A stretch of 45,882 bases of DNA from Blastococcus sp. (GTDB lineage: Bacteria; Actinomycetota; Actinomycetes; Mycobacteriales; Geodermatophilaceae), in the NCBI GenBank assembly GCA_025465355.1, contig JAODNN010000163.1, positions 1 to 45,882 on the forward strand, written 5' to 3'. The position numbers and the translations under genes were made by a program. Position 1 is the first letter of the stretch. Each line of letters opens with the position of its first letter. Below the pieces are notes generated by a model. It saw only the letters and a list, made by a program, of their open reading frames with translations. It did no database searches and was not told the DNA's origin. This document shows, one piece after another, positions 1-45,882 of this stretch.

Positions 1-559
1 CGATGGCGCAGTGCACGTAGTCATAGCCGACCCTGCGGCCGGCCAGCTGTTCGTTGCGACTGTGGTGGCCCTGGGCAGAGCCACGGCCGTGAGCGCGCCA
101 GCCGCCGCCGGGCCGAATGGCGCCCAGCTTCTTGACGTCGACGTGCACCAGCTCGCCAGGACGGTCGCGCTCGTAGCGGCGGACCAGTTGCCCAGTGGGC
201 CGGTCCAGCCAGGCCAGCCGGTGCATCCCGTGGCGGTGCAGCACCGCGTGCACGGTCGAAGGGGCGAGCCCGACCAGCGGAGCGATCCGGGCAGGACCCA
301 GCTTCCTGGCGGCCCGCAACGCGAGCACCTGCCGCTCGAGCGCCGGCGGTGTCTTGCCGGGTAACCGATGGGCACGACTGGGCCGATCGTGCAGGCCCGC
401 GAACCCTTCGGCCCGCCAGCGAGCAAGCCACTTGTAGCCGGTAGCACGGGAGACGTTGAGCTCGACGACGACATGCGCCACCGGCCGGCCCAGCTCGACC
501 ACTCGGCGGACGAGTTCGGCGCGGCCATGCACGGTCAGACGAGCATTAGCGTGAGACAC
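1..559 (-). CDS. IS481 family transposase, N-terminal part (cut by window edge)
   Basis: DDE transposase of the IS481/IS3-like group, seen for its first 186 residues. The start is GTG at 559, giving V-S-H-A-N-A-R-L-T-V-H-G, the usual N-terminus of this family. A helix-turn-helix stretch follows (LNVSRATGYKWLARW, about residues 40-54). A linker then carries GLHDRPSRAHRLP, and a second HTH-like segment contains RIAPLVGLAPSTVHAVLHR. The catalytic core begins with GELVHVDVKKLG, where the D of HVD is the first DDE acidic residue. The remaining catalytic residues lie outside the window. The reading frame is open throughout, so the gene is not visibly broken here. Confidence 0.85.
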   Translation of the reverse strand, partial: MSHANARLTVHGRAELVRRVVELGRPVAHVVVELNVSRATGYKWLARWRAEGFAGLHDRPSRAHRLPGKTPPALERQVLALRAARKLGPARIAPLVGLAPSTVHAVLHRHGMHRLAWLDRPTGQLVRRYERDRPGELVHVDVKKLGAIRPGGGWRAHGRGSAQGHHSRNEQLAGRRVGYDYVHCAI

Positions 560-663
560 GAGACCTCCGGGCTGTTCGGTATGGCATCAGCACCCACACC
601 TTCGTCCGGAGGTCTCCTCACATCTCAGCCCAGCACGCGTCAACAACGGTCATGGGCACTACA
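1..663 (-). mobile_element. IS481-family insertion sequence, one end and part of the transposase
   Basis: The left part of the window is one end of an IS481-type element; the rest lies outside. The transposase reads leftwards off the edge. Its 5' flank contains CACGCGTCAACA (634-645) and then ...GGGCACTACA, so on the minus strand the element would begin TGTAGTGCCC at 663, with the TGT end typical of the family. Immediately outside is CCTAGG (664-669). This fits the NCTAGN target that IS481 is known to prefer and duplicate. The exact end is inferred because the other inverted repeat is not visible. Confidence 0.72.
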
Positions 664-727
664 CCTAGGCGAGGCTCGTAGCGCGGGGTGGAGGTGGTGA
701 ACCCCCGGCGGCGGCCGCTCTCCGACT

Positions 728-930
728 GCTAGCGTGACCGGGCCGTGGTGCTCGGGAATCCGGTGGGACACCGGAGCGGCCCTCGCCACTGTGAGCAGGA
801 GAACCCTCCCCGCGCCGTCTGAGACGGCAGCCACTGGACACGTGTCCGGGAAGGCGGGTGGGGGCGTCAGGTCACTGACGCCTGCGAGCCAGGAGACCGG
901 CCACGGCACCGGAAACACCGAATCCACGAG
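728..930 (+). promoter_or_regulatory. Cobalamin (B12) riboswitch
   Basis: The leader of the Ni/Co transporter has the landmarks of an adenosylcobalamin aptamer. It opens with GGTGCTCGGGAATCCGGTG (747-765), a GGGACACCGG hairpin and CGCCACTGTGAG (784-795). A second CAGCCACTGG follows at 829-838. The B12 box AGCCAGGAGACCGGCC is at 887-902. The closing stem pairs CCGTGG (743-748) with CCACGG (901-906). The aptamer ends about 20 bases before the ribosome binding site, so control is probably by masking translation. The family is known to switch off B12 and cobalt-uptake genes when cobalamin is plentiful. Confidence 0.9.
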
Positions 931-949
931 GTGCTGGAAGAGGCCGCCC

Positions 950-2044
950 ATGGCATCCCTGTCCGTTCCGCCGACCCGGCTCGACCGCAGGGAGTGGCGC
1001 CAACTCGCGGTGCTGCTCGGCGTCATTTCCGTGATGACCGCTGTCGGGTGGGTGGTGCTGGCGACCCTGGTCGCACCCCGCGAGTTCGCGATCGGCACAC
1101 AGGTCTTCGGTGTCGGGCTGGGGGTGACGGCCTACACGCTGGGGGTGCGGCATGCCTTCGATGCCGATCACATCGCCGCGATCGACAACACCACCCGCAA
1201 ACTGATGACTGAAGGGCGGCGTCCGGTCTCGGTCGGCTTCTGGTTCGCGCTCGGTCACGCCACCGTCGTGGCTCTGCTGACCGCCGGAACGGCGGCGGGA
1301 ACGCGTTTCGTCGTCGGGCTGACCGACGGCGATTCCGCGGCGCGACATGCGCTCGGCGCCGTCAGCACGAGTGTGTCGGGACTCTTCCTGTACCTCATCG
1401 CTGCCTTCAACCTGGTCGCGTTCCTCGGTGTCGCCCGCGTCTACCGGGAGGCGCGCGCCGGCCGCTTCGACCCCACCGCGCTGGAGCGGGCGCTCGACGG
1501 GCGCGGGCTGCTGAACCGGATCCTCCGGCCGTTGCTGCGCTCGATCAGCCACCCGGCCCAGATGTACCCGGTCGGGCTGCTGTTCGGGATCGGGTTCGAC
1601 ACGGCCACTGAGGTGACGCTGTTGGTGCTCGCCGGGTCGGGAGCCGCAGCTGGACTGCCCTGGTACGCGGTGCTCGTGCTGCCCCTGCTCTTCGCCGCGG
1701 GCATGACTCTGTTCGACACCCTCGACGGCGCCTTCATGACGGTGGCCTACCAGTGGGCCTTCGCCCACCCCGTCCGGAAGCTCTACTACAACCTGACGAT
1801 CACCGGTCTGTCCGTCACGGTCGCCCTGCTCATCGGCACCATCGAACTGGTCGGGGTCCTGCACTCGAGGCTTCGGTGGAGCGACGGCGTGAGCACCTGG
1901 ATCGCCGGCATGGACCTCAACAATGTGGGGTTCGCCATCGCCGGACTGTTCGTCCTCGTGTGGGCAGTCGCGATCAGCTATTGGAAGCTCGCGAGGGTGG
2001 AGCACCGCTGGCCTTCTCCGGCTCCCTCGGAACCCGAGTCCTAG
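950..2044 (+). CDS. NiCoT family nickel/cobalt permease (HoxN/NixA-like)
   Basis: Integral membrane secondary transporter for Ni2+ or Co2+, 364 residues. The family signature RHAFDADHIAAIDN is at about residues 67-80. Two other NiCoT blocks follow: GFWFALGHATVV (about 96-107) and LFGIGFDTATEV. Several hydrophobic helices span the rest. The ATG at 950 was chosen because GGAAGAGG lies 6 bases before it and it follows the riboswitch. Upstream in-frame ATGs fall inside the aptamer and cannot be the start. Control by a cobalamin riboswitch argues that cobalt for B12 synthesis is the physiological cargo rather than nickel; this is inference from context. The 3' end converges on the hemerythrin gene with an 18-base gap. 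Confidence 0.9.
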   Translation: MASLSVPPTRLDRREWRQLAVLLGVISVMTAVGWVVLATLVAPREFAIGTQVFGVGLGVTAYTLGVRHAFDADHIAAIDNTTRKLMTEGRRPVSVGFWFALGHATVVALLTAGTAAGTRFVVGLTDGDSAARHALGAVSTSVSGLFLYLIAAFNLVAFLGVARVYREARAGRFDPTALERALDGRGLLNRILRPLLRSISHPAQMYPVGLLFGIGFDTATEVTLLVLAGSGAAAGLPWYAVLVLPLLFAAGMTLFDTLDGAFMTVAYQWAFAHPVRKLYYNLTITGLSVTVALLIGTIELVGVLHSRLRWSDGVSTWIAGMDLNNVGFAIAGLFVLVWAVAISYWKLARVEHRWPSPAPSEPES

Positions 2045-2062
2045 CTGGGCTGCCCGGCGACG

Positions 2063-2635
2063 TCAGTCCGAGGACGACTTGGAGAAGGCGTCCCGCGCCC
2101 GGTCCAGCATCGCCACGAACGGGCCGGCCACGTAGTTGGCGGCCGTCGTCCTCGCCGATGGGTGCGGGTGCGTCGGAGCCAGCTTCTCGGCCGTCCGCAC
2201 GCGGTCGCGTGCCTTGACCAGGGCCTCCGGATCGGTGTTCTGCCGCAGCAGCGGGAATTCCTGCGTCTCCTCGGCGTCGGCGTGGGCGAGGACCGAGGCG
2301 CGGAACGCCGTGAACTTCTCGGTGAACGCCGGCGTGTTCACGTCCATCTTCTCGAGGTCGGCCAGCACCTCCTTGGCCTCGTTCTCCTCGGCCATGCGCT
2401 TGTCGGCGATCTCGTCACCGGCGGGGGCCTTGCGGGTCAGTGGCCGGACGATCATCTCCTCGGCCGTCTCGTGGCGAGCCAGCATCTCGCGCGCCTCGTC
2501 GAAGAGGCGCTGCCGCTCGTCCCCGGTCGCGGTCAGCACGTCGCCCAACAGGCCGCGTACCTGCTGGTGCTGCCTGAGCAGGAACTCGATGACATCGCTG
2601 GCGTCGTCGTTGTTCGCGCGGACGTTCTCGGTCAT
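2063..2635 (-). CDS. Hemerythrin HHE domain-containing protein
   Basis: Cytoplasmic four-helix protein of 190 residues, probably with a di-iron site. The N-terminal half shows HHE-type ligands: H23 in RQHQQV, H55 and E59 in ARHETAEE, and H118 and E122 in LAHADAEE. These are followed by a charged C-terminal tail ending in FSKSSSD. Actinobacterial HHE proteins are linked to oxygen, NO or oxidative-stress sensing, but the exact role is not shown by the sequence. The start at 2635 is preceded by GAGAGGAAG with 8-base spacing. A short cysteine-rich reading frame ends in the same ATGA (see the 2636-2985 entry). Confidence 0.88.
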   Translation of the reverse strand: MTENVRANNDDASDVIEFLLRQHQQVRGLLGDVLTATGDERQRLFDEAREMLARHETAEEMIVRPLTRKAPAGDEIADKRMAEENEAKEVLADLEKMDVNTPAFTEKFTAFRASVLAHADAEETQEFPLLRQNTDPEALVKARDRVRTAEKLAPTHPHPSARTTAANYVAGPFVAMLDRARDAFSKSSSD

Positions 2636-2985
2636 GCCGGGACTTCCTCTCCCATGCGCATGCACGCGGCGTCTGCTCCACCGCTCCCCGTGAGGCGCGG
2701 GCCGCCGAGGTGCACGGTGCACGTCCGGCAGGCCATGTCCTCCGCCTCGAAGCGTTGCACGGCACGCCGACGCGCGCAGGTCGCGAGACCCATGCCGAAG
2801 AGCGGCCCTTCCGGCGCACGATCTCGGGCACCGGGAGGATGCTCACCGGCCTCAGCCGCGCTGCCCGGGGTGGCATGGGGTGCCGTCTGCGGTCAGGCTG
2901 GAACCGCCGGAACGCGCCCCGGGATCGGGGCCCGGCGCCAGGACGGTCGCCACCCGGCTCCGGCAGGCCCCGGGAGGGGACGAAC
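2636..2985. other. Intergenic stretch between the divergent hemerythrin and hflX genes
   Basis: About 350 bases with no supported gene. A minus-strand frame (2793-2632, 53 codons, containing MACRTCTVHL) ends in an ATGA overlap with the hemerythrin start. It has five cysteines, but no ribosome binding site and no family I recognise, so I do not call it. Promoters for both flanking genes should lie here, but I could not pick convincing -35/-10 pairs. Confidence 0.4.
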
Positions 2986-4155
2986 ATGCCAGGGACATGG
3001 CTGCTCGGCGAGCGGGGCGCCGAGACCGACCGTTATGAGGACACCGGAACGGACGGTGACCAGCGGCCCCGTGCGGTGCTTCTGGGGCTGCGCGGCGACG
3101 CCACGGCGGAGCACGACCCGCTGGACGAGCTCGAGCGGCTCGCCGAGACCGACGACGTCGCAGTGGTCGACCGGCTGGTGCAGAACCGCGACCGCCCCGA
3201 CCCCGCCACCTACCTCGGGTCGGGCAAAGTCACCGAGTTGGCTGATCTGGTGCGGTCGCACGACGCGGGGATCGTGATCGCGGACGGCGAACTGAGTCCC
3301 GCTCAGCTGCGCAATCTGGAGGATCGGGTCGGCGCCCGGGTGGTCGACCGGACGGCATTGATCCTCGACATCTTCGCCCAGCACGCACGCAGCAGCGAGG
3401 GCAAGGCGCAGGTCGAGCTGGCCCAGCTGGCGTACCAGCTTCCGCGGCTGCGCGGCCAGGGCGCGGCGATGTCCCGTGTGGGCGGCGGCCGGGTAGCGGG
3501 TGGGGCCGGGATGGGTGTCCGCGGGCCGGGTGAGATGCGGCTGGAGAGCGAGCGCCGGCACCTGCGCAGGCGGATGACCACCCTGCGCAACCAGCTCGTG
3601 CAGACGGCGCGACGCCGGCAGCGGACCCGCGCCCGGCGCCGGCGCAACCGCGTTCCGTCGGTGGCGATCACCGGCTACACCAATGCCGGGAAGTCGGCTC
3701 TCCTCAATCGGCTCACCGGTGCCGATGCCCTGGTGCAGGACGCCCTGTTCGCGACGCTGGATCCGACCGTCCGGCGCGCCACCACAGCGGAGGGTGACGG
3801 CTACACGCTCACCGACACGGTCGGCTTCGTACGCCACCTGCCGCACCAGCTCGTCGACGCCTTCCGTTCCACGCTGGAGGAGGTCGCCGACACCGATCTG
3901 ATCCTCCACGTGGTGGACGCCTCGGCTCCCGACGCGATGGACCAGGTGACGGCGGTGCGCGGGGTGCTGTGGGAGATCGGTGCGCGAGACCGCCCCGAGC
4001 TGCTGGTCCTGAACAAGACCGACATCGCTCCCCCCGAGTGGCTCGCTGCCCTGCAGCGGGCCTATCCGTCGGCCGTGCCGGTCTCCGCCCTCACCGGTGA
4101 GGGGATCGACGACCTGCGGCGCGCGATCTCGCCGGCCCTCGCGCTGAGCGAGTGA
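2986..4155 (+). CDS. hflX: Ribosome-associated GTPase HflX
   Basis: Cytoplasmic GTPase that splits or rescues stalled ribosomes, 389 residues. The N-terminal HflX domain includes GSGKVTELADLV and the conserved VVDRTALILDIFAQHARSSE. The glycine-rich segment GGGRVAGGAGMGVRGPGE, an arginine-rich helical linker and then the G domain follow. G-domain motifs are G1 GYTNAGKS (230-237), G3 DTVGF (277-281), G4 NKTD (343-346) and G5 SAL (367-369). The start at 2986 has GGGAGGGG six bases upstream; longer in-frame extensions lack homology. The gene stands alone between the hemerythrin and the oxidase-fold protein. In many actinobacteria hflX sits near lexA/miaA, which is not the case here. Confidence 0.95.
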   Translation: MPGTWLLGERGAETDRYEDTGTDGDQRPRAVLLGLRGDATAEHDPLDELERLAETDDVAVVDRLVQNRDRPDPATYLGSGKVTELADLVRSHDAGIVIADGELSPAQLRNLEDRVGARVVDRTALILDIFAQHARSSEGKAQVELAQLAYQLPRLRGQGAAMSRVGGGRVAGGAGMGVRGPGEMRLESERRHLRRRMTTLRNQLVQTARRRQRTRARRRRNRVPSVAITGYTNAGKSALLNRLTGADALVQDALFATLDPTVRRATTAEGDGYTLTDTVGFVRHLPHQLVDAFRSTLEEVADTDLILHVVDASAPDAMDQVTAVRGVLWEIGARDRPELLVLNKTDIAPPEWLAALQRAYPSAVPVSALTGEGIDDLRRAISPALALSE

Positions 4156-4266
4156 GGCGACGGTCAACGGCTTCCTCGGCCCGAGCCACGCGCCGTTCGA
4201 ATGGTCTGTGAGCGGGCGTGACGTTCGCCCGTTCCCGTGATGCCGGCAGTGCAGGATCATCTCGGC

Positions 4267-4716
4267 ATGCCGGGACAGACTCAGCACCAGTTCGACGAAC
4301 TCGATGCCGCCGAGTGCCTGCGCCTCCTGGCCTCGTCGCCGGTCGGCCGCTTGGGCTTCACCGAACGCGCTCTTCCGTGGATCCTGCCCGTGTTCTTCAC
4401 TGTCCGCGCCGGTGAGGTGATCATGAGCTGTCTTCCCGGCGGCAAGGTCAAGAGCGCCAGCCGGGGCGACATCGTCGCCTTCGAGGCCGATGGCTACGAC
4501 GCCGAGACGCGGGAGGGCTGGTGCGTCAACGTCCTCGGCCCCAGCCGGCTCATTACCGAGGCCGACCAGGTCGCAGCCCTCAGTCAGCTGGATTTCGCCC
4601 CATGGACCGACGAGCAGGATCGGCAGTACATCGCCCTCCGTATCGAGGCACTGAGTGGGCGGAGGGTGATCCGGCAGCCTGTGGCAGCGGCGGCACCCGC
4701 TTTCGGCGCCCGCTGA
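4267..4716 (+). CDS. Pyridoxamine 5'-phosphate oxidase family protein (split-barrel flavin fold)
   Basis: Small cytoplasmic protein of 149 residues with the FMN-binding split barrel. The family-typical opening ECLRLLASSPVGRLGF is followed by LPWILPVFFTV. VAFEADGYDAETREGWCVNVLG gives the central strands. Such proteins bind FMN, F420 or heme and act on varied substrates; the nitroimidazole-reductase-like subgroup looks closest, but the substrate cannot be read. The ATG at 4267 fits the usual N-terminus (residues before DELDAAECLRLL). GTG 4237 and ATG 4240 are alternatives with no better ribosome binding site. It is 111 bases downstream of hflX and converges on asnB. Confidence 0.82.
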   Translation: MPGQTQHQFDELDAAECLRLLASSPVGRLGFTERALPWILPVFFTVRAGEVIMSCLPGGKVKSASRGDIVAFEADGYDAETREGWCVNVLGPSRLITEADQVAALSQLDFAPWTDEQDRQYIALRIEALSGRRVIRQPVAAAAPAFGAR

Positions 4717-4755
4717 CGGCAGTCACGGACCGTGCCGGGGAGGGCGCCATGGTGT

Positions 4756-6621
4756 TCAGACGTTCACCGTGACGCCGTAGTCGCCCAGCCACGCGTTCAT
4801 CGTCAGGACCTGCTCGAAGCGCATCCGCGCGGCCATCCCGGAAGCCGTCCCCACCGGCGCGGCGAGTCGCTCCCGGACCGCGTTCGCGTCGAGGAGCGGT
4901 GTCACGGGGCCGCGCGTGTCCAGAAGTGCGGCGACCCGCCTGCGCAGCTCTCGCTCGTAGCGGGCATCCTGCGTCGACGGATAGGGGCTCTTCACCCGCT
5001 GGACCACGGAATCCGGCAGCAGGTCCGCGGTGGCCGCCCGCAGGAGGCTCTTCTCACGGCCGTCGAAGGTCTTGTGCGCCCACGGCGTGCCGAAGACGTA
5101 CTCGACGAGACGGTGGTCGCAGAACGGGACCCGTACCTCCAGCCCCACGGCCATGCTCATGCGGTCCTTGCGGTCGAGCAGCAGGGGCAGGAACCGAGTG
5201 AGGTAGAGATAGCAGATCTGCCGCATCCGCCGCTCGTGCCGATCGTCGGCGGGCGGTCCGGTGAGCTCGGGCACCTGCGCCAGCGCCGTCCGGTACTGCG
5301 CCTCGATGTAGCCCGGCAGGTCGAGTTCCTCGATCAGGGCGGCGTCCCACAGGCCGGGGTCGGACGGGTCACGGCGCATCATCCGTCCGGCCAGCCACGG
5401 GAAGGTGTCGGCGGCGACGGTGTCGGCGTCGTGGAAGTCGCGGTACCCGCCGAACACCTCGTCGGCCGACTCGCCCGACAAGGCCACCGTCGACTGTTCC
5501 CGGACGCTGCGGAACAGCAGGTAGAGCGAGGTGTCCATGTCCCCCATGCCGGAGGGCAGGTCGCGCGCGTGCAGGGTGGCCGACCGGACGTCGGCGTCCA
5601 TCAGCTGCCCGGTGGACAGGGTGATGTCGCTGTGCTCGGTACCGACGAACTGCGCCACCTCGTGCACGTAGGGCGCGTCCGGCGTGCCGCGGAGGTCGTC
5701 GGCGGTGAAGTTCTCGGTGTAGCCGGTGAAGTCGACGGCGAACGAGCGCACCCGGCCGGCGGCGGAGCGGGCGGCCAGCGCGGTGAGAGCGGAAGAGTCG
5801 AGGCCACCGGACAGCAGCGTGCACAGGGGGACGTCGGCGATGAGCTGGCGTTGCGCTATGTCCTCCAGCAGCACGCGGACGTGCCGCACCGTCGTCGGCA
5901 CGTCGTCGGTGTGCCCGGTGTCGGTCAGGGCCCAGTAGCGCTGCTCGCTGATGCCGGCGCGGCTGACCCGGACGATGTGGCCGGGCGGCACCTCGCGCAG
6001 CCCACGGAAGACGGCATGGTGGGGATCGGCGACGAAGCCGAGCGCCCGGCGCAGGCCGTCGGCGTCCACGACACGCTCGGCCAGCGGGTTGGCGAGGATC
6101 GCCTTGGGCTCGGAGCCGAAGAGCACGCCGTCGCTGGTCGGGTAGTAGTAGAGCGGCTTGATCCCCAGCCGGTCACGGACCAGCACCAGTTCATCGGTCG
6201 CGGTGTCCCAGAGCGCGTACGCGAACATGCCGTTGAGCTCCCGCACCGCGTCGCGCGGGTCGCGCCGGCCCCATTCCCGGTGCGCGTGCAGAACCACCTC
6301 CGTGTCGCTGTTCGTCCTGAACCGGTGGCCCTCGAGTGCCAGCCGTTCGCGGAGCTCACGAAAGTTGTAGGTCTCGCCGCTGTAGACCAGGGCAGTGGTG
6401 TCGGGGCCGGCGTCCTGCGCGACGGTCATGGGCTGGTGGCCGCCGGGCACGTCGATCACGGCGAGCCGGCGGTGCCCCAGCGCGGCATGCGTGTCGACGT
6501 ACGTGCCCTCGTCGTCGGGACCGCGGCACGCCATGGTCGCGGTCATGTCTGCCAGGACTTGCCGGGCGCTCGCCTCACCGAGATCGCGCTCGTAGTCCAC
6601 CCAACCGCTGATGCCGCACAA
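4756..6621 (-). CDS. asnB: Asparagine synthase (glutamine-hydrolysing), class B
   Basis: Makes asparagine from aspartate, ATP and glutamine nitrogen, 621 residues. The N-terminal Ntn glutaminase domain must start with a free cysteine after Met removal. That fixes the start at an unusual TTG (6621-6619), giving M-C-G-I-S-G-W. A full Shine-Dalgarno GGAGGTGA (6634-6627) lies five bases before the TTG. Glutaminase-domain blocks are CRGPDDEGTY, LGHRRLAVID and LNGMFAYALWD. The synthetase domain has the PP-loop SGGLDSS (271-277) and SGESADEVFGGYRDF. DHRLVEYVFGTPWAHK and KSLLRAA close the domain. Some amidotransferases of natural-product pathways share this architecture, but no biosynthetic genes are nearby. 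The upstream gene on this strand is a methyltransferase 214 bases away. Confidence 0.92.
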   Translation of the reverse strand: MCGISGWVDYERDLGEASARQVLADMTATMACRGPDDEGTYVDTHAALGHRRLAVIDVPGGHQPMTVAQDAGPDTTALVYSGETYNFRELRERLALEGHRFRTNSDTEVVLHAHREWGRRDPRDAVRELNGMFAYALWDTATDELVLVRDRLGIKPLYYYPTSDGVLFGSEPKAILANPLAERVVDADGLRRALGFVADPHHAVFRGLREVPPGHIVRVSRAGISEQRYWALTDTGHTDDVPTTVRHVRVLLEDIAQRQLIADVPLCTLLSGGLDSSALTALAARSAAGRVRSFAVDFTGYTENFTADDLRGTPDAPYVHEVAQFVGTEHSDITLSTGQLMDADVRSATLHARDLPSGMGDMDTSLYLLFRSVREQSTVALSGESADEVFGGYRDFHDADTVAADTFPWLAGRMMRRDPSDPGLWDAALIEELDLPGYIEAQYRTALAQVPELTGPPADDRHERRMRQICYLYLTRFLPLLLDRKDRMSMAVGLEVRVPFCDHRLVEYVFGTPWAHKTFDGREKSLLRAATADLLPDSVVQRVKSPYPSTQDARYERELRRRVAALLDTRGPVTPLLDANAVRERLAAPVGTASGMAARMRFEQVLTMNAWLGDYGVTVNV

Positions 6622-6835
6622 TTCGGTCACCTCCGTTGGCCTACGCAACGTTCACCGACAAGTGTGCGTCGGGAACGGGCGTCTCGACCGGACGAGGACC
6701 ATCTGCCGTAACGCAGCAGCGGTCGAGCCGGGTGGCCGCGTCGAGCGCCAACCCAGCATCGGTCCCGGCGGGGGTGGCACGCGCCCGCGGCATCCTCGGG
6801 GAGCTAGGGCGTGACTCTCACGTACGACGCAGCCG

Positions 6836-7495
6836 TCACCAGGACTTCCGTGCGATGAGAAAACCTTGCGGGACCTTCGCCGCCGCACTTGTCGACTCGG
6901 GCGCTTTGACGAGGCGGACGGTGAGCTCGAATCCTGTGTCGTCGAGCAACGCGACGACGGCGTCGGGTTGCAGACGGTGAAAGTCGAGCGAGACCTCGTG
7001 GCCGAAAGCCTCATCAAGGTGCAGGGTGTCGTCGCCGATCTGGAAAGCCAGTAGCGCGTAGCCGCCGGGTCGGAGCACCCGGTAGAACTCGCTGATCACT
7101 CGCGGCCGCTGGGGGACGGGGACGTGGATGAGTGAGTACCAGGCAACCACTCCGGCCACGCTCGCGTCCGCGACATCAAGTGCGCCCATCTCCCCCACGT
7201 CGAAGCTGACCTCGGGGTGTTCACGACGCGCGAGCTCGACCATGGCCGGTGACAGATCGATCCCGCGCACGGTCAGCCCGAGCTGGTGGAGGTGCGCCGC
7301 GACGCTTCCCGGTCCGCTGCCGACTTCGAGCAGCTGCGGGTCAGGGTGGTCCCGCCGAACCATCTCGGCGAACCCGCTCAGCAGCGCCCGGTCCAGCGGG
7401 GCGTCGTCGAGCTCGGCGCGGAACAGCTCGGCGTATTGCTCGGCTATGACGTCGTAGCTGCTCCTTGGTGCGATCAGGTGCACCGTCTCGGTCAC
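6836..7495 (-). CDS. Class I SAM-dependent methyltransferase
   Basis: Soluble Rossmann-fold methyltransferase of 219 residues, acceptor unknown. Motif I is LLEVGSGPGSVAAHL. It is followed by the acidic ribose-binding GIDLSPAMVELAR, the GEMGALDVADASVAGVVAWYSLIHV block, and VLRPGGYALLAFQIG. The protein is a full-length Methyltransf_11/25-type domain with a small C-terminal strand pair. The start is taken as GTG 7495 (V/M-T-E-T-V-H-L-I), since the residues before it look like non-coding arginine-rich translation. No good ribosome binding site is visible. It may be transcribed with asnB, but a 214-base gap argues against tight coupling. Confidence 0.82.
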   Translation of the reverse strand: MTETVHLIAPRSSYDVIAEQYAELFRAELDDAPLDRALLSGFAEMVRRDHPDPQLLEVGSGPGSVAAHLHQLGLTVRGIDLSPAMVELARREHPEVSFDVGEMGALDVADASVAGVVAWYSLIHVPVPQRPRVISEFYRVLRPGGYALLAFQIGDDTLHLDEAFGHEVSLDFHRLQPDAVVALLDDTGFELTVRLVKAPESTSAAAKVPQGFLIARKSW

Positions 7496-7698
7496 GGCAC
7501 GCAGGCTACGAAGCCAGCAACGACCTCTGGTCGCCGGTACCGGTCGTAGCTGACCGGGGTCCGCCACGCGGGCCGCGACGCTCCCGGCGCGCCTGCGGTC
7601 CCGGGGGCTCGGGCATCACGGCCTGGAAGCAGCGTCGGCCTGGGTGACCAACACCGCAAAGGATGTCGTCCCCCACCCGTCCCTCGAGCTGGCCCCGG

Positions 7699-8088
7699 CT
7701 ACCCCCCGGTGATCGACCCGATCATGACGAATGACTTCCGGACGGTCTCGTGTATCTGCCATGTGCCACGCCACCCCTGGGGCAGGACGAGCAGCGATCC
7801 GGGTCGCAGATCAGCACTGGCCCCGTCGACACCGGTCACCGTCGCCGTGCCGCTGAGGATCTGACAGACCTCCGTGCACTCCGAGCGGTCCGCGGTGAAC
7901 TCACCCGGTCCGCATTCCCATACACCGCCCGACGTGGGCGGTTCGGCGTGCCAGACGCCCAGCGTCGACTCGACCTGTCCCGTGCGGCTCGTCGGCTTGG
8001 GCACCGGGGCCGGCAAGGTCACGGCGTCGGCGTTGATGTGGCGGAGCGTGACCGTCTCGCCGGCGGTGGATCCGGATGTGTCTGTCAT
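7699..8088 (-). CDS. Cupin domain protein (Cupin_3/DUF861 type)
   Basis: Single beta-barrel protein of 129 residues and the last gene of the polyamine-type operon. The barrel shows VWECGPGEFTADRSECTEVCQILSGTATV followed by DLRPGSLLVLPQGWRGTWQIHETVRKSFVMIG. This is the arrangement of small cupins related to ureidoglycine aminohydrolase. The metal-ligand histidines of classical cupins are mostly absent, as is common for Cupin_3 members. Homologues often accompany polyamine and amine-oxidase operons, where a role in substrate binding or turnover is suspected but not established. GGGAG precedes the ATG by 10 bases; the flavin oxidase gene ends 37 bases upstream. Confidence 0.83.
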   Translation of the reverse strand: MTDTSGSTAGETVTLRHINADAVTLPAPVPKPTSRTGQVESTLGVWHAEPPTSGGVWECGPGEFTADRSECTEVCQILSGTATVTGVDGASADLRPGSLLVLPQGWRGTWQIHETVRKSFVMIGSITGG

Positions 8089-8125
8089 AGTGAAATGTCT
8101 CCCTTCAGGTCCAGGTCGGGCCGGC

Positions 8126-9544
8126 TCAGCGCCCGGTGATCATGTTCGCGACACGTGCGATCGGGCTGGTCCGCGCAAGGTCGTGCTCGCGTTCCCGACG
8201 GTCTGCCTCCCGGTACAGGGTGTACATCGCGCGGACGCCCAACCAGCGCAGCGGCTCCGGCTCCCACTTCCGCACCCGGCGCCCGACCCAAGGGAGACGG
8301 GTCAGCTCGGTGTCGCGCCGAAGAACGAGGTCTGCCAGGGTCCGGCCGGCCAGGTTCGTGGTGGTGAGGCCGCTCCCGACGTAGCCGCCCGCGGTGCCGA
8401 GTCCCGTGGTGAGGTCCAGGTCGACCGTGGCGCACCAGTCGCGGGGAACACCGAGGACGCCGCACCAGGCGTGCACGACGGGCACGTCCCGCGCCGCGGG
8501 GAACATGTCCTGCAGCAACCGCACGAGCGTCCTGATGGTCGCGTCCTGGGTCGCGCCACGCGTGTCCGTCCGCGAACCGAACCGGTAGGGAATGCCACGT
8601 CCACCCAGGGCGATGCGGTCGTCCCGGGTTCGTTGTGCGTACATGTACCCGTGCGCGAAGTCGCCGAGCAGCTCCGCACCGGTCCAGCCCAGCTTCTCCT
8701 TCACGGCCTGGGGGAGGGGGGCGGTGACGATCATGGACGAGTTCATCGGGAGCCAGTTGCGCCGAGCGCCCTTGATGTTCGCCGTGAACCCTTCCAGGCA
8801 CCGCAGGACGATGGGCGCGGTGACCGTGCCGCGGTCCGTGCGCACCCGCCCGGACTCGATCTCCAGCGCGGTGGTCCGCTCGTAGATCCGCACGCCGCGG
8901 CGCTCCACTGCCGCCGCTAGTCCTTGGACGAGTTTGGCCGGCTGCACCCGTGCGCAGTGGGGGCTGTACGTGCCGCCGAGGGCGCCGGCGACGGCGACCC
9001 GATCGGCGAGCTCCTCCGCGCTGAGGAACGTGAAGTCGTCGGGTCCGGCCCCCCAGCTCTGTTCGAACGCGATGGCCTCGTGCGCGCGCTGGAGCTGTGC
9101 GCGGTTGCGTGCGACGTGCAGGAGCCCGTCCTTGACGATCTCGGCGTCGATGTTCTCGGCCGCCGCGACATCGATGACCTCGTCGACCGCGAGGCGCATC
9201 GCGCGCATGAGGTCGGCAACCCCCTGGCGTCCGTGGGTGGCGGCGTAACGGTCCCGCGACCCTGCCAGCTCCGAGGAGAGCCAGCCGCCGTTGCGCCCCG
9301 AGGCGCCGAAGCCGGCGAACTCCTTCTCGAGGATCACGATGCGCAGGTCGGGTTGTTCGCGCATGAGGTAGTAGGCGGTCCAGAGCGCGGTGAAGCCGCC
9401 GCCGACGATGCAGACGTCCGCCTGCTCGTCGCCGGGCAGGGGGTTCCGGTACTGCGGAAGGCCGATCTCGGAGTACCAGTAGGAGACGGCACCGTTGACG
9501 ATGGGACCTGCGGGCCCGGTGGTGTCCTTGACGGTCTCGGTCAT
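8126..9544 (-). CDS. FAD-dependent amine oxidoreductase (DAO/PuuB-like)
   Basis: Flavoprotein of the D-amino-acid oxidase superfamily, 472 residues. An N-terminal lead (SYWYSEIGLPQYRNPLPGDEQ) resembles that of gamma-glutamylputrescine oxidases. The FAD-binding ADVCIVGGGFTALWTAYYL begins near residue 44. The GASGRNGGW motif, an FAD-facing sequence in this subgroup, is near residue 80. Late motifs include GGYVGSGLTTTNLAGRTLADLVL. It probably deaminates a polyamine, amino acid or modified amine brought in by the adjoining importer. No gamma-glutamylputrescine synthetase (puuA) is in the window, so direct oxidation or a distant partner must be assumed. It lies 10 bases after the ATPase gene. Confidence 0.85.
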   Translation of the reverse strand: MTETVKDTTGPAGPIVNGAVSYWYSEIGLPQYRNPLPGDEQADVCIVGGGFTALWTAYYLMREQPDLRIVILEKEFAGFGASGRNGGWLSSELAGSRDRYAATHGRQGVADLMRAMRLAVDEVIDVAAAENIDAEIVKDGLLHVARNRAQLQRAHEAIAFEQSWGAGPDDFTFLSAEELADRVAVAGALGGTYSPHCARVQPAKLVQGLAAAVERRGVRIYERTTALEIESGRVRTDRGTVTAPIVLRCLEGFTANIKGARRNWLPMNSSMIVTAPLPQAVKEKLGWTGAELLGDFAHGYMYAQRTRDDRIALGGRGIPYRFGSRTDTRGATQDATIRTLVRLLQDMFPAARDVPVVHAWCGVLGVPRDWCATVDLDLTTGLGTAGGYVGSGLTTTNLAGRTLADLVLRRDTELTRLPWVGRRVRKWEPEPLRWLGVRAMYTLYREADRREREHDLARTSPIARVANMITGR

Positions 9545-9554
9545 TTGACTGCTC

Positions 9555-10745
9555 TCACGCCTTCATCTGCTGGGTCGTGGGGGGAGTGGCGGCCTGGACC
9601 CGATCGGGCTCAAACCTGGCAGGGGCGTCGTCGGACCCCGGCTCCGTGCTGGCCGGCACAGGGAGCACGACGGCGTCTTCGGGGCGGAAGGTCACCCAGA
9701 CCTCGTCGCCGGGGCGGCTGGCGGATGCAGCGCCGAACGACTCGCGCGCGAGCACCGGCGCACCGTCGAGGAGGCTGATCTCCAGCTTGCGCGAGCTGCC
9801 GAGATAGATCTCCTGGGTGACTCGGCCGCGCACCTTGTTCCCGTCGGGTACGGGACCGTCGGCCGGCAGGACCCGGAGCCGTTCCGGGCGCAGGACGAGG
9901 GCGGCCCGTTCCCCGGGGCGAACGTCGCCCCGGACCGCGTGCAGCATCCCGCCCGCACTCATGACCGCGCTGCCCGAGGGGCTGGGCTGCGCGATTCCGT
10001 GGAACACCGATGACTCGCCGAGGAACTGTGCCACGAACATGGTCTGCGGGCGCTCGTACAACTCCTTGGCACTGCCGATCTGCTCGATCCGCCCGGAGTT
10101 GAACACGGCCACGCGGTCCGAGAGCACGAGGGCCTCGTCCTGGTCGTGCGTCACGTATACAAAGGTGGTGCCGAGCTCTGCATGGATCCGTTTGATCTCC
10201 AACTGCAGGGAGTCCCGCAGTTTCTTATCGAGCGCGCCGAGGGGCTCGTCCATCAACAGGACCCGGGGGCCGTAGACCATCGCTCGCGCAAGGGCCACGC
10301 GCTGTTGCTGACCACCGGAGAGCTGTCGCGGCTTGCGATGACCGAGGTGGGCGAGGCCCACCGCCTCCAGCGCCTGAGCGACGAGATGCTTCCGTTCGGC
10401 CCTTCCGATCTTTCTCTGCCGCAGCGGGTAGGCGACGTTGTCCTGCACCGACATGTGGGGGAACAGGGCGTAGTGCTGGAAGACCATTCCGATCTCACGC
10501 CGGTGGGGCGGCAGCGCATGGACCGGCTTGTCGTCTATGAGGAGCTCGCCGGCCGTGATCGGCTCGAATCCCGCGATCATGTTCAGGGTCGTGGTCTTTC
10601 CCGAGCCGCTCGGCCCGAGAAGGGTCAGGAACTCCCCAGGCTGCGCCTGGAGGTTGATGCCGTCGACCGCTGTCACGTCGCCGTACTTCTTGGTGAGTCC
10701 TCTGAGGGCGATGGATGCACCGTGTGTCTCCAGGTCAGACGGCAC
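9555..10745 (-). CDS. Spermidine/putrescine-type ABC transporter ATP-binding protein (PotA-like)
   Basis: Peripheral membrane ATPase of 396 residues that powers the importer encoded just upstream. Walker A is GPSGSGKT (44-51), the Q-loop is MVFQHYALFPHMS, the signature is [15 protein letters not shown], and Walker B with the D-loop is VLLMDEPLGALD. The switch histidine is in VTHDQDEAL. A C-terminal TOBE domain from about residue 240 is typical of Pot/Fbp ATPases. The start overlaps the end of the second permease gene by 11 bases, which indicates translational coupling. An alanine/proline-rich tail of about 35 residues follows the TOBE domain. Confidence 0.92.
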   Translation of the reverse strand: MPSDLETHGASIALRGLTKKYGDVTAVDGINLQAQPGEFLTLLGPSGSGKTTTLNMIAGFEPITAGELLIDDKPVHALPPHRREIGMVFQHYALFPHMSVQDNVAYPLRQRKIGRAERKHLVAQALEAVGLAHLGHRKPRQLSGGQQQRVALARAMVYGPRVLLMDEPLGALDKKLRDSLQLEIKRIHAELGTTFVYVTHDQDEALVLSDRVAVFNSGRIEQIGSAKELYERPQTMFVAQFLGESSVFHGIAQPSPSGSAVMSAGGMLHAVRGDVRPGERAALVLRPERLRVLPADGPVPDGNKVRGRVTQEIYLGSSRKLEISLLDGAPVLARESFGAASASRPGDEVWVTFRPEDAVVLPVPASTEPGSDDAPARFEPDRVQAATPPTTQQMKA

Positions 10746-11538
10746 GATTCCTCCTTGTGACGAACGCGCTGGCCACGGTCGTGGTCACCGTTGTGAAGAC
10801 GAGGATGAGAGTCGCCGCGGCGGCGATCGTGGGATCGGTGTCCCGCGTGACCGACGAGAACATCCGCACGGGGAGCGTCTGCAGGTACGGGGACTGGATG
10901 AACAGGGACATCACGACTTCGTCGAAACTGGTGACGAATGCGAACAACGCTCCGGAGACCACCCCAGGGACGAGGAGTGGAAGGGTCACCTGGCGAAAGG
11001 TCGCCGCGCGGGTGGCGCCGCAGATTGCCGCGGCGCTCTCGAGGCGTCTGTCGAACCCCTGGAGGCTCGCGGTGACCGGGATGATGACGAAGGGGAGAGC
11101 CAGGACGCTGTGGGCGAGAACGAAGCCGAACGTGGTGCCCAGAAGGTGGGCGCGCAGAAATACGGCATAGATCCCGACAGCGACCACGATGACCGGCGCG
11201 ATCATCGGGGCCAGCAGCAGCCCGCGGACCACCTGCTGGCCTCGGAAGGCGGACCGGGACAGCGCCAACGCAGCGGCGGTGCCGCTCGCCGTGGCCACCA
11301 CCACCACCAGGAGACCGACCCGCAGGCTGGCCAGCAGAGCGTCGCTCCAGCTGGAGTCCTCGAAGAAGTTGCCGTACCAGCGCGTCGACCATCCCGTCGG
11401 CGGAAAGTTGAACGACGCCTTGTCCGTGAAGCTGAGCGGCACCACCACCAGCGACGGGGCCACGAGCCACACGGCCACGAGCGCGCAGAAGGTCCAGAGG
11501 ACCCACCGCCACACGCGTGCGGACATCCCGCTTCTCAT
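10735..11538 (-). CDS. ABC transporter permease (PotC-like)
   Basis: Inner-membrane permease subunit of 267 residues with about six helices. The EAA loop (CGATRAATFRQVTLPLLVPGVVSGALFAF) contacts the ATPase. The SFDEVVMSLFIQSPYLQTLPVRMFSSV stretch is characteristic of PotC/PotI permeases. The start is the ATG at 11538, which overlaps the stop of the preceding permease (ATGA) and has GGGAGGT eight bases upstream. It pairs with the preceding permease as a heterodimer. Confidence 0.9.
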   Translation of the reverse strand: MRSGMSARVWRWVLWTFCALVAVWLVAPSLVVVPLSFTDKASFNFPPTGWSTRWYGNFFEDSSWSDALLASLRVGLLVVVVATASGTAAALALSRSAFRGQQVVRGLLLAPMIAPVIVVAVGIYAVFLRAHLLGTTFGFVLAHSVLALPFVIIPVTASLQGFDRRLESAAAICGATRAATFRQVTLPLLVPGVVSGALFAFVTSFDEVVMSLFIQSPYLQTLPVRMFSSVTRDTDPTIAAAATLILVFTTVTTTVASAFVTRRNRAV

Positions 11539-12434
11539 GCGCTCTGACCTCCCTTGCCGCGCGAGGACCAACGGATGACTCCCAGAGCGAGGGCGAGAAC
11601 GGCCAGGGTCATCACCAGAAGGACCAGGCCCATGGCGCCGCCGTGCCCCCAGTCGAGCAAGGAGTTCACCTGTACGTAGATCTGCTGGCTGATCAGCGAG
11701 TCACCGGGGGCGCCGAGCAGTGCTGGCGTGACGTAGAAGCCCAGGCTGCTGATGATCACCATGAGTGCTCCGGCGCCGACGCCCGGAAGTGACAGCGGGA
11801 GCCAGACGCGGAGGAACGTGGTCGCCGGCCGTGCACCCAGACTCGAGGAGGCCAGCACGAGCCGTCGGTCGATGTTCGTCATCACCGCGTAGAGCGGCAG
11901 GACGAAGAACGGCAAGAGGATCTGGCTCATCCCGATGATGACGCCGACGTTGGACCTGATGAGTTGTGCACCGCCGAGGCCCAGCGGGGTGAGGATCCGC
12001 TGCACCAGCCCGTGATCCTGCAGCAGGATGACCCAGGCGAACGTGCGCACCATGAGACTGGTCCACAGAGGTACCAGCACGAGGAGCGTCAGCGCTGCCC
12101 GGAGCCGGGGCCCTGCCGCGACCATGGCATAGGCGTAGGGGTATGCCAGCAGCAGGCAGACCGCCGTCACCTTGATCGCCGTCACGAAGGTGCGCAGAAG
12201 GACCGTCCGCTGGATGTGGTCGCCCAGGTACCACTGGATGTTCCCCAGCCCGAAGTGGGGATCCGCCAGGGCGTGCCACACCATGACACCCAACGGCAGC
12301 AGAAAGGCAGCGATAACGAGGACGGCGGCCGGTATCAGGAGTCCCGAGTTGCCCCAGCGCGACTTCCACATCGCTCGCGCCGGTGGCGCAGCAGTCGTCC
12401 CTCGCCCCCCGGAGAGGGCATCGATGGCTGTCAC
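11535..12434 (-). CDS. ABC transporter permease (PotB-like)
   Basis: First permease of the polyamine-type importer, 299 residues. The N-terminal membrane anchor is LLIPAAVLVIAAFLLPLGVMVWHAL. The EAA-type loop is SSSLGARPATTFLRVWLPLSLPGVGAGAL, and the C-terminal segment is YVTPALLGAPGDSLISQQIYVQVN, typical of PotB/PotH. I chose GTG 12434 because its GAGGT ribosome binding site sits on the stop codon of the binding-protein gene, coupling the two. An in-frame ATG farther up would run back into that gene. Confidence 0.9.
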   Translation of the reverse strand: MTAIDALSGGRGTTAAPPARAMWKSRWGNSGLLIPAAVLVIAAFLLPLGVMVWHALADPHFGLGNIQWYLGDHIQRTVLLRTFVTAIKVTAVCLLLAYPYAYAMVAAGPRLRAALTLLVLVPLWTSLMVRTFAWVILLQDHGLVQRILTPLGLGGAQLIRSNVGVIIGMSQILLPFFVLPLYAVMTNIDRRLVLASSSLGARPATTFLRVWLPLSLPGVGAGALMVIISSLGFYVTPALLGAPGDSLISQQIYVQVNSLLDWGHGGAMGLVLLVMTLAVLALALGVIRWSSRGKGGQSA

Positions 12435-12444
12435 GCTGGTGACC

Positions 12445-13584
12445 TCAGCCGGCCAGCCAGTTGGTGTACTCCGACACCATGGCGTCATGGTTCTCGGCCC
12501 ACCACCCCAGGTCCTCCTTGAAGGCCTGCTTGGTGTGCTCCGGCGTGGTGGTCATGAACGACTGGGCCAGCTCGTCGAGCTGCGGCTTGGCATCGACGTT
12601 GATCGGGCTGTAGGACGTCAGCTCGGTCAGCTTTTCCTGCTGCTTGGCACCCAGGTAGTAATTGATCAGGGCGAAGGATGCCTTCGGGTTCTTCGCACCC
12701 ACGGGCACCGCCAGCATGTCGGCCTCGGGCATCCACTGGTCCCACAGGGGAGCGAACGGAGCGCCGTTCTTCACCGCCGAGTAGGCGCGGCCACTCCAGA
12801 CCAGCGCCATGTCGACCTGGCCCGATTCGATGAGCTGCTGCGACTGTGCCCCGGTGGACCAGAAGACGATGTCCTTCTTGATGGAGGACATCTTGGCGAG
12901 GGCTCGCTTGACATCGATGGGGTACATGTCGTCGGGCGAGACCCCGTCCGCGAGCAGGGCACCCTCCAGAACTCCCGGGTCGATATCGCCCGTGCCGCCC
13001 TCGATGGTCCGCTTGCCGGGGAAGCGCGCGGTGTCATAGAAGTCGGCCCACGTCTTCGGCGGGTTGGCTCCGTACTTCTTCGTGTTGTAGACGATGACCA
13101 GGCCGTATCCCATGGCCGGAACGGAGCACTTGTCGGTGAGGGCGCCTGCGGGGATCTTGCTCGTGTCGACGATCGAGGTGTCCAGGGGCATGAACAGTTT
13201 TCCGCACTGCTGTGCCGCCACGACGTTGGTGGTGTCGATGACATCCCAGGAAACGTTCCCGGACGTGACCTGCGTCTTGATCTTGGCGTTGTCGGTCGGA
13301 CCGTCCTGAAGGATCTTGGCACCCGAATCGTCTGCGAAGGGTGTGACCGCAGCCTTCATCTGGCCGTCCTGATAGATGCCGCCATAGGAGACGAACGTCA
13401 GGGTCGTGCCCTTCAGCGCTCCCTGGGCCACCGTTCCGGCCTTCGCCGGACCGCTGCCCAGGTCCGGCCCCTTGTCTGCCGACGATGCCGATCCGCCACC
13501 GCAGGCCGATAGCACCAGGGAGGTCGCGGCGGCGCCGGCGAGAGCGATGGTCTTCAGGGTCCGGGTGTTCTTGTGCATGTGCAT
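12445..13584 (-). CDS. ABC transporter extracellular solute-binding lipoprotein (PotD/PotF-like)
   Basis: Secreted, lipid-anchored ligand receptor of 379 residues. The signal peptide has a basic n-region (HKNTRTLK), a hydrophobic core (TIALAGAAATSLVL) and lipobox LSAC followed by GGGSAS. The mature part begins with the LTFVSYGGIYQDGQ type block of family-8-like spermidine/putrescine binding proteins. It also contains WDVIDTTNVVAAQQCGKLF. SEYTNWLAG ends the protein. The ligand is most likely a polyamine or a related amine, but family members also bind gamma-aminobutyrate and opines. ATG 13584 has AAGGAG seven bases before it. It is the first structural gene after the regulator. Confidence 0.9.
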   Translation of the reverse strand: MHMHKNTRTLKTIALAGAAATSLVLSACGGGSASSADKGPDLGSGPAKAGTVAQGALKGTTLTFVSYGGIYQDGQMKAAVTPFADDSGAKILQDGPTDNAKIKTQVTSGNVSWDVIDTTNVVAAQQCGKLFMPLDTSIVDTSKIPAGALTDKCSVPAMGYGLVIVYNTKKYGANPPKTWADFYDTARFPGKRTIEGGTGDIDPGVLEGALLADGVSPDDMYPIDVKRALAKMSSIKKDIVFWSTGAQSQQLIESGQVDMALVWSGRAYSAVKNGAPFAPLWDQWMPEADMLAVPVGAKNPKASFALINYYLGAKQQEKLTELTSYSPINVDAKPQLDELAQSFMTTTPEHTKQAFKEDLGWWAENHDAMVSEYTNWLAG

Positions 13585-13620
13585 GGCGTGCTCCTTCGAA
13601 CGTCGTGACACATCGGTTGT

Positions 13621-13640
13621 CGCACGCCACCAGGCGTGCG
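13621..13640 (-). terminator. Hairpin between regulator and binding-protein genes
   Basis: CGCACGCC and GGCGTGCG form a perfect 8-base-pair stem with a 4-base loop in the 84-base gap between the XRE-cupin gene and the binding-protein gene. There is no U-run. It may be an attenuator or partial terminator that sets regulator and transporter expression apart. Confidence 0.45.
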
Positions 13641-13668
13641 AAGGAAAGGGGAACTGGGAGCCGGGCGC

Positions 13669-14274
13669 TTACGGCGCGGGCGAATCTGCGATCGTCGGGG
13701 AGAGGCCAATGGTGGGAGGGCTGATGATCCACAGCACCTCGGCCAGCAGGGGACCGTCATTCCTGACGGTGTGAGCGATGGATGTGCGGTATTCGACGCT
13801 GTCGCCGGTATCGAGTTGGTAGTCGATGTCCGCGAGGACCAGGGTCACCGATCCGGCGACCACGATGAGCATCTCCTGGGCGTCCCCGTGGCTGTACGGG
13901 TCGCCCGTGTTTCCTCCCGGCCGCACGACGCCCGCATAGACCTCGAGATTGAGCAGCGGCGTCTTCGAAAGGAGGTATTTCGACGCCAGATTGCTCGCGT
14001 GGATCTCGGGCCTGTCCGACCGTCGCAGAACCGTCGCGTGGATGGCGGGGGACTCGTCACTGAACAGGTCGGCCAGGGTGACGCCCAGCCCCTCGGCGAG
14101 TTTTCGGAGCGTGCCGATGCTGGCGTTGACCTGGCCGCGCTCGAGCTGGCTGAGAAAACCGGGGGACGTCTGCGTGGCCTGGGCGAGGGTCCGCAGGCTG
14201 AGTCGCCGCGCCTGGCGGAACTCGCGAATCCGGGTACCCAGGGCCACCTCGGGGCCGCCGTCCCCCATGTCCAC
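13669..14274 (-). CDS. XRE family transcriptional regulator with cupin sensor domain
   Basis: Cytoplasmic regulator of 201 residues with two domains. The N-terminal XRE helix-turn-helix is at about residues 13-67 (RIREFRQARRLSLRTLAQAT, SPGFLSQLERGQVNASIGTL). The C-terminal cupin is at about 110-190 (HGDAQEMLIVVAGSVTLVL, WIISPP). The layout matches PuuR-type regulators that control polyamine and amine catabolism. It is upstream of, and on the same strand as, the PotDBCA-oxidase-cupin genes, so it is the likely local regulator. The start is GTG 14274 with GGGGAGG just upstream; ATG 14268 is an alternative. A 15-base palindrome lies 61 bases upstream. Confidence 0.88.
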   Translation of the reverse strand: MDMGDGGPEVALGTRIREFRQARRLSLRTLAQATQTSPGFLSQLERGQVNASIGTLRKLAEGLGVTLADLFSDESPAIHATVLRRSDRPEIHASNLASKYLLSKTPLLNLEVYAGVVRPGGNTGDPYSHGDAQEMLIVVAGSVTLVLADIDYQLDTGDSVEYRTSIAHTVRNDGPLLAEVLWIISPPTIGLSPTIADSPAP

Positions 14275-14334
14275 TGCGCCTCCCCTCGGTCACGTCTACC
14301 CCTACGGCGTGGCATACACCAGTTATCGCCATAG

Positions 14335-14349
14335 CGAACACTCTGTTCG
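14335..14349. promoter_or_regulatory. Palindromic operator candidate upstream of the XRE-cupin gene
   Basis: CGAACA-CTC-TGTTCG is a perfect inverted repeat with 6-base arms and a 3-base centre. It sits about 60 bases before the regulator start in otherwise unassigned DNA. Autoregulation by the XRE-cupin protein is inference. Confidence 0.45.
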
Positions 14350-14539
14350 TTGCGGCCGACTTTAGGGTTTAGTGACCGAGGACACAAGGACCTTGCGGAA
14401 GTTCTTTCGCAGTGGGGTCTCGACGACAGTGTCGGGGCATCCGGCGGGCACTGGGGCCCCGGATTCCGCGGTTCCGGGCCGGGGGCCCGACTATGCCGTA
14501 CGGGTGTCCTGCGATGGCCGTGCAGCGGCGATGACCAGC

Positions 14540-15023
14540 CGGTCGTGGGTCTGGCGCTCAGCGGGCCCGGCTTGCCCAGCATGCCGTGGACCAGGTGCAC
14601 GTTGTTGACCTGGACGGCGGCCGCCGTGGCCTGGTGCGACTGGTAGAAGCCCTGCAGAACCGTCGACAGCAGCCGCTCTGCGGTGCCGATGATCCGGGCC
14701 GCCTCCCGGATCTGGTCGGCCGGCACGTCGCAGATCTCGGCGACCCGTTCCACGGGGTACTCGACCAGTCGCTTGTGCAGCTGTTCGAAGCCCACGACGT
14801 GGGCGTCCAGTTACTGCTGGTCGATCCAGCCGTTCTCGACGATCTCGTGCAGCAGCCCGTTCATCAGCGCGACGTTGGTGCCGGGCTTCGGCGCCAGGTG
14901 CACGGTCGCAGCGCGCGCCACGGGCGTCAGCCGCGGGTCGACGCAGATCACCTTCGGCGGCTGCGGACCGGCCAGCCGGGGCCGGCTGCGTCCCTTGCCG
15001 TCCTCGGCCGCCGTCACGTCCAA
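14540..15023 (-). pseudogene. Molybdopterin oxidoreductase remnant (nitrate reductase/formate dehydrogenase type), interrupted
   Basis: Internal fragment of a large Mo-bisPGD enzyme. The upstream part reads PPKVICVDPRLTPVARAAT and NVALMNGLLHEIVENGWIDQQ. The frame then meets a TAA (14813-14811) and continues unchanged with LDAHVVGFEQLHKRLVEYP, AAAVQVNNVHLVHGMLG and KPGPL. These are the cofactor-binding central blocks of assimilatory nitrate reductases and related enzymes. The 5' iron-sulfur region and the whole 3' half are missing. Homology stops near 15000 and near 14540. It is a dead gene left by deletion. Confidence 0.8.
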
Positions 15024-15056
15024 CTCAGGGAAATCGTCAGCCGGTCACCTGAGTTG
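15021..15056. repeat. Inverted repeat at the pseudogene boundary
   Basis: CAACTCAGG (15021-15029) and CCTGAGTTG (15048-15056) are perfect 9-base arms around an 18-base spacer. The repeat sits at the upstream edge of the molybdopterin oxidoreductase remnant. It could be an old terminator or an insertion or deletion scar. Confidence 0.4.
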
Positions 15057-15129
15057 CTTACCGCCGACTCAATGGGGCATCAAGGTGTACGGACTGACCG
15101 CCGTCGCCGCGCGACGGACGGAGGAGGCG

Positions 15130-15402
15130 ATGAACAAGGGAGCAAAGATCGCCTACAAGCCGGTCGGCCTGCTGGGCGGCATCCTCGCCGGCGCCCTCTC
15201 GGGAGCCATCTTCAAGGTGGTCTGGAAGCGTGTCTCCAACGAGGAGGACGCGCCGAAGGCCCTGGAGAGTGAGTACTCGATGACCGAAGCGGTGCTCGCC
15301 GCGGCCCTCCAGGGAGCCATCTTCGCGGCCACTAAGGCGGTAATCGACCGCGCCGGCGCGCGCGGCTTCACCAAGCTCACCGGTAAGTGGCCAGGCGACT
15401 GA
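15130..15402 (+). CDS. DUF4235 domain-containing small membrane protein
   Basis: Protein of 90 residues matching the actinobacterial DUF4235 pattern. It has an N-terminal IAYKPVGLLGGILAGALSGAIFKVVWK hydrophobic segment, a central EEDAPKALESEYSMTEAVLAAALQGAIFAA segment, and a short basic tail (GFTKLTGKWPGD). Two membrane helices are likely. The function is unknown; relatives often sit with DUF3618 and phage-holin-like envelope genes. The ribosome binding site GGAGGAGG lies directly before the ATG. Confidence 0.88.
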   Translation: MNKGAKIAYKPVGLLGGILAGALSGAIFKVVWKRVSNEEDAPKALESEYSMTEAVLAAALQGAIFAATKAVIDRAGARGFTKLTGKWPGD

Positions 15403-15478
15403 TCGGCTCGCTGCGGAACGCCCCTCCGGATCGACCCGCCCGGTGAGACGGGCGGCTCGCCCGCGAGGGGTGAACGAC

Positions 15479-15580
15479 ATGGCCGACACCGAACACCGCG
15501 AGAACGACACCCACGGCGAGAGCGCGGTCGATCGGATCGAGCAGCGGGTCGAAGGGAAGGCCGCCCGTCGCCCGCGCTGA
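15479..15580 (+). CDS. Small hypothetical protein (33 codons), possibly a truncated envelope gene
   Basis: Short acidic/basic peptide MADTEHRENDTHG...EGKAARRPR. A strong ribosome binding site GAGGGGTGA lies before the ATG, and the gene follows the DUF4235 gene by 76 bases. A 7-base-pair GC hairpin (15436-15455) lies between them. It may be the remaining 5' end of a second envelope-stress gene of the kind that usually follows DUF4235. No family is recognised. Confidence 0.4.
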   Translation: MADTEHRENDTHGESAVDRIEQRVEGKAARRPR

Positions 15581-15808
15581 TCGCGATCATCCCGCTGCCC
15601 AGCCCGGCGACGCGACGGCGGGCTGCCGTCCGAGGTGTCCTCGGCCACGACCCAGATGCCGGCCTGGTGTCGTCCCGGGTGGCAGGTCCCCGCTCCATGA
15701 CGCCATAGACCGTGGACTGCGCAACTGGCGTGTCAGGACAGTGAGGTCGGGCGGGTCGGCGATCGACCACCGGTCACCCTGCTGGTCGTCGACGCCCCCA
15801 GGTGGTGA

Positions 15809-16570
15809 TCATCGGAGAGTCGCCAGGTCGAGCGCCCCACCTGTCACGGCGGCCAGGTGCTCGTCGATCTCCGCGGCTGTGGCGATCCCGCCGGCGATCA
15901 GACGGCCGCGGATCTGCTCGACGCTGGCCCGCTCCAGCTCGTTGCAGGCCGGCCCGGTGATCGGAAAGTAGGCGTCGACGGACACGTCTACCAACCCCAA
16001 CTCCCGTAGCCGGCGGGGCAGCGTGCGGCCGTACGCCAGGTCAGCGCCGCGGTCGGCGAGCAACTGCCGGAAGCCCGCCTTCAATCGGTTGGCCAATTCC
16101 TCGACCGGCCCCTCGTCCTCGAGGCACACCAGCGGCTGCAGCCCCGGGTCGGCCTCCTCCACGACCAGCCAACCGCCCGGCCTCAGAGCCGCCGCCATCT
16201 GCGCCAGGGCTCGGTCACGGTGGGGCACGTGCACCAGCAGCAGGCGGGCGTGCACCAGGTCGAACGGCCCGTCCGGGACCGGGTCGAGCCCGACGTCGTG
16301 CCGCAGAACCTCAACGCCTGCAGTGCCACTCACCCAGCTGGTGTCGATGTCGGTCGCGATCACCCGGCCGTCCGCGCCGACCTGCTGCGCCAACCAAGCC
16401 GGCACTGACCGGCCGCCCGCGCCGACCTCCCACACCCGCCAGCCCCAGCTCAGCCCTATCGCCGTCAGATGACGGAAGGTTGACGGGTCGAACAGTTCCC
16501 CGAACGCAGCGAAGCGCTGCCCGGCCTCCACCTGTTGGTTGTCCAGCAGGTACCCCTGGTCCTCGGTCAT
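15809..16570 (-). CDS. SAM-dependent methyltransferase
   Basis: Class I methyltransferase of 253 residues. Motif I is slightly unusual: VWEVGAGGRSVPAWLA, with R-S in place of the common small residues. The acidic motif II is ATDIDTSWV, followed by FDLVHARLLLVHVPHRDRALAQMAAALRPGGWLVVEEADPG. A C-terminal cap (GPACNELERASVEQIRGRL) probably defines the substrate, which is unknown. It is 99 bases downstream of fmdA on the same strand, behind a likely terminator, so it may not belong to the amide operon. Confidence 0.82.
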   Translation of the reverse strand: MTEDQGYLLDNQQVEAGQRFAAFGELFDPSTFRHLTAIGLSWGWRVWEVGAGGRSVPAWLAQQVGADGRVIATDIDTSWVSGTAGVEVLRHDVGLDPVPDGPFDLVHARLLLVHVPHRDRALAQMAAALRPGGWLVVEEADPGLQPLVCLEDEGPVEELANRLKAGFRQLLADRGADLAYGRTLPRRLRELGLVDVSVDAYFPITGPACNELERASVEQIRGRLIAGGIATAAEIDEHLAAVTGGALDLATLR

Positions 16571-16626
16571 CCGCTGATCGTGGCGCCGCAGCCAGCGCGT
16601 CGTCGCATGCGATGGGTCCCTGGCCG

Positions 16627-16660
16627 TGCATGGGCGCCCGCCTTCACGGACGCCCCTGCA
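16627..16660 (-). terminator. Hairpin after the formamidase gene
   Basis: TGCATGGGCG (16627-16636) pairs with CGCCCCTGCA (16651-16660) with one mismatch and a 14-base loop. It starts 10 bases beyond the formamidase stop on the minus strand. There is no U-run. Confidence 0.4.
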
Positions 16661-16669
16661 TCGCCGTCC

Positions 16670-17923
16670 TCAGAAGCTGGACTTGGGAACGCCCATGCCG
16701 GGGTCGATCCGGGTCGGCCCGGACGCCGACGGAGTGACGTCGAAGTCGAAGATGCCGGTCGGGATGTAGACCGTGGAGCACGAGTTGGGAATGTCGACAA
16801 CTCCGGAGAGCCGGCCCTCGATCGGCGCGGCTCCGAGGATCATGTACGCCTGCTCCGGGCTGTAGCCGAACTTGGTGAGGTAGTCGATCGCGTGCAGGCA
16901 GGCCCGTTGGTAGGACAGGTGCGAGTCCAGGTAGTGCTGCCGATCGTCGAGGGTCACTGACGTGCCGGAGAACGCCAGCCACCGCTCGTAGCGGGGATCG
17001 ACGTTGCCGGGCATGAAGACGGCGTTCTCCCCGACGCCGTAGGTCTCCATGCCGCCGGAGATGACGTCGACGTGGAGGTCCATGAACCCGCCCATCTCGA
17101 TGGCCCCGCAGAAGGTGATCTCGCCGTCCCCCTGGGAGAAGTGCAGGTCCCCCATCGAGAGCTTGGCCCCCTCGACGAACACCGGATAGAAGACCCGGCT
17201 GCCCTTGGTCAGGTTCTTGATGTCCTGGTTCCCGCCGTTCTCCCGAGGTGGGGCGGTCCGGGCAGCTTCGCCGGCCACGCGCTCGAAATCTCCGCCCTCC
17301 AGTCGCCCGAGGATCGCGTCCTGGGGCAGCGGGGGAAGGGCCAGCGGGGGCACGCGGTCGGGGTCGGTGGCGATGAGGTCACCCTCGCGACGGTTCCAGC
17401 GCGCCAGCAACTCGGCCGACGGCGCGGTGCCCATGAGGCCGGGGTGCACGATCCCGGTGAAGGAGACGCCCGGGATGTGCCGGGACGTCGCCGTCTGACC
17501 CATGAAGTCCCAGATCACCTTGTAGGCGTCGGGGAACTGCTCGGTCAGGAAGCCACCGCCGTTCTGGGTGGCGAAGATGCCGGTGTAGCCCCACCCCTGT
17601 CCCGCGAGCGGGCCCGAGTCCTCCTGGGGAATGGGGCCGACGTCGAGAATGTCCACCACCAAGAGGTCCCCGGGCCGGGCGCCCTCGACCCGGAGAGGAC
17701 CACTCAGGACGTGCACGGTCGACAGCGGCGCGTCGCGGACGTCGTCGGCGGAGTCGTCGTTGTGGATGGCCCCGTCGAACCACTCACGGCAGTGCACCCG
17801 GAAGGAATCCCCGGGGCGCACGGTCACCTCGGTGGGGATGTCGGGGTGCCACCGGTTGTGGCCGAGGTACTTCTGCTCGGTGAACTTCTTGGTGGAGTCC
17901 AACGGGAACACGACGTCCGGCAT
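16670..17923 (-). CDS. fmdA: Formamidase (FmdA/AmdA acetamidase family), copy 1
   Basis: Hydrolyses formamide or short aliphatic amides to acid and ammonium; 417 residues, normal for the family. Conserved blocks include GHNRWHPDIP, VHCREW, GDLLVVDILDVGP, WGYTGIFATQNGGGFLTEQFP, HPGLMGTAPS, TDPDRVPPLALPPL and ENGGNQDIKNLTKGSRVFYP. Later blocks are GDLHFSQGDGEITFCGAIEMGG and EGRLSGVVDIPN. These cover the whole family consensus, so the enzyme should be active. GGAGG precedes the ATG with 7-base spacing. It follows the amiS channel gene on the same strand by 53 bases. A close paralogue is encoded on the plus strand at 19706-20956. Confidence 0.93.
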   Translation of the reverse strand: MPDVVFPLDSTKKFTEQKYLGHNRWHPDIPTEVTVRPGDSFRVHCREWFDGAIHNDDSADDVRDAPLSTVHVLSGPLRVEGARPGDLLVVDILDVGPIPQEDSGPLAGQGWGYTGIFATQNGGGFLTEQFPDAYKVIWDFMGQTATSRHIPGVSFTGIVHPGLMGTAPSAELLARWNRREGDLIATDPDRVPPLALPPLPQDAILGRLEGGDFERVAGEAARTAPPRENGGNQDIKNLTKGSRVFYPVFVEGAKLSMGDLHFSQGDGEITFCGAIEMGGFMDLHVDVISGGMETYGVGENAVFMPGNVDPRYERWLAFSGTSVTLDDRQHYLDSHLSYQRACLHAIDYLTKFGYSPEQAYMILGAAPIEGRLSGVVDIPNSCSTVYIPTGIFDFDVTPSASGPTRIDPGMGVPKSSF

Positions 17924-17976
17924 CTCTGACCTCCTGGTCTCGGCGGGGAGTGCTTACGGGGCATTCGAGGGGAGCG

Positions 17977-18711
17977 TCACCGCCTGCGCTGGGCCGGTGC
18001 GTCAGTAGACCGTCGGGCGCGCTGCTCCTCGTCCGCTGTGACGTTGCCGTACATCTGCGTCGACCGGGCCTCGCCCTCGCGCAGTTCCGGCGCCGGCTCG
18101 GCCGCGGTCCGCGGTTCGCGCAGTCGGGGGTAGAGGGCCAGCGACAGCACGAAGATGACCGCGAGCACGATCGCCGTCGTCGCCTTGGTCAGGCCCCACG
18201 CGCCGCTCTCCCACACACCGGTCAGCAACAGGAACGCGGGCACGGCCGCCGAGAACACGCCGGCGACGATGGCGATCGCACCGGTGAAGCGGGTCAGTTC
18301 TTCTCTCTTGAGGCCGAGCACGAGGAAGAAGAGCAGCCACAGCACCGCCCAGTACAGCCAGATGACCCCGAAGCCGGGATCGTCGAAGCGACCGAAGTTC
18401 AACCCGGCGTACACCACCGCGGCCGCCGCGACGAACGCGGAGAACCAGCCGAGCCCGGTGCCGTCCAGGCCGCCCAACAGGTTGCAGCCCACGTACAGGT
18501 AGGTGAACCCGAAGAGGTAAAGACCCGAGGCGAAGAGGATCTTGTTCGGATCCCCGCCGGCCGTGAAGATGAGATACGTCGGCGTGAGGACCTGCAGGCC
18601 GCCGACGAAGAGGTTCAGTGGCGCGGCCGCCCGGGCGTCGACCCGCCCCAGCAGCATCAACCCGTTGATGATCAGAACTGCTCCGACGTAAAGCAGCCCA
18701 ACGCTGCCCAT
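17977..18711 (-). CDS. AmiS/UreI family urea/short-chain amide channel
   Basis: Polytopic channel of 244 residues that lets urea or small amides cross the membrane. The N-terminal MGSVGLLYVGAVLIINGLMLLG is characteristic. About six helices follow (TPTYLIF, LYLFGFTYLYVGCNLL, VIWLYWAVLWLLFFLVLGL). A hydrophilic tail of about 50 residues (REPRTAAEPAPELREG onwards) is longer than in short family members. I chose ATG 18711 because AAGGG lies nine bases before it; ATG 18720 directly abuts that motif. Its place between the decayed fmdB and fmdA indicates it supplies formamide or acetamide to the enzyme. Confidence 0.88.
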   Translation of the reverse strand: MGSVGLLYVGAVLIINGLMLLGRVDARAAAPLNLFVGGLQVLTPTYLIFTAGGDPNKILFASGLYLFGFTYLYVGCNLLGGLDGTGLGWFSAFVAAAAVVYAGLNFGRFDDPGFGVIWLYWAVLWLLFFLVLGLKREELTRFTGAIAIVAGVFSAAVPAFLLLTGVWESGAWGLTKATTAIVLAVIFVLSLALYPRLREPRTAAEPAPELREGEARSTQMYGNVTADEEQRARRSTDAPAQRRR

Positions 18712-18789
18712 GTCGTCCATCCCTTCGTTCCTGTCGATACGGTTCCCCGCCTGTTGTGCGCTCGCGGCGACTTGTTCATGTGCGCTCGG

Positions 18790-18954
18790 TGATGTCGATC
18801 AGCGCCCGGCGCACCGACGAACCGAGCGAGAGCCGGGGCGCGGTGCATATCCGCACGGCCGCACGTCGGACGCGGCACGACGGCGGTGGCGGTGCCGACC
18901 GCGGGAGAACTCCGTGACGCCGCGTTCGACGCAGCGGTGGGCGTAGACGACCAT
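18790..18954 (-). pseudogene. Decayed FmdB-type zinc-ribbon gene (frameshift, lost cysteines)
   Basis: A perfect ribosome binding site (GGAGGTGTGAC) precedes an ATG at 18954 that reads MVVYAHRCVERGVTEF, the FmdB start pattern Y-x-x-R-C-x-x-C-G. Near 18900 the FmdB-like similarity changes frame by one base and continues as VGTATAVVPRPTCGRADMHRAPAL, matching the second knuckle V-P-C-P-T-C-x-R-x-x-R. In both knuckles one cysteine has become arginine (C-x-x-R and R-x-x-C), so zinc binding is lost. Read without the shift the frame gives an arginine-rich 51-residue peptide. It lies directly upstream of amiS and mirrors the intact fmdB at 19325. The call rests on my own alignment by eye. Confidence 0.6.
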
Positions 18955-19269
18955 GTCACACCTCCAAGGGCGCCACAGGCCGCCCCAGCAATGCGGGATC
19001 CCACGCTCCGCCGGATGCGCGGGGCGGTCAAGGCACTGCCAGGCAGGTGCGGCTGTAACAGGTACGACGGGCGAGTGAACCGGCGCGCCGTCACGGAGAG
19101 TTGGGCGCAGCCGTTGGCTCGTCTTCAGGCGCCGCTGGACCCTCGCCGTCCCGGGGGGCGAGGAACCCCGGCCTGGGGGTCTCTGCTCGGTGTACGAGGT
19201 CACTCTCTCGCGACGCAGAGCGGCCCCCGCGGCGCCGCGCGGCGTCCCGGCCTGCGACGACGGGCACCC
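18955..19269. other. Divergent control region between the two formamidase arms
   Basis: About 315 bases separate the minus-strand fmdB remnant from the plus-strand fmdB promoter. No gene is supported. Binding sites for a nitrogen regulator might be expected here, but I could not identify a convincing GlnR or AmtR motif. Confidence 0.4.
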
Positions 19270-19298
19270 TTGACCGTTCCTTTACCAGGCCATACTTT
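19270..19298 (+). promoter_or_regulatory. Promoter of the fmdB-fmdA2 operon
   Basis: TTGACC (19270-19275) and TACTTT (19293-19298) are separated by exactly 17 bases, 27 bases before the fmdB start. This resembles a standard housekeeping-sigma promoter. Confidence 0.55.
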
Positions 19299-19324
19299 CC
19301 GCTGGAAGCACTTCGGGAGGCGTC

Positions 19325-19606
19325 ATGGCGTCGTACGAGTTCCGGTGCGAAGAGTGCGGGGCGTTCACCGTCCGCGTACCGATGAGGGACGTGACTCCGG
19401 CAGTCCCCTGCCCGACCTGTACCCGGCCCGCACGTCGCCGGTACACCGCGCCGTACACCCGCCGCACTGCGTCCGGCCTGACACGGGCACTCGACGCTGC
19501 GGAGGAAAGTCGACACGAGCCGCGTGTCGTCGACTCGATCCCGTCCCGAGCCGGACCCGGGAACGTCACGACGCATCCGCTGCATCGCCGGCTGCCGAGG
19601 CCATGA
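19325..19606 (+). CDS. fmdB: FmdB family zinc-ribbon protein
   Basis: Small regulatory or accessory protein of 93 residues. The zinc ribbon is intact: C8 and C11 in FRCEECG and C29 and C32 in VPCPTC, spaced as in the FmdB/CxxC family. A tail without cysteines (ALDAAEESRHEP) also follows the family pattern. FmdB proteins are known companions of formamidase; their exact role is unresolved. GGGAGG lies four bases before the ATG. It starts the plus-strand operon and is followed by fmdA copy 2 after 99 bases. Confidence 0.87.
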   Translation: MASYEFRCEECGAFTVRVPMRDVTPAVPCPTCTRPARRRYTAPYTRRTASGLTRALDAAEESRHEPRVVDSIPSRAGPGNVTTHPLHRRLPRP

Positions 19607-19705
19607 ACAGCCGGCAGGGATGTCGCGTCCCGTCCTCTCCGACCTCCTACAGCAGAGCTCGCTTCGGTTGCCGACCCAGTCACCCCTGTAGAACGGAGAG
19701 CCGCC

Positions 19706-20956
19706 ATGCCTGACGTCGTCTTCACCGTGGACCAGGCCCGGTCGATGCGCGACCAGGACGTCCCGGGTCACAACCGCTGGCATCCCGACATCCCGCCGGC
19801 GGTCACCGTGAGCCCGGGATCGGACATCCGGGTCGAATGCCGGGAGTGGACCGATGCTCAGATCGGGAACAACGACTCCGCCAACGACGTGCGCGACGTC
19901 GACCTCTCCGGTGCCCACATGCTCAGCGGCCCGATCGCGATCGAGGGGGCCGAGCCGGGGGATCTGCTCGTCGTCGACATCCTCGACCTCGGGCCCGTGC
20001 CGCAGCAGGAAGGGGGACCCGCGCCCGGACAGGGGTGGGGATACACCGGCATCTTCTCCAAGCAGAACGGCGGGGGATTCCTCACCGACCAGTTCCCGGA
20101 CGCCTACAAGGCCATCTGGGACTTCCACGGCCAGATCGCGACTTCCCGCCACATCCCCGGGGTCCGCTACACCGGCATCACGCACCCCGGGCTGTTCGGC
20201 ACGGCACCGTCACCCGAACTGCTCTCCCGGTGGAACACCCGCGAACGCGCGCTGATCGCGACCGACCCGGACCGGGTTCCGCCCCTGGCGCTGCCGCCTC
20301 TGGAAGACAGCGTTCTGGCCGGCACGCTGAGCGGGGAGGAGCTGGCCGCCGTCGGGCGGGACGGCGCCCGGACGGTTCCGGCGAGAGAGAACGGCGGCAA
20401 CCACGACATCAAGAACTTCACCCGCGGTTCGCGGGTGTTCTACCCCGTGCACGTCCCGGGCGCCCTGCTCTCCGGCGGCGACCTGCACTTCAGTCAGGGA
20501 GACGGGGAGATCACCTTCTGTGGCGCGATCGAGATGGGCGGGTTCATCGACTTCCACGTCGACCTCATCAAGGGCGGCATGGCGACCTACGCCGTGACGA
20601 CGAACCCCATCTTCATGCCGGGCAACGTGGAACCGCGCTACAGCGAATTCCTCAGCTTCATCGGGATCGGCGTCGACCACGACAGCGACACGAACCTCTA
20701 CAACGACGCCACGCAGGCGTACCGGAACGCCTGCCTCAACGCGATCGCGTATCTCGAGAAGTTCGGCTATTCCGGGCCGCAGGCGTACCTCCTCCTCGGG
20801 TCGGCGCCGATCGAAGGGCGTGTCAGCGGAGTCGTCGACATTCCGAATGCCTGCTGTTCGCTCTACCTGCCCACGGCGATCTTCGACTTCGACGTCCGGC
20901 CCTCCGCGTCCGGTCCGGTCTCGGCCGACCGCGGTAGCTGTGCCGTCTCCTCGTAG
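19706..20956 (+). CDS. fmdA: Formamidase (FmdA/AmdA acetamidase family), copy 2
   Basis: Second formamidase, 416 residues, collinear with copy 1 over its full length and sharing nearly all family blocks (GHNRWHPDIP, GWGYTGIF, QNGGGFLT, TDPDRVPPLALPPL, ENGGNHDIKN, SQGDGEITFCGAIEMGGF, EGRVSGVVDIPN). It differs mostly in surface stretches and in the C-terminal tail (SADRGSCAVSS instead of DPGMGVPKSSF). Substrate range may therefore differ. GGAGAG precedes the ATG. Copies on opposite strands flank the amiS and fmdB genes, which suggests an inverted duplication of an fmdB-fmdA unit. Confidence 0.93.
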   Translation: MPDVVFTVDQARSMRDQDVPGHNRWHPDIPPAVTVSPGSDIRVECREWTDAQIGNNDSANDVRDVDLSGAHMLSGPIAIEGAEPGDLLVVDILDLGPVPQQEGGPAPGQGWGYTGIFSKQNGGGFLTDQFPDAYKAIWDFHGQIATSRHIPGVRYTGITHPGLFGTAPSPELLSRWNTRERALIATDPDRVPPLALPPLEDSVLAGTLSGEELAAVGRDGARTVPARENGGNHDIKNFTRGSRVFYPVHVPGALLSGGDLHFSQGDGEITFCGAIEMGGFIDFHVDLIKGGMATYAVTTNPIFMPGNVEPRYSEFLSFIGIGVDHDSDTNLYNDATQAYRNACLNAIAYLEKFGYSGPQAYLLLGSAPIEGRVSGVVDIPNACCSLYLPTAIFDFDVRPSASGPVSADRGSCAVSS

Positions 20957-20972
20957 TTCCGTCGCACCCGGG

Positions 20973-21003
20973 GGTGCCGGCCGGTCGACCACCAGCCGGC
21001 ACC
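20973..21003 (+). terminator. Hairpin after formamidase copy 2
   Basis: GGTGCCGGC (20973-20981) and GCCGGCACC (20995-21003) form a perfect 9-base-pair stem with a 13-base loop, 17 bases after the fmdA stop. It would also terminate transcription coming from the convergent fluoride operon. Confidence 0.55.
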
Positions 21004-21011
21004 ACCGTCGC

Positions 21012-21041
21012 GGCGGCGCCCCGTTCGGCGGCGCCCCGTTC
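21012..21041. repeat. Two tandem copies of a 15-base unit
   Basis: GGCGGCGCCCCGTTC occurs twice head to tail (21012-21026, 21027-21041), followed by a partial GGC. It lies between the terminator hairpin and the end of crcB. No function is apparent. Confidence 0.7.
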
Positions 21042-21100
21042 GGCCCGGTGGACGAGCGGGGGCGCGGGCGGTGGGGGGCGCCAGGACGGGGTGAGCCTGA

Positions 21101-21466
21101 TCAGGTGAGCCAGGTGCCCAAGGTCCAGCCCAGTCCGACGGCACCGAAGCCGCCTAGGAGACTGGCGGCGACATTGGCGATGGCGTAAAAGCGCGCCCCG
21201 TTCTCGAGCAGGCGCAGCGTCTCGTAGCTGAAGGTGCTGTAGGTGGTGAGCGCTCCACAGAAGCCGATCCCGGCGGTTGCCGTGAGGGCAGGGGAGAAGT
21301 GCACAGCGCTCGCGGCCAGGAACCCGAGGATGAAGGAGCCGACCATGTTGACGGTCAGCGTTCCCCAGGGAAACACGCTGTCATGGCGGGCTTGGATCGC
21401 TCGATCAGTGAGGTAGCGGGCCGGTGCACCGATCGCCGCGCCTACCCCGATCCACAGGACGATCAC
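21101..21466 (-). CDS. crcB: Fluoride efflux channel CrcB/FluC, first subunit
   Basis: Four-helix fluoride channel of 121 residues. Family motifs are [11 protein letters not shown] and the phenylalanine/threonine track [15 protein letters not shown], which lines the fluoride pore. The start ATG overlaps the stop of the DUF190 gene (ATGA), so the two are translationally coupled. With a second, longer CrcB in the same operon, a heterodimeric channel of opposed subunits is likely, as known for Gram-positive pairs. Confidence 0.93.
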
Positions 21467-21810
21467 CGGATCGGCTCGTGGCTTGCGGGGCGGTACACCT
21501 CGACGTCTTCGACGGTGATCAGGCCGGCCGGGACCAGGCTCTCCAGTTCAGGTAGGAACGCCTGGATGCGCTCGGCGGTATCCACCATCACGACCGACAC
21601 CGGAAGGTCTTCGGACAGGCTGAGCAGCCGGGTGGTGTGGATGTGCTGGGTCGCGCCGAAGCCTTCGATGCCGCGGAAGACGCTTGCCCCGATCAGCCCG
21701 GCCGCGTGGGCCCGGTGGACGATCTCGGTGTAGAGCGGCTTGTGCCCGACGGTGTCGGATTCACCGACGAACACCGTCAGTCGTCGCGCGGGTCCGTGCA
21801 GCGCCGTCAC
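21463..21810 (-). CDS. DUF190 domain-containing PII-like protein
   Basis: Protein of 115 residues with the DUF190 pattern. The core contains [42 protein letters not shown], a beta-alpha-beta PII-like core, followed by [25 protein letters not shown] and [15 protein letters not shown]190 proteins often sit with crcB and may modulate the channel, but the ligand is not established. The start is GTG 21810 within the stop of the upstream crcB (GTGA), and the stop overlaps the start of the downstream crcB. Confidence 0.88.
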
Positions 21811-22316
21811 GAGTGTTGCCCCTGACGTTCGCGCGGCAGTCTGGCTGCAGCGGCCATGCGGGTCAGCATCGCCCCGAGAAGGGTCGCGGCGAGCGCGGTG
21901 AGGACGGTCACCGCCAAGTACCCCAGCGCCAGACCTCCACGGCCGGCCAGCGCCAACTGCTGCACGTCCACCATGGCGGTGGAGAAAGTGGTGTAGCCGC
22001 CGAGGATGCCGACGCCCAGGAACGGGCGGACGAGGCGATGCGGGGATGTCAGTTCGGTGATCACGACCATCAGAACCCCGATGAGGAAGCAGCCGCTGGT
22101 GTTGACCAGCCACGTCGCAACCGGCCACTGCCCCACCCGATGGGGGAGCCAGACCGACATGCCGTAGCGCGCCTCCGCGCCGATGATCCCGCCCACGGCG
22201 ATGGTCGCCAGCACGGTGGGATCCCAATTGCTCCCGCGTCGCTGTGCGGGAACCTTCAGGTCGACGTCGGGATCGACAGGATCCGCGTGACGACCTGGCC
22301 TCGGCGCCGTTGACAT
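21807..22316 (-). CDS. crcB: Fluoride efflux channel CrcB/FluC, second subunit with N-terminal extension
   Basis: CrcB paralogue of 169 residues, about 40 longer at the N-terminus than its partner because of a hydrophilic proline- and arginine-rich lead. The pore motifs [13 protein letters not shown] and [15 protein letters not shown] are present. It is the first gene of the crcB-DUF190-crcB operon. GGAGGGTGGG precedes the ATG. A shorter start inside the lead is possible, but the only clear ribosome binding site belongs to this one. Confidence 0.9.
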
Positions 22317-22745
22317 CGACCCACCCTCCGCCAGGGGGAAACACCGTCAGCGACCAGGAATCGGTCGTCGGAGGACGCCCCCGACAGCGAGAAGACATTA
22401 CCGCTGCTCTCGGACCCTCCGACGGCCGCTCGGGTGCTCGAGGGAGCTCCCTCCGGTCGGCACGAGAGGCTTGCCACACCGGCCCGCGGTGCGCGGAGGT
22501 TGGCTGGACACAGTCGCCTGCGGGTGTGGTCCCCCGGCAACGCCGCCGGTGTCGCGCTTGTCCGGCCACCATGCCTCCGGATCGGTGGTCGGGAAGGCGT
22601 TGACCCCGCTACGGCGATTGGCCGACTTTGCGCCGCGCTGTTCGGGCAGGTGGAGGTGTGGGCGAACAGCACCAGGCACGTACTGGTGGACGTAACCGGC
22701 TGCCGGCGAGTAGACCGAACACCTCGCTGAAGCAAAGGAGCGGAC
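22317..22745. other. Intergenic region between the fluoride operon and a small plus-strand gene
   Basis: 429 bases with no supported gene. A fluoride riboswitch was looked for upstream of crcB and no convincing aptamer was found. The plus-strand end carries AAAGGAG for the next gene. Confidence 0.4.
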
Positions 22746-22985
22746 ATGACCACTGGTAGCGGCCAGGAGACGGGGCAGGTAACCGGTACGAAGGACAAGG
22801 ACTACAACCTCATCTGGTTCACCGAGCAGTGCCTGAGCAATGCGCTTCGTCTGGAGACCTACGTCCAGGACGCGGACCGCGATGGCGACAGCGAGGTCGC
22901 CGACCTCTTCCGCAAGGCGCAGGCAGACAGCCGCAAGGGGGCTGAGCAGGGCAAGCAGTTGCTCAAGACCCGGCTCAGCGGCTGA
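22746..22985 (+). CDS. Small conserved-looking helical protein of unknown function
   Basis: Protein of 79 residues, mostly helical and charged. After a flexible glycine/threonine-rich lead it reads DYNLIWFTEQCLSNALRLETYV, then QDADRDGDSEVADLFRKAQADSRKGAEQGKQLL. The regular heptad-like spacing suggests a helical hairpin. It resembles small actinobacterial hypothetical proteins, but I do not recognise a named family. AAAGGAG lies five bases before the ATG. It appears to be a single-gene unit. Confidence 0.7.
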   Translation: MTTGSGQETGQVTGTKDKDYNLIWFTEQCLSNALRLETYVQDADRDGDSEVADLFRKAQADSRKGAEQGKQLLKTRLSG

Positions 22986-23005
22986 TCCAGGGCAGCGAGC
23001 CGCGA

Positions 23006-23050
23006 TTCGCCGCATGGGTCTTCGCCGCATGGGTCTTCGCCGCATGGGTC
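23006..23050. repeat. Three perfect tandem copies of a 15-base unit
   Basis: TTCGCCGCATGGGTC is repeated exactly three times directly after the stop of the small gene at 22985. The unit length is a multiple of three, but no supported coding frame crosses it. It is likely a slippage or recombination product. Confidence 0.85.
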
Positions 23051-23550
23051 ATAGTGCCGACGTTCCGTCATCGCTCACCCGGCGGCCCCGCAGCCCTTCG
23101 CCGTCCGTCGAAGGCATCTCCGATAGCGCGTGGCCGGGCCGTGGTCCTGGGTCTTTATCGAAGGGGCAGCCCAGAACGGCCCGCACGTTGGTCACGTTGT
23201 TCGAGCCGTCGACGTCTGCCGTGCAGGTCCAGTTGTTACGCAGCTGCGCGCCGAAGTCACTCTGAAGATCGGCAGTCGGCCCGTTGAGGTGTGTGGCGCG
23301 GAGTTCGTGTATCTGGCCGCAGCAGGCCTGACCCCGGTGGCCGACGGCCTGGTGCCGGAGCCGCTCGAGCAGCACCGCGGTCGCGCGGGCCAGCAGCCAG
23401 CACATCCTGGCCACCAGGCGTCGCAGAGTCCGAAACCCTCACCGATATGTGCTCACGCTCGTGGCCGAGCCGTGGCCGTGGCCACGGCTCGGGGGTGAGT
23501 CCTGACCTTGGCGTCGCCGCAGGGGGTCGAAGGTGCTCGGTAGGCAGGGC
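23051..23550. other. Unassigned 500-base region
   Basis: No gene is supported. Open frames exist on both strands (for example minus 23414-23049), but none shows a family motif or a ribosome binding site. A strong hairpin at 23465-23492 near the right side probably terminates the regulator gene reading in from the right. Confidence 0.4.
23465..23492 (-). terminator. Strong hairpin after the minus-strand XRE-cupin gene
   Basis: CCGAGCCGTGGCC and GGCCACGGCTCGG form a perfect 13-base-pair stem with a 2-base centre (so at least one pair must open), about 60 bases beyond the stop at 23551. No U-run follows. Confidence 0.6.
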
Positions 23551-24129
23551 TCAGTATCCGGGCGGGCTCATCGCCCAGATCGACGTCGTAGGGGTCTCGC
23601 CGGGATTGTGGTAGCTGTGAGGAAGACGCGGGTCCAGCAAGAGGGCGTCGCCGGCGTCGAGCACCAGAGGTTCCCCGTCGACGGTTACCTCGAGCGAGCC
23701 ATCGATCACGATCACGCATTCTTCCTCAGCTGGGTGCGTGTATGGCTCTCCTGACCCCTGGCCTGGTCCGATGACTGAGTAGTGGATCTGCATCGTCTTC
23801 GCGGCGGCGGGGGTGAGGAGGTAGTCCTCGAGAACACCGGACGGGTGAACCATGCGACGCCTATTGTTCGCGCGCACGAGGGTTCCCGCCGATTCCTCGC
23901 CTTCGAAGAAGATCGCGACTGATTCGTTGAGTCCTTCCGCGAGGCGTCGCAGGGTTGTCATCGACGGATTCGTGCGTCCCCGTTCCACCTGCGAGATCAA
24001 GCTCACGGAAATGCCGGCGCGGGCAGCGAGCTCACGCATGGTCACGTGGCGGCGCCGGCGAACCGTCCGGATGCGTTGCCCAAGTTCGCCGGTCGACGAT
24101 GTGTCGGCGCTAGCGCTCACAAGTTCCAT
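23551..24129 (-). CDS. XRE family transcriptional regulator with cupin sensor domain
   Basis: Regulator of 192 residues. The HTH domain spans about residues 18-72 (GQRIRTVRRRRHVTMRELAARAG, SVSLISQVERGRTNPSMTTL). The cupin is at about 115-185 with YTHPAEEECVIVIDGSLEVTV, HSYHNPG and a WAMSPP ending. It faces away from another XRE-cupin gene at 24444, with 314 bases between. The two differ markedly in the cupin, so they probably sense different ligands. ATG 24129 directly abuts AAGAGG, so GTG 24120 may be the real start. The gene stands alone on its strand and may control itself or the opposite cluster. Confidence 0.86.
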   Translation of the reverse strand: MELVSASADTSSTGELGQRIRTVRRRRHVTMRELAARAGISVSLISQVERGRTNPSMTTLRRLAEGLNESVAIFFEGEESAGTLVRANNRRRMVHPSGVLEDYLLTPAAAKTMQIHYSVIGPGQGSGEPYTHPAEEECVIVIDGSLEVTVDGEPLVLDAGDALLLDPRLPHSYHNPGETPTTSIWAMSPPGY

Positions 24130-24349
24130 CCTCTTCGGCCATCGATCGCCATCACACCATATTGGCGCGGAGACGTACCCGGCCCCGACCGGCGTGATGG
24201 CCGGCCCGGCCGGCGATGGGCCACGACGGCCTGCGGCGAACGAGCTGCTCGCCCCGCCATTCCCCGCCGGTCCGGGTCCGGGGAGCCGGCGCGTCGGATC
24301 ACGGGGAGGCGTCGACGTGTCCCACGGGAACCTTCTGTTCCTGGAGACC

Positions 24350-24378
24350 TTGACGTGCGTCACACCCTGCACTAGACA
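24350..24378 (+). promoter_or_regulatory. Promoter of the plus-strand XRE-cupin/monooxygenase cluster, with overlapping palindrome
   Basis: TTGACG (24350-24355) and TAGACA (24373-24378) are 17 bases apart, 65 bases before the GTG start at 24444. A perfect palindrome TGACG-TG-CGTCA (24351-24362) overlaps the -35 box. A regulator bound there would block polymerase, so it is a natural operator for one of the two adjacent XRE-cupin proteins. Assignment to a protein is inference. Confidence 0.5.
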
Positions 24379-24443
24379 TCTCTGCAGCGAGACTGAACAA
24401 CTCTGAAGTACCGCTCACATCCTGTTCGGAAGGACGGTCTCTG

Positions 24444-25010
24444 GTGGTCCAGGATCCGCCCGCCGCCGCACCCGGCAGCGCGATCCGTGTTGTTCGGCAA
24501 CGTCGCCGGATGACCCTGCGGGTGCTGAGCGAGCGGACCGGGCTGTCCGAGAGCTTCCTGAGCCAGTTGGAGCGTGGCTTGACCGAGGCGAGCGTGGCTT
24601 CGATCAGACGGATCGCGGACGCGCTCGACCTGCTGGTGACCGATCTCTTCCGCATGCCGGACGACCCGTCGCCCCGCGTGCTGGTCAAAGCCGATCGGCC
24701 GCACATGTGTTTCGGCGAGGGCGCCACCAAGTACCTGCTGACGTCACGGGCGCCCACACGCAACGTCGAGGTCCTGCAAGCCACGATCGAGGTGGGTGGA
24801 TCAACCGGAACCCAGGCGTATGCGCACGGCGATTCCGACGAACTCCTCATCGTTTCCACCGGCGAAGTGCAGCTCGAACTCGGCGACGAGGTGTTCCGTC
24901 TCGAGGTCGGCGATTCGATCTTCTACCCCAGTTCCAGGCATCACCGGGTGATCAATGCAGGTGCCGATGCGTGCGAGCTGATCTGGGTCATCAGCCCACC
25001 CAGCTACTGA
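24444..25010 (+). CDS. XRE family transcriptional regulator with cupin sensor domain
   Basis: Regulator of 188 residues and the first gene of the plus-strand cluster. The HTH is at about residues 12-66 (AIRVVRQRRRMTLRVLSERTG, SESFLSQLERGLTEASVASI). The cupin is at about 100-185 (YAHGDSDELLIVSTGEVQLEL, HHRVINAG, WVISPP). Its cupin is closer to that of the polyamine-operon regulator (shared KYLL, HGD..E.LIV and W.ISPP) than to its divergent neighbour. The start is GTG 24444 with GGAAGGAC eight bases upstream. It precedes the monooxygenase by 90 bases. Confidence 0.87.
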   Translation: MVQDPPAAAPGSAIRVVRQRRRMTLRVLSERTGLSESFLSQLERGLTEASVASIRRIADALDLLVTDLFRMPDDPSPRVLVKADRPHMCFGEGATKYLLTSRAPTRNVEVLQATIEVGGSTGTQAYAHGDSDELLIVSTGEVQLELGDEVFRLEVGDSIFYPSSRHHRVINAGADACELIWVISPPSY

Positions 25011-25100
25011 CGTTTCCCGGGTCGAAAGCGACCGCAACCGCCGTCCGGTCGACGGGCGATCGTGCTCTTTCTTCCGTTCCACCACACATGGAGAGGCCTC

Positions 25101-26249
25101 ATGGCAAAAAAGACAGTTGCTATCGCCGGTGCCGGCATTGCCGGGTTCGCGGCCGCGGCCGCCCTGGCTCAGCACGATTTCGAGGTGCGGATCTACGAGC
25201 GGTCGGAAGAGCCGCGTGAGTTCGGCGCGGGCATCTACCTGAAGGAGAACAGCCTGGCAGTCCTGGACGCCCTGGGCGTCGGCGGCCAACTGGCCGAGTC
25301 AGGGGTGCGCTTGCGCGCCGCCATGATCCACGACGAGACCGGCAAGACCATCGTCAGACGGACCCTGGACAAGGAACGGCTCCTCATCGCGCTCCGCTCC
25401 GAGCTGCACTCCGTACTGCGCGCGGCCGCCCTGGCCGCCGGTGCGGAGCTCGTGACCGGCCGTGAGGCCGCGTCCGCCGATCCTTCCGGTGTGCTGCACA
25501 TGTCCGACGGCGAGGAGGTCAAGGCCGACCTGGTGGTGGCTGCAGACGGCGTGAATTCACGAATCCGTGAATCGCTGAAGTTGACCCGCTTGTTCGCTCT
25601 GCTCGGGGACGGCGCCACCCGCGTGATCATCCCGCGGGAGGAGGAGGCCTACGCAAACGAGTACTGGAACGGTTCGCTGCGGGTCGGAGTGGCGCCGTGC
25701 AGCGAGGATTACACGTACGCCTTCATCATCGGCCCTGAGCGCGACCGGCGAGCGACTGCGCTTCCCCTGGACCGGGCCTACTGGGCCGAGGCGTTCCCGG
25801 CTATCGCCAGCGTGTTCGAGAGGGTGGGCGACGGCGACGGCGTGCACCACACGCATTCGATCGTGATCTGCAAGGAGCTCGCGGCCGGCAATGTCGCGGT
25901 GATCGGCGACGCCGCACACGCCCAGCCGCCGAACTTCGGACAGGGCGCGGGTCTGGCGATCGACACCTCCTGGGAGATGGCCGAGACCCTTGCCGGGGCC
26001 ACCGACATCGCCCAGGGCCTGCAGGCGTGGCAGGACAAGGTCCGCCGGCGGGTCACGACGGTCCAGGCGCTGACGACCGCCTACGACATTGCGCAGTACA
26101 AGTGCCCCAAGCCGTTGGCACCGTTGCGCTCTCGGCTGTTCGAGCTCCTCGGTAGCGTGCCCACCACCGCGCACCAGTGGGAGTTCTGGTGGCGCGGCGG
26201 AGTGGCCGCTCCTCAGCCCGCCATCCCGTGGACCGAGGTCGCCGGATGA
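25101..26249 (+). CDS. FAD-dependent aromatic-ring-type monooxygenase
   Basis: Class A flavoprotein monooxygenase of 382 residues, soluble, NAD(P)H-dependent by family. The Rossmann GAGIAG is at residues 10-15, ending the first strand with an acidic YERSEE. The conserved DG motif lies in VVAADGVNSRIR. The GD motif is GDAAHAQPPNFGQGAGLAIDTSWEMAETL. The substrate class includes hydroxybenzoates, hydroxynicotinate and urate-like rings and cannot be told here. ATG 25101 has GGAGAGG seven bases before it. The stop overlaps the amidohydrolase start (ATGA), so hydroxylation and hydrolysis are likely successive steps. Confidence 0.87.
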   Translation: MAKKTVAIAGAGIAGFAAAAALAQHDFEVRIYERSEEPREFGAGIYLKENSLAVLDALGVGGQLAESGVRLRAAMIHDETGKTIVRRTLDKERLLIALRSELHSVLRAAALAAGAELVTGREAASADPSGVLHMSDGEEVKADLVVAADGVNSRIRESLKLTRLFALLGDGATRVIIPREEEAYANEYWNGSLRVGVAPCSEDYTYAFIIGPERDRRATALPLDRAYWAEAFPAIASVFERVGDGDGVHHTHSIVICKELAAGNVAVIGDAAHAQPPNFGQGAGLAIDTSWEMAETLAGATDIAQGLQAWQDKVRRRVTTVQALTTAYDIAQYKCPKPLAPLRSRLFELLGSVPTTAHQWEFWWRGGVAAPQPAIPWTEVAG

Positions 26250-27835
26250 GCCCCGCGGCCCGTGCCGAGACGGTCTTCGTCAACGGCAACTTCCTCACCA
26301 TGGACGCGGACAGGTCGCGGGTGTCCGCGCTAGCGGTCACCGGAGACCGGATCGTGTCCGTCGGGGCAGAGGCAGAGGCGTTGGGCGAGCACCCGGCCAC
26401 GACCATCGTCGACGTGCAGGGACGGACGGTGGTCCCCGGGCTGATCGACGCGCACGCCCACATCGAGCTGATGACGTACTCGCGGAACTTCTTCGGCGAC
26501 GTCCGCGAACTGGACGCCGACGTGATCCTGGCTCAACTCGGGCGGCAGGTCGCCGAGGCGCCCGCGGGAACCTGGATCGTGCTCCAGGGCACGTTCGGCC
26601 AGGGGTTCCCGACGCTCTCCCAGCTGGACGCGGTTGCTCCTGACCACCCGGTGGCCATCCGCTGGTCCATGCACAAGTACCAGCTGAATTCGGCGGCCAT
26701 GCGAGTCAGCGGCATCTCCAGCCGGACGGTTGCGCCGCCGGGGAGCCGGATCCAGCGGGACAGCAGCGGCCGACCGACCGGTGTCCTGGAGGAGGGGTGG
26801 GACCTGCTGGCATGGGAGGCGCCGGTATCGGCCATCCTCGCGCCGCTGCTCGAGCAGACGCTGCGCGAACACTTTCTCGCCAACGGGGTCACGACCGTCA
26901 ACGAGGTCGCGGCGAGCGCCGCCGGCGTCCGCGCGTTCAGGCATCTGGCCGGCCAACGCACCATTCCCAGGATCGGACTCGCCCTGACCTGCGGCCCGGG
27001 CCATCAGGCGCTCACCTCGGCGGAGCAGCTGCCCGCCCTGGGCATCGAGACGGGCTTCGGTGATGACTGGTGCCAGATCCAGGGTCTGAAGATCTTTCTC
27101 GACGGTGGGCGTGACGGGGCGTTGCGTTCCTCGGGCCTGAGCGGGCCGGCGGACGGCTGGGGACTGCTGAGCCGGACACCCCAGACGCTCGCTCAGGAGG
27201 TGACGGTCGCGGTGGAGGGCGGTGTCCAGGTCTGGGTGCACGCCATCGGCGACCTCGCGCAGGAGATCGCGGTCTCCGCCGTGGAGCAGGCAGTGCGGGC
27301 CAATCCGGGAACACCCCATCGGACACGGATCGAGCACCTCACCAACGAGATGTATGCGCCGGAACGGCTGCACCGACTGCTGGCCGCCGGCGGCATCGCG
27401 GTGCCGAACCCGGGGCTGATCGTGGCCGAACCGAGTGATCCCGGGGACCGACTCCCCCCAGGGGTCCCGAAATATGCCTTGCGAACGTTGTTGGACGCCG
27501 GCGGAATCGTCCCCGGAAATTCCGACACGTCCGGGGCGCAGCCGTTCACGTGCAATCCGTGGTACGTCATGGGCTGCATGCTGACGAGGCAGAACAAGCA
27601 TGGCGTGGTTCTCGACCCCGCCGAAGCATTGACGGTGGATGAGGCCCTCTCCTCCTTTACGCGGGACGCGGCATACGCGACCAGCCAGGAGAGATCACGC
27701 GGAACTCTCGAACCGGGAAAGCTCGCGGACTTCGTCGTCATCGACCAGGACCCCTACGCGGACGGGGTCGACATTGCGTCGACACGAGCACTGGCCACCG
27801 TGGTCGGTGGTCACGTGTTGCACGGAAGCGTTTGA
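26246..27835 (+). CDS. Amidohydrolase family 3 protein (YtcJ/NfdA-like)
   Basis: Metal-dependent hydrolase of 529 residues. The metal-binding H-x-H is H70-A-H72 in GLIDAHAH. Later ligands are in QGLKIFLDGG, WVHAIGDLA, TRIEHL and the aspartate of PGNSDTSG. A C-terminal composite beta domain (RGTLEPGKLADFVVIDQDP) is typical. Characterised relatives cleave N-substituted formamides or cyclic amides, which is notable beside two formamidase genes, but the substrate here is unknown. The start ATG overlaps the monooxygenase stop by four bases. It is followed after 62 bases by the ABC binding protein. Confidence 0.88.
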   Translation: MSPAARAETVFVNGNFLTMDADRSRVSALAVTGDRIVSVGAEAEALGEHPATTIVDVQGRTVVPGLIDAHAHIELMTYSRNFFGDVRELDADVILAQLGRQVAEAPAGTWIVLQGTFGQGFPTLSQLDAVAPDHPVAIRWSMHKYQLNSAAMRVSGISSRTVAPPGSRIQRDSSGRPTGVLEEGWDLLAWEAPVSAILAPLLEQTLREHFLANGVTTVNEVAASAAGVRAFRHLAGQRTIPRIGLALTCGPGHQALTSAEQLPALGIETGFGDDWCQIQGLKIFLDGGRDGALRSSGLSGPADGWGLLSRTPQTLAQEVTVAVEGGVQVWVHAIGDLAQEIAVSAVEQAVRANPGTPHRTRIEHLTNEMYAPERLHRLLAAGGIAVPNPGLIVAEPSDPGDRLPPGVPKYALRTLLDAGGIVPGNSDTSGAQPFTCNPWYVMGCMLTRQNKHGVVLDPAEALTVDEALSSFTRDAAYATSQERSRGTLEPGKLADFVVIDQDPYADGVDIASTRALATVVGGHVLHGSV

Positions 27836-27897
27836 CAGGCAGTCGGCCTGGTGCTGCTCGGAACATCCCATTCACCCTCTTAGAAGGAAGACGGCAC

Positions 27898-28827
27898 ATG
27901 AATCTCGTAGGAAAGGTCGGCCTGCGCCGCTCCGCAGCGATTTCCCTGGCCGCGGTCATCGCCCTGGGCGTGGCTGCGTGCGGTTCCAGTGACTCCGGAA
28001 GCGGTTCGGATCAGGCCTCCGCCGGCACGGCGAGCAAGGGGAGCGGGGCGTCGAGCCAGCTCCACGACGAACTTCCGTCGGATCTGCGCAACGCGTCGAG
28101 CATCGTGGTCGGATCCGTCTCCGACTACCCGCCGCTCGGCTACATGGACAACGGTCATCTCGCCGGGCTGAACATCGATCTGCTCAACAAGATGGCGGAT
28201 GTCCTCGGCACGAAGTTCGAGATGCAGAACACGTCGTTCGACTCGCTGGTGCCGAGCCTGAAGAGCGGCCGCATCTCGATCGCCTCAGGCGGGACGAGCG
28301 ACACGAGCGAGAACGAGGCAGTAGGCATCCTCGTCGACTACATGTACGCGTCCGCGCAGCTGGCCGTTCCTGCGGACAACCCCGACAACATCCAGAGCCT
28401 GGCCGATGCGTGCGGGAAGACAGTGGCGACGCTTGCCGGGAGCTCCACCTACATGGGCTCCGTGCAGTCCGCGTCCAAGGACTGCACCGACGCCGGGAAG
28501 AGCCCGATCAAAATGACCACGTTCTCGAGCGTCGACACCGCGCTGTTGGCGGTCAGCTCGGGACGCGCGGACGCGATCTTCAACTCGTCGTTCATCCTGG
28601 CGTACGACATCCAGCAGGGCATCAAGATCAAGATCGTCGGCCCGCTGCTCAACAGCGTTCCCATCGGATTCCACGTGTCGAAGTCGGACACGGAGCTCGC
28701 GACCGCCCTCAAGGATGCGCTGCAGAAGCTGATCGACAACGGCGAGTACGCCAAGTTGCTGGCGAAGTACGGACTGGAGAAGTCGGCGATCAAGGCTGCT
28801 GCGATCAACGCCGCCAAGAGTCAGTAG
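27898..28827 (+). CDS. ABC transporter substrate-binding lipoprotein (amino-acid/family 3 type)
   Basis: Lipid-anchored receptor of 309 residues. The signal peptide has basic GLRRS, the hydrophobic AAISLAAVIALGV and lipobox VAAC with Cys at residue 28. A glycine/serine-rich linker precedes the type II periplasmic-binding fold. Fold blocks are YPPLGYMDNGHLAGLNIDLLNKMADVLG and FDSLVPSLKSGRISIASGGTSDT. The last helix is LQKLIDNGEYAKLLAKYGL. The pattern matches polar amino-acid receptors (HisJ/GlnH/FliY type). The ligand is probably an amino acid-like or small polar compound processed by the upstream enzymes. The start ATG 27898 follows AGAAGGAAG. Confidence 0.9.
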   Translation: MNLVGKVGLRRSAAISLAAVIALGVAACGSSDSGSGSDQASAGTASKGSGASSQLHDELPSDLRNASSIVVGSVSDYPPLGYMDNGHLAGLNIDLLNKMADVLGTKFEMQNTSFDSLVPSLKSGRISIASGGTSDTSENEAVGILVDYMYASAQLAVPADNPDNIQSLADACGKTVATLAGSSTYMGSVQSASKDCTDAGKSPIKMTTFSSVDTALLAVSSGRADAIFNSSFILAYDIQQGIKIKIVGPLLNSVPIGFHVSKSDTELATALKDALQKLIDNGEYAKLLAKYGLEKSAIKAAAINAAKSQ

Positions 28828-28860
28828 CCGAGCGCATTCACCCGAACGTCCCTACAGGTC

Positions 28861-28893
28861 GGTGGGCTGCCGTCCGGTTGCCGGCAGCCCACC
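28861..28893 (+). terminator. Intra-operon hairpin between binding-protein and permease genes
   Basis: GGTGGGCTGCCG (28861-28872) and CGGCAGCCCACC (28882-28893) form a perfect 12-base-pair stem with a 9-base loop, between the binding-protein stop and the permease ribosome binding site. Such hairpins are known to keep receptor mRNA more abundant than permease mRNA. Confidence 0.65.
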
Positions 28894-28924
28894 GCACCAG
28901 CCCTGACTGCTAGGAGGCCCAGCC

Positions 28925-29911
28925 ATGGTTGGCAGAAGCATGGAGTTGCGGTCGGAGACGCCCGCCTCCGGTGCGAGTAGCAACGCGGGCGTCGTCCCCG
29001 GCCGGCTGGCGAGGTTCGTGCGCTCGCAGTCGCCGTTGCATTGGTTGCTGTCGCTCATCGTTCTCGTCGTCGCCATCGAGTTGATCAGGTCGGTGAGCAC
29101 GAATGAGAATTTTGAGTGGGGGGTCGTGGGTGACTACCTGTTCTCACACTCCATCCTCATGGGGTTGCTCAGAACGCTGGAACTGACCGTCATCGCGGAG
29201 TTCGTCGGTTATGTGCTCGGAGCCCTCCTGGCCATCATGCGGCTTTCGGGCGCGCCGCTCGCCGTCGCGGCGAGCTGGTTCTACGTCTGGTTCTTCCGAG
29301 GCACTCCACTGCTGGTCCAGTTGATCTTCTGGTACAACCTCGGTGCTCTGTACCGGCACATCAGCTTGAATATCCCGTTCGGTCCCGCCCTGTTCAGTGC
29401 CGATGCGAACTCTGTTATCACCCCCTTCACCGCGGCCATTTTGGGGCTCGGTCTGAACTCGGCCGCATACATGGCCGAGATCTTCCGGTCGGGCATTCAG
29501 TCGATACACCACGGCCAGAGCGAAGCCGCTCTGGCGTTGGGAATGTCCCGGAAGCAGATGCTCCGTCACGTCATCATGCCCCAGGCGATGCGCGTGATCA
29601 TCCCGCCTGCCAGCAATGAGCTCATCGGCATGCTGAAGTACTCGGCGCTGGTCAGCGTGCTTGCCTACCAGGACCTGCTGTACTCAGCGCAGATCATCTA
29701 CAACAGGACCTATCAGACGATTCCGCTGCTGATCGTCGTGAGCATCTGGTACATCGTCGTGACCACGGTGCTGACGATCGGCCAGTCGTATGTCGAACGG
29801 CACTTCTCGCGAGGCATACGACAGAGTCGGCAACGCAGATCCGTCTCCAGGGGAGCCGGTACCTCCACCGACCGACCGGCCGCGCCCGCGACCGCGGCGC
29901 CCATCACCTGA
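28925..29911 (+). CDS. Polar amino acid ABC transporter permease (HisM/GlnP type)
   Basis: Membrane permease of 328 residues. A cytosolic N-terminal lead of about 35 residues is followed by a first helix (LHWLLSLIVLVVAIELI). The HisM-type core includes MGLLRTLELTVIAEFVGYVLGALLAIMRLS, WFYVWFFRGTPLLVQLIFWYNL and the EAA loop SEAALALGMSRKQMLRHVIMPQAMRVIIPP. A serine/arginine-rich tail extends beyond the last helix. A homodimer would serve both permease positions, as only one permease gene is present. AGGAGG precedes the ATG. Confidence 0.92.
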   Translation: MVGRSMELRSETPASGASSNAGVVPGRLARFVRSQSPLHWLLSLIVLVVAIELIRSVSTNENFEWGVVGDYLFSHSILMGLLRTLELTVIAEFVGYVLGALLAIMRLSGAPLAVAASWFYVWFFRGTPLLVQLIFWYNLGALYRHISLNIPFGPALFSADANSVITPFTAAILGLGLNSAAYMAEIFRSGIQSIHHGQSEAALALGMSRKQMLRHVIMPQAMRVIIPPASNELIGMLKYSALVSVLAYQDLLYSAQIIYNRTYQTIPLLIVVSIWYIVVTTVLTIGQSYVERHFSRGIRQSRQRRSVSRGAGTSTDRPAAPATAAPIT

Positions 29912-29926
29912 GTGCAGGAGGAATCA

Positions 29927-30730
29927 GTGAAGGACATGGTCGTCATCGACGGACTCGTCAAGCGCTTCGGCCGGAAAGAGGTGCTGCACGGCCTCGATCT
30001 GGAGGTCGCCGCCGGCGAGGTGGTGTGTCTCATCGGCCCCTCCGGCTCGGGGAAGAGCACGCTGCTGCGGTGCGTGAACCAGTTGGAACGCCCTGACGGA
30101 GGGACGGTCCGGGTTGCGGGAGAGTTCGTGGGCATGGCCCAGGGGCGCCGCGGTCAGCTCATCCCCGGGCGGGAGAGCGATCTGTGCCGTCAGCGCACGG
30201 ACATCGGCATGGTCTTCCAGAGCTTCAACCTGTTCCCGCACATGACCGCGCTGCACAACGTGATGCTGGCTCCCCGCCGGGTTCGTCGGCAGAGCGAGGC
30301 CCAGGTGGTGGACATGGCCCAGCGTCTGCTCGCGAAGGTGGGTCTGGCCGACTTCGGGGACGCCTACCCCGTGCAGCTGTCCGGCGGTCAGCAGCAGCGG
30401 GTGGCGATCGCCCGTGCTCTGGCGATGCAGCCGAAAGTCATGCTCTTCGACGAGCCCACGAGCGCCCTCGACCCCGAATTGGTCGGCGAGGTCCTCGACG
30501 TCATCCGGTCGCTGGCGGGTGACGGCATGACCATGGTCGTGGCGACGCACGAGCTGGCGTTCGCACGCGAGGTCGCGGACCGGGTGGTCTTCATGGACGG
30601 GGGCGTCATCGTCGAGCAGGGGCCACCGTCCGACGTGCTGGTGCGTCCCCGTGAGGGGCGGACGCGTGAGTTCCTGAGCAGGTTCCTGGGCGTACCGACC
30701 GGGGCGCTCGGCGAACCGGCCTCGGCGTGA
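29927..30730 (+). CDS. Polar amino acid ABC transporter ATP-binding protein (GlnQ/HisP type)
   Basis: ATPase of 267 residues completing the importer. Walker A is GPSGSGKST, the Q-loop is [18 protein letters not shown], the signature is [15 protein letters not shown], Walker B is [15 protein letters not shown], and the switch is [15 protein letters not shown]. This is the PAAT ATPase pattern. An insert ([21 protein letters not shown]) between Walker A and the Q-loop is seen in some HisP members. The start is GTG 29927 with AGGAGG five bases upstream; ATG 29936 is an alternative. It converges on mocR with a 21-base gap. Confidence 0.92.
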
Positions 30731-30751
30731 GTGCGCCGGGCCGGCGGCCGG

Positions 30752-32098
30752 TCACCGGATGATCGAGGGGATCCCCGGCCGGCAGGCTGCGGCGATCTGG
30801 TCGATGACCGACTGCTCCTCGGTTCCGAGGAGGCCGACGGTCACGCGCACGTGCCGCTGCTGATCCGGGAGGACGGCGAAGGGAGCGCCCGGGGCGACGC
30901 CGACGCCTTGACTGGCCAGCCGCACGACGGCGGCGTTCTCGTCGTCGACCGGGACCCACAGGTTGAGGCCGTCGCTCCCGGCAACGCGGATGCCATGTTC
31001 TGCGAGGCGTTGCACCGCCGCGCTGCGACGCCGGGCGTACTCGCGGCGGGCATGGTCCAGCTGGTCGATGGTGCGCGGATCGGTGAGCAGGTGCAGGAGG
31101 ATGCGCTGCAGGAGCCGGCTGCTCCACCCCTGGCCGAGGTGCCGGCGGGCGGTGAGCTCGGCGATAAGGGCGGATGGCCCGCTGACCGCCGCCAGGCGGA
31201 GGTCGGGGCCGTGCGACTTCGAGAAGCTGCGTACATGCAGGGTGCGGTCGGGCAGCCATCGACCGACGCTGATGGCCGGGTCATGCGCGATCGCTCCTGC
31301 CGAGTCGTCCTCCACCACCACGGCGTCGCTCCCGGACAGCACCTGCGCGACCTCCCGGGCCCGGTGCTCCGTCATGGAGACGCCGGTCGGATTCTGCGCG
31401 CGCGGTTGCAGGACGACCGCCGCCACAGGGGACTGGAGCGCGGCGGTCAGCGCCGGCAGGTCGAGCCCGGCCTCATCCACCGGGATGCCGACGGCCTCGA
31501 CGCCGAGCGCATCGAGGAGGTCGAGCAGGGGTGGAAAGCCGGGGTGCTCGACGGCCACCCGATCGCCGAAGCGCATGGTCGTCCGGGCGATCAGCTCGAT
31601 CGCGTCCATCGCTCCGTCGGTGATCGTGAAGGCGGCCGCGGGGTAGGGCCAGTCGTCGGCGAGGACGTCGACGAGCTCTGGCAGCACGGGGTCGTCGAGG
31701 TAGCTGCTCGGCGTTCCGGCGGTGGTGAGGCTGCGCAGGGCCGGTCGCAGGTCCGGTAGGAGTCGGGAGTCGGGTACGCCGGTGGAGAGGTCCAGACGGA
31801 ACTCCGAGGTGTGCTGCAGTGCTCGCCGGTACCGCCCGGTGCCGATCGCACCGACGTCGGTCACGGTGGTGCCGCGGCGCCCCTCGGTGCGGATCGTCCC
31901 CGAACGGGCGAGCAGGGACCAGGCGGCGCTGACCGTGGTGGGTGAGAGGCCGAGCTGAGTGGCGATCGTGCGGATCGGTGGCAACCGGGTACCCGGCGGC
32001 AGGACGCCCTCGCGGATCGCGGCGGTCACCGCTGTGACGAGCCCCCGCGCGGTGGGCTCGGGCATGCGCTGCTCGAGGACGCTCAACAGGTCTCGCAT
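30752..32098 (-). CDS. MocR family regulator (GntR HTH fused to aminotransferase-like domain)
   Basis: PLP-dependent transcriptional regulator of 448 residues. The winged HTH is at about residues 15-80 (LPPGTRLPPIRTIATQLGLSPTTVSAAW). The fold-type I aminotransferase-like domain runs from about 105 to the end. The PLP lysine is K294 in RSFSKSHGPDLR, with RAQNPTGVSM and YLDDPVLPELVDVLADD as other landmarks. MocR proteins such as GabR and TauR sense amino compounds through PLP and control nearby aminotransferase/dehydrogenase genes. This one diverges from exactly such a pair. The ATG at 32098 has no ribosome binding site and lies six bases after a -10-like TACGGT, so the mRNA is probably leaderless. 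Confidence 0.9.
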   Translation of the reverse strand: MRDLLSVLEQRMPEPTARGLVTAVTAAIREGVLPPGTRLPPIRTIATQLGLSPTTVSAAWSLLARSGTIRTEGRRGTTVTDVGAIGTGRYRRALQHTSEFRLDLSTGVPDSRLLPDLRPALRSLTTAGTPSSYLDDPVLPELVDVLADDWPYPAAAFTITDGAMDAIELIARTTMRFGDRVAVEHPGFPPLLDLLDALGVEAVGIPVDEAGLDLPALTAALQSPVAAVVLQPRAQNPTGVSMTEHRAREVAQVLSGSDAVVVEDDSAGAIAHDPAISVGRWLPDRTLHVRSFSKSHGPDLRLAAVSGPSALIAELTARRHLGQGWSSRLLQRILLHLLTDPRTIDQLDHARREYARRRSAAVQRLAEHGIRVAGSDGLNLWVPVDDENAAVVRLASQGVGVAPGAPFAVLPDQQRHVRVTVGLLGTEEQSVIDQIAAACRPGIPSIIR

Positions 32099-32157
32099 TT
32101 ATGTACCGTAACAATCGCATCTTTGATGTACCCGTGCCTGGCACGTACGGTGCGATC
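32099..32157. promoter_or_regulatory. Bidirectional leaderless promoter and candidate MocR operator
   Basis: The 59-base gap carries TACGGT followed by six bases and the ATG in both directions: 32110-32105 for mocR and 32146-32151 for the dehydrogenase. The plus-strand -10 has TTGATG (32123-32128) 17 bases upstream. ATGTACC occurs twice in direct orientation (32101-32107 and 32126-32132), 25 bases apart, as expected for MocR dimers that bind direct repeats. Neither gene has a Shine-Dalgarno. The operator role is inference. Confidence 0.6.
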
Positions 32158-33648
32158 ATGAGCACGCGCATCTCGCACTGGATCGACGGACGCACCACTG
32201 AGGGCACATCCGGGCGGACCGGCCCGGTGTTCAACCCGGCGACCGGCCACCGGACCGCGGAGGTGGACCTGGCCAGCGCCGCCGAGGTCAACGCGGCTGT
32301 CACCTCCGCCCGGGCGGCTGCACGGGAATGGCGTGCCTCGTCCCTGTCCCGCCGTGCCGGGGTCCTGTTCGCCTTCCGCGAGCTACTCGTGGCGCACACC
32401 GACGAGCTGGCGGAGATCATCACCGCCGAGCACGGAAAGGTGCTTGCCGACGCCGCCGGTGAGATCGCCCGCGGGCTGGAAAACGTGGAGTTCGCCGCCG
32501 GTGTGCCCCACCTGCTCAAGGGCGGTTTCTCCGAGCAGGCGACGTCCGGTGTGGACGTCTACTCGATCCGGCAGCCGCTGGGCGTCGTCGCCGGCATCAC
32601 GCCGTTCAACTTCCCCGTGATGGTGCCGCTGTGGATGTGCGCGAACGCCATCGCTTGTGGGAACGCCTTCATCCTCAAGCCGAGCGAGAAGGACCCGTCG
32701 GCCGCACTGTTCCTCGCCGACCTCTGGCAGCGGGCCGGGCTGCCCGACGGCGTGTTCACCGTCGTGCAGGGCGACAAGGAAGCGGTCGACACCCTGCTCA
32801 CCCACCCGGACGTCGCGGCGGTCAGCTTCGTCGGGTCGACGCCCATCGCCCGCTACATCTATGAGACCGGCACCGCTCACGGCAAGCGCGTCCAGGCGCT
32901 CGGCGGTGCGAAGAACCACGCTCTCGTGCTGCCGGACGCCGACCTGGACGTCGCCGCGGACGCGATCGTCTCGGCCGCCTACGGCGCGGCCGGCGAGCGG
33001 TGCATGGCGCTGTCCGTGGCGGTCGCCGTCGGCTCCATCGCGGACCCGCTGGTCGAGGCCATCGCGGCCCGCTTGCCCAAGCTCACTGTCGGTGACGGCA
33101 CCCATCCGGACACCGACATGGGACCGCTCATCACCGCCGAGCACCGCGACCGCGTCGCGGGATATGTGACCGCCGGCGAGAAGGCCGGCGCCACGGTGGT
33201 CGTGGACGGGCGGGGAGCCGACGTCCCCGCAGACGGGTTCTTCCTCGGCACCACGCTGCTCGACCACGTTCGCCCGAACATGAGCGTCTACACCGACGAG
33301 ATCTTCGGCCCGGTGCTGGGCGTCGTGCGCGTGGAGACCTACGAGCAGGGCGTGGAACTGATCAACGCCAACCAGTTCGCCAACGGCACGGCCATCTTCA
33401 CCCGCGATGGAGGTGCGGCACGCCAGTTCCAGTTCGACGTCGAGGTCGGCATGGTCGGGATCAACGTGCCCATCCCGGTTCCGGTGTCCTACTACTCCTT
33501 CGGCGGGTGGAAGGCCTCGCTGTTCGGGGACAACCACATGTACGGCCCCGAGGGCATCACCTTCTACAGCCGCGGCAAGGTCGTCACCTCCCGGTGGCCC
33601 GACCCGGCCACCTCGACCGTTGACCTCGGCTTCCCTCGCACCCGGTAA
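32158..33648 (+). CDS. mmsA: CoA-acylating methylmalonate/malonate-semialdehyde dehydrogenase
   Basis: NAD-dependent aldehyde dehydrogenase of 496 residues that would convert malonate or methylmalonate semialdehyde to acetyl- or propionyl-CoA. Family blocks are GITPFNFPVMVPLWM, SFVGSTPIARYIYETG and KNHALVLPDADLD. The catalytic C282 lies in GERCMALS, which replaces the usual G-Q-x-C of other dehydrogenases and marks the MMSDH group. PIPVPVSYYSFGGWK is near the C-terminus. With the aminotransferase next to it, beta-alanine or 3-aminoisobutyrate breakdown is the natural reading. The ATG has no ribosome binding site, fitting a leaderless start. Confidence 0.92.
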   Translation: MSTRISHWIDGRTTEGTSGRTGPVFNPATGHRTAEVDLASAAEVNAAVTSARAAAREWRASSLSRRAGVLFAFRELLVAHTDELAEIITAEHGKVLADAAGEIARGLENVEFAAGVPHLLKGGFSEQATSGVDVYSIRQPLGVVAGITPFNFPVMVPLWMCANAIACGNAFILKPSEKDPSAALFLADLWQRAGLPDGVFTVVQGDKEAVDTLLTHPDVAAVSFVGSTPIARYIYETGTAHGKRVQALGGAKNHALVLPDADLDVAADAIVSAAYGAAGERCMALSVAVAVGSIADPLVEAIAARLPKLTVGDGTHPDTDMGPLITAEHRDRVAGYVTAGEKAGATVVVDGRGADVPADGFFLGTTLLDHVRPNMSVYTDEIFGPVLGVVRVETYEQGVELINANQFANGTAIFTRDGGAARQFQFDVEVGMVGINVPIPVPVSYYSFGGWKASLFGDNHMYGPEGITFYSRGKVVTSRWPDPATSTVDLGFPRTR

Positions 33649-33661
33649 AGGACCCGCCGCC

Positions 33662-35041
33662 ATGACCACCGTCCCCTCGCCGTCCGATGCTGCGCTCCTC
33701 GAGGAGCAGGTGCGCCGCGACGACCGTGCACACGTTTTCCACTCCTGGTCCGCCCAGGCGCTGATCGATCCGCTGCCCATCGCCACCGCCGAGGGGGCCT
33801 GGTTCACCGACTACTCCGGCAAGCGCTACCTGGACTTCTCCAGCCAGCTCGTCAACGTCAACATCGGTTACCAGCACCCGCGCCTCGTCGCCGCGATCCA
33901 GGAGCAGGCTGCGAAGCTCTGCACCGTCGCACCCGGTTTCGCGAATGATGTCCGCGGCGAGGCGGCCCGGCTGATCGCCGAGCTCGCCCCCGCGACCCTG
34001 AACAAGGTGTTCTTCACGAACGGCGGCGCCGAGGCGAACGAGAACGCGGTGCGGATGGCCCGGCTGCACACGGGACGGCACAAGATCTTGGCCGCGTACC
34101 GCTCCTATCACGGTGCGACCGCGGGGTCGATCGCGCTGACCGGGGATCCGCGGCGCTGGGCGTCGGAACCCGGCATGCCCGGCATCGTCCGTTACTGGGG
34201 TCCGTACCTGTACCGCTCGGCCTTCCACGCCACGAGTGAGACCGAGGAGTGCGAACGCGCCCTCGCTCACCTGCGCGACCTCATCACGTTCGAGGGACCG
34301 CACACCATCGCCGCGATCATGCTCGAGACCGTCGTCGGCACCAACGGCATTCTCGTGCCGCCGGCCGGCTACCTCGCGGGCGTCCGCGACATGTGCGACG
34401 AATTCGGCATCGTCATGATCGCCGACGAGGTCATGGCCGGGTTCGGCCGTTGTGGCGAGTGGTTCGCCATCGACCACTGGGGTGTCGCTCCGGATCTGAT
34501 CACCTTCGCCAAGGGTGTCAACTCCGGATACGTCCCGCTCGGCGGGGTGCTGATCTCGGACTCCATCGCCGAGACCTTCGCCCAGCGGGCTTATCCAGGC
34601 GGCCTCACCTACTCGGGACACCCGCTCGCCTGTGCCGCCGCCGCAGCGTCGATCACCATCTTCAAGGAGGAGGGCATCGTCGAGCATGCCCGCGCCCTGG
34701 GGGAGGAGGTCATCGGCCCGGAGCTGGCCGCGATCGCCGAGCGGCACCCCTCGGTGGGCGAGGTCCGCGGTCTCGGTGTGTTCTGGGCGGTCGAGCTGGT
34801 CCGAGACCGCCGGACCCGCGAACCGCTCGTGCCGTACAACGCGTCCGGTGCCGAGGCCGCGCCCATGGCCGAATTCGCCGCTGCCTGCAAGAGCGCCGGG
34901 CTCTGGCCCTTCACCCATTTCAACCGGACCCACGTGGTTCCCCCCTGCACCATCACCGCAGACGAAGTCAGGGAGGGGCTGCGGATCCTCGATGAGGCCC
35001 TCGCCGTGACCGACCGGTACTACGAGGGTGCGGGAATGTGA
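33662..35041 (+). CDS. Class III PLP-dependent aminotransferase (beta-alanine/taurine:pyruvate type)
   Basis: Omega-amino acid transaminase of 459 residues. Landmarks are YLDFSSQLVNVNIGYQHPRL, FFTNGGAEANENAVRMAR, YRSYHGAT, VMIADEVMAGFGRCG and the PLP lysine K284 in ITFAKGVNSGYVPLGG. It is 13 bases after mmsA and clearly in one transcript. It would pass the amino group of beta-alanine, 3-aminoisobutyrate or taurine to pyruvate, making the semialdehyde for MmsA and alanine. The precise donor is inferred from context; GABA is also possible. Confidence 0.88.
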   Translation: MTTVPSPSDAALLEEQVRRDDRAHVFHSWSAQALIDPLPIATAEGAWFTDYSGKRYLDFSSQLVNVNIGYQHPRLVAAIQEQAAKLCTVAPGFANDVRGEAARLIAELAPATLNKVFFTNGGAEANENAVRMARLHTGRHKILAAYRSYHGATAGSIALTGDPRRWASEPGMPGIVRYWGPYLYRSAFHATSETEECERALAHLRDLITFEGPHTIAAIMLETVVGTNGILVPPAGYLAGVRDMCDEFGIVMIADEVMAGFGRCGEWFAIDHWGVAPDLITFAKGVNSGYVPLGGVLISDSIAETFAQRAYPGGLTYSGHPLACAAAAASITIFKEEGIVEHARALGEEVIGPELAAIAERHPSVGEVRGLGVFWAVELVRDRRTREPLVPYNASGAEAAPMAEFAAACKSAGLWPFTHFNRTHVVPPCTITADEVREGLRILDEALAVTDRYYEGAGM

Positions 35042-35135
35042 TAGTTCAAGTCCTTCGCGTGAGGCGTCACTTCCGGCGCCCCGCTACAAGGGTTCCCCTG
35101 CTCGGTATGGCCGCGCAGAGCGCGGCTGCAGCCTG

Positions 35136-35900
35136 ATGTTCACGGCGACCGGTGACCACCGCCATGCCTCCGGCGTGGCGGTGGTGACGGGGTCTACCTC
35201 CGGAATAGGGGTCGCCATCGCTGGACGGCTGTCGCGCGACGGGTTCGACGTCGTGGTCACCGGGCGTGACGAAGAGCGCGGGCGCGCGGTGGTCGCCAAC
35301 CTCGAGGGCGCCGCATTCATCCGTAGCGACCTCACCGACGCCGACGGCCCGGCGCGGCTGATGGAGAAGGTGTCGGAGAGGTTCGGCCGCCTGGACGTCG
35401 TAGTCAACAATGCCGCGGTGGACCACACGGGCGATCTCCTCGAGGTTCCTCGTAGTGAGGTCCATCAGGCATTCGAGATCAACACCTATGCCGCGATCGC
35501 CGTCCTGCAGGAGGGTGCCAAGCGCATGCCAGAAGGAGGCGCGATCATCAACATCACGTCTCGGCTGGCGTCTGTCGGCGCCCCGACCATGGGCATATAC
35601 GCCGCGACCAAGGGAGCAGTGAAGGCGTTGACCGCCTCTGCTGCGGTCGAGCTCGCGCCGCAAAACATCCGCGTCAACGCCGTGGCCCCCGGGTTCACGC
35701 GTACGCCGCTGTACGACGCGTGGCTCGAGCAGCAGCCCGACCCGGCCGAGGCGGAACGCGCGACGGCCGCGGCTATCCCGCTCGGTCGCGTCGCGACGGC
35801 TGACGACGTCGCGGCCGCGGTCAGCTTCCTTGCGTCGCCGGAGGCGTGTTACATCACCGGCATCACGCTGCCCGTCGACGGCGGCTACACAGCTCGCTGA
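35136..35900 (+). CDS. SDR family NAD(P)-dependent oxidoreductase
   Basis: Classical short-chain dehydrogenase of 254 residues. The cofactor motif TGSTSGIG is at 18-25, NNAA at 91-94, the catalytic S142 in ITSRLAS, and Y155-x3-K159 in YAATKG. The C-terminal FLASPEACYITGITLPVDGGY is complete. The substrate is unknown. It follows the aminotransferase by 94 bases and may act on a semialdehyde or hydroxy acid of the same pathway. ATG 35136 lacks a clear ribosome binding site; an in-frame GTG (V14) is unlikely because it would cut the first strand. Confidence 0.85.
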   Translation: MFTATGDHRHASGVAVVTGSTSGIGVAIAGRLSRDGFDVVVTGRDEERGRAVVANLEGAAFIRSDLTDADGPARLMEKVSERFGRLDVVVNNAAVDHTGDLLEVPRSEVHQAFEINTYAAIAVLQEGAKRMPEGGAIINITSRLASVGAPTMGIYAATKGAVKALTASAAVELAPQNIRVNAVAPGFTRTPLYDAWLEQQPDPAEAERATAAAIPLGRVATADDVAAAVSFLASPEACYITGITLPVDGGYTAR

Positions 35901-36025
35901 CCGCCTGCCGGGCCCCGGCCCGGTCCGCTTCGGGGTCATTGGCACCGCCTCGCCACGGGTGCCATGGGAGTCCGGGCTCCGCGTCGGCGGACCTGAGGGA
36001 CGACGGCCCCGTCCGGGGTGTATTG

Positions 36026-36066
36026 CAGTTGAACTGAAAGACTGATAGCCGGTTGGGACCTATGAT
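36026..36066 (+). promoter_or_regulatory. gntR promoter with palindromic operator
   Basis: CAGTT-G-AACTG (36026-36036) is a perfect 5+1+5 palindrome. TATGAT (36061-36066) is a near-perfect -10 box six bases before the gntR ATG. No ribosome binding site is present, so the gene is probably leaderless. The same palindrome recurs before the aminotransferase gene at 36951. Confidence 0.6.
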
Positions 36067-36072
36067 CGGCGT

Positions 36073-36744
36073 ATGTCAGCCCTGGAGGGTGCGGTGCTAC
36101 GCCGGACGACGACGGCGCAGCAGCTCGCCGATCTGCTCTCCGAACGGGTCCTCGCCGGCGCATTCCAGCCGGGTGACCGACTGCGGGAGAGCGCCATCGC
36201 CACCGAGGTCGGAGTGGCACGCAACACCGTGCGCGAGGCCGTGCGCATTCTGGAGCTCGGTGGGCTGGTCCGTTACGAGGTCAATCGCGGCGCGGTCGTC
36301 ATCTCGCCGACCACGGAGAGTCTCGAGGCCGTGTACACCGCGCGCGAGCGACTCGAGACGGCTGCGGTCGCGAGGAAGCCTTCCCCGGAACGGCTCAAGG
36401 TCATAGAGAGCGCGTTCGATGCCCTCGTCGAGGCGGCGGAGTCGCGCGACGCCCGGCGCATCGTCGACGTCGACCTGGAGTTCCACGCCTCGCTCGTGGC
36501 GCTGCTCGGAAGCAGCCGCCTCGAAAAGTTCTACGCAGAGCTCATGCAGGAATTGCGCTTCTACCTCATGGTGCTCTCCGTCCAGGATCGCGAATACGAG
36601 AATCCCTCGGCGGTGCTCGCCGAGCACCGGACGATTCTTGACGCCATCCGTGCCGGTGACCCCGAGAAGGCCGTTCGCGAGGTGCGCACCCACATCGAGA
36701 CGAACGCCCACCGCGTCAAGGAGATCCTCGCCGCGCGCGGTTAG
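36073..36744 (+). CDS. GntR family transcriptional regulator, FCD (FadR) subfamily
   Basis: Regulator of 223 residues. The winged HTH is at about residues 12-75 (LLSERVLAGAFQPGDRLRESAIATEVGVARNTVREAVRIL). The helical FCD domain is at about 85-215, with metal-ligand candidates D130 and H134 (DLEFHASLVAL), H183 (EHRTIL) and H205 (RTHIET). FCD regulators are usually repressors released by an organic acid or amino acid. The shared palindrome before its own gene and before the aminotransferase gene supports control of both. Its TAG stop overlaps, on the other strand, the TAA of a transposase remnant. Confidence 0.9.
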   Translation: MSALEGAVLRRTTTAQQLADLLSERVLAGAFQPGDRLRESAIATEVGVARNTVREAVRILELGGLVRYEVNRGAVVISPTTESLEAVYTARERLETAAVARKPSPERLKVIESAFDALVEAAESRDARRIVDVDLEFHASLVALLGSSRLEKFYAELMQELRFYLMVLSVQDREYENPSAVLAEHRTILDAIRAGDPEKAVREVRTHIETNAHRVKEILAARG

Positions 36745-36850
36745 GTGTGCCGTCCGGAGACGTTGGTGCGGCGGCCGATGGGCGGGCGGTTGCCCAGGGC
36801 GGTGTGGGGCCCGTGGTTGTAGTGGTGCAGGCGACCTGACAGGGCCCGAC
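36741..36850 (-). pseudogene. IS481-type transposase C-terminal remnant
   Basis: Only about the last 35 codons survive: RALSGRLHHYNHGPHTALG then NRPPIGRRTNVSG and a TAA stop at 36743-36741. This Y-N-x-x-x-P-H-x-A-L-x-x-x-P-P pattern is the C-terminus of IS481 transposases. The frame upstream is unrelated and both element ends are gone. It sits between gntR and the operon gntR probably controls. It could come from the same family as the element at 1-663, but the overlapping portion is not visible there. Confidence 0.8.
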
Positions 36851-36913
36851 TCGGGTCCGGGCGGCGCGGTCCGAGACGCCCGGGTCGGGTCGGCGTCGCC
36901 CGGGTAGCGGTCC

Positions 36914-36943
36914 TTGCCCGAGGCAGTTCAACTGCTCTACAGT
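36914..36943 (+). promoter_or_regulatory. Aminotransferase-ald promoter with GntR-type operator
   Basis: TTGCCC (36914-36919) and TACAGT (36938-36943) are 18 bases apart, and the -10 is seven bases before the ATG at 36951. Between the boxes lies GCAGTT-C-AACTGC (36923-36935), a perfect 6+1+6 palindrome containing the same CAGTTnAACTG as the gntR promoter. Its place in the spacer suggests repression. No ribosome binding site is seen, so the start is probably leaderless. Confidence 0.65.
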
Positions 36944-36950
36944 TCGCCAC

Positions 36951-38243
36951 ATGGCTGAGACGTCGACCACTGAGCCCGTGACACGTCCCGTGGGCGAGGC
37001 GTTCTGGAATCCGCAGGCGCACATGCCGACGGCCCGCGCCAAGAGGCTGGTGATCACCGGCGGCGAGGGCGCGTGGCTGACGAGCTCGACCGGCCAGAGG
37101 CTCCTCGACGCCACGGCGAGCCTGTGGCACGCGAACGTGGGCCACGGTCGGGAGCGGATTGCCCGCGCGGCTTACGACCAGATGCGCAAGCTGGAGACGT
37201 ACCACACGTTCAGCCGCTTCGCGAACGAGCCGGCACTGCGCCTGGCCGACCGTCTCGTCGCCCTGGGCCCGATCCCGGAGGCGAAGGTCATTCTCACCAG
37301 CGGCGGCTCCGACTCTGTTGACGTGGTCTGCAAGCTGGCTCGCCGACACTGGCAGCTGGAAGGGCGGGGCACCAAGAAGATCATCCTCAGCCGCCACGGG
37401 GCTTACCACGGCCTGCACGCCTTCGGCACCAGCATCACCGGCCTGGAGTACAACCGGGACGGCTACGGCACCGAGTCGCTGGTGCCGGAGACCGCGCGCA
37501 TCGCCACCAACGACATCGACGACGTTCGCGCCCAAGTCGAGCGGATCGGCGCCGAGAACGTCGCCGCAGTAATCGCCGAGCCGGTGATCGGGACCGGCGG
37601 CGTCATCGGCCCCGCGGACGGCTACCTCGACGGTCTGGCTGCCCTCGCCCGCGAGTACGACATCCTCCTGATCGCCGATGAGGTCATCACCGGGTTCGGC
37701 CGGACCGGAGAGATGTTCGGATCGCAGCGCTACGGCATCAACCCGGACATGGTGACCATGGCCAAGGGCATCACCTCCGGGTACGCACCGCTGGGCGGGG
37801 TGCTGGTCGCGCCGCGGGTCGCTGACCGGTTCTTCGCCGGCCCAGCCGGTGGTGACGCCCCGATGTTCAGGCACGGCCTGACCTACTCCGGACACGCCAC
37901 CGCCTGTGTCGTCGCCGAGGCGAACCTCGACATCCTGGAGGAGGAGGGCCTCGTCGAGCGCGCCGCGCATCTGGAGACGGTGCTGGAGAAGGCGGTGGAG
38001 CCGCTGCGCACCCACGACCTCGTCGCCGAGGTCCGGGCTGGTGACGCGTTCATGGCCGGGATCCAGCTCCGCGCCGACGTCACCGGCGACGCGGTCGCTG
38101 AGACCTGCACCGACGCGGGCGTGCTGATCCGCACTATCCACAACAACACCCTGCAGATCTGCCCGCCGTTCGTGACGACCGAGGACGAGATCGCGCTCAT
38201 CGCCGAGACCATCACGCGCGCCCTCGACACCTACCCCGCCTGA
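36951..38243 (+). CDS. Class III PLP-dependent aminotransferase
   Basis: Transaminase of 430 residues. Landmarks are LLDATASLWHANVGHG, ILTSGGSDSVDVVCKLAR, RHGAYHGLHAFGTSI, LLIADEVITGFGRTGEMFG and the PLP lysine K272 in MAKGITSGYAPLGG. The GGSDSVD variation of the usual GSEAN hints at a distinct subgroup. It probably uses pyruvate or glyoxylate as acceptor, since alanine dehydrogenase follows 88 bases later and can regenerate pyruvate. The amino donor is unknown. Confidence 0.88.
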   Translation: MAETSTTEPVTRPVGEAFWNPQAHMPTARAKRLVITGGEGAWLTSSTGQRLLDATASLWHANVGHGRERIARAAYDQMRKLETYHTFSRFANEPALRLADRLVALGPIPEAKVILTSGGSDSVDVVCKLARRHWQLEGRGTKKIILSRHGAYHGLHAFGTSITGLEYNRDGYGTESLVPETARIATNDIDDVRAQVERIGAENVAAVIAEPVIGTGGVIGPADGYLDGLAALAREYDILLIADEVITGFGRTGEMFGSQRYGINPDMVTMAKGITSGYAPLGGVLVAPRVADRFFAGPAGGDAPMFRHGLTYSGHATACVVAEANLDILEEEGLVERAAHLETVLEKAVEPLRTHDLVAEVRAGDAFMAGIQLRADVTGDAVAETCTDAGVLIRTIHNNTLQICPPFVTTEDEIALIAETITRALDTYPA

Positions 38244-38331
38244 CACACAGACCGACTCGACCGCAGGGCCCCGGCTGAACTCACGCTCGTGGGCGCCCGC
38301 ATGCACCCGGCTGCCCCAAGGAAGGACCATC

Positions 38332-39408
38332 ATGCGCATCGGCCTCGTCAAGGAGACCAAGCCCGCTGAACGACGCGTCGCGCTCACCGAGTCGGGCGTC
38401 ACGGCTCTGATCAGGGACGGCCACGAGGTGCTCGTCGAGAGCGGCGCGGGCATCGGTGCCGGCATCGATGACGACGCCTACGAGGGTGCGGGGGCGAAAC
38501 TGGTGGACACCACGGACGCCTGGGGGGCCGACCTGGTGGTCAAGGTAAAGGAGCCCGTCGCTGCCGAGTACGGCTACCTGCGCGAGTCCACCGTGTTGTT
38601 CACCTATCTGCACCTGGCCGCTGACCGTGCGCTGACTGACGCCCTGCTTGCCGCCAAGGTGACCGCGATCGCCTACGAGACGGTCGAGGACAGCCAGGGT
38701 GGCCTGCCGCTGTTGACGCCGATGAGCGAGATCGCCGGACGTCTGGCGGCTCACGCCGCGGGCCAGTACCTGATGCACCCGTACGGCGGCCCAGGGATGC
38801 TGCTGGGCGGCTCGCCGGGCGTCGCCCCCGCCAAGGTGGTCATCCTCGGTGGCGGCGTGGTGGGTACCCAGGCCGCGGCCCTGGCGGTCGGCATGCGGGC
38901 TGACGTCACTGTTCTCGAGGTCTCTCCGCGGCGCGTCCGCGAGCTGGAGAGCCAATTCGGCAACAGCGCGCGCGTCCTGCAATCCGACCCGGCCACCCTG
39001 CTGGCGCAGCTCGCGGCCGCGGACGTCGTCATCGGCGCTGTGCTGATTCCCGGGGCGGTGGCCCCCAAGCTGGTCTCCCGTGGCGACCTCACCGGCATGA
39101 GGCCCGGCGCACTGCTGATCGACGTCGCGATCGACCAGGGCGGCTGCTTCGAGACCTCCCGTCCCACCACGTACGACGACCCGACCTACCAGGTCGCCGG
39201 CGTCGTCCACTACTGCGTCGCCAACATGCCCGGCGCCGTGCCGCACACCTCCACCCGGGCGCTGACCAACGCGACCCTGCCCTACGTTCGACGGCTGGCC
39301 GACCTGGGGGTCGACGCGGCTCTGGCAACCGACCCCGGGTTCGCCCGCGGCGTGAACACGCGGGCCGGCGCGATCACCCACGACGCCGTCGCCGCAGCCT
39401 TCGCCTGA
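38332..39408 (+). CDS. ald: Alanine dehydrogenase
   Basis: NAD-dependent enzyme of 358 residues that oxidises alanine to pyruvate and ammonium. N-terminal blocks are IGLVKETKPAERRVALTESGV and VVKVKEPVAAEY. The NAD-binding GGGVVG is at 173-178. The conserved VDVAIDQGGCFETSRPTTYDDP (given as VAIDQGGCFETSRPTTY and its flank) and MPGAVPHTST are present. The protein is slightly shorter at the C-terminus than typical Ald of about 370 residues, but all core motifs are in place. AAGGAAGGA precedes the ATG. With the aminotransferase it forms an amino-group-releasing pair. Confidence 0.93.
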   Translation: MRIGLVKETKPAERRVALTESGVTALIRDGHEVLVESGAGIGAGIDDDAYEGAGAKLVDTTDAWGADLVVKVKEPVAAEYGYLRESTVLFTYLHLAADRALTDALLAAKVTAIAYETVEDSQGGLPLLTPMSEIAGRLAAHAAGQYLMHPYGGPGMLLGGSPGVAPAKVVILGGGVVGTQAAALAVGMRADVTVLEVSPRRVRELESQFGNSARVLQSDPATLLAQLAAADVVIGAVLIPGAVAPKLVSRGDLTGMRPGALLIDVAIDQGGCFETSRPTTYDDPTYQVAGVVHYCVANMPGAVPHTSTRALTNATLPYVRRLADLGVDAALATDPGFARGVNTRAGAITHDAVAAAFA

Positions 39409-39466
39409 CCAGTCCAAGAGCGCCCTCGCACGAGCACCGTCCGACCCGGGAAGGGTGACCACCAGC

Positions 39467-39520
39467 ATGACCGTCGACACCTCCGCCGACGCTGGTCTTT
39501 CGGCTCGGTTCGTTTCCTGA
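39467..39520 (+). CDS. Seventeen-codon reading frame, likely stump of a deleted gene
   Basis: MTVDTSADAGLSARFVS follows ald by 58 bases and has GGAAGGGTGA upstream. It looks like the first residues of a larger protein (for example a permease) whose body has been lost. No family can be assigned from so few residues. Confidence 0.25.
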   Translation: MTVDTSADAGLSARFVS

Positions 39521-39579
39521 CCGGTTTCGCTCAGTGCGGGCTGTCGGTCCTGATCACGTTCCCGCATGGGGCTACTCCG

Positions 39580-41169
39580 TCAGAGGGCCTGCGGGAAGGA
39601 GAACAGTCGTTCGGGGTCGGCGGCTGAGCGGATGCCGCGGAGTCGCGAGAGGTTGTCGCCGTAGTAGGCCTGGGCCCACTCCGCGAGGTCGGGGTCGACG
39701 TAGTTCTGATAACTCTCCCCGCTCACGTACGGGCGCAGTGCCGCGGTGAACTCCTTGAGCCACCGACGCCCGCGCTCGATCGTCGCGCTGCTGTCTCCGG
39801 GGCGGAAGGAGGAGGTCCGCTGGACGCAGGCGAGCGCTCCGCGGTGCACGAACGCGGTGTCCGCCGCGGGCACCCGGTTGATCACTCCGCCGTAGGCGTC
39901 GAACTGGGCGCCGCCCTCACCGAGCAGGGTGTCCGCCTGACGCTGGTCGACGAAGTCCACGACCACCCCGACGCCCGGAGCCGACAGCGGCTCCGTCAGG
40001 TAGTCGGAGGCGCCGATCAGTGGCTTGCGCTCGAGCGCTCCGGAGGGTCCCTGGCTGGGTAACCGGCAGGCAGCCACGCTCAGATCGGAGCAGCCCGCCT
40101 CCAACAGCATCGCCGCCAGGATGCCGTTCGGGGCCGAACTGCTCCGCGCAGACGGTCGGCTGCCCACCGCACGCACCAAGCCGTCGACCAGCGAGGCGGC
40201 GTGAGCGGGGGTGCCGACGCAGACACCGCTGACCCGCAGCACAGGTGTCTGCGGGGCGCTGGCCGGGTGAGCCAGCAGCAACAGGGTGGACCAGATCTCA
40301 TCCGGTGCGGCCGGTGCCCACTCCAGCCAGCCGGCCAGCACGTCGGCCGCCGCCGACCACGGCCAGCGCAGCGAGAACGTGCTGAGCTGGGGAGCCGGAA
40401 CCGTGCTGACGGTGAAGGAGGTGGCGACGCCGAAGTTGCCGCCCCCGCCGCCGCGACTGGCCCAGAACAGGTCGGGGTCCGTGGCGGCGTCAGCGTGGTG
40501 CAGCGTCCCGTCCGCCGTCACCAGTTCCACCTCCGTCAACCGGTCCGTCGTCAGCCCGTAGCTGCGGCTCAGTACCCCTACGCCGCCGCCGAGGATCAAC
40601 CCGGCAATGCCGACCGTCGGGCAGGAGCCGGCGGGGAGGGCGCGGCCCTGCGCCGCGAGCGCCGCATAGACGTCGACGAGCCGGGCCCCGGCACCGATCG
40701 TGGCCGTGCCGGCGCCGGCGTCGACGGACACCGAAGCCATGGCCGTGGTGTCCACGATGAGTCCGTTCCCGGACGACCAGCCGCCGTAGCTGTGGCCGCC
40801 CGACCTCGGTCGCGGGGTGATGCCGGCATTCCGGGCCAGCTCGAGGCAGCGCTGCACGTCGCTGGGGGAGGAGCAGTAGGCGATCGCCTGGGGGGTCAGG
40901 TCGTCGTAGCGGGAGTCCCAGAGCCTGCGGGAGACCTCGTAGGAGGAGTCCGTGGGCAGCACCAACCGGCCCTGCAGTCGTGAGCCCAGACCGGCCCAGT
41001 CCGGCGGCGCTGCCGGGGTCGGCGCGCTGGTCGACGGGGTGCCAGCGAGATGTTGCTCGCCCCTCGTCGGGGAGCAGGCCGCCGTCAGCGCAGCGCCACC
41101 AATCAGCGCCAGGAAGCTCCGGCGGCCGATCCCCGCTTCTTGGGCCCCACAGCGGACTGGACTCGCCAT
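39580..41169 (-). CDS. Exported FAD-linked oxidase with BBE domain, Tat lipoprotein
   Basis: Secreted flavoprotein oxidase of 529 residues. The N-terminus carries a twin-arginine motif (GIGRRSFLAL), a hydrophobic core and a lipobox-like LTAAC (Cys32). The PCMH FAD domain contains RSGGHSYGG with H126 and PAGSCPTVGIAGLILGGGVG with C183. This His/Cys pair makes bicovalent FAD attachment in berberine-bridge-type and oligosaccharide oxidases. The C-terminal BBE segment (YQNYVDPDLAEWAQAYYGDNLSRL) is complete. The substrate may be a sugar, alcohol or amine outside the membrane. The start at 41169 places the signal peptide correctly; an in-frame ATG at 41232 would bury it. Confidence 0.88.
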   Translation of the reverse strand: MASPVRCGAQEAGIGRRSFLALIGGAALTAACSPTRGEQHLAGTPSTSAPTPAAPPDWAGLGSRLQGRLVLPTDSSYEVSRRLWDSRYDDLTPQAIAYCSSPSDVQRCLELARNAGITPRPRSGGHSYGGWSSGNGLIVDTTAMASVSVDAGAGTATIGAGARLVDVYAALAAQGRALPAGSCPTVGIAGLILGGGVGVLSRSYGLTTDRLTEVELVTADGTLHHADAATDPDLFWASRGGGGGNFGVATSFTVSTVPAPQLSTFSLRWPWSAAADVLAGWLEWAPAAPDEIWSTLLLLAHPASAPQTPVLRVSGVCVGTPAHAASLVDGLVRAVGSRPSARSSSAPNGILAAMLLEAGCSDLSVAACRLPSQGPSGALERKPLIGASDYLTEPLSAPGVGVVVDFVDQRQADTLLGEGGAQFDAYGGVINRVPAADTAFVHRGALACVQRTSSFRPGDSSATIERGRRWLKEFTAALRPYVSGESYQNYVDPDLAEWAQAYYGDNLSRLRGIRSAADPERLFSFPQAL

Positions 41170-41497
41170 GAGGATGACCGTAGAGAGCGCGGACCCGGAA
41201 CGGTCACCGGTCCGCGGCGTGTCGGCGGGCACCCGTGATGCGCGGTTCGGCGATCAGCCGGGTTGTTCCTTTCCGGCGCTGGAAAGCTCCACTGGAGCCA
41301 CAAAGACACGCCCGTGGAGCGGGAATCGAGCATTCCTCGGACGATGGCCAGGAAGTACACGATCTGCCGGAGCGGCACGTCTATCGCTTTTCTCGATGTC
41401 ACCCAGCGGAACCTCGCGATCAATGGGGTGGCCGCACACGACGATTTCTTCGGTGTCCTCGACCGAGGAGCACGATCGGTTATCGCTGGGAGTTCTC
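41170..41497. other. Divergent intergenic region between the BBE oxidase and GGDEF-EAL genes
   Basis: 328 bases. Open frames continue through it on both strands, but none shows a recognisable domain. It should contain both promoters; none could be picked with confidence. Confidence 0.35.
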
Positions 41498-43303
41498 GTG
41501 CGCAGCAATGTCACCGCCGTCGCCTCGCCGCTCGACGCGCGCTGCAACCACGAGTCCGACGCCGACGCGGCAGCCCTGTCCGGGGCCGTACTCGACGCAT
41601 TGCCGTCACCGACCGTGCTGCTGAACCCCGACGGCAAGGTCCTCCTGACCAACTCGGCGTGGGAAGCCGCGGTTGAGACGGCCGACGACGACCGAATCGA
41701 CGGGGGCGCCGGCGTCGACTACTTCGCGATGGCCCGACGAGCGTGCGGGAAGGCTGTCGGCGAGAAGATTGAAGACTCGCTGCGGGCACTGTCCCGCGGC
41801 GAGCGGGCGTCGTTCGCAATGGACTATTCGCTGCAGCATCCGACCGGCACCCACTGGTACCACCTGCAGGCCTCGCGCGTTGACCAGGTGGGACAGGTCG
41901 TGGTCACTCACACCGACGTCACAGACCGGGTACATGCGGAGCGGACGTCGGCCTGGCAGGCCTGGCACGACGACCTCACCGAGCTGCCGAACCGCGCCGC
42001 ACTGCACCGGCTCATCGACGCCGAGCTACGGCGACCGGACCGCCCACCGATCACCGTCCTTTTCCTCGACGTGGACGGCTTCAAGGACATCAACGACTCC
42101 CTGGGTCACGAGGCCGGTGACGACGTGCTCCGCCAGCTCGCCGCGCGGCTGGCCGAACGGACGCGGGCGGAGGACACCGTCGGCCGGCTGGGCGGTGACG
42201 AGTTCGTCGTCGTCTGCCGCGGCTGCGACACCGCGGACGCAGAGGCGCTGGCCCATCGGTTCCAGAGCATCTTCGACGAGCCCTTTCACGTCGGCGGCCG
42301 TACCGCCGGGCTGACCGCGAGCATCGGGGTCGCGACCGTTGGGAGTGGCGACCCCTCCGACATCCGCTCGACCGACCTGGTCCACGACGCCGACCTGGCG
42401 ATGTACGCGGCCAAGAGGGCCGGTCGCAGCCGGATATGCGTGTTCAGCTCCGGCCTCCGTGACGCCGTTCAGCAGAAGGTCCTGGTGGCCGGCGAGCTGC
42501 GGGAGGCGATCGAGACCGACCAGCTCGTTCTCCATTATCAGCCGATCCTGCACCTCCCGACCGGCCAGGTGGACGGCGTGGAGGCGCTGGTCCGCTGGCA
42601 GCACCCGGAGCGCGGATTGCTCTCGCCTGGTGACTTCATCGCCGTGGCCGAGGAGTACGAGCTGATCGACCCGCTGACCAACTGGGTGCTCGGCGCCGCC
42701 ACCCTGCAGGCCGCCGAGTGGGCGCGACTCGGTCTGCCCCTGACCCTCGCGGTCAACGTCAGTGCAGCCACCCTCGCCACGGGCGCGCTGGTGGACGACG
42801 TCGCCGGAGCACTCGCCGCGTCGGGACTGCCGCCGGATCGACTGATCGTCGAGCTGACCGAGACCACCGTGGCCGAGGATCCGGCACGCGCCGCGGCGCA
42901 GTTTGCCGCCCTGCGGATCACCGGCGTCGAGGTGGCGATCGACGACTTCGGCAGCGGCTTCTCCTCGCTCGGACAGCTGGGCAACATCCCCGCCGGAGTG
43001 CTCAAGATCGACCGCGGCCTGGTCGCCGGTGCGGGGGACCGCGGGAACCAGTCAGCCGCGGTCATCGCCGCCGTCGTCGCTCTCGCAAGGGCCTTCGGGA
43101 TGCGCGCTCTGGCCGAGGGCGTGGAGACCGTCGAGCAGCTGACGCTGACCGCCGCGCTGGGTTGCACCTTCGCCCAGGGTTACTACATCGCCCGGCCGAT
43201 GCCGGCGGATGAGCTGCAGAGATGGCTGCAGGAGCGGGCGGCAATCGGCGACCGCGACCGGCGAGCGTCCGCCGCGGTGCGACTGTCCTCCACGGCTCAC
43301 TGA
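41498..43303 (+). CDS. PAS-GGDEF-EAL cyclic-di-GMP signalling protein
   Basis: Cytoplasmic second-messenger enzyme of 601 residues. A PAS domain is at about 28-145 (LPSPTVLLNPDGKVLLTNSAWE, ending VTHTDVTDR). The diguanylate cyclase has GGDEF at 232-236 and the inhibitory RxxD site RAED at 223-226. The phosphodiesterase has EAL at 362-364 with ELTET, IDDFGSG (481-487), KID (503-505) and AEGVET. All catalytic residues of both halves are present, so it may synthesise or degrade c-di-GMP under PAS control. There is no membrane segment. I chose GTG 41498 for its GGGAG ribosome binding site at six bases; the frame is open upstream without homology. Confidence 0.92.
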   Translation: MRSNVTAVASPLDARCNHESDADAAALSGAVLDALPSPTVLLNPDGKVLLTNSAWEAAVETADDDRIDGGAGVDYFAMARRACGKAVGEKIEDSLRALSRGERASFAMDYSLQHPTGTHWYHLQASRVDQVGQVVVTHTDVTDRVHAERTSAWQAWHDDLTELPNRAALHRLIDAELRRPDRPPITVLFLDVDGFKDINDSLGHEAGDDVLRQLAARLAERTRAEDTVGRLGGDEFVVVCRGCDTADAEALAHRFQSIFDEPFHVGGRTAGLTASIGVATVGSGDPSDIRSTDLVHDADLAMYAAKRAGRSRICVFSSGLRDAVQQKVLVAGELREAIETDQLVLHYQPILHLPTGQVDGVEALVRWQHPERGLLSPGDFIAVAEEYELIDPLTNWVLGAATLQAAEWARLGLPLTLAVNVSAATLATGALVDDVAGALAASGLPPDRLIVELTETTVAEDPARAAAQFAALRITGVEVAIDDFGSGFSSLGQLGNIPAGVLKIDRGLVAGAGDRGNQSAAVIAAVVALARAFGMRALAEGVETVEQLTLTAALGCTFAQGYYIARPMPADELQRWLQERAAIGDRDRRASAAVRLSSTAH

Positions 43304-43636
43304 GGGTCACTCGCCGCGCGGATGGTGGCGCAGGATCAGACGTGGCACGCGGGTTGGAGGGGCTCCGACGTCCGATACGACCTCGCTCCGCCGGCCCCAC
43401 GGGAGAGCGAACAGCACCGTCGACGACCGCTTGACGACGCGATGGCGAGCCCGAGATGTCTGCGACCGAGTCCAGGGCGGCAGTCCAGGGCTCGCGGCGG
43501 TCGCGCGAGGACGTAGAGCGGCTACCGATCCAGGGTTACGCGCGGACCGCGAGAACTTTTTCGGCGACGGGGCAACCCTGGCCGCGTCTTCGTCCGTACA
43601 GGAGGCATCACCGCGCCCGACGAGACGAAAGAGATC
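43304..43636. other. Unassigned region before the sigma-factor fragment
   Basis: About 330 bases without a supported gene. The long minus-strand frame crossing it is an antisense extension of the BON fragment and is not a real gene. Confidence 0.4.
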
Positions 43637-43870
43637 ATGGGACTGACACTCGACCGCGATCGCGAGTTCACCGACTTCGTCACTCGTCATCGTCCCGCGC
43701 TCGTCCGTACCGCTCGCCTGGTCACCGCGGGGGACCCCCATCGGGCCGAGGACGCGGTCCAACTGGCGCTGACCCGCCTGTATGTGGGGTGGCGGCGGGT
43801 GCGGCCGGAGACCGCTCTGGCATATGCCCGCCGTGCAGTGCTCAATGCTGCTCTGGATGAGCATCGTCGC
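43637..43870 (+). pseudogene. SigE-family (ECF) RNA polymerase sigma factor, region 2 only
   Basis: The first 78 codons match the SigE family of actinobacterial ECF sigma factors: FTDFVTRHRPALVRTARLV, RAEDAVQLALTRLYVGWRRV and ALAYARRAVLNAALDEHRR. This is region 2, core-binding and -10 recognition. Region 4, which reads the -35 box, is missing. After DEHRR the frame runs into the antisense of a BON-domain gene, so the rest of the frame is meaningless. Confidence 0.82.
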
Positions 43871-44014
43871 CTCCTGCCTCTGCCGGAAGCTGCCCACGGT
43901 TCCGCGGAGCGTCACCGCACCGGCGACGACCGTCACCGCGATCGCCCGGCCGTCGATCCTCGGGTCCCAGAACAGCTCGTCTCTCACGTCGAGCGCCAGT
44001 TCTTCGTCGCTCAT
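43868..44014 (-). pseudogene. BON-domain protein, 5' fragment
   Basis: The first 49 codons form a BON domain N-terminus: MSDEELALDVRDELFWDPRID, then IAVTVVAGAVTLRGTVGSF and RQRQEA. GAGGAGAG is a good ribosome binding site. A complete domain would continue with R-x-A-x-x-V-x-G-V-x-x-V, but the frame instead runs antisense into the sigma-factor fragment. BON proteins bind membranes or stabilise envelopes under stress. Both genes are cut at the same point, near 43868. Confidence 0.8.
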
Positions 44015-44316
44015 GGGTCTCTCCTCGGGGCGTCCGTAGTCCGCCCACGGCCGAACAGGCGCGGCAGAACCGGGAGTTACCGGGCGAACGAGCGGTGCGC
44101 AATCCGTGACAGGTCGGTGTCAGTCATCCTTGCTGGTAGCAGCCTTGGCGCGGCTCGGCTGGACCCGCATCGGCTCGCCCGGCATCTTCGGGGTGCAAGC
44201 CCGCGAAACGCCGTGCTGAGCTGCGAAAGGGCAGGTCGCGGGGAAGCGAAAGCGGGCAGGTTATCGGGCGAACGCGACCACCGCTCCCCGGCTGCGGATC
44301 TGTGACGAAATGGCGG
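44015..44316. other. Intergenic stretch between the BON fragment and the Lsr2-like gene
   Basis: About 300 bases; no gene, RNA or convincing hairpin was recognised. Confidence 0.35.
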
Positions 44317-44805
44317 TTACCCGGTGCGGCGGCTCCCTTGCCGGGCTGATTCGTAGGCCTGGAGGACTGCGGTGGGAATGCGGCCACGGTCGGAGATCAG
44401 GTGGCCGTGGGCCCGCGCCCAGGCGCGGACCGCCGCGGGGTCGGTTCGCTTGGTGGTCCCGGCGGACCGTCGAGGCCGTGCGCTGTCGGTGGTGGCGGGC
44501 GTGGTTCGCTGCTCTCCGATGCGACGGCCGGCGTCGATGTAGCGCTGCAGGGTCGAACGAAGTTCGCCGGCGTGGGCGGCGTCGAGTTCGATCTCGTAGG
44601 TCTGACCGTCGAGGCCGAATGTGACGGTCTGCTGCTGGACCTCGGAGGGCCCCTCGTCGATGACGACGTCGGCCACGGTCCGCCGTGTCTCGGCCGGCTG
44701 TCCGGAAAGTGGGTCGGATATGCGTTGAGAGCCCCATCGGAGAAGACCGCTCACTGCGCTGGTGCCAACGGAGATGAGCGCGCGAAGCGCCCGATCAACA
44801 AGCAT
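44317..44805 (-). CDS. Lsr2-like nucleoid-associated protein with N-terminal extension
   Basis: DNA-bridging xenogeneic silencer relative, up to 162 residues. The dimerisation domain reads VADVVIDEGP and QTVTFGLDGQTYEIELDAAHAGELRSTLQRYIDAGRR. After a T/R-rich linker the DNA-binding domain reads AAVRAWARAHGHLISDRGRIPTAVLQAYES; the R-G-R is the AT-minor-groove hook. Ordinary Lsr2 starts near GTG 44676. The ATG at 44805 has GGAG five bases upstream and would add 43 residues including ISVGTSAVSGLLRWG. Which start is used is open. Lsr2 proteins silence AT-rich foreign DNA. Confidence 0.82.
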   Translation of the reverse strand: MLVDRALRALISVGTSAVSGLLRWGSQRISDPLSGQPAETRRTVADVVIDEGPSEVQQQTVTFGLDGQTYEIELDAAHAGELRSTLQRYIDAGRRIGEQRTTPATTDSARPRRSAGTTKRTDPAAVRAWARAHGHLISDRGRIPTAVLQAYESARQGSRRTG

Positions 44806-45619
44806 GAGAACTCCGTCTGGTCGAGGTCCCGGCGATACGGTGGACGATCTTGACCGTCCATTCTGCACGGGGAGGGAAAGGTCCATCGGCCGTGCGCCTG
44901 CCTTGCGAAGAGCACGGTAGCGGCGGGGTCGGGCTCGCGTTGTAGCGGAACGCGGCGGGTGTATCTGCAGCATCGGCCGAACTGCGCGGTGAGCTCGACA
45001 CCGCTCGCTCGGAAGCCCCCGTGGCGAACAAGCCGCGGCGCCGCCAGTCGAACGCAGGCCGCAGACGGCGTCGAGAGAAGACCAGTGCGACAGGAGCCGA
45101 AACGACCCGCGACTGATACCGGGGGCAGCGTGACCGGGCTCGGGCCTTGTGTCGAAGTGAACAGGGCCGCCGTCCGGTCCGGCGTCCTGCTGCCGTGCCG
45201 CAGATCGTGGTCGAGACATCCGCCAGCCGTCTCGGATGGGTGTCAGAGGATGGCCGCGAGCAGGAAGCCGGTCGCGAGGGCAGGACCGTAGGGGACGGCA
45301 TCATCTCGGCCGTAGAGGTCCTGGGTAGTCGCGGACTATGGAGGCCTGAGCGGTGTGCAGAAGCCGTGTGTGAGCGTGCAGCTCACGAGCGGTGTGCACT
45401 GAAATATCCTGGGCTGAACGGTTGCCGGCGCCCCGCCTCTCAGTCCGGAATATTCGTCCTCGAGTCAGTCTCGGCGACCCTTCACAGGGCACGAACGACG
45501 TTCTCTTTCAGTAGTAGCGAACGCACGCCGTCTCTGATGTCGAGGGCTCGAATCGTGGATCCAGGGCTCCGCCCGCAGCGGCCAGGTCACGCGGTCGGCC
45601 ATCGCCAGCTGTCGTGCAG
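44806..45619. other. Gene-poor 800-base region with a possible remnant and repeats
   Basis: No intact gene is supported. At 45335-45243 on the minus strand, between two stops, 30 codons read RDDAVPYGPALATGFLLAAIL. This resembles the C-terminus of prepilin peptidases (P-Y/F-G-x-x-L-A-x-G) and may be a relic. At 45348-45398 two direct repeats flank an inverted repeat (listed separately). Confidence 0.35.
45348..45398. repeat. Direct repeats flanking an inverted repeat
   Basis: GAGCGGTGTGCA occurs at 45348-45359 and 45387-45398, 39 bases apart. Between them is GTGAGC-GTGCA-GCTCAC (45370-45386), a perfect 6-base inverted repeat. The symmetric layout suggests a multi-site operator or a recombination site; no adjacent intact gene except nadC is known to use it. 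Confidence 0.6.
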
Positions 45620-45882
45620 TCAGCGTGCCTGCAGGTCAAAGCCGAGGTCGAGGGTTGGTGCGCTGTGGGTGAGTGCTCCGATGGCGAGGAAGTCGACGCC
45701 GGTGGCGGCCACCTCGTGCGCGCGGTCGAGGCTCAGCCCGCCGCTGGCTTCCAGCCGCACGCCGGTCCCGCGGGTCAGGGCGACGGCCGCCGAGGTCTCG
45801 TCGAGGCCGAAGTTGTCCAGCAGCACGAGCTGGACCCCGGCGTCGACCGCCTCACGGACCTGATCGAGGGTGTCGCACTCGA
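45620..45882 (-). CDS. nadC: Nicotinate-nucleotide pyrophosphorylase (quinolinate phosphoribosyltransferase), C-terminal part
   Basis: Enzyme of NAD synthesis that turns quinolinate and PRPP into nicotinate mononucleotide; only the last 86 codons are in the window. The C-terminal barrel segment reads ECDTLDQVREAVDAGVQLVLLDNF, then LEASGGLSLDRAHEVAATGVDFLAIGALTHSAPTLDLGFDL. LLDN, EASGG and GALTHS are diagnostic phosphate-binding motifs of NadC. The frame is intact and ends in TGA at 45620. Confidence 0.93.
   Translation of the reverse strand, partial: ECDTLDQVREAVDAGVQLVLLDNFGLDETSAAVALTRGTGVRLEASGGLSLDRAHEVAATGVDFLAIGALTHSAPTLDLGFDLQAR

Follow-up and report, generated by a model that had tools for sequence, protein, structure and literature searches.

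Directly upstream of amiS and fmdA1 on the minus strand of a Blastococcus contig, a complete ribosome binding site and an ATG open a frame that begins like an FmdB protein (MVVYAHRCVERGVTEFSR) and whose similarity to FmdB then fades. The question raised by this locus is what the start belongs to: a working gene, a short leader or the remains of a gene. Here we describe the surrounding window (the whole stretch of DNA analysed, 45,882 nucleotides, contig C33 of a 4.9-Mb draft genome in 195 contigs), in which positions 18954-18780 are assigned, with a probability of roughly 0.93, to an fmdB1 pseudogene that once headed an fmdB1-amiS-fmdA1 unit. This reading, made by comparison of sequences, is preferred because the stretch is collinear with unbroken orthologs, carries two frame-changing gaps, lacks the tail and stop, and has lost two of its four ligands. 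The remnant is most plausibly a dead gene and not a hidden working one; pseudogenes of this kind are known and ordinary, and the present one is new as an instance only.

The locus consists of two divergent units, amiS-fmdA1 on the minus strand and fmdB2-fmdA2 on the plus strand (Table 1), and the proteins FmdA1 and FmdA2 are 67% identical. A spacing of 5 bases separates the GGAGGT from the ATG (18954-18952), and GGAGGT also precedes the start in two further loci (L038 and L039). A sequence-only reading of this DNA had placed an FmdB-like start here, with an intact fmdB 370 bases away on the other strand; both statements hold, the intact copy being fmdB2, and a broken fmdB beside an intact one is supported by the alignments given below. 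The same reading had described a single one-base shift within 18954-18790. The second knuckle does lie in another frame, where it reads RPTC, and the span does resemble FmdB; the comparison with relatives shows that the frame changes twice, not once, that the 3' end is lost and that the similarity extends to about 18780. In frame 3 the TAPRLSLGSSVRRALID segment is followed by a stop. The frame that remains open from the old start ends 78 bases ahead of the amiS start. The stretch is single-copy in its own genome, the next-best match after itself being 23 bases.

Table 1. Features of the fmdB1 locus, in window coordinates
Feature	Position	Strand	Evidence
fmdA1 (formamidase), intact	16670-17923	-	NF045496, 700.7 bits
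amiS (AmiS/UreI family transporter), intact, second gene of the unit	17977-18720	-	Pfam PF02293, E 8e-62
fmdB1 piece 3, frame 3: conserved TAPRLSLGSSVRRALID-type segment	18780-18866 (approximate)	-	translation, alignments, profile E 8e-11
Residual open frame from the old fmdB1 start, 51 codons + TGA	18799-18954	-	sequence
fmdB1 piece 2, frame 2: second knuckle, first Cys replaced by Arg	18861-18903 (approximate)	-	DNA alignments, translation
fmdB1 piece 1, frame 1: start codon and first knuckle	18904-18954	-	tblastn, 82% to residues 1-17 of the RYN_128 ortholog
Shine-Dalgarno and spacer of the broken fmdB1	18955-18965	-	GGAGGT 18965-18960, read from sequence
marR relic (marR of RYN_128 on the minus strand)	19198-19237		32/40 bases identical
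fmdB2, intact FmdB-family paralog	19325-19606	+	PF09723, 1e-9; TIGR02605, 7.5e-11
fmdA2 (formamidase), intact, after fmdB2	19706-20956	+	NF045496, 642.5 bits

The closest relative found, Blastococcus RYN_128 (G014) of the same genus, has an unbroken fmdB1 in the identical place, a comparison that the sequence-only reading had proposed as a check; it encodes 93 residues and its stop lies 70 bases ahead of amiS. For amiS, the best loci in named records were those of RYN_128 and then B. mobilis, and an unbroken fmdB1 stands in the same place in B. mobilis and in Modestobacter lapidis as well. Blastn aligns window positions 19103-18780 with RYN_128 at 83.4% identity across 337 columns, 14 gaps included (E 2.8e-98). 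With the intact RYN_128 protein as query, tblastn matched 18954-18904 (82%) and 18889-18794 (78%) at E 1.3e-10. A profile built from 31 unbroken fmdB1 proteins was searched against 1000 stop-to-stop six-frame pieces of the window. The intact paralog fmdB2 ranked first (E 1.7e-17), and three overlapping pieces of the remnant took ranks 2, 3 and 6 (E 8e-11, 0.017 and 0.73; best-match places 18889-18779, 18954-18898 and 18914-18732), of which the rank-2 piece only is significant alone.

Searches of the frames with public profiles, which had been proposed as a check on the FmdB assignment, gave a different outcome from the ortholog profile: neither Pfam Zn_ribbon_8 (PF09723) nor NCBIfam TIGR02605 matched any single remnant frame, even at E 10, which taken at its word is the outcome that the sequence-only reading had named as refuting it. 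This test is too blunt for the remnant, because even the intact RYN_128 ortholog falls short of the two cut-offs (29.2 bits against 34.4 for Zn_ribbon_8, 28.3 against 31.3 for TIGR02605); its alignments with the profiles cover residues 1-38 and 1-45. The blastn, tblastn and ortholog-profile searches indicate FmdB ancestry through homology to unbroken FmdB-type genes at syntenic places, and single frames of the remnant show no similarity to the curated profiles. A search for a solved structure with the intact ortholog gave one match at chance level (E 0.49). Profile-based annotation may miss members of the fmdB1 subgroup (31 to 40 loci); the member scanned, that of RYN_128, falls just below the cut-offs.

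Relative to RYN_128, 2 bases, then 8, then 109 at the 3' end are missing from the window. The 8-base gap falls within or just past piece 2, alignments differing by a few bases, and the gap of 109, which cuts the 3' end from piece 3, is a single gap by blastn and 5 plus 104 in another alignment. As a result of the gaps of 2 and 8, the remains of the gene are spread over three frames, and the 109-base gap removes the tail and stop. Lesions that disrupt the frame of a gene unbroken in relatives are one mark of a bacterial pseudogene, and the window copy carries them. The four neighbouring genes show no gap against RYN_128 in 3,519 aligned bases (amiS 741, fmdA1 1251, fmdB2 279, fmdA2 1248), so the three length changes are not explained by a generally poor assembly. 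Codon constraint is kept in fmdA1, in which differences to RYN_128 amount to 2.4, 1.7 and 12.5% at codon positions 1, 2 and 3. The remnant differs at 5, 4 and 7 sites of these positions, only 16 in all and too few to demonstrate relaxed selection; changes at positions 1 and 2 make up 7/9 on the window lineage and 1/5 on the RYN_128 side, again small counts. These counts appear to agree with decay, but are few.

The ligand positions, whose residues are predicted to bind zinc as in the FmdB family, give a further comparison. In an alignment of 31 loci (30 of the 40 orthologs found in the family survey below, those retrieved as loci, plus L040; 30 distinct proteins, since L040 equals L086), positions 8, 11, 29 and 32 carry C, H, C and C throughout. 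The first knuckle of the fmdB1 subgroup is therefore C-x2-H, with C8 and H11 in 31/31. The sequence-only reading had one cysteine replaced by arginine in each CxxC knuckle. This is right for the second knuckle, where Arg stands for Cys at position 29; in the first, natively CxxH, Arg replaces His at position 11. Two of the four ligands of a working FmdB (C, H or C, C, C) are thus Arg in the window. All 40 orthologs also contain YRCxxH and end in LPRP or LPRF, and this conserved end and the stop are missing from the window copy.

The survey covered 112 genomes of the family, that of the window included. A match of 90 bits or more was counted as strong, and matches of 57 bits or less, among them the window's own remnant at 37.8 bits, were excluded as paralogs. 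One strong fmdB1 match each was found in 40 of the 111 other genomes, with internal stops in none of the 40; "unbroken" here refers to the open frame, and ATC stands at the start position in 12 of them. Downstream of fmdB1, amiS was found in 21/40 and fmdA1 within 1.5 kb in 37/40, with at least one of the two in every case; in two genomes (G078 and G079) fmdB1 and fmdA1 lie on different contigs. The fmdB1-amiS-fmdA1 unit is common in the taxonomic family of the window. Among 40 genomes with fmdA1 (at least 84% identity to that of the window), 39 also have a strong fmdB1 in the genome, and the sole exception is the window's.

Several other explanations were weighed against a pseudogene. Chance resemblance of high-G+C intergenic sequence to FmdB could account for single frames that go unmatched by public profiles; its probability is negligible given the syntenic 83% DNA identity to an unbroken gene, the tblastn E of 1.3e-10 and rank 2 of 1000 in the profile search, and the syntenic match refutes it. 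An error of sequencing or assembly in a living fmdB1 finds some ground in there being a single draft assembly, of 195 contigs; it would have to produce length changes of 2, 8 and 109 as well as Arg at two invariant ligand positions beside neighbours free of gaps over 3,519 bases, which makes it very improbable.

Two readings would keep the remnant in use. A living gene decoded by programmed frameshifting would suit the persistence of the start and ribosome binding site and the joint resemblance of three frames to FmdB. It would require two recoding events within about 40 bases, its product would still be without two ligands and the conserved tail, and internal stops that need such decoding occur in 0/40 orthologs; we regard it as exceedingly unlikely. 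A short translated leader of 51 codons, retained for tuning the expression of amiS-fmdA1, would likewise draw on the intact start and ribosome binding site, and its distance of 78 bases to amiS is near the 70 that separate the fmdB1 stop from amiS in RYN_128. Frames of this length arise often by chance, however, 72 ORFs of at least 40 aa overlapping 15500-22500; no FmdB profile recognizes the peptide of frame 1, Rfam reports nothing here, and the leader is seen in one genome only, so that this reading too is improbable.

For the pseudogene, the proposed course is that amiS and fmdA1 would still be transcribed through the old leader, with ribosomes that start at the old ATG yielding a non-functional 51-residue peptide before the amiS start is reached. 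The loss would be tolerable if FmdB1 has an accessory, probably regulatory, role beside the transporter and enzyme, or if the paralog FmdB2 covers for it. The start region and ribosome binding site are still well conserved, which counts against decay, and the leader may still be of some use when translated. A promoter scan found nothing, and the only terminator-like site was on the plus strand. At the gathering thresholds of Rfam there was no match at the remnant, the only match in the window being a cobalamin riboswitch at 729-919 (plus strand, 85.4 bits).

The region between the two units has been altered as well. Between its two fmdB genes, RYN_128 carries marR (4841-5266, minus strand) and a gene of the Peripla_BP_6 family (5327-6520, plus strand), which we take to be amiC-like; NCBIfam urea-binding models match the latter far below cut-off. 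The counterpart in the window is only about 155 unmatched bases. The 40-base match to marR (Table 1) has a score reached by 0/1000 dinucleotide shuffles and 0/433 control stretches, and a second collinear match covers 30 bases at 19172-19200 (25/30 identical, E 0.002). A trace of amiC was not found in the unmatched bases of the window, 885/1000 shuffles equalling its score. Mainly on account of the marR relic, rather than of outgroups, amiC and nearly all of marR were probably lost beside the fmdB1 remnant in the window lineage. Of 13 fetched loci of the fmdA2 type, three (L022, L024 and L139) have both marR and amiC and ten do not within the stretch examined; L024 and L139 are more distant loci. 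In the window genome there are only weaker relatives of the two RYN_128 genes, the best being a divergent MarR and Peripla_BP_6 pair on contig C93 (35% and 40% to the lost pair, respectively; L150 7558-9095, G000:C93). By eye, its neighbours are permease-like and FmdA-type enzyme-like frames, and the pair might act in trans.

In the 40 orthologs, the codon at the position of the window ATG is ATG in 21, GTG in 7 and ATC in 12 (L012, L079, L080, L083, L084, L090, L091, L092, L100, L101, L102 and L160). Each of the 12 ATC codons is preceded by GGAGGT at a distance of 4 to 6 bases, as in the window. In four of them (G068, G104, G127 and G129) there is no upstream in-frame ATG, GTG or TTG before a stop. 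The first standard start downstream lies at residue 35, 20 and 20 in G104, G127 and G129, past the first knuckle, and G068 has a GTG at residue 5 as a possible start; no standard in-frame start preserves the first knuckle in L160, L101 and L079. The remaining eight have upstream in-frame candidates, a few with a motif resembling a ribosome binding site. A tree of all 40 proteins places the 12 ATC genes inside one group of 15 (support 98/96) that is sister to the RYN_128 type. A partial control on starts is given by fmdA1, found in 17/40 loci (10 ATG, 7 GTG, 0 ATC), and amiS, found in 4/40 (all ATG). ATC is likely a lineage-conserved non-standard start codon of fmdB1, which would be a less ordinary finding than a pseudogene; the AUU start of E. 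coli infC is a parallel. The phrase "AUC start codon" was not found among the literature matches listed. The remnant has ATG, and the verdict on the window is unaffected.

These observations could be joined in a wider proposal, which we consider doubtful: that FmdB1 is being turned down in several lineages, by an ATC start behind a perfect ribosome binding site in the sister clade (12 of 15 members) and by death of the gene in the window together with the MarR and AmiC-like genes. If so, the ATC genes would be weakly, perhaps conditionally, started, and the window would be a natural mutant of a control circuit for amide use in which the transporter and both formamidases are intact. Among eight fetched loci with fmdB1 and fmdA1, seven have no match to marR or amiC within the stretch examined; fmdB1 is therefore not dependent on these genes in general, which counts against the circuit part of the proposal.

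The fmdB1 subgroup shares with the FmdB family (TIGR02605/PF09723) the N-terminal start, the two knuckles and the linkage to formamidase genes, and differs from it in the CxxH of the first knuckle and in the scores of its RYN_128 member, just under both curated cut-offs; the window copy differs further in being broken. The units of Blastococcus RYN_128, B. mobilis DSM 44272 and Modestobacter lapidis agree with the window in gene order, leader and ribosome binding site; the first gene is broken in the window alone, and the marR and amiC that stand between the two units of RYN_128 are missing from it. FmdB is reportedly a likely regulator of a formamidase operon. In the titles or abstract openings of the literature matches listed, no experimental study of FmdB was named. 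In an excerpt of a study of Mycolicibacterium smegmatis, a formamidase (MSMEG_4367) and an FmdB-family gene with the adjacent locus tag (MSMEG_4368) were raised 3.67 and 3.11 fold under nitrogen limitation, FmdB being labelled there, by label only, a regulatory protein (PMC4617892). The rise of this pair as given in that excerpt would fit an accessory or regulatory role of FmdB (PMC4617892). The natural loss of FmdB1 beside an enzyme gene that is still constrained suggests that the cell can do without this copy of FmdB, at least as long as a paralog is present, and the locus illustrates that a decayed gene unreported by public profiles can be found by reading the raw sequence.

Some minor observations concern the neighbouring genes. 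The window fmdB2 and its upstream region are 75-76% identical to RYN_128 per 150-base step (19300-19599) vs 91-97% at 19750-20949, and third-position differences are 39% in fmdB2 vs 16% in the adjoining fmdA2; the low identity of fmdB2 may reflect an imported allele or accelerated change. At L140 5258-6507 (G083:C64), the fmdA2 match is split between two frames with an overlap of about 10 bases, possibly a broken formamidase or an assembly error. Beyond fmdA2 in the window, two CrcB-type genes flank a DUF190 domain frame at 21101-22572 on the minus strand.
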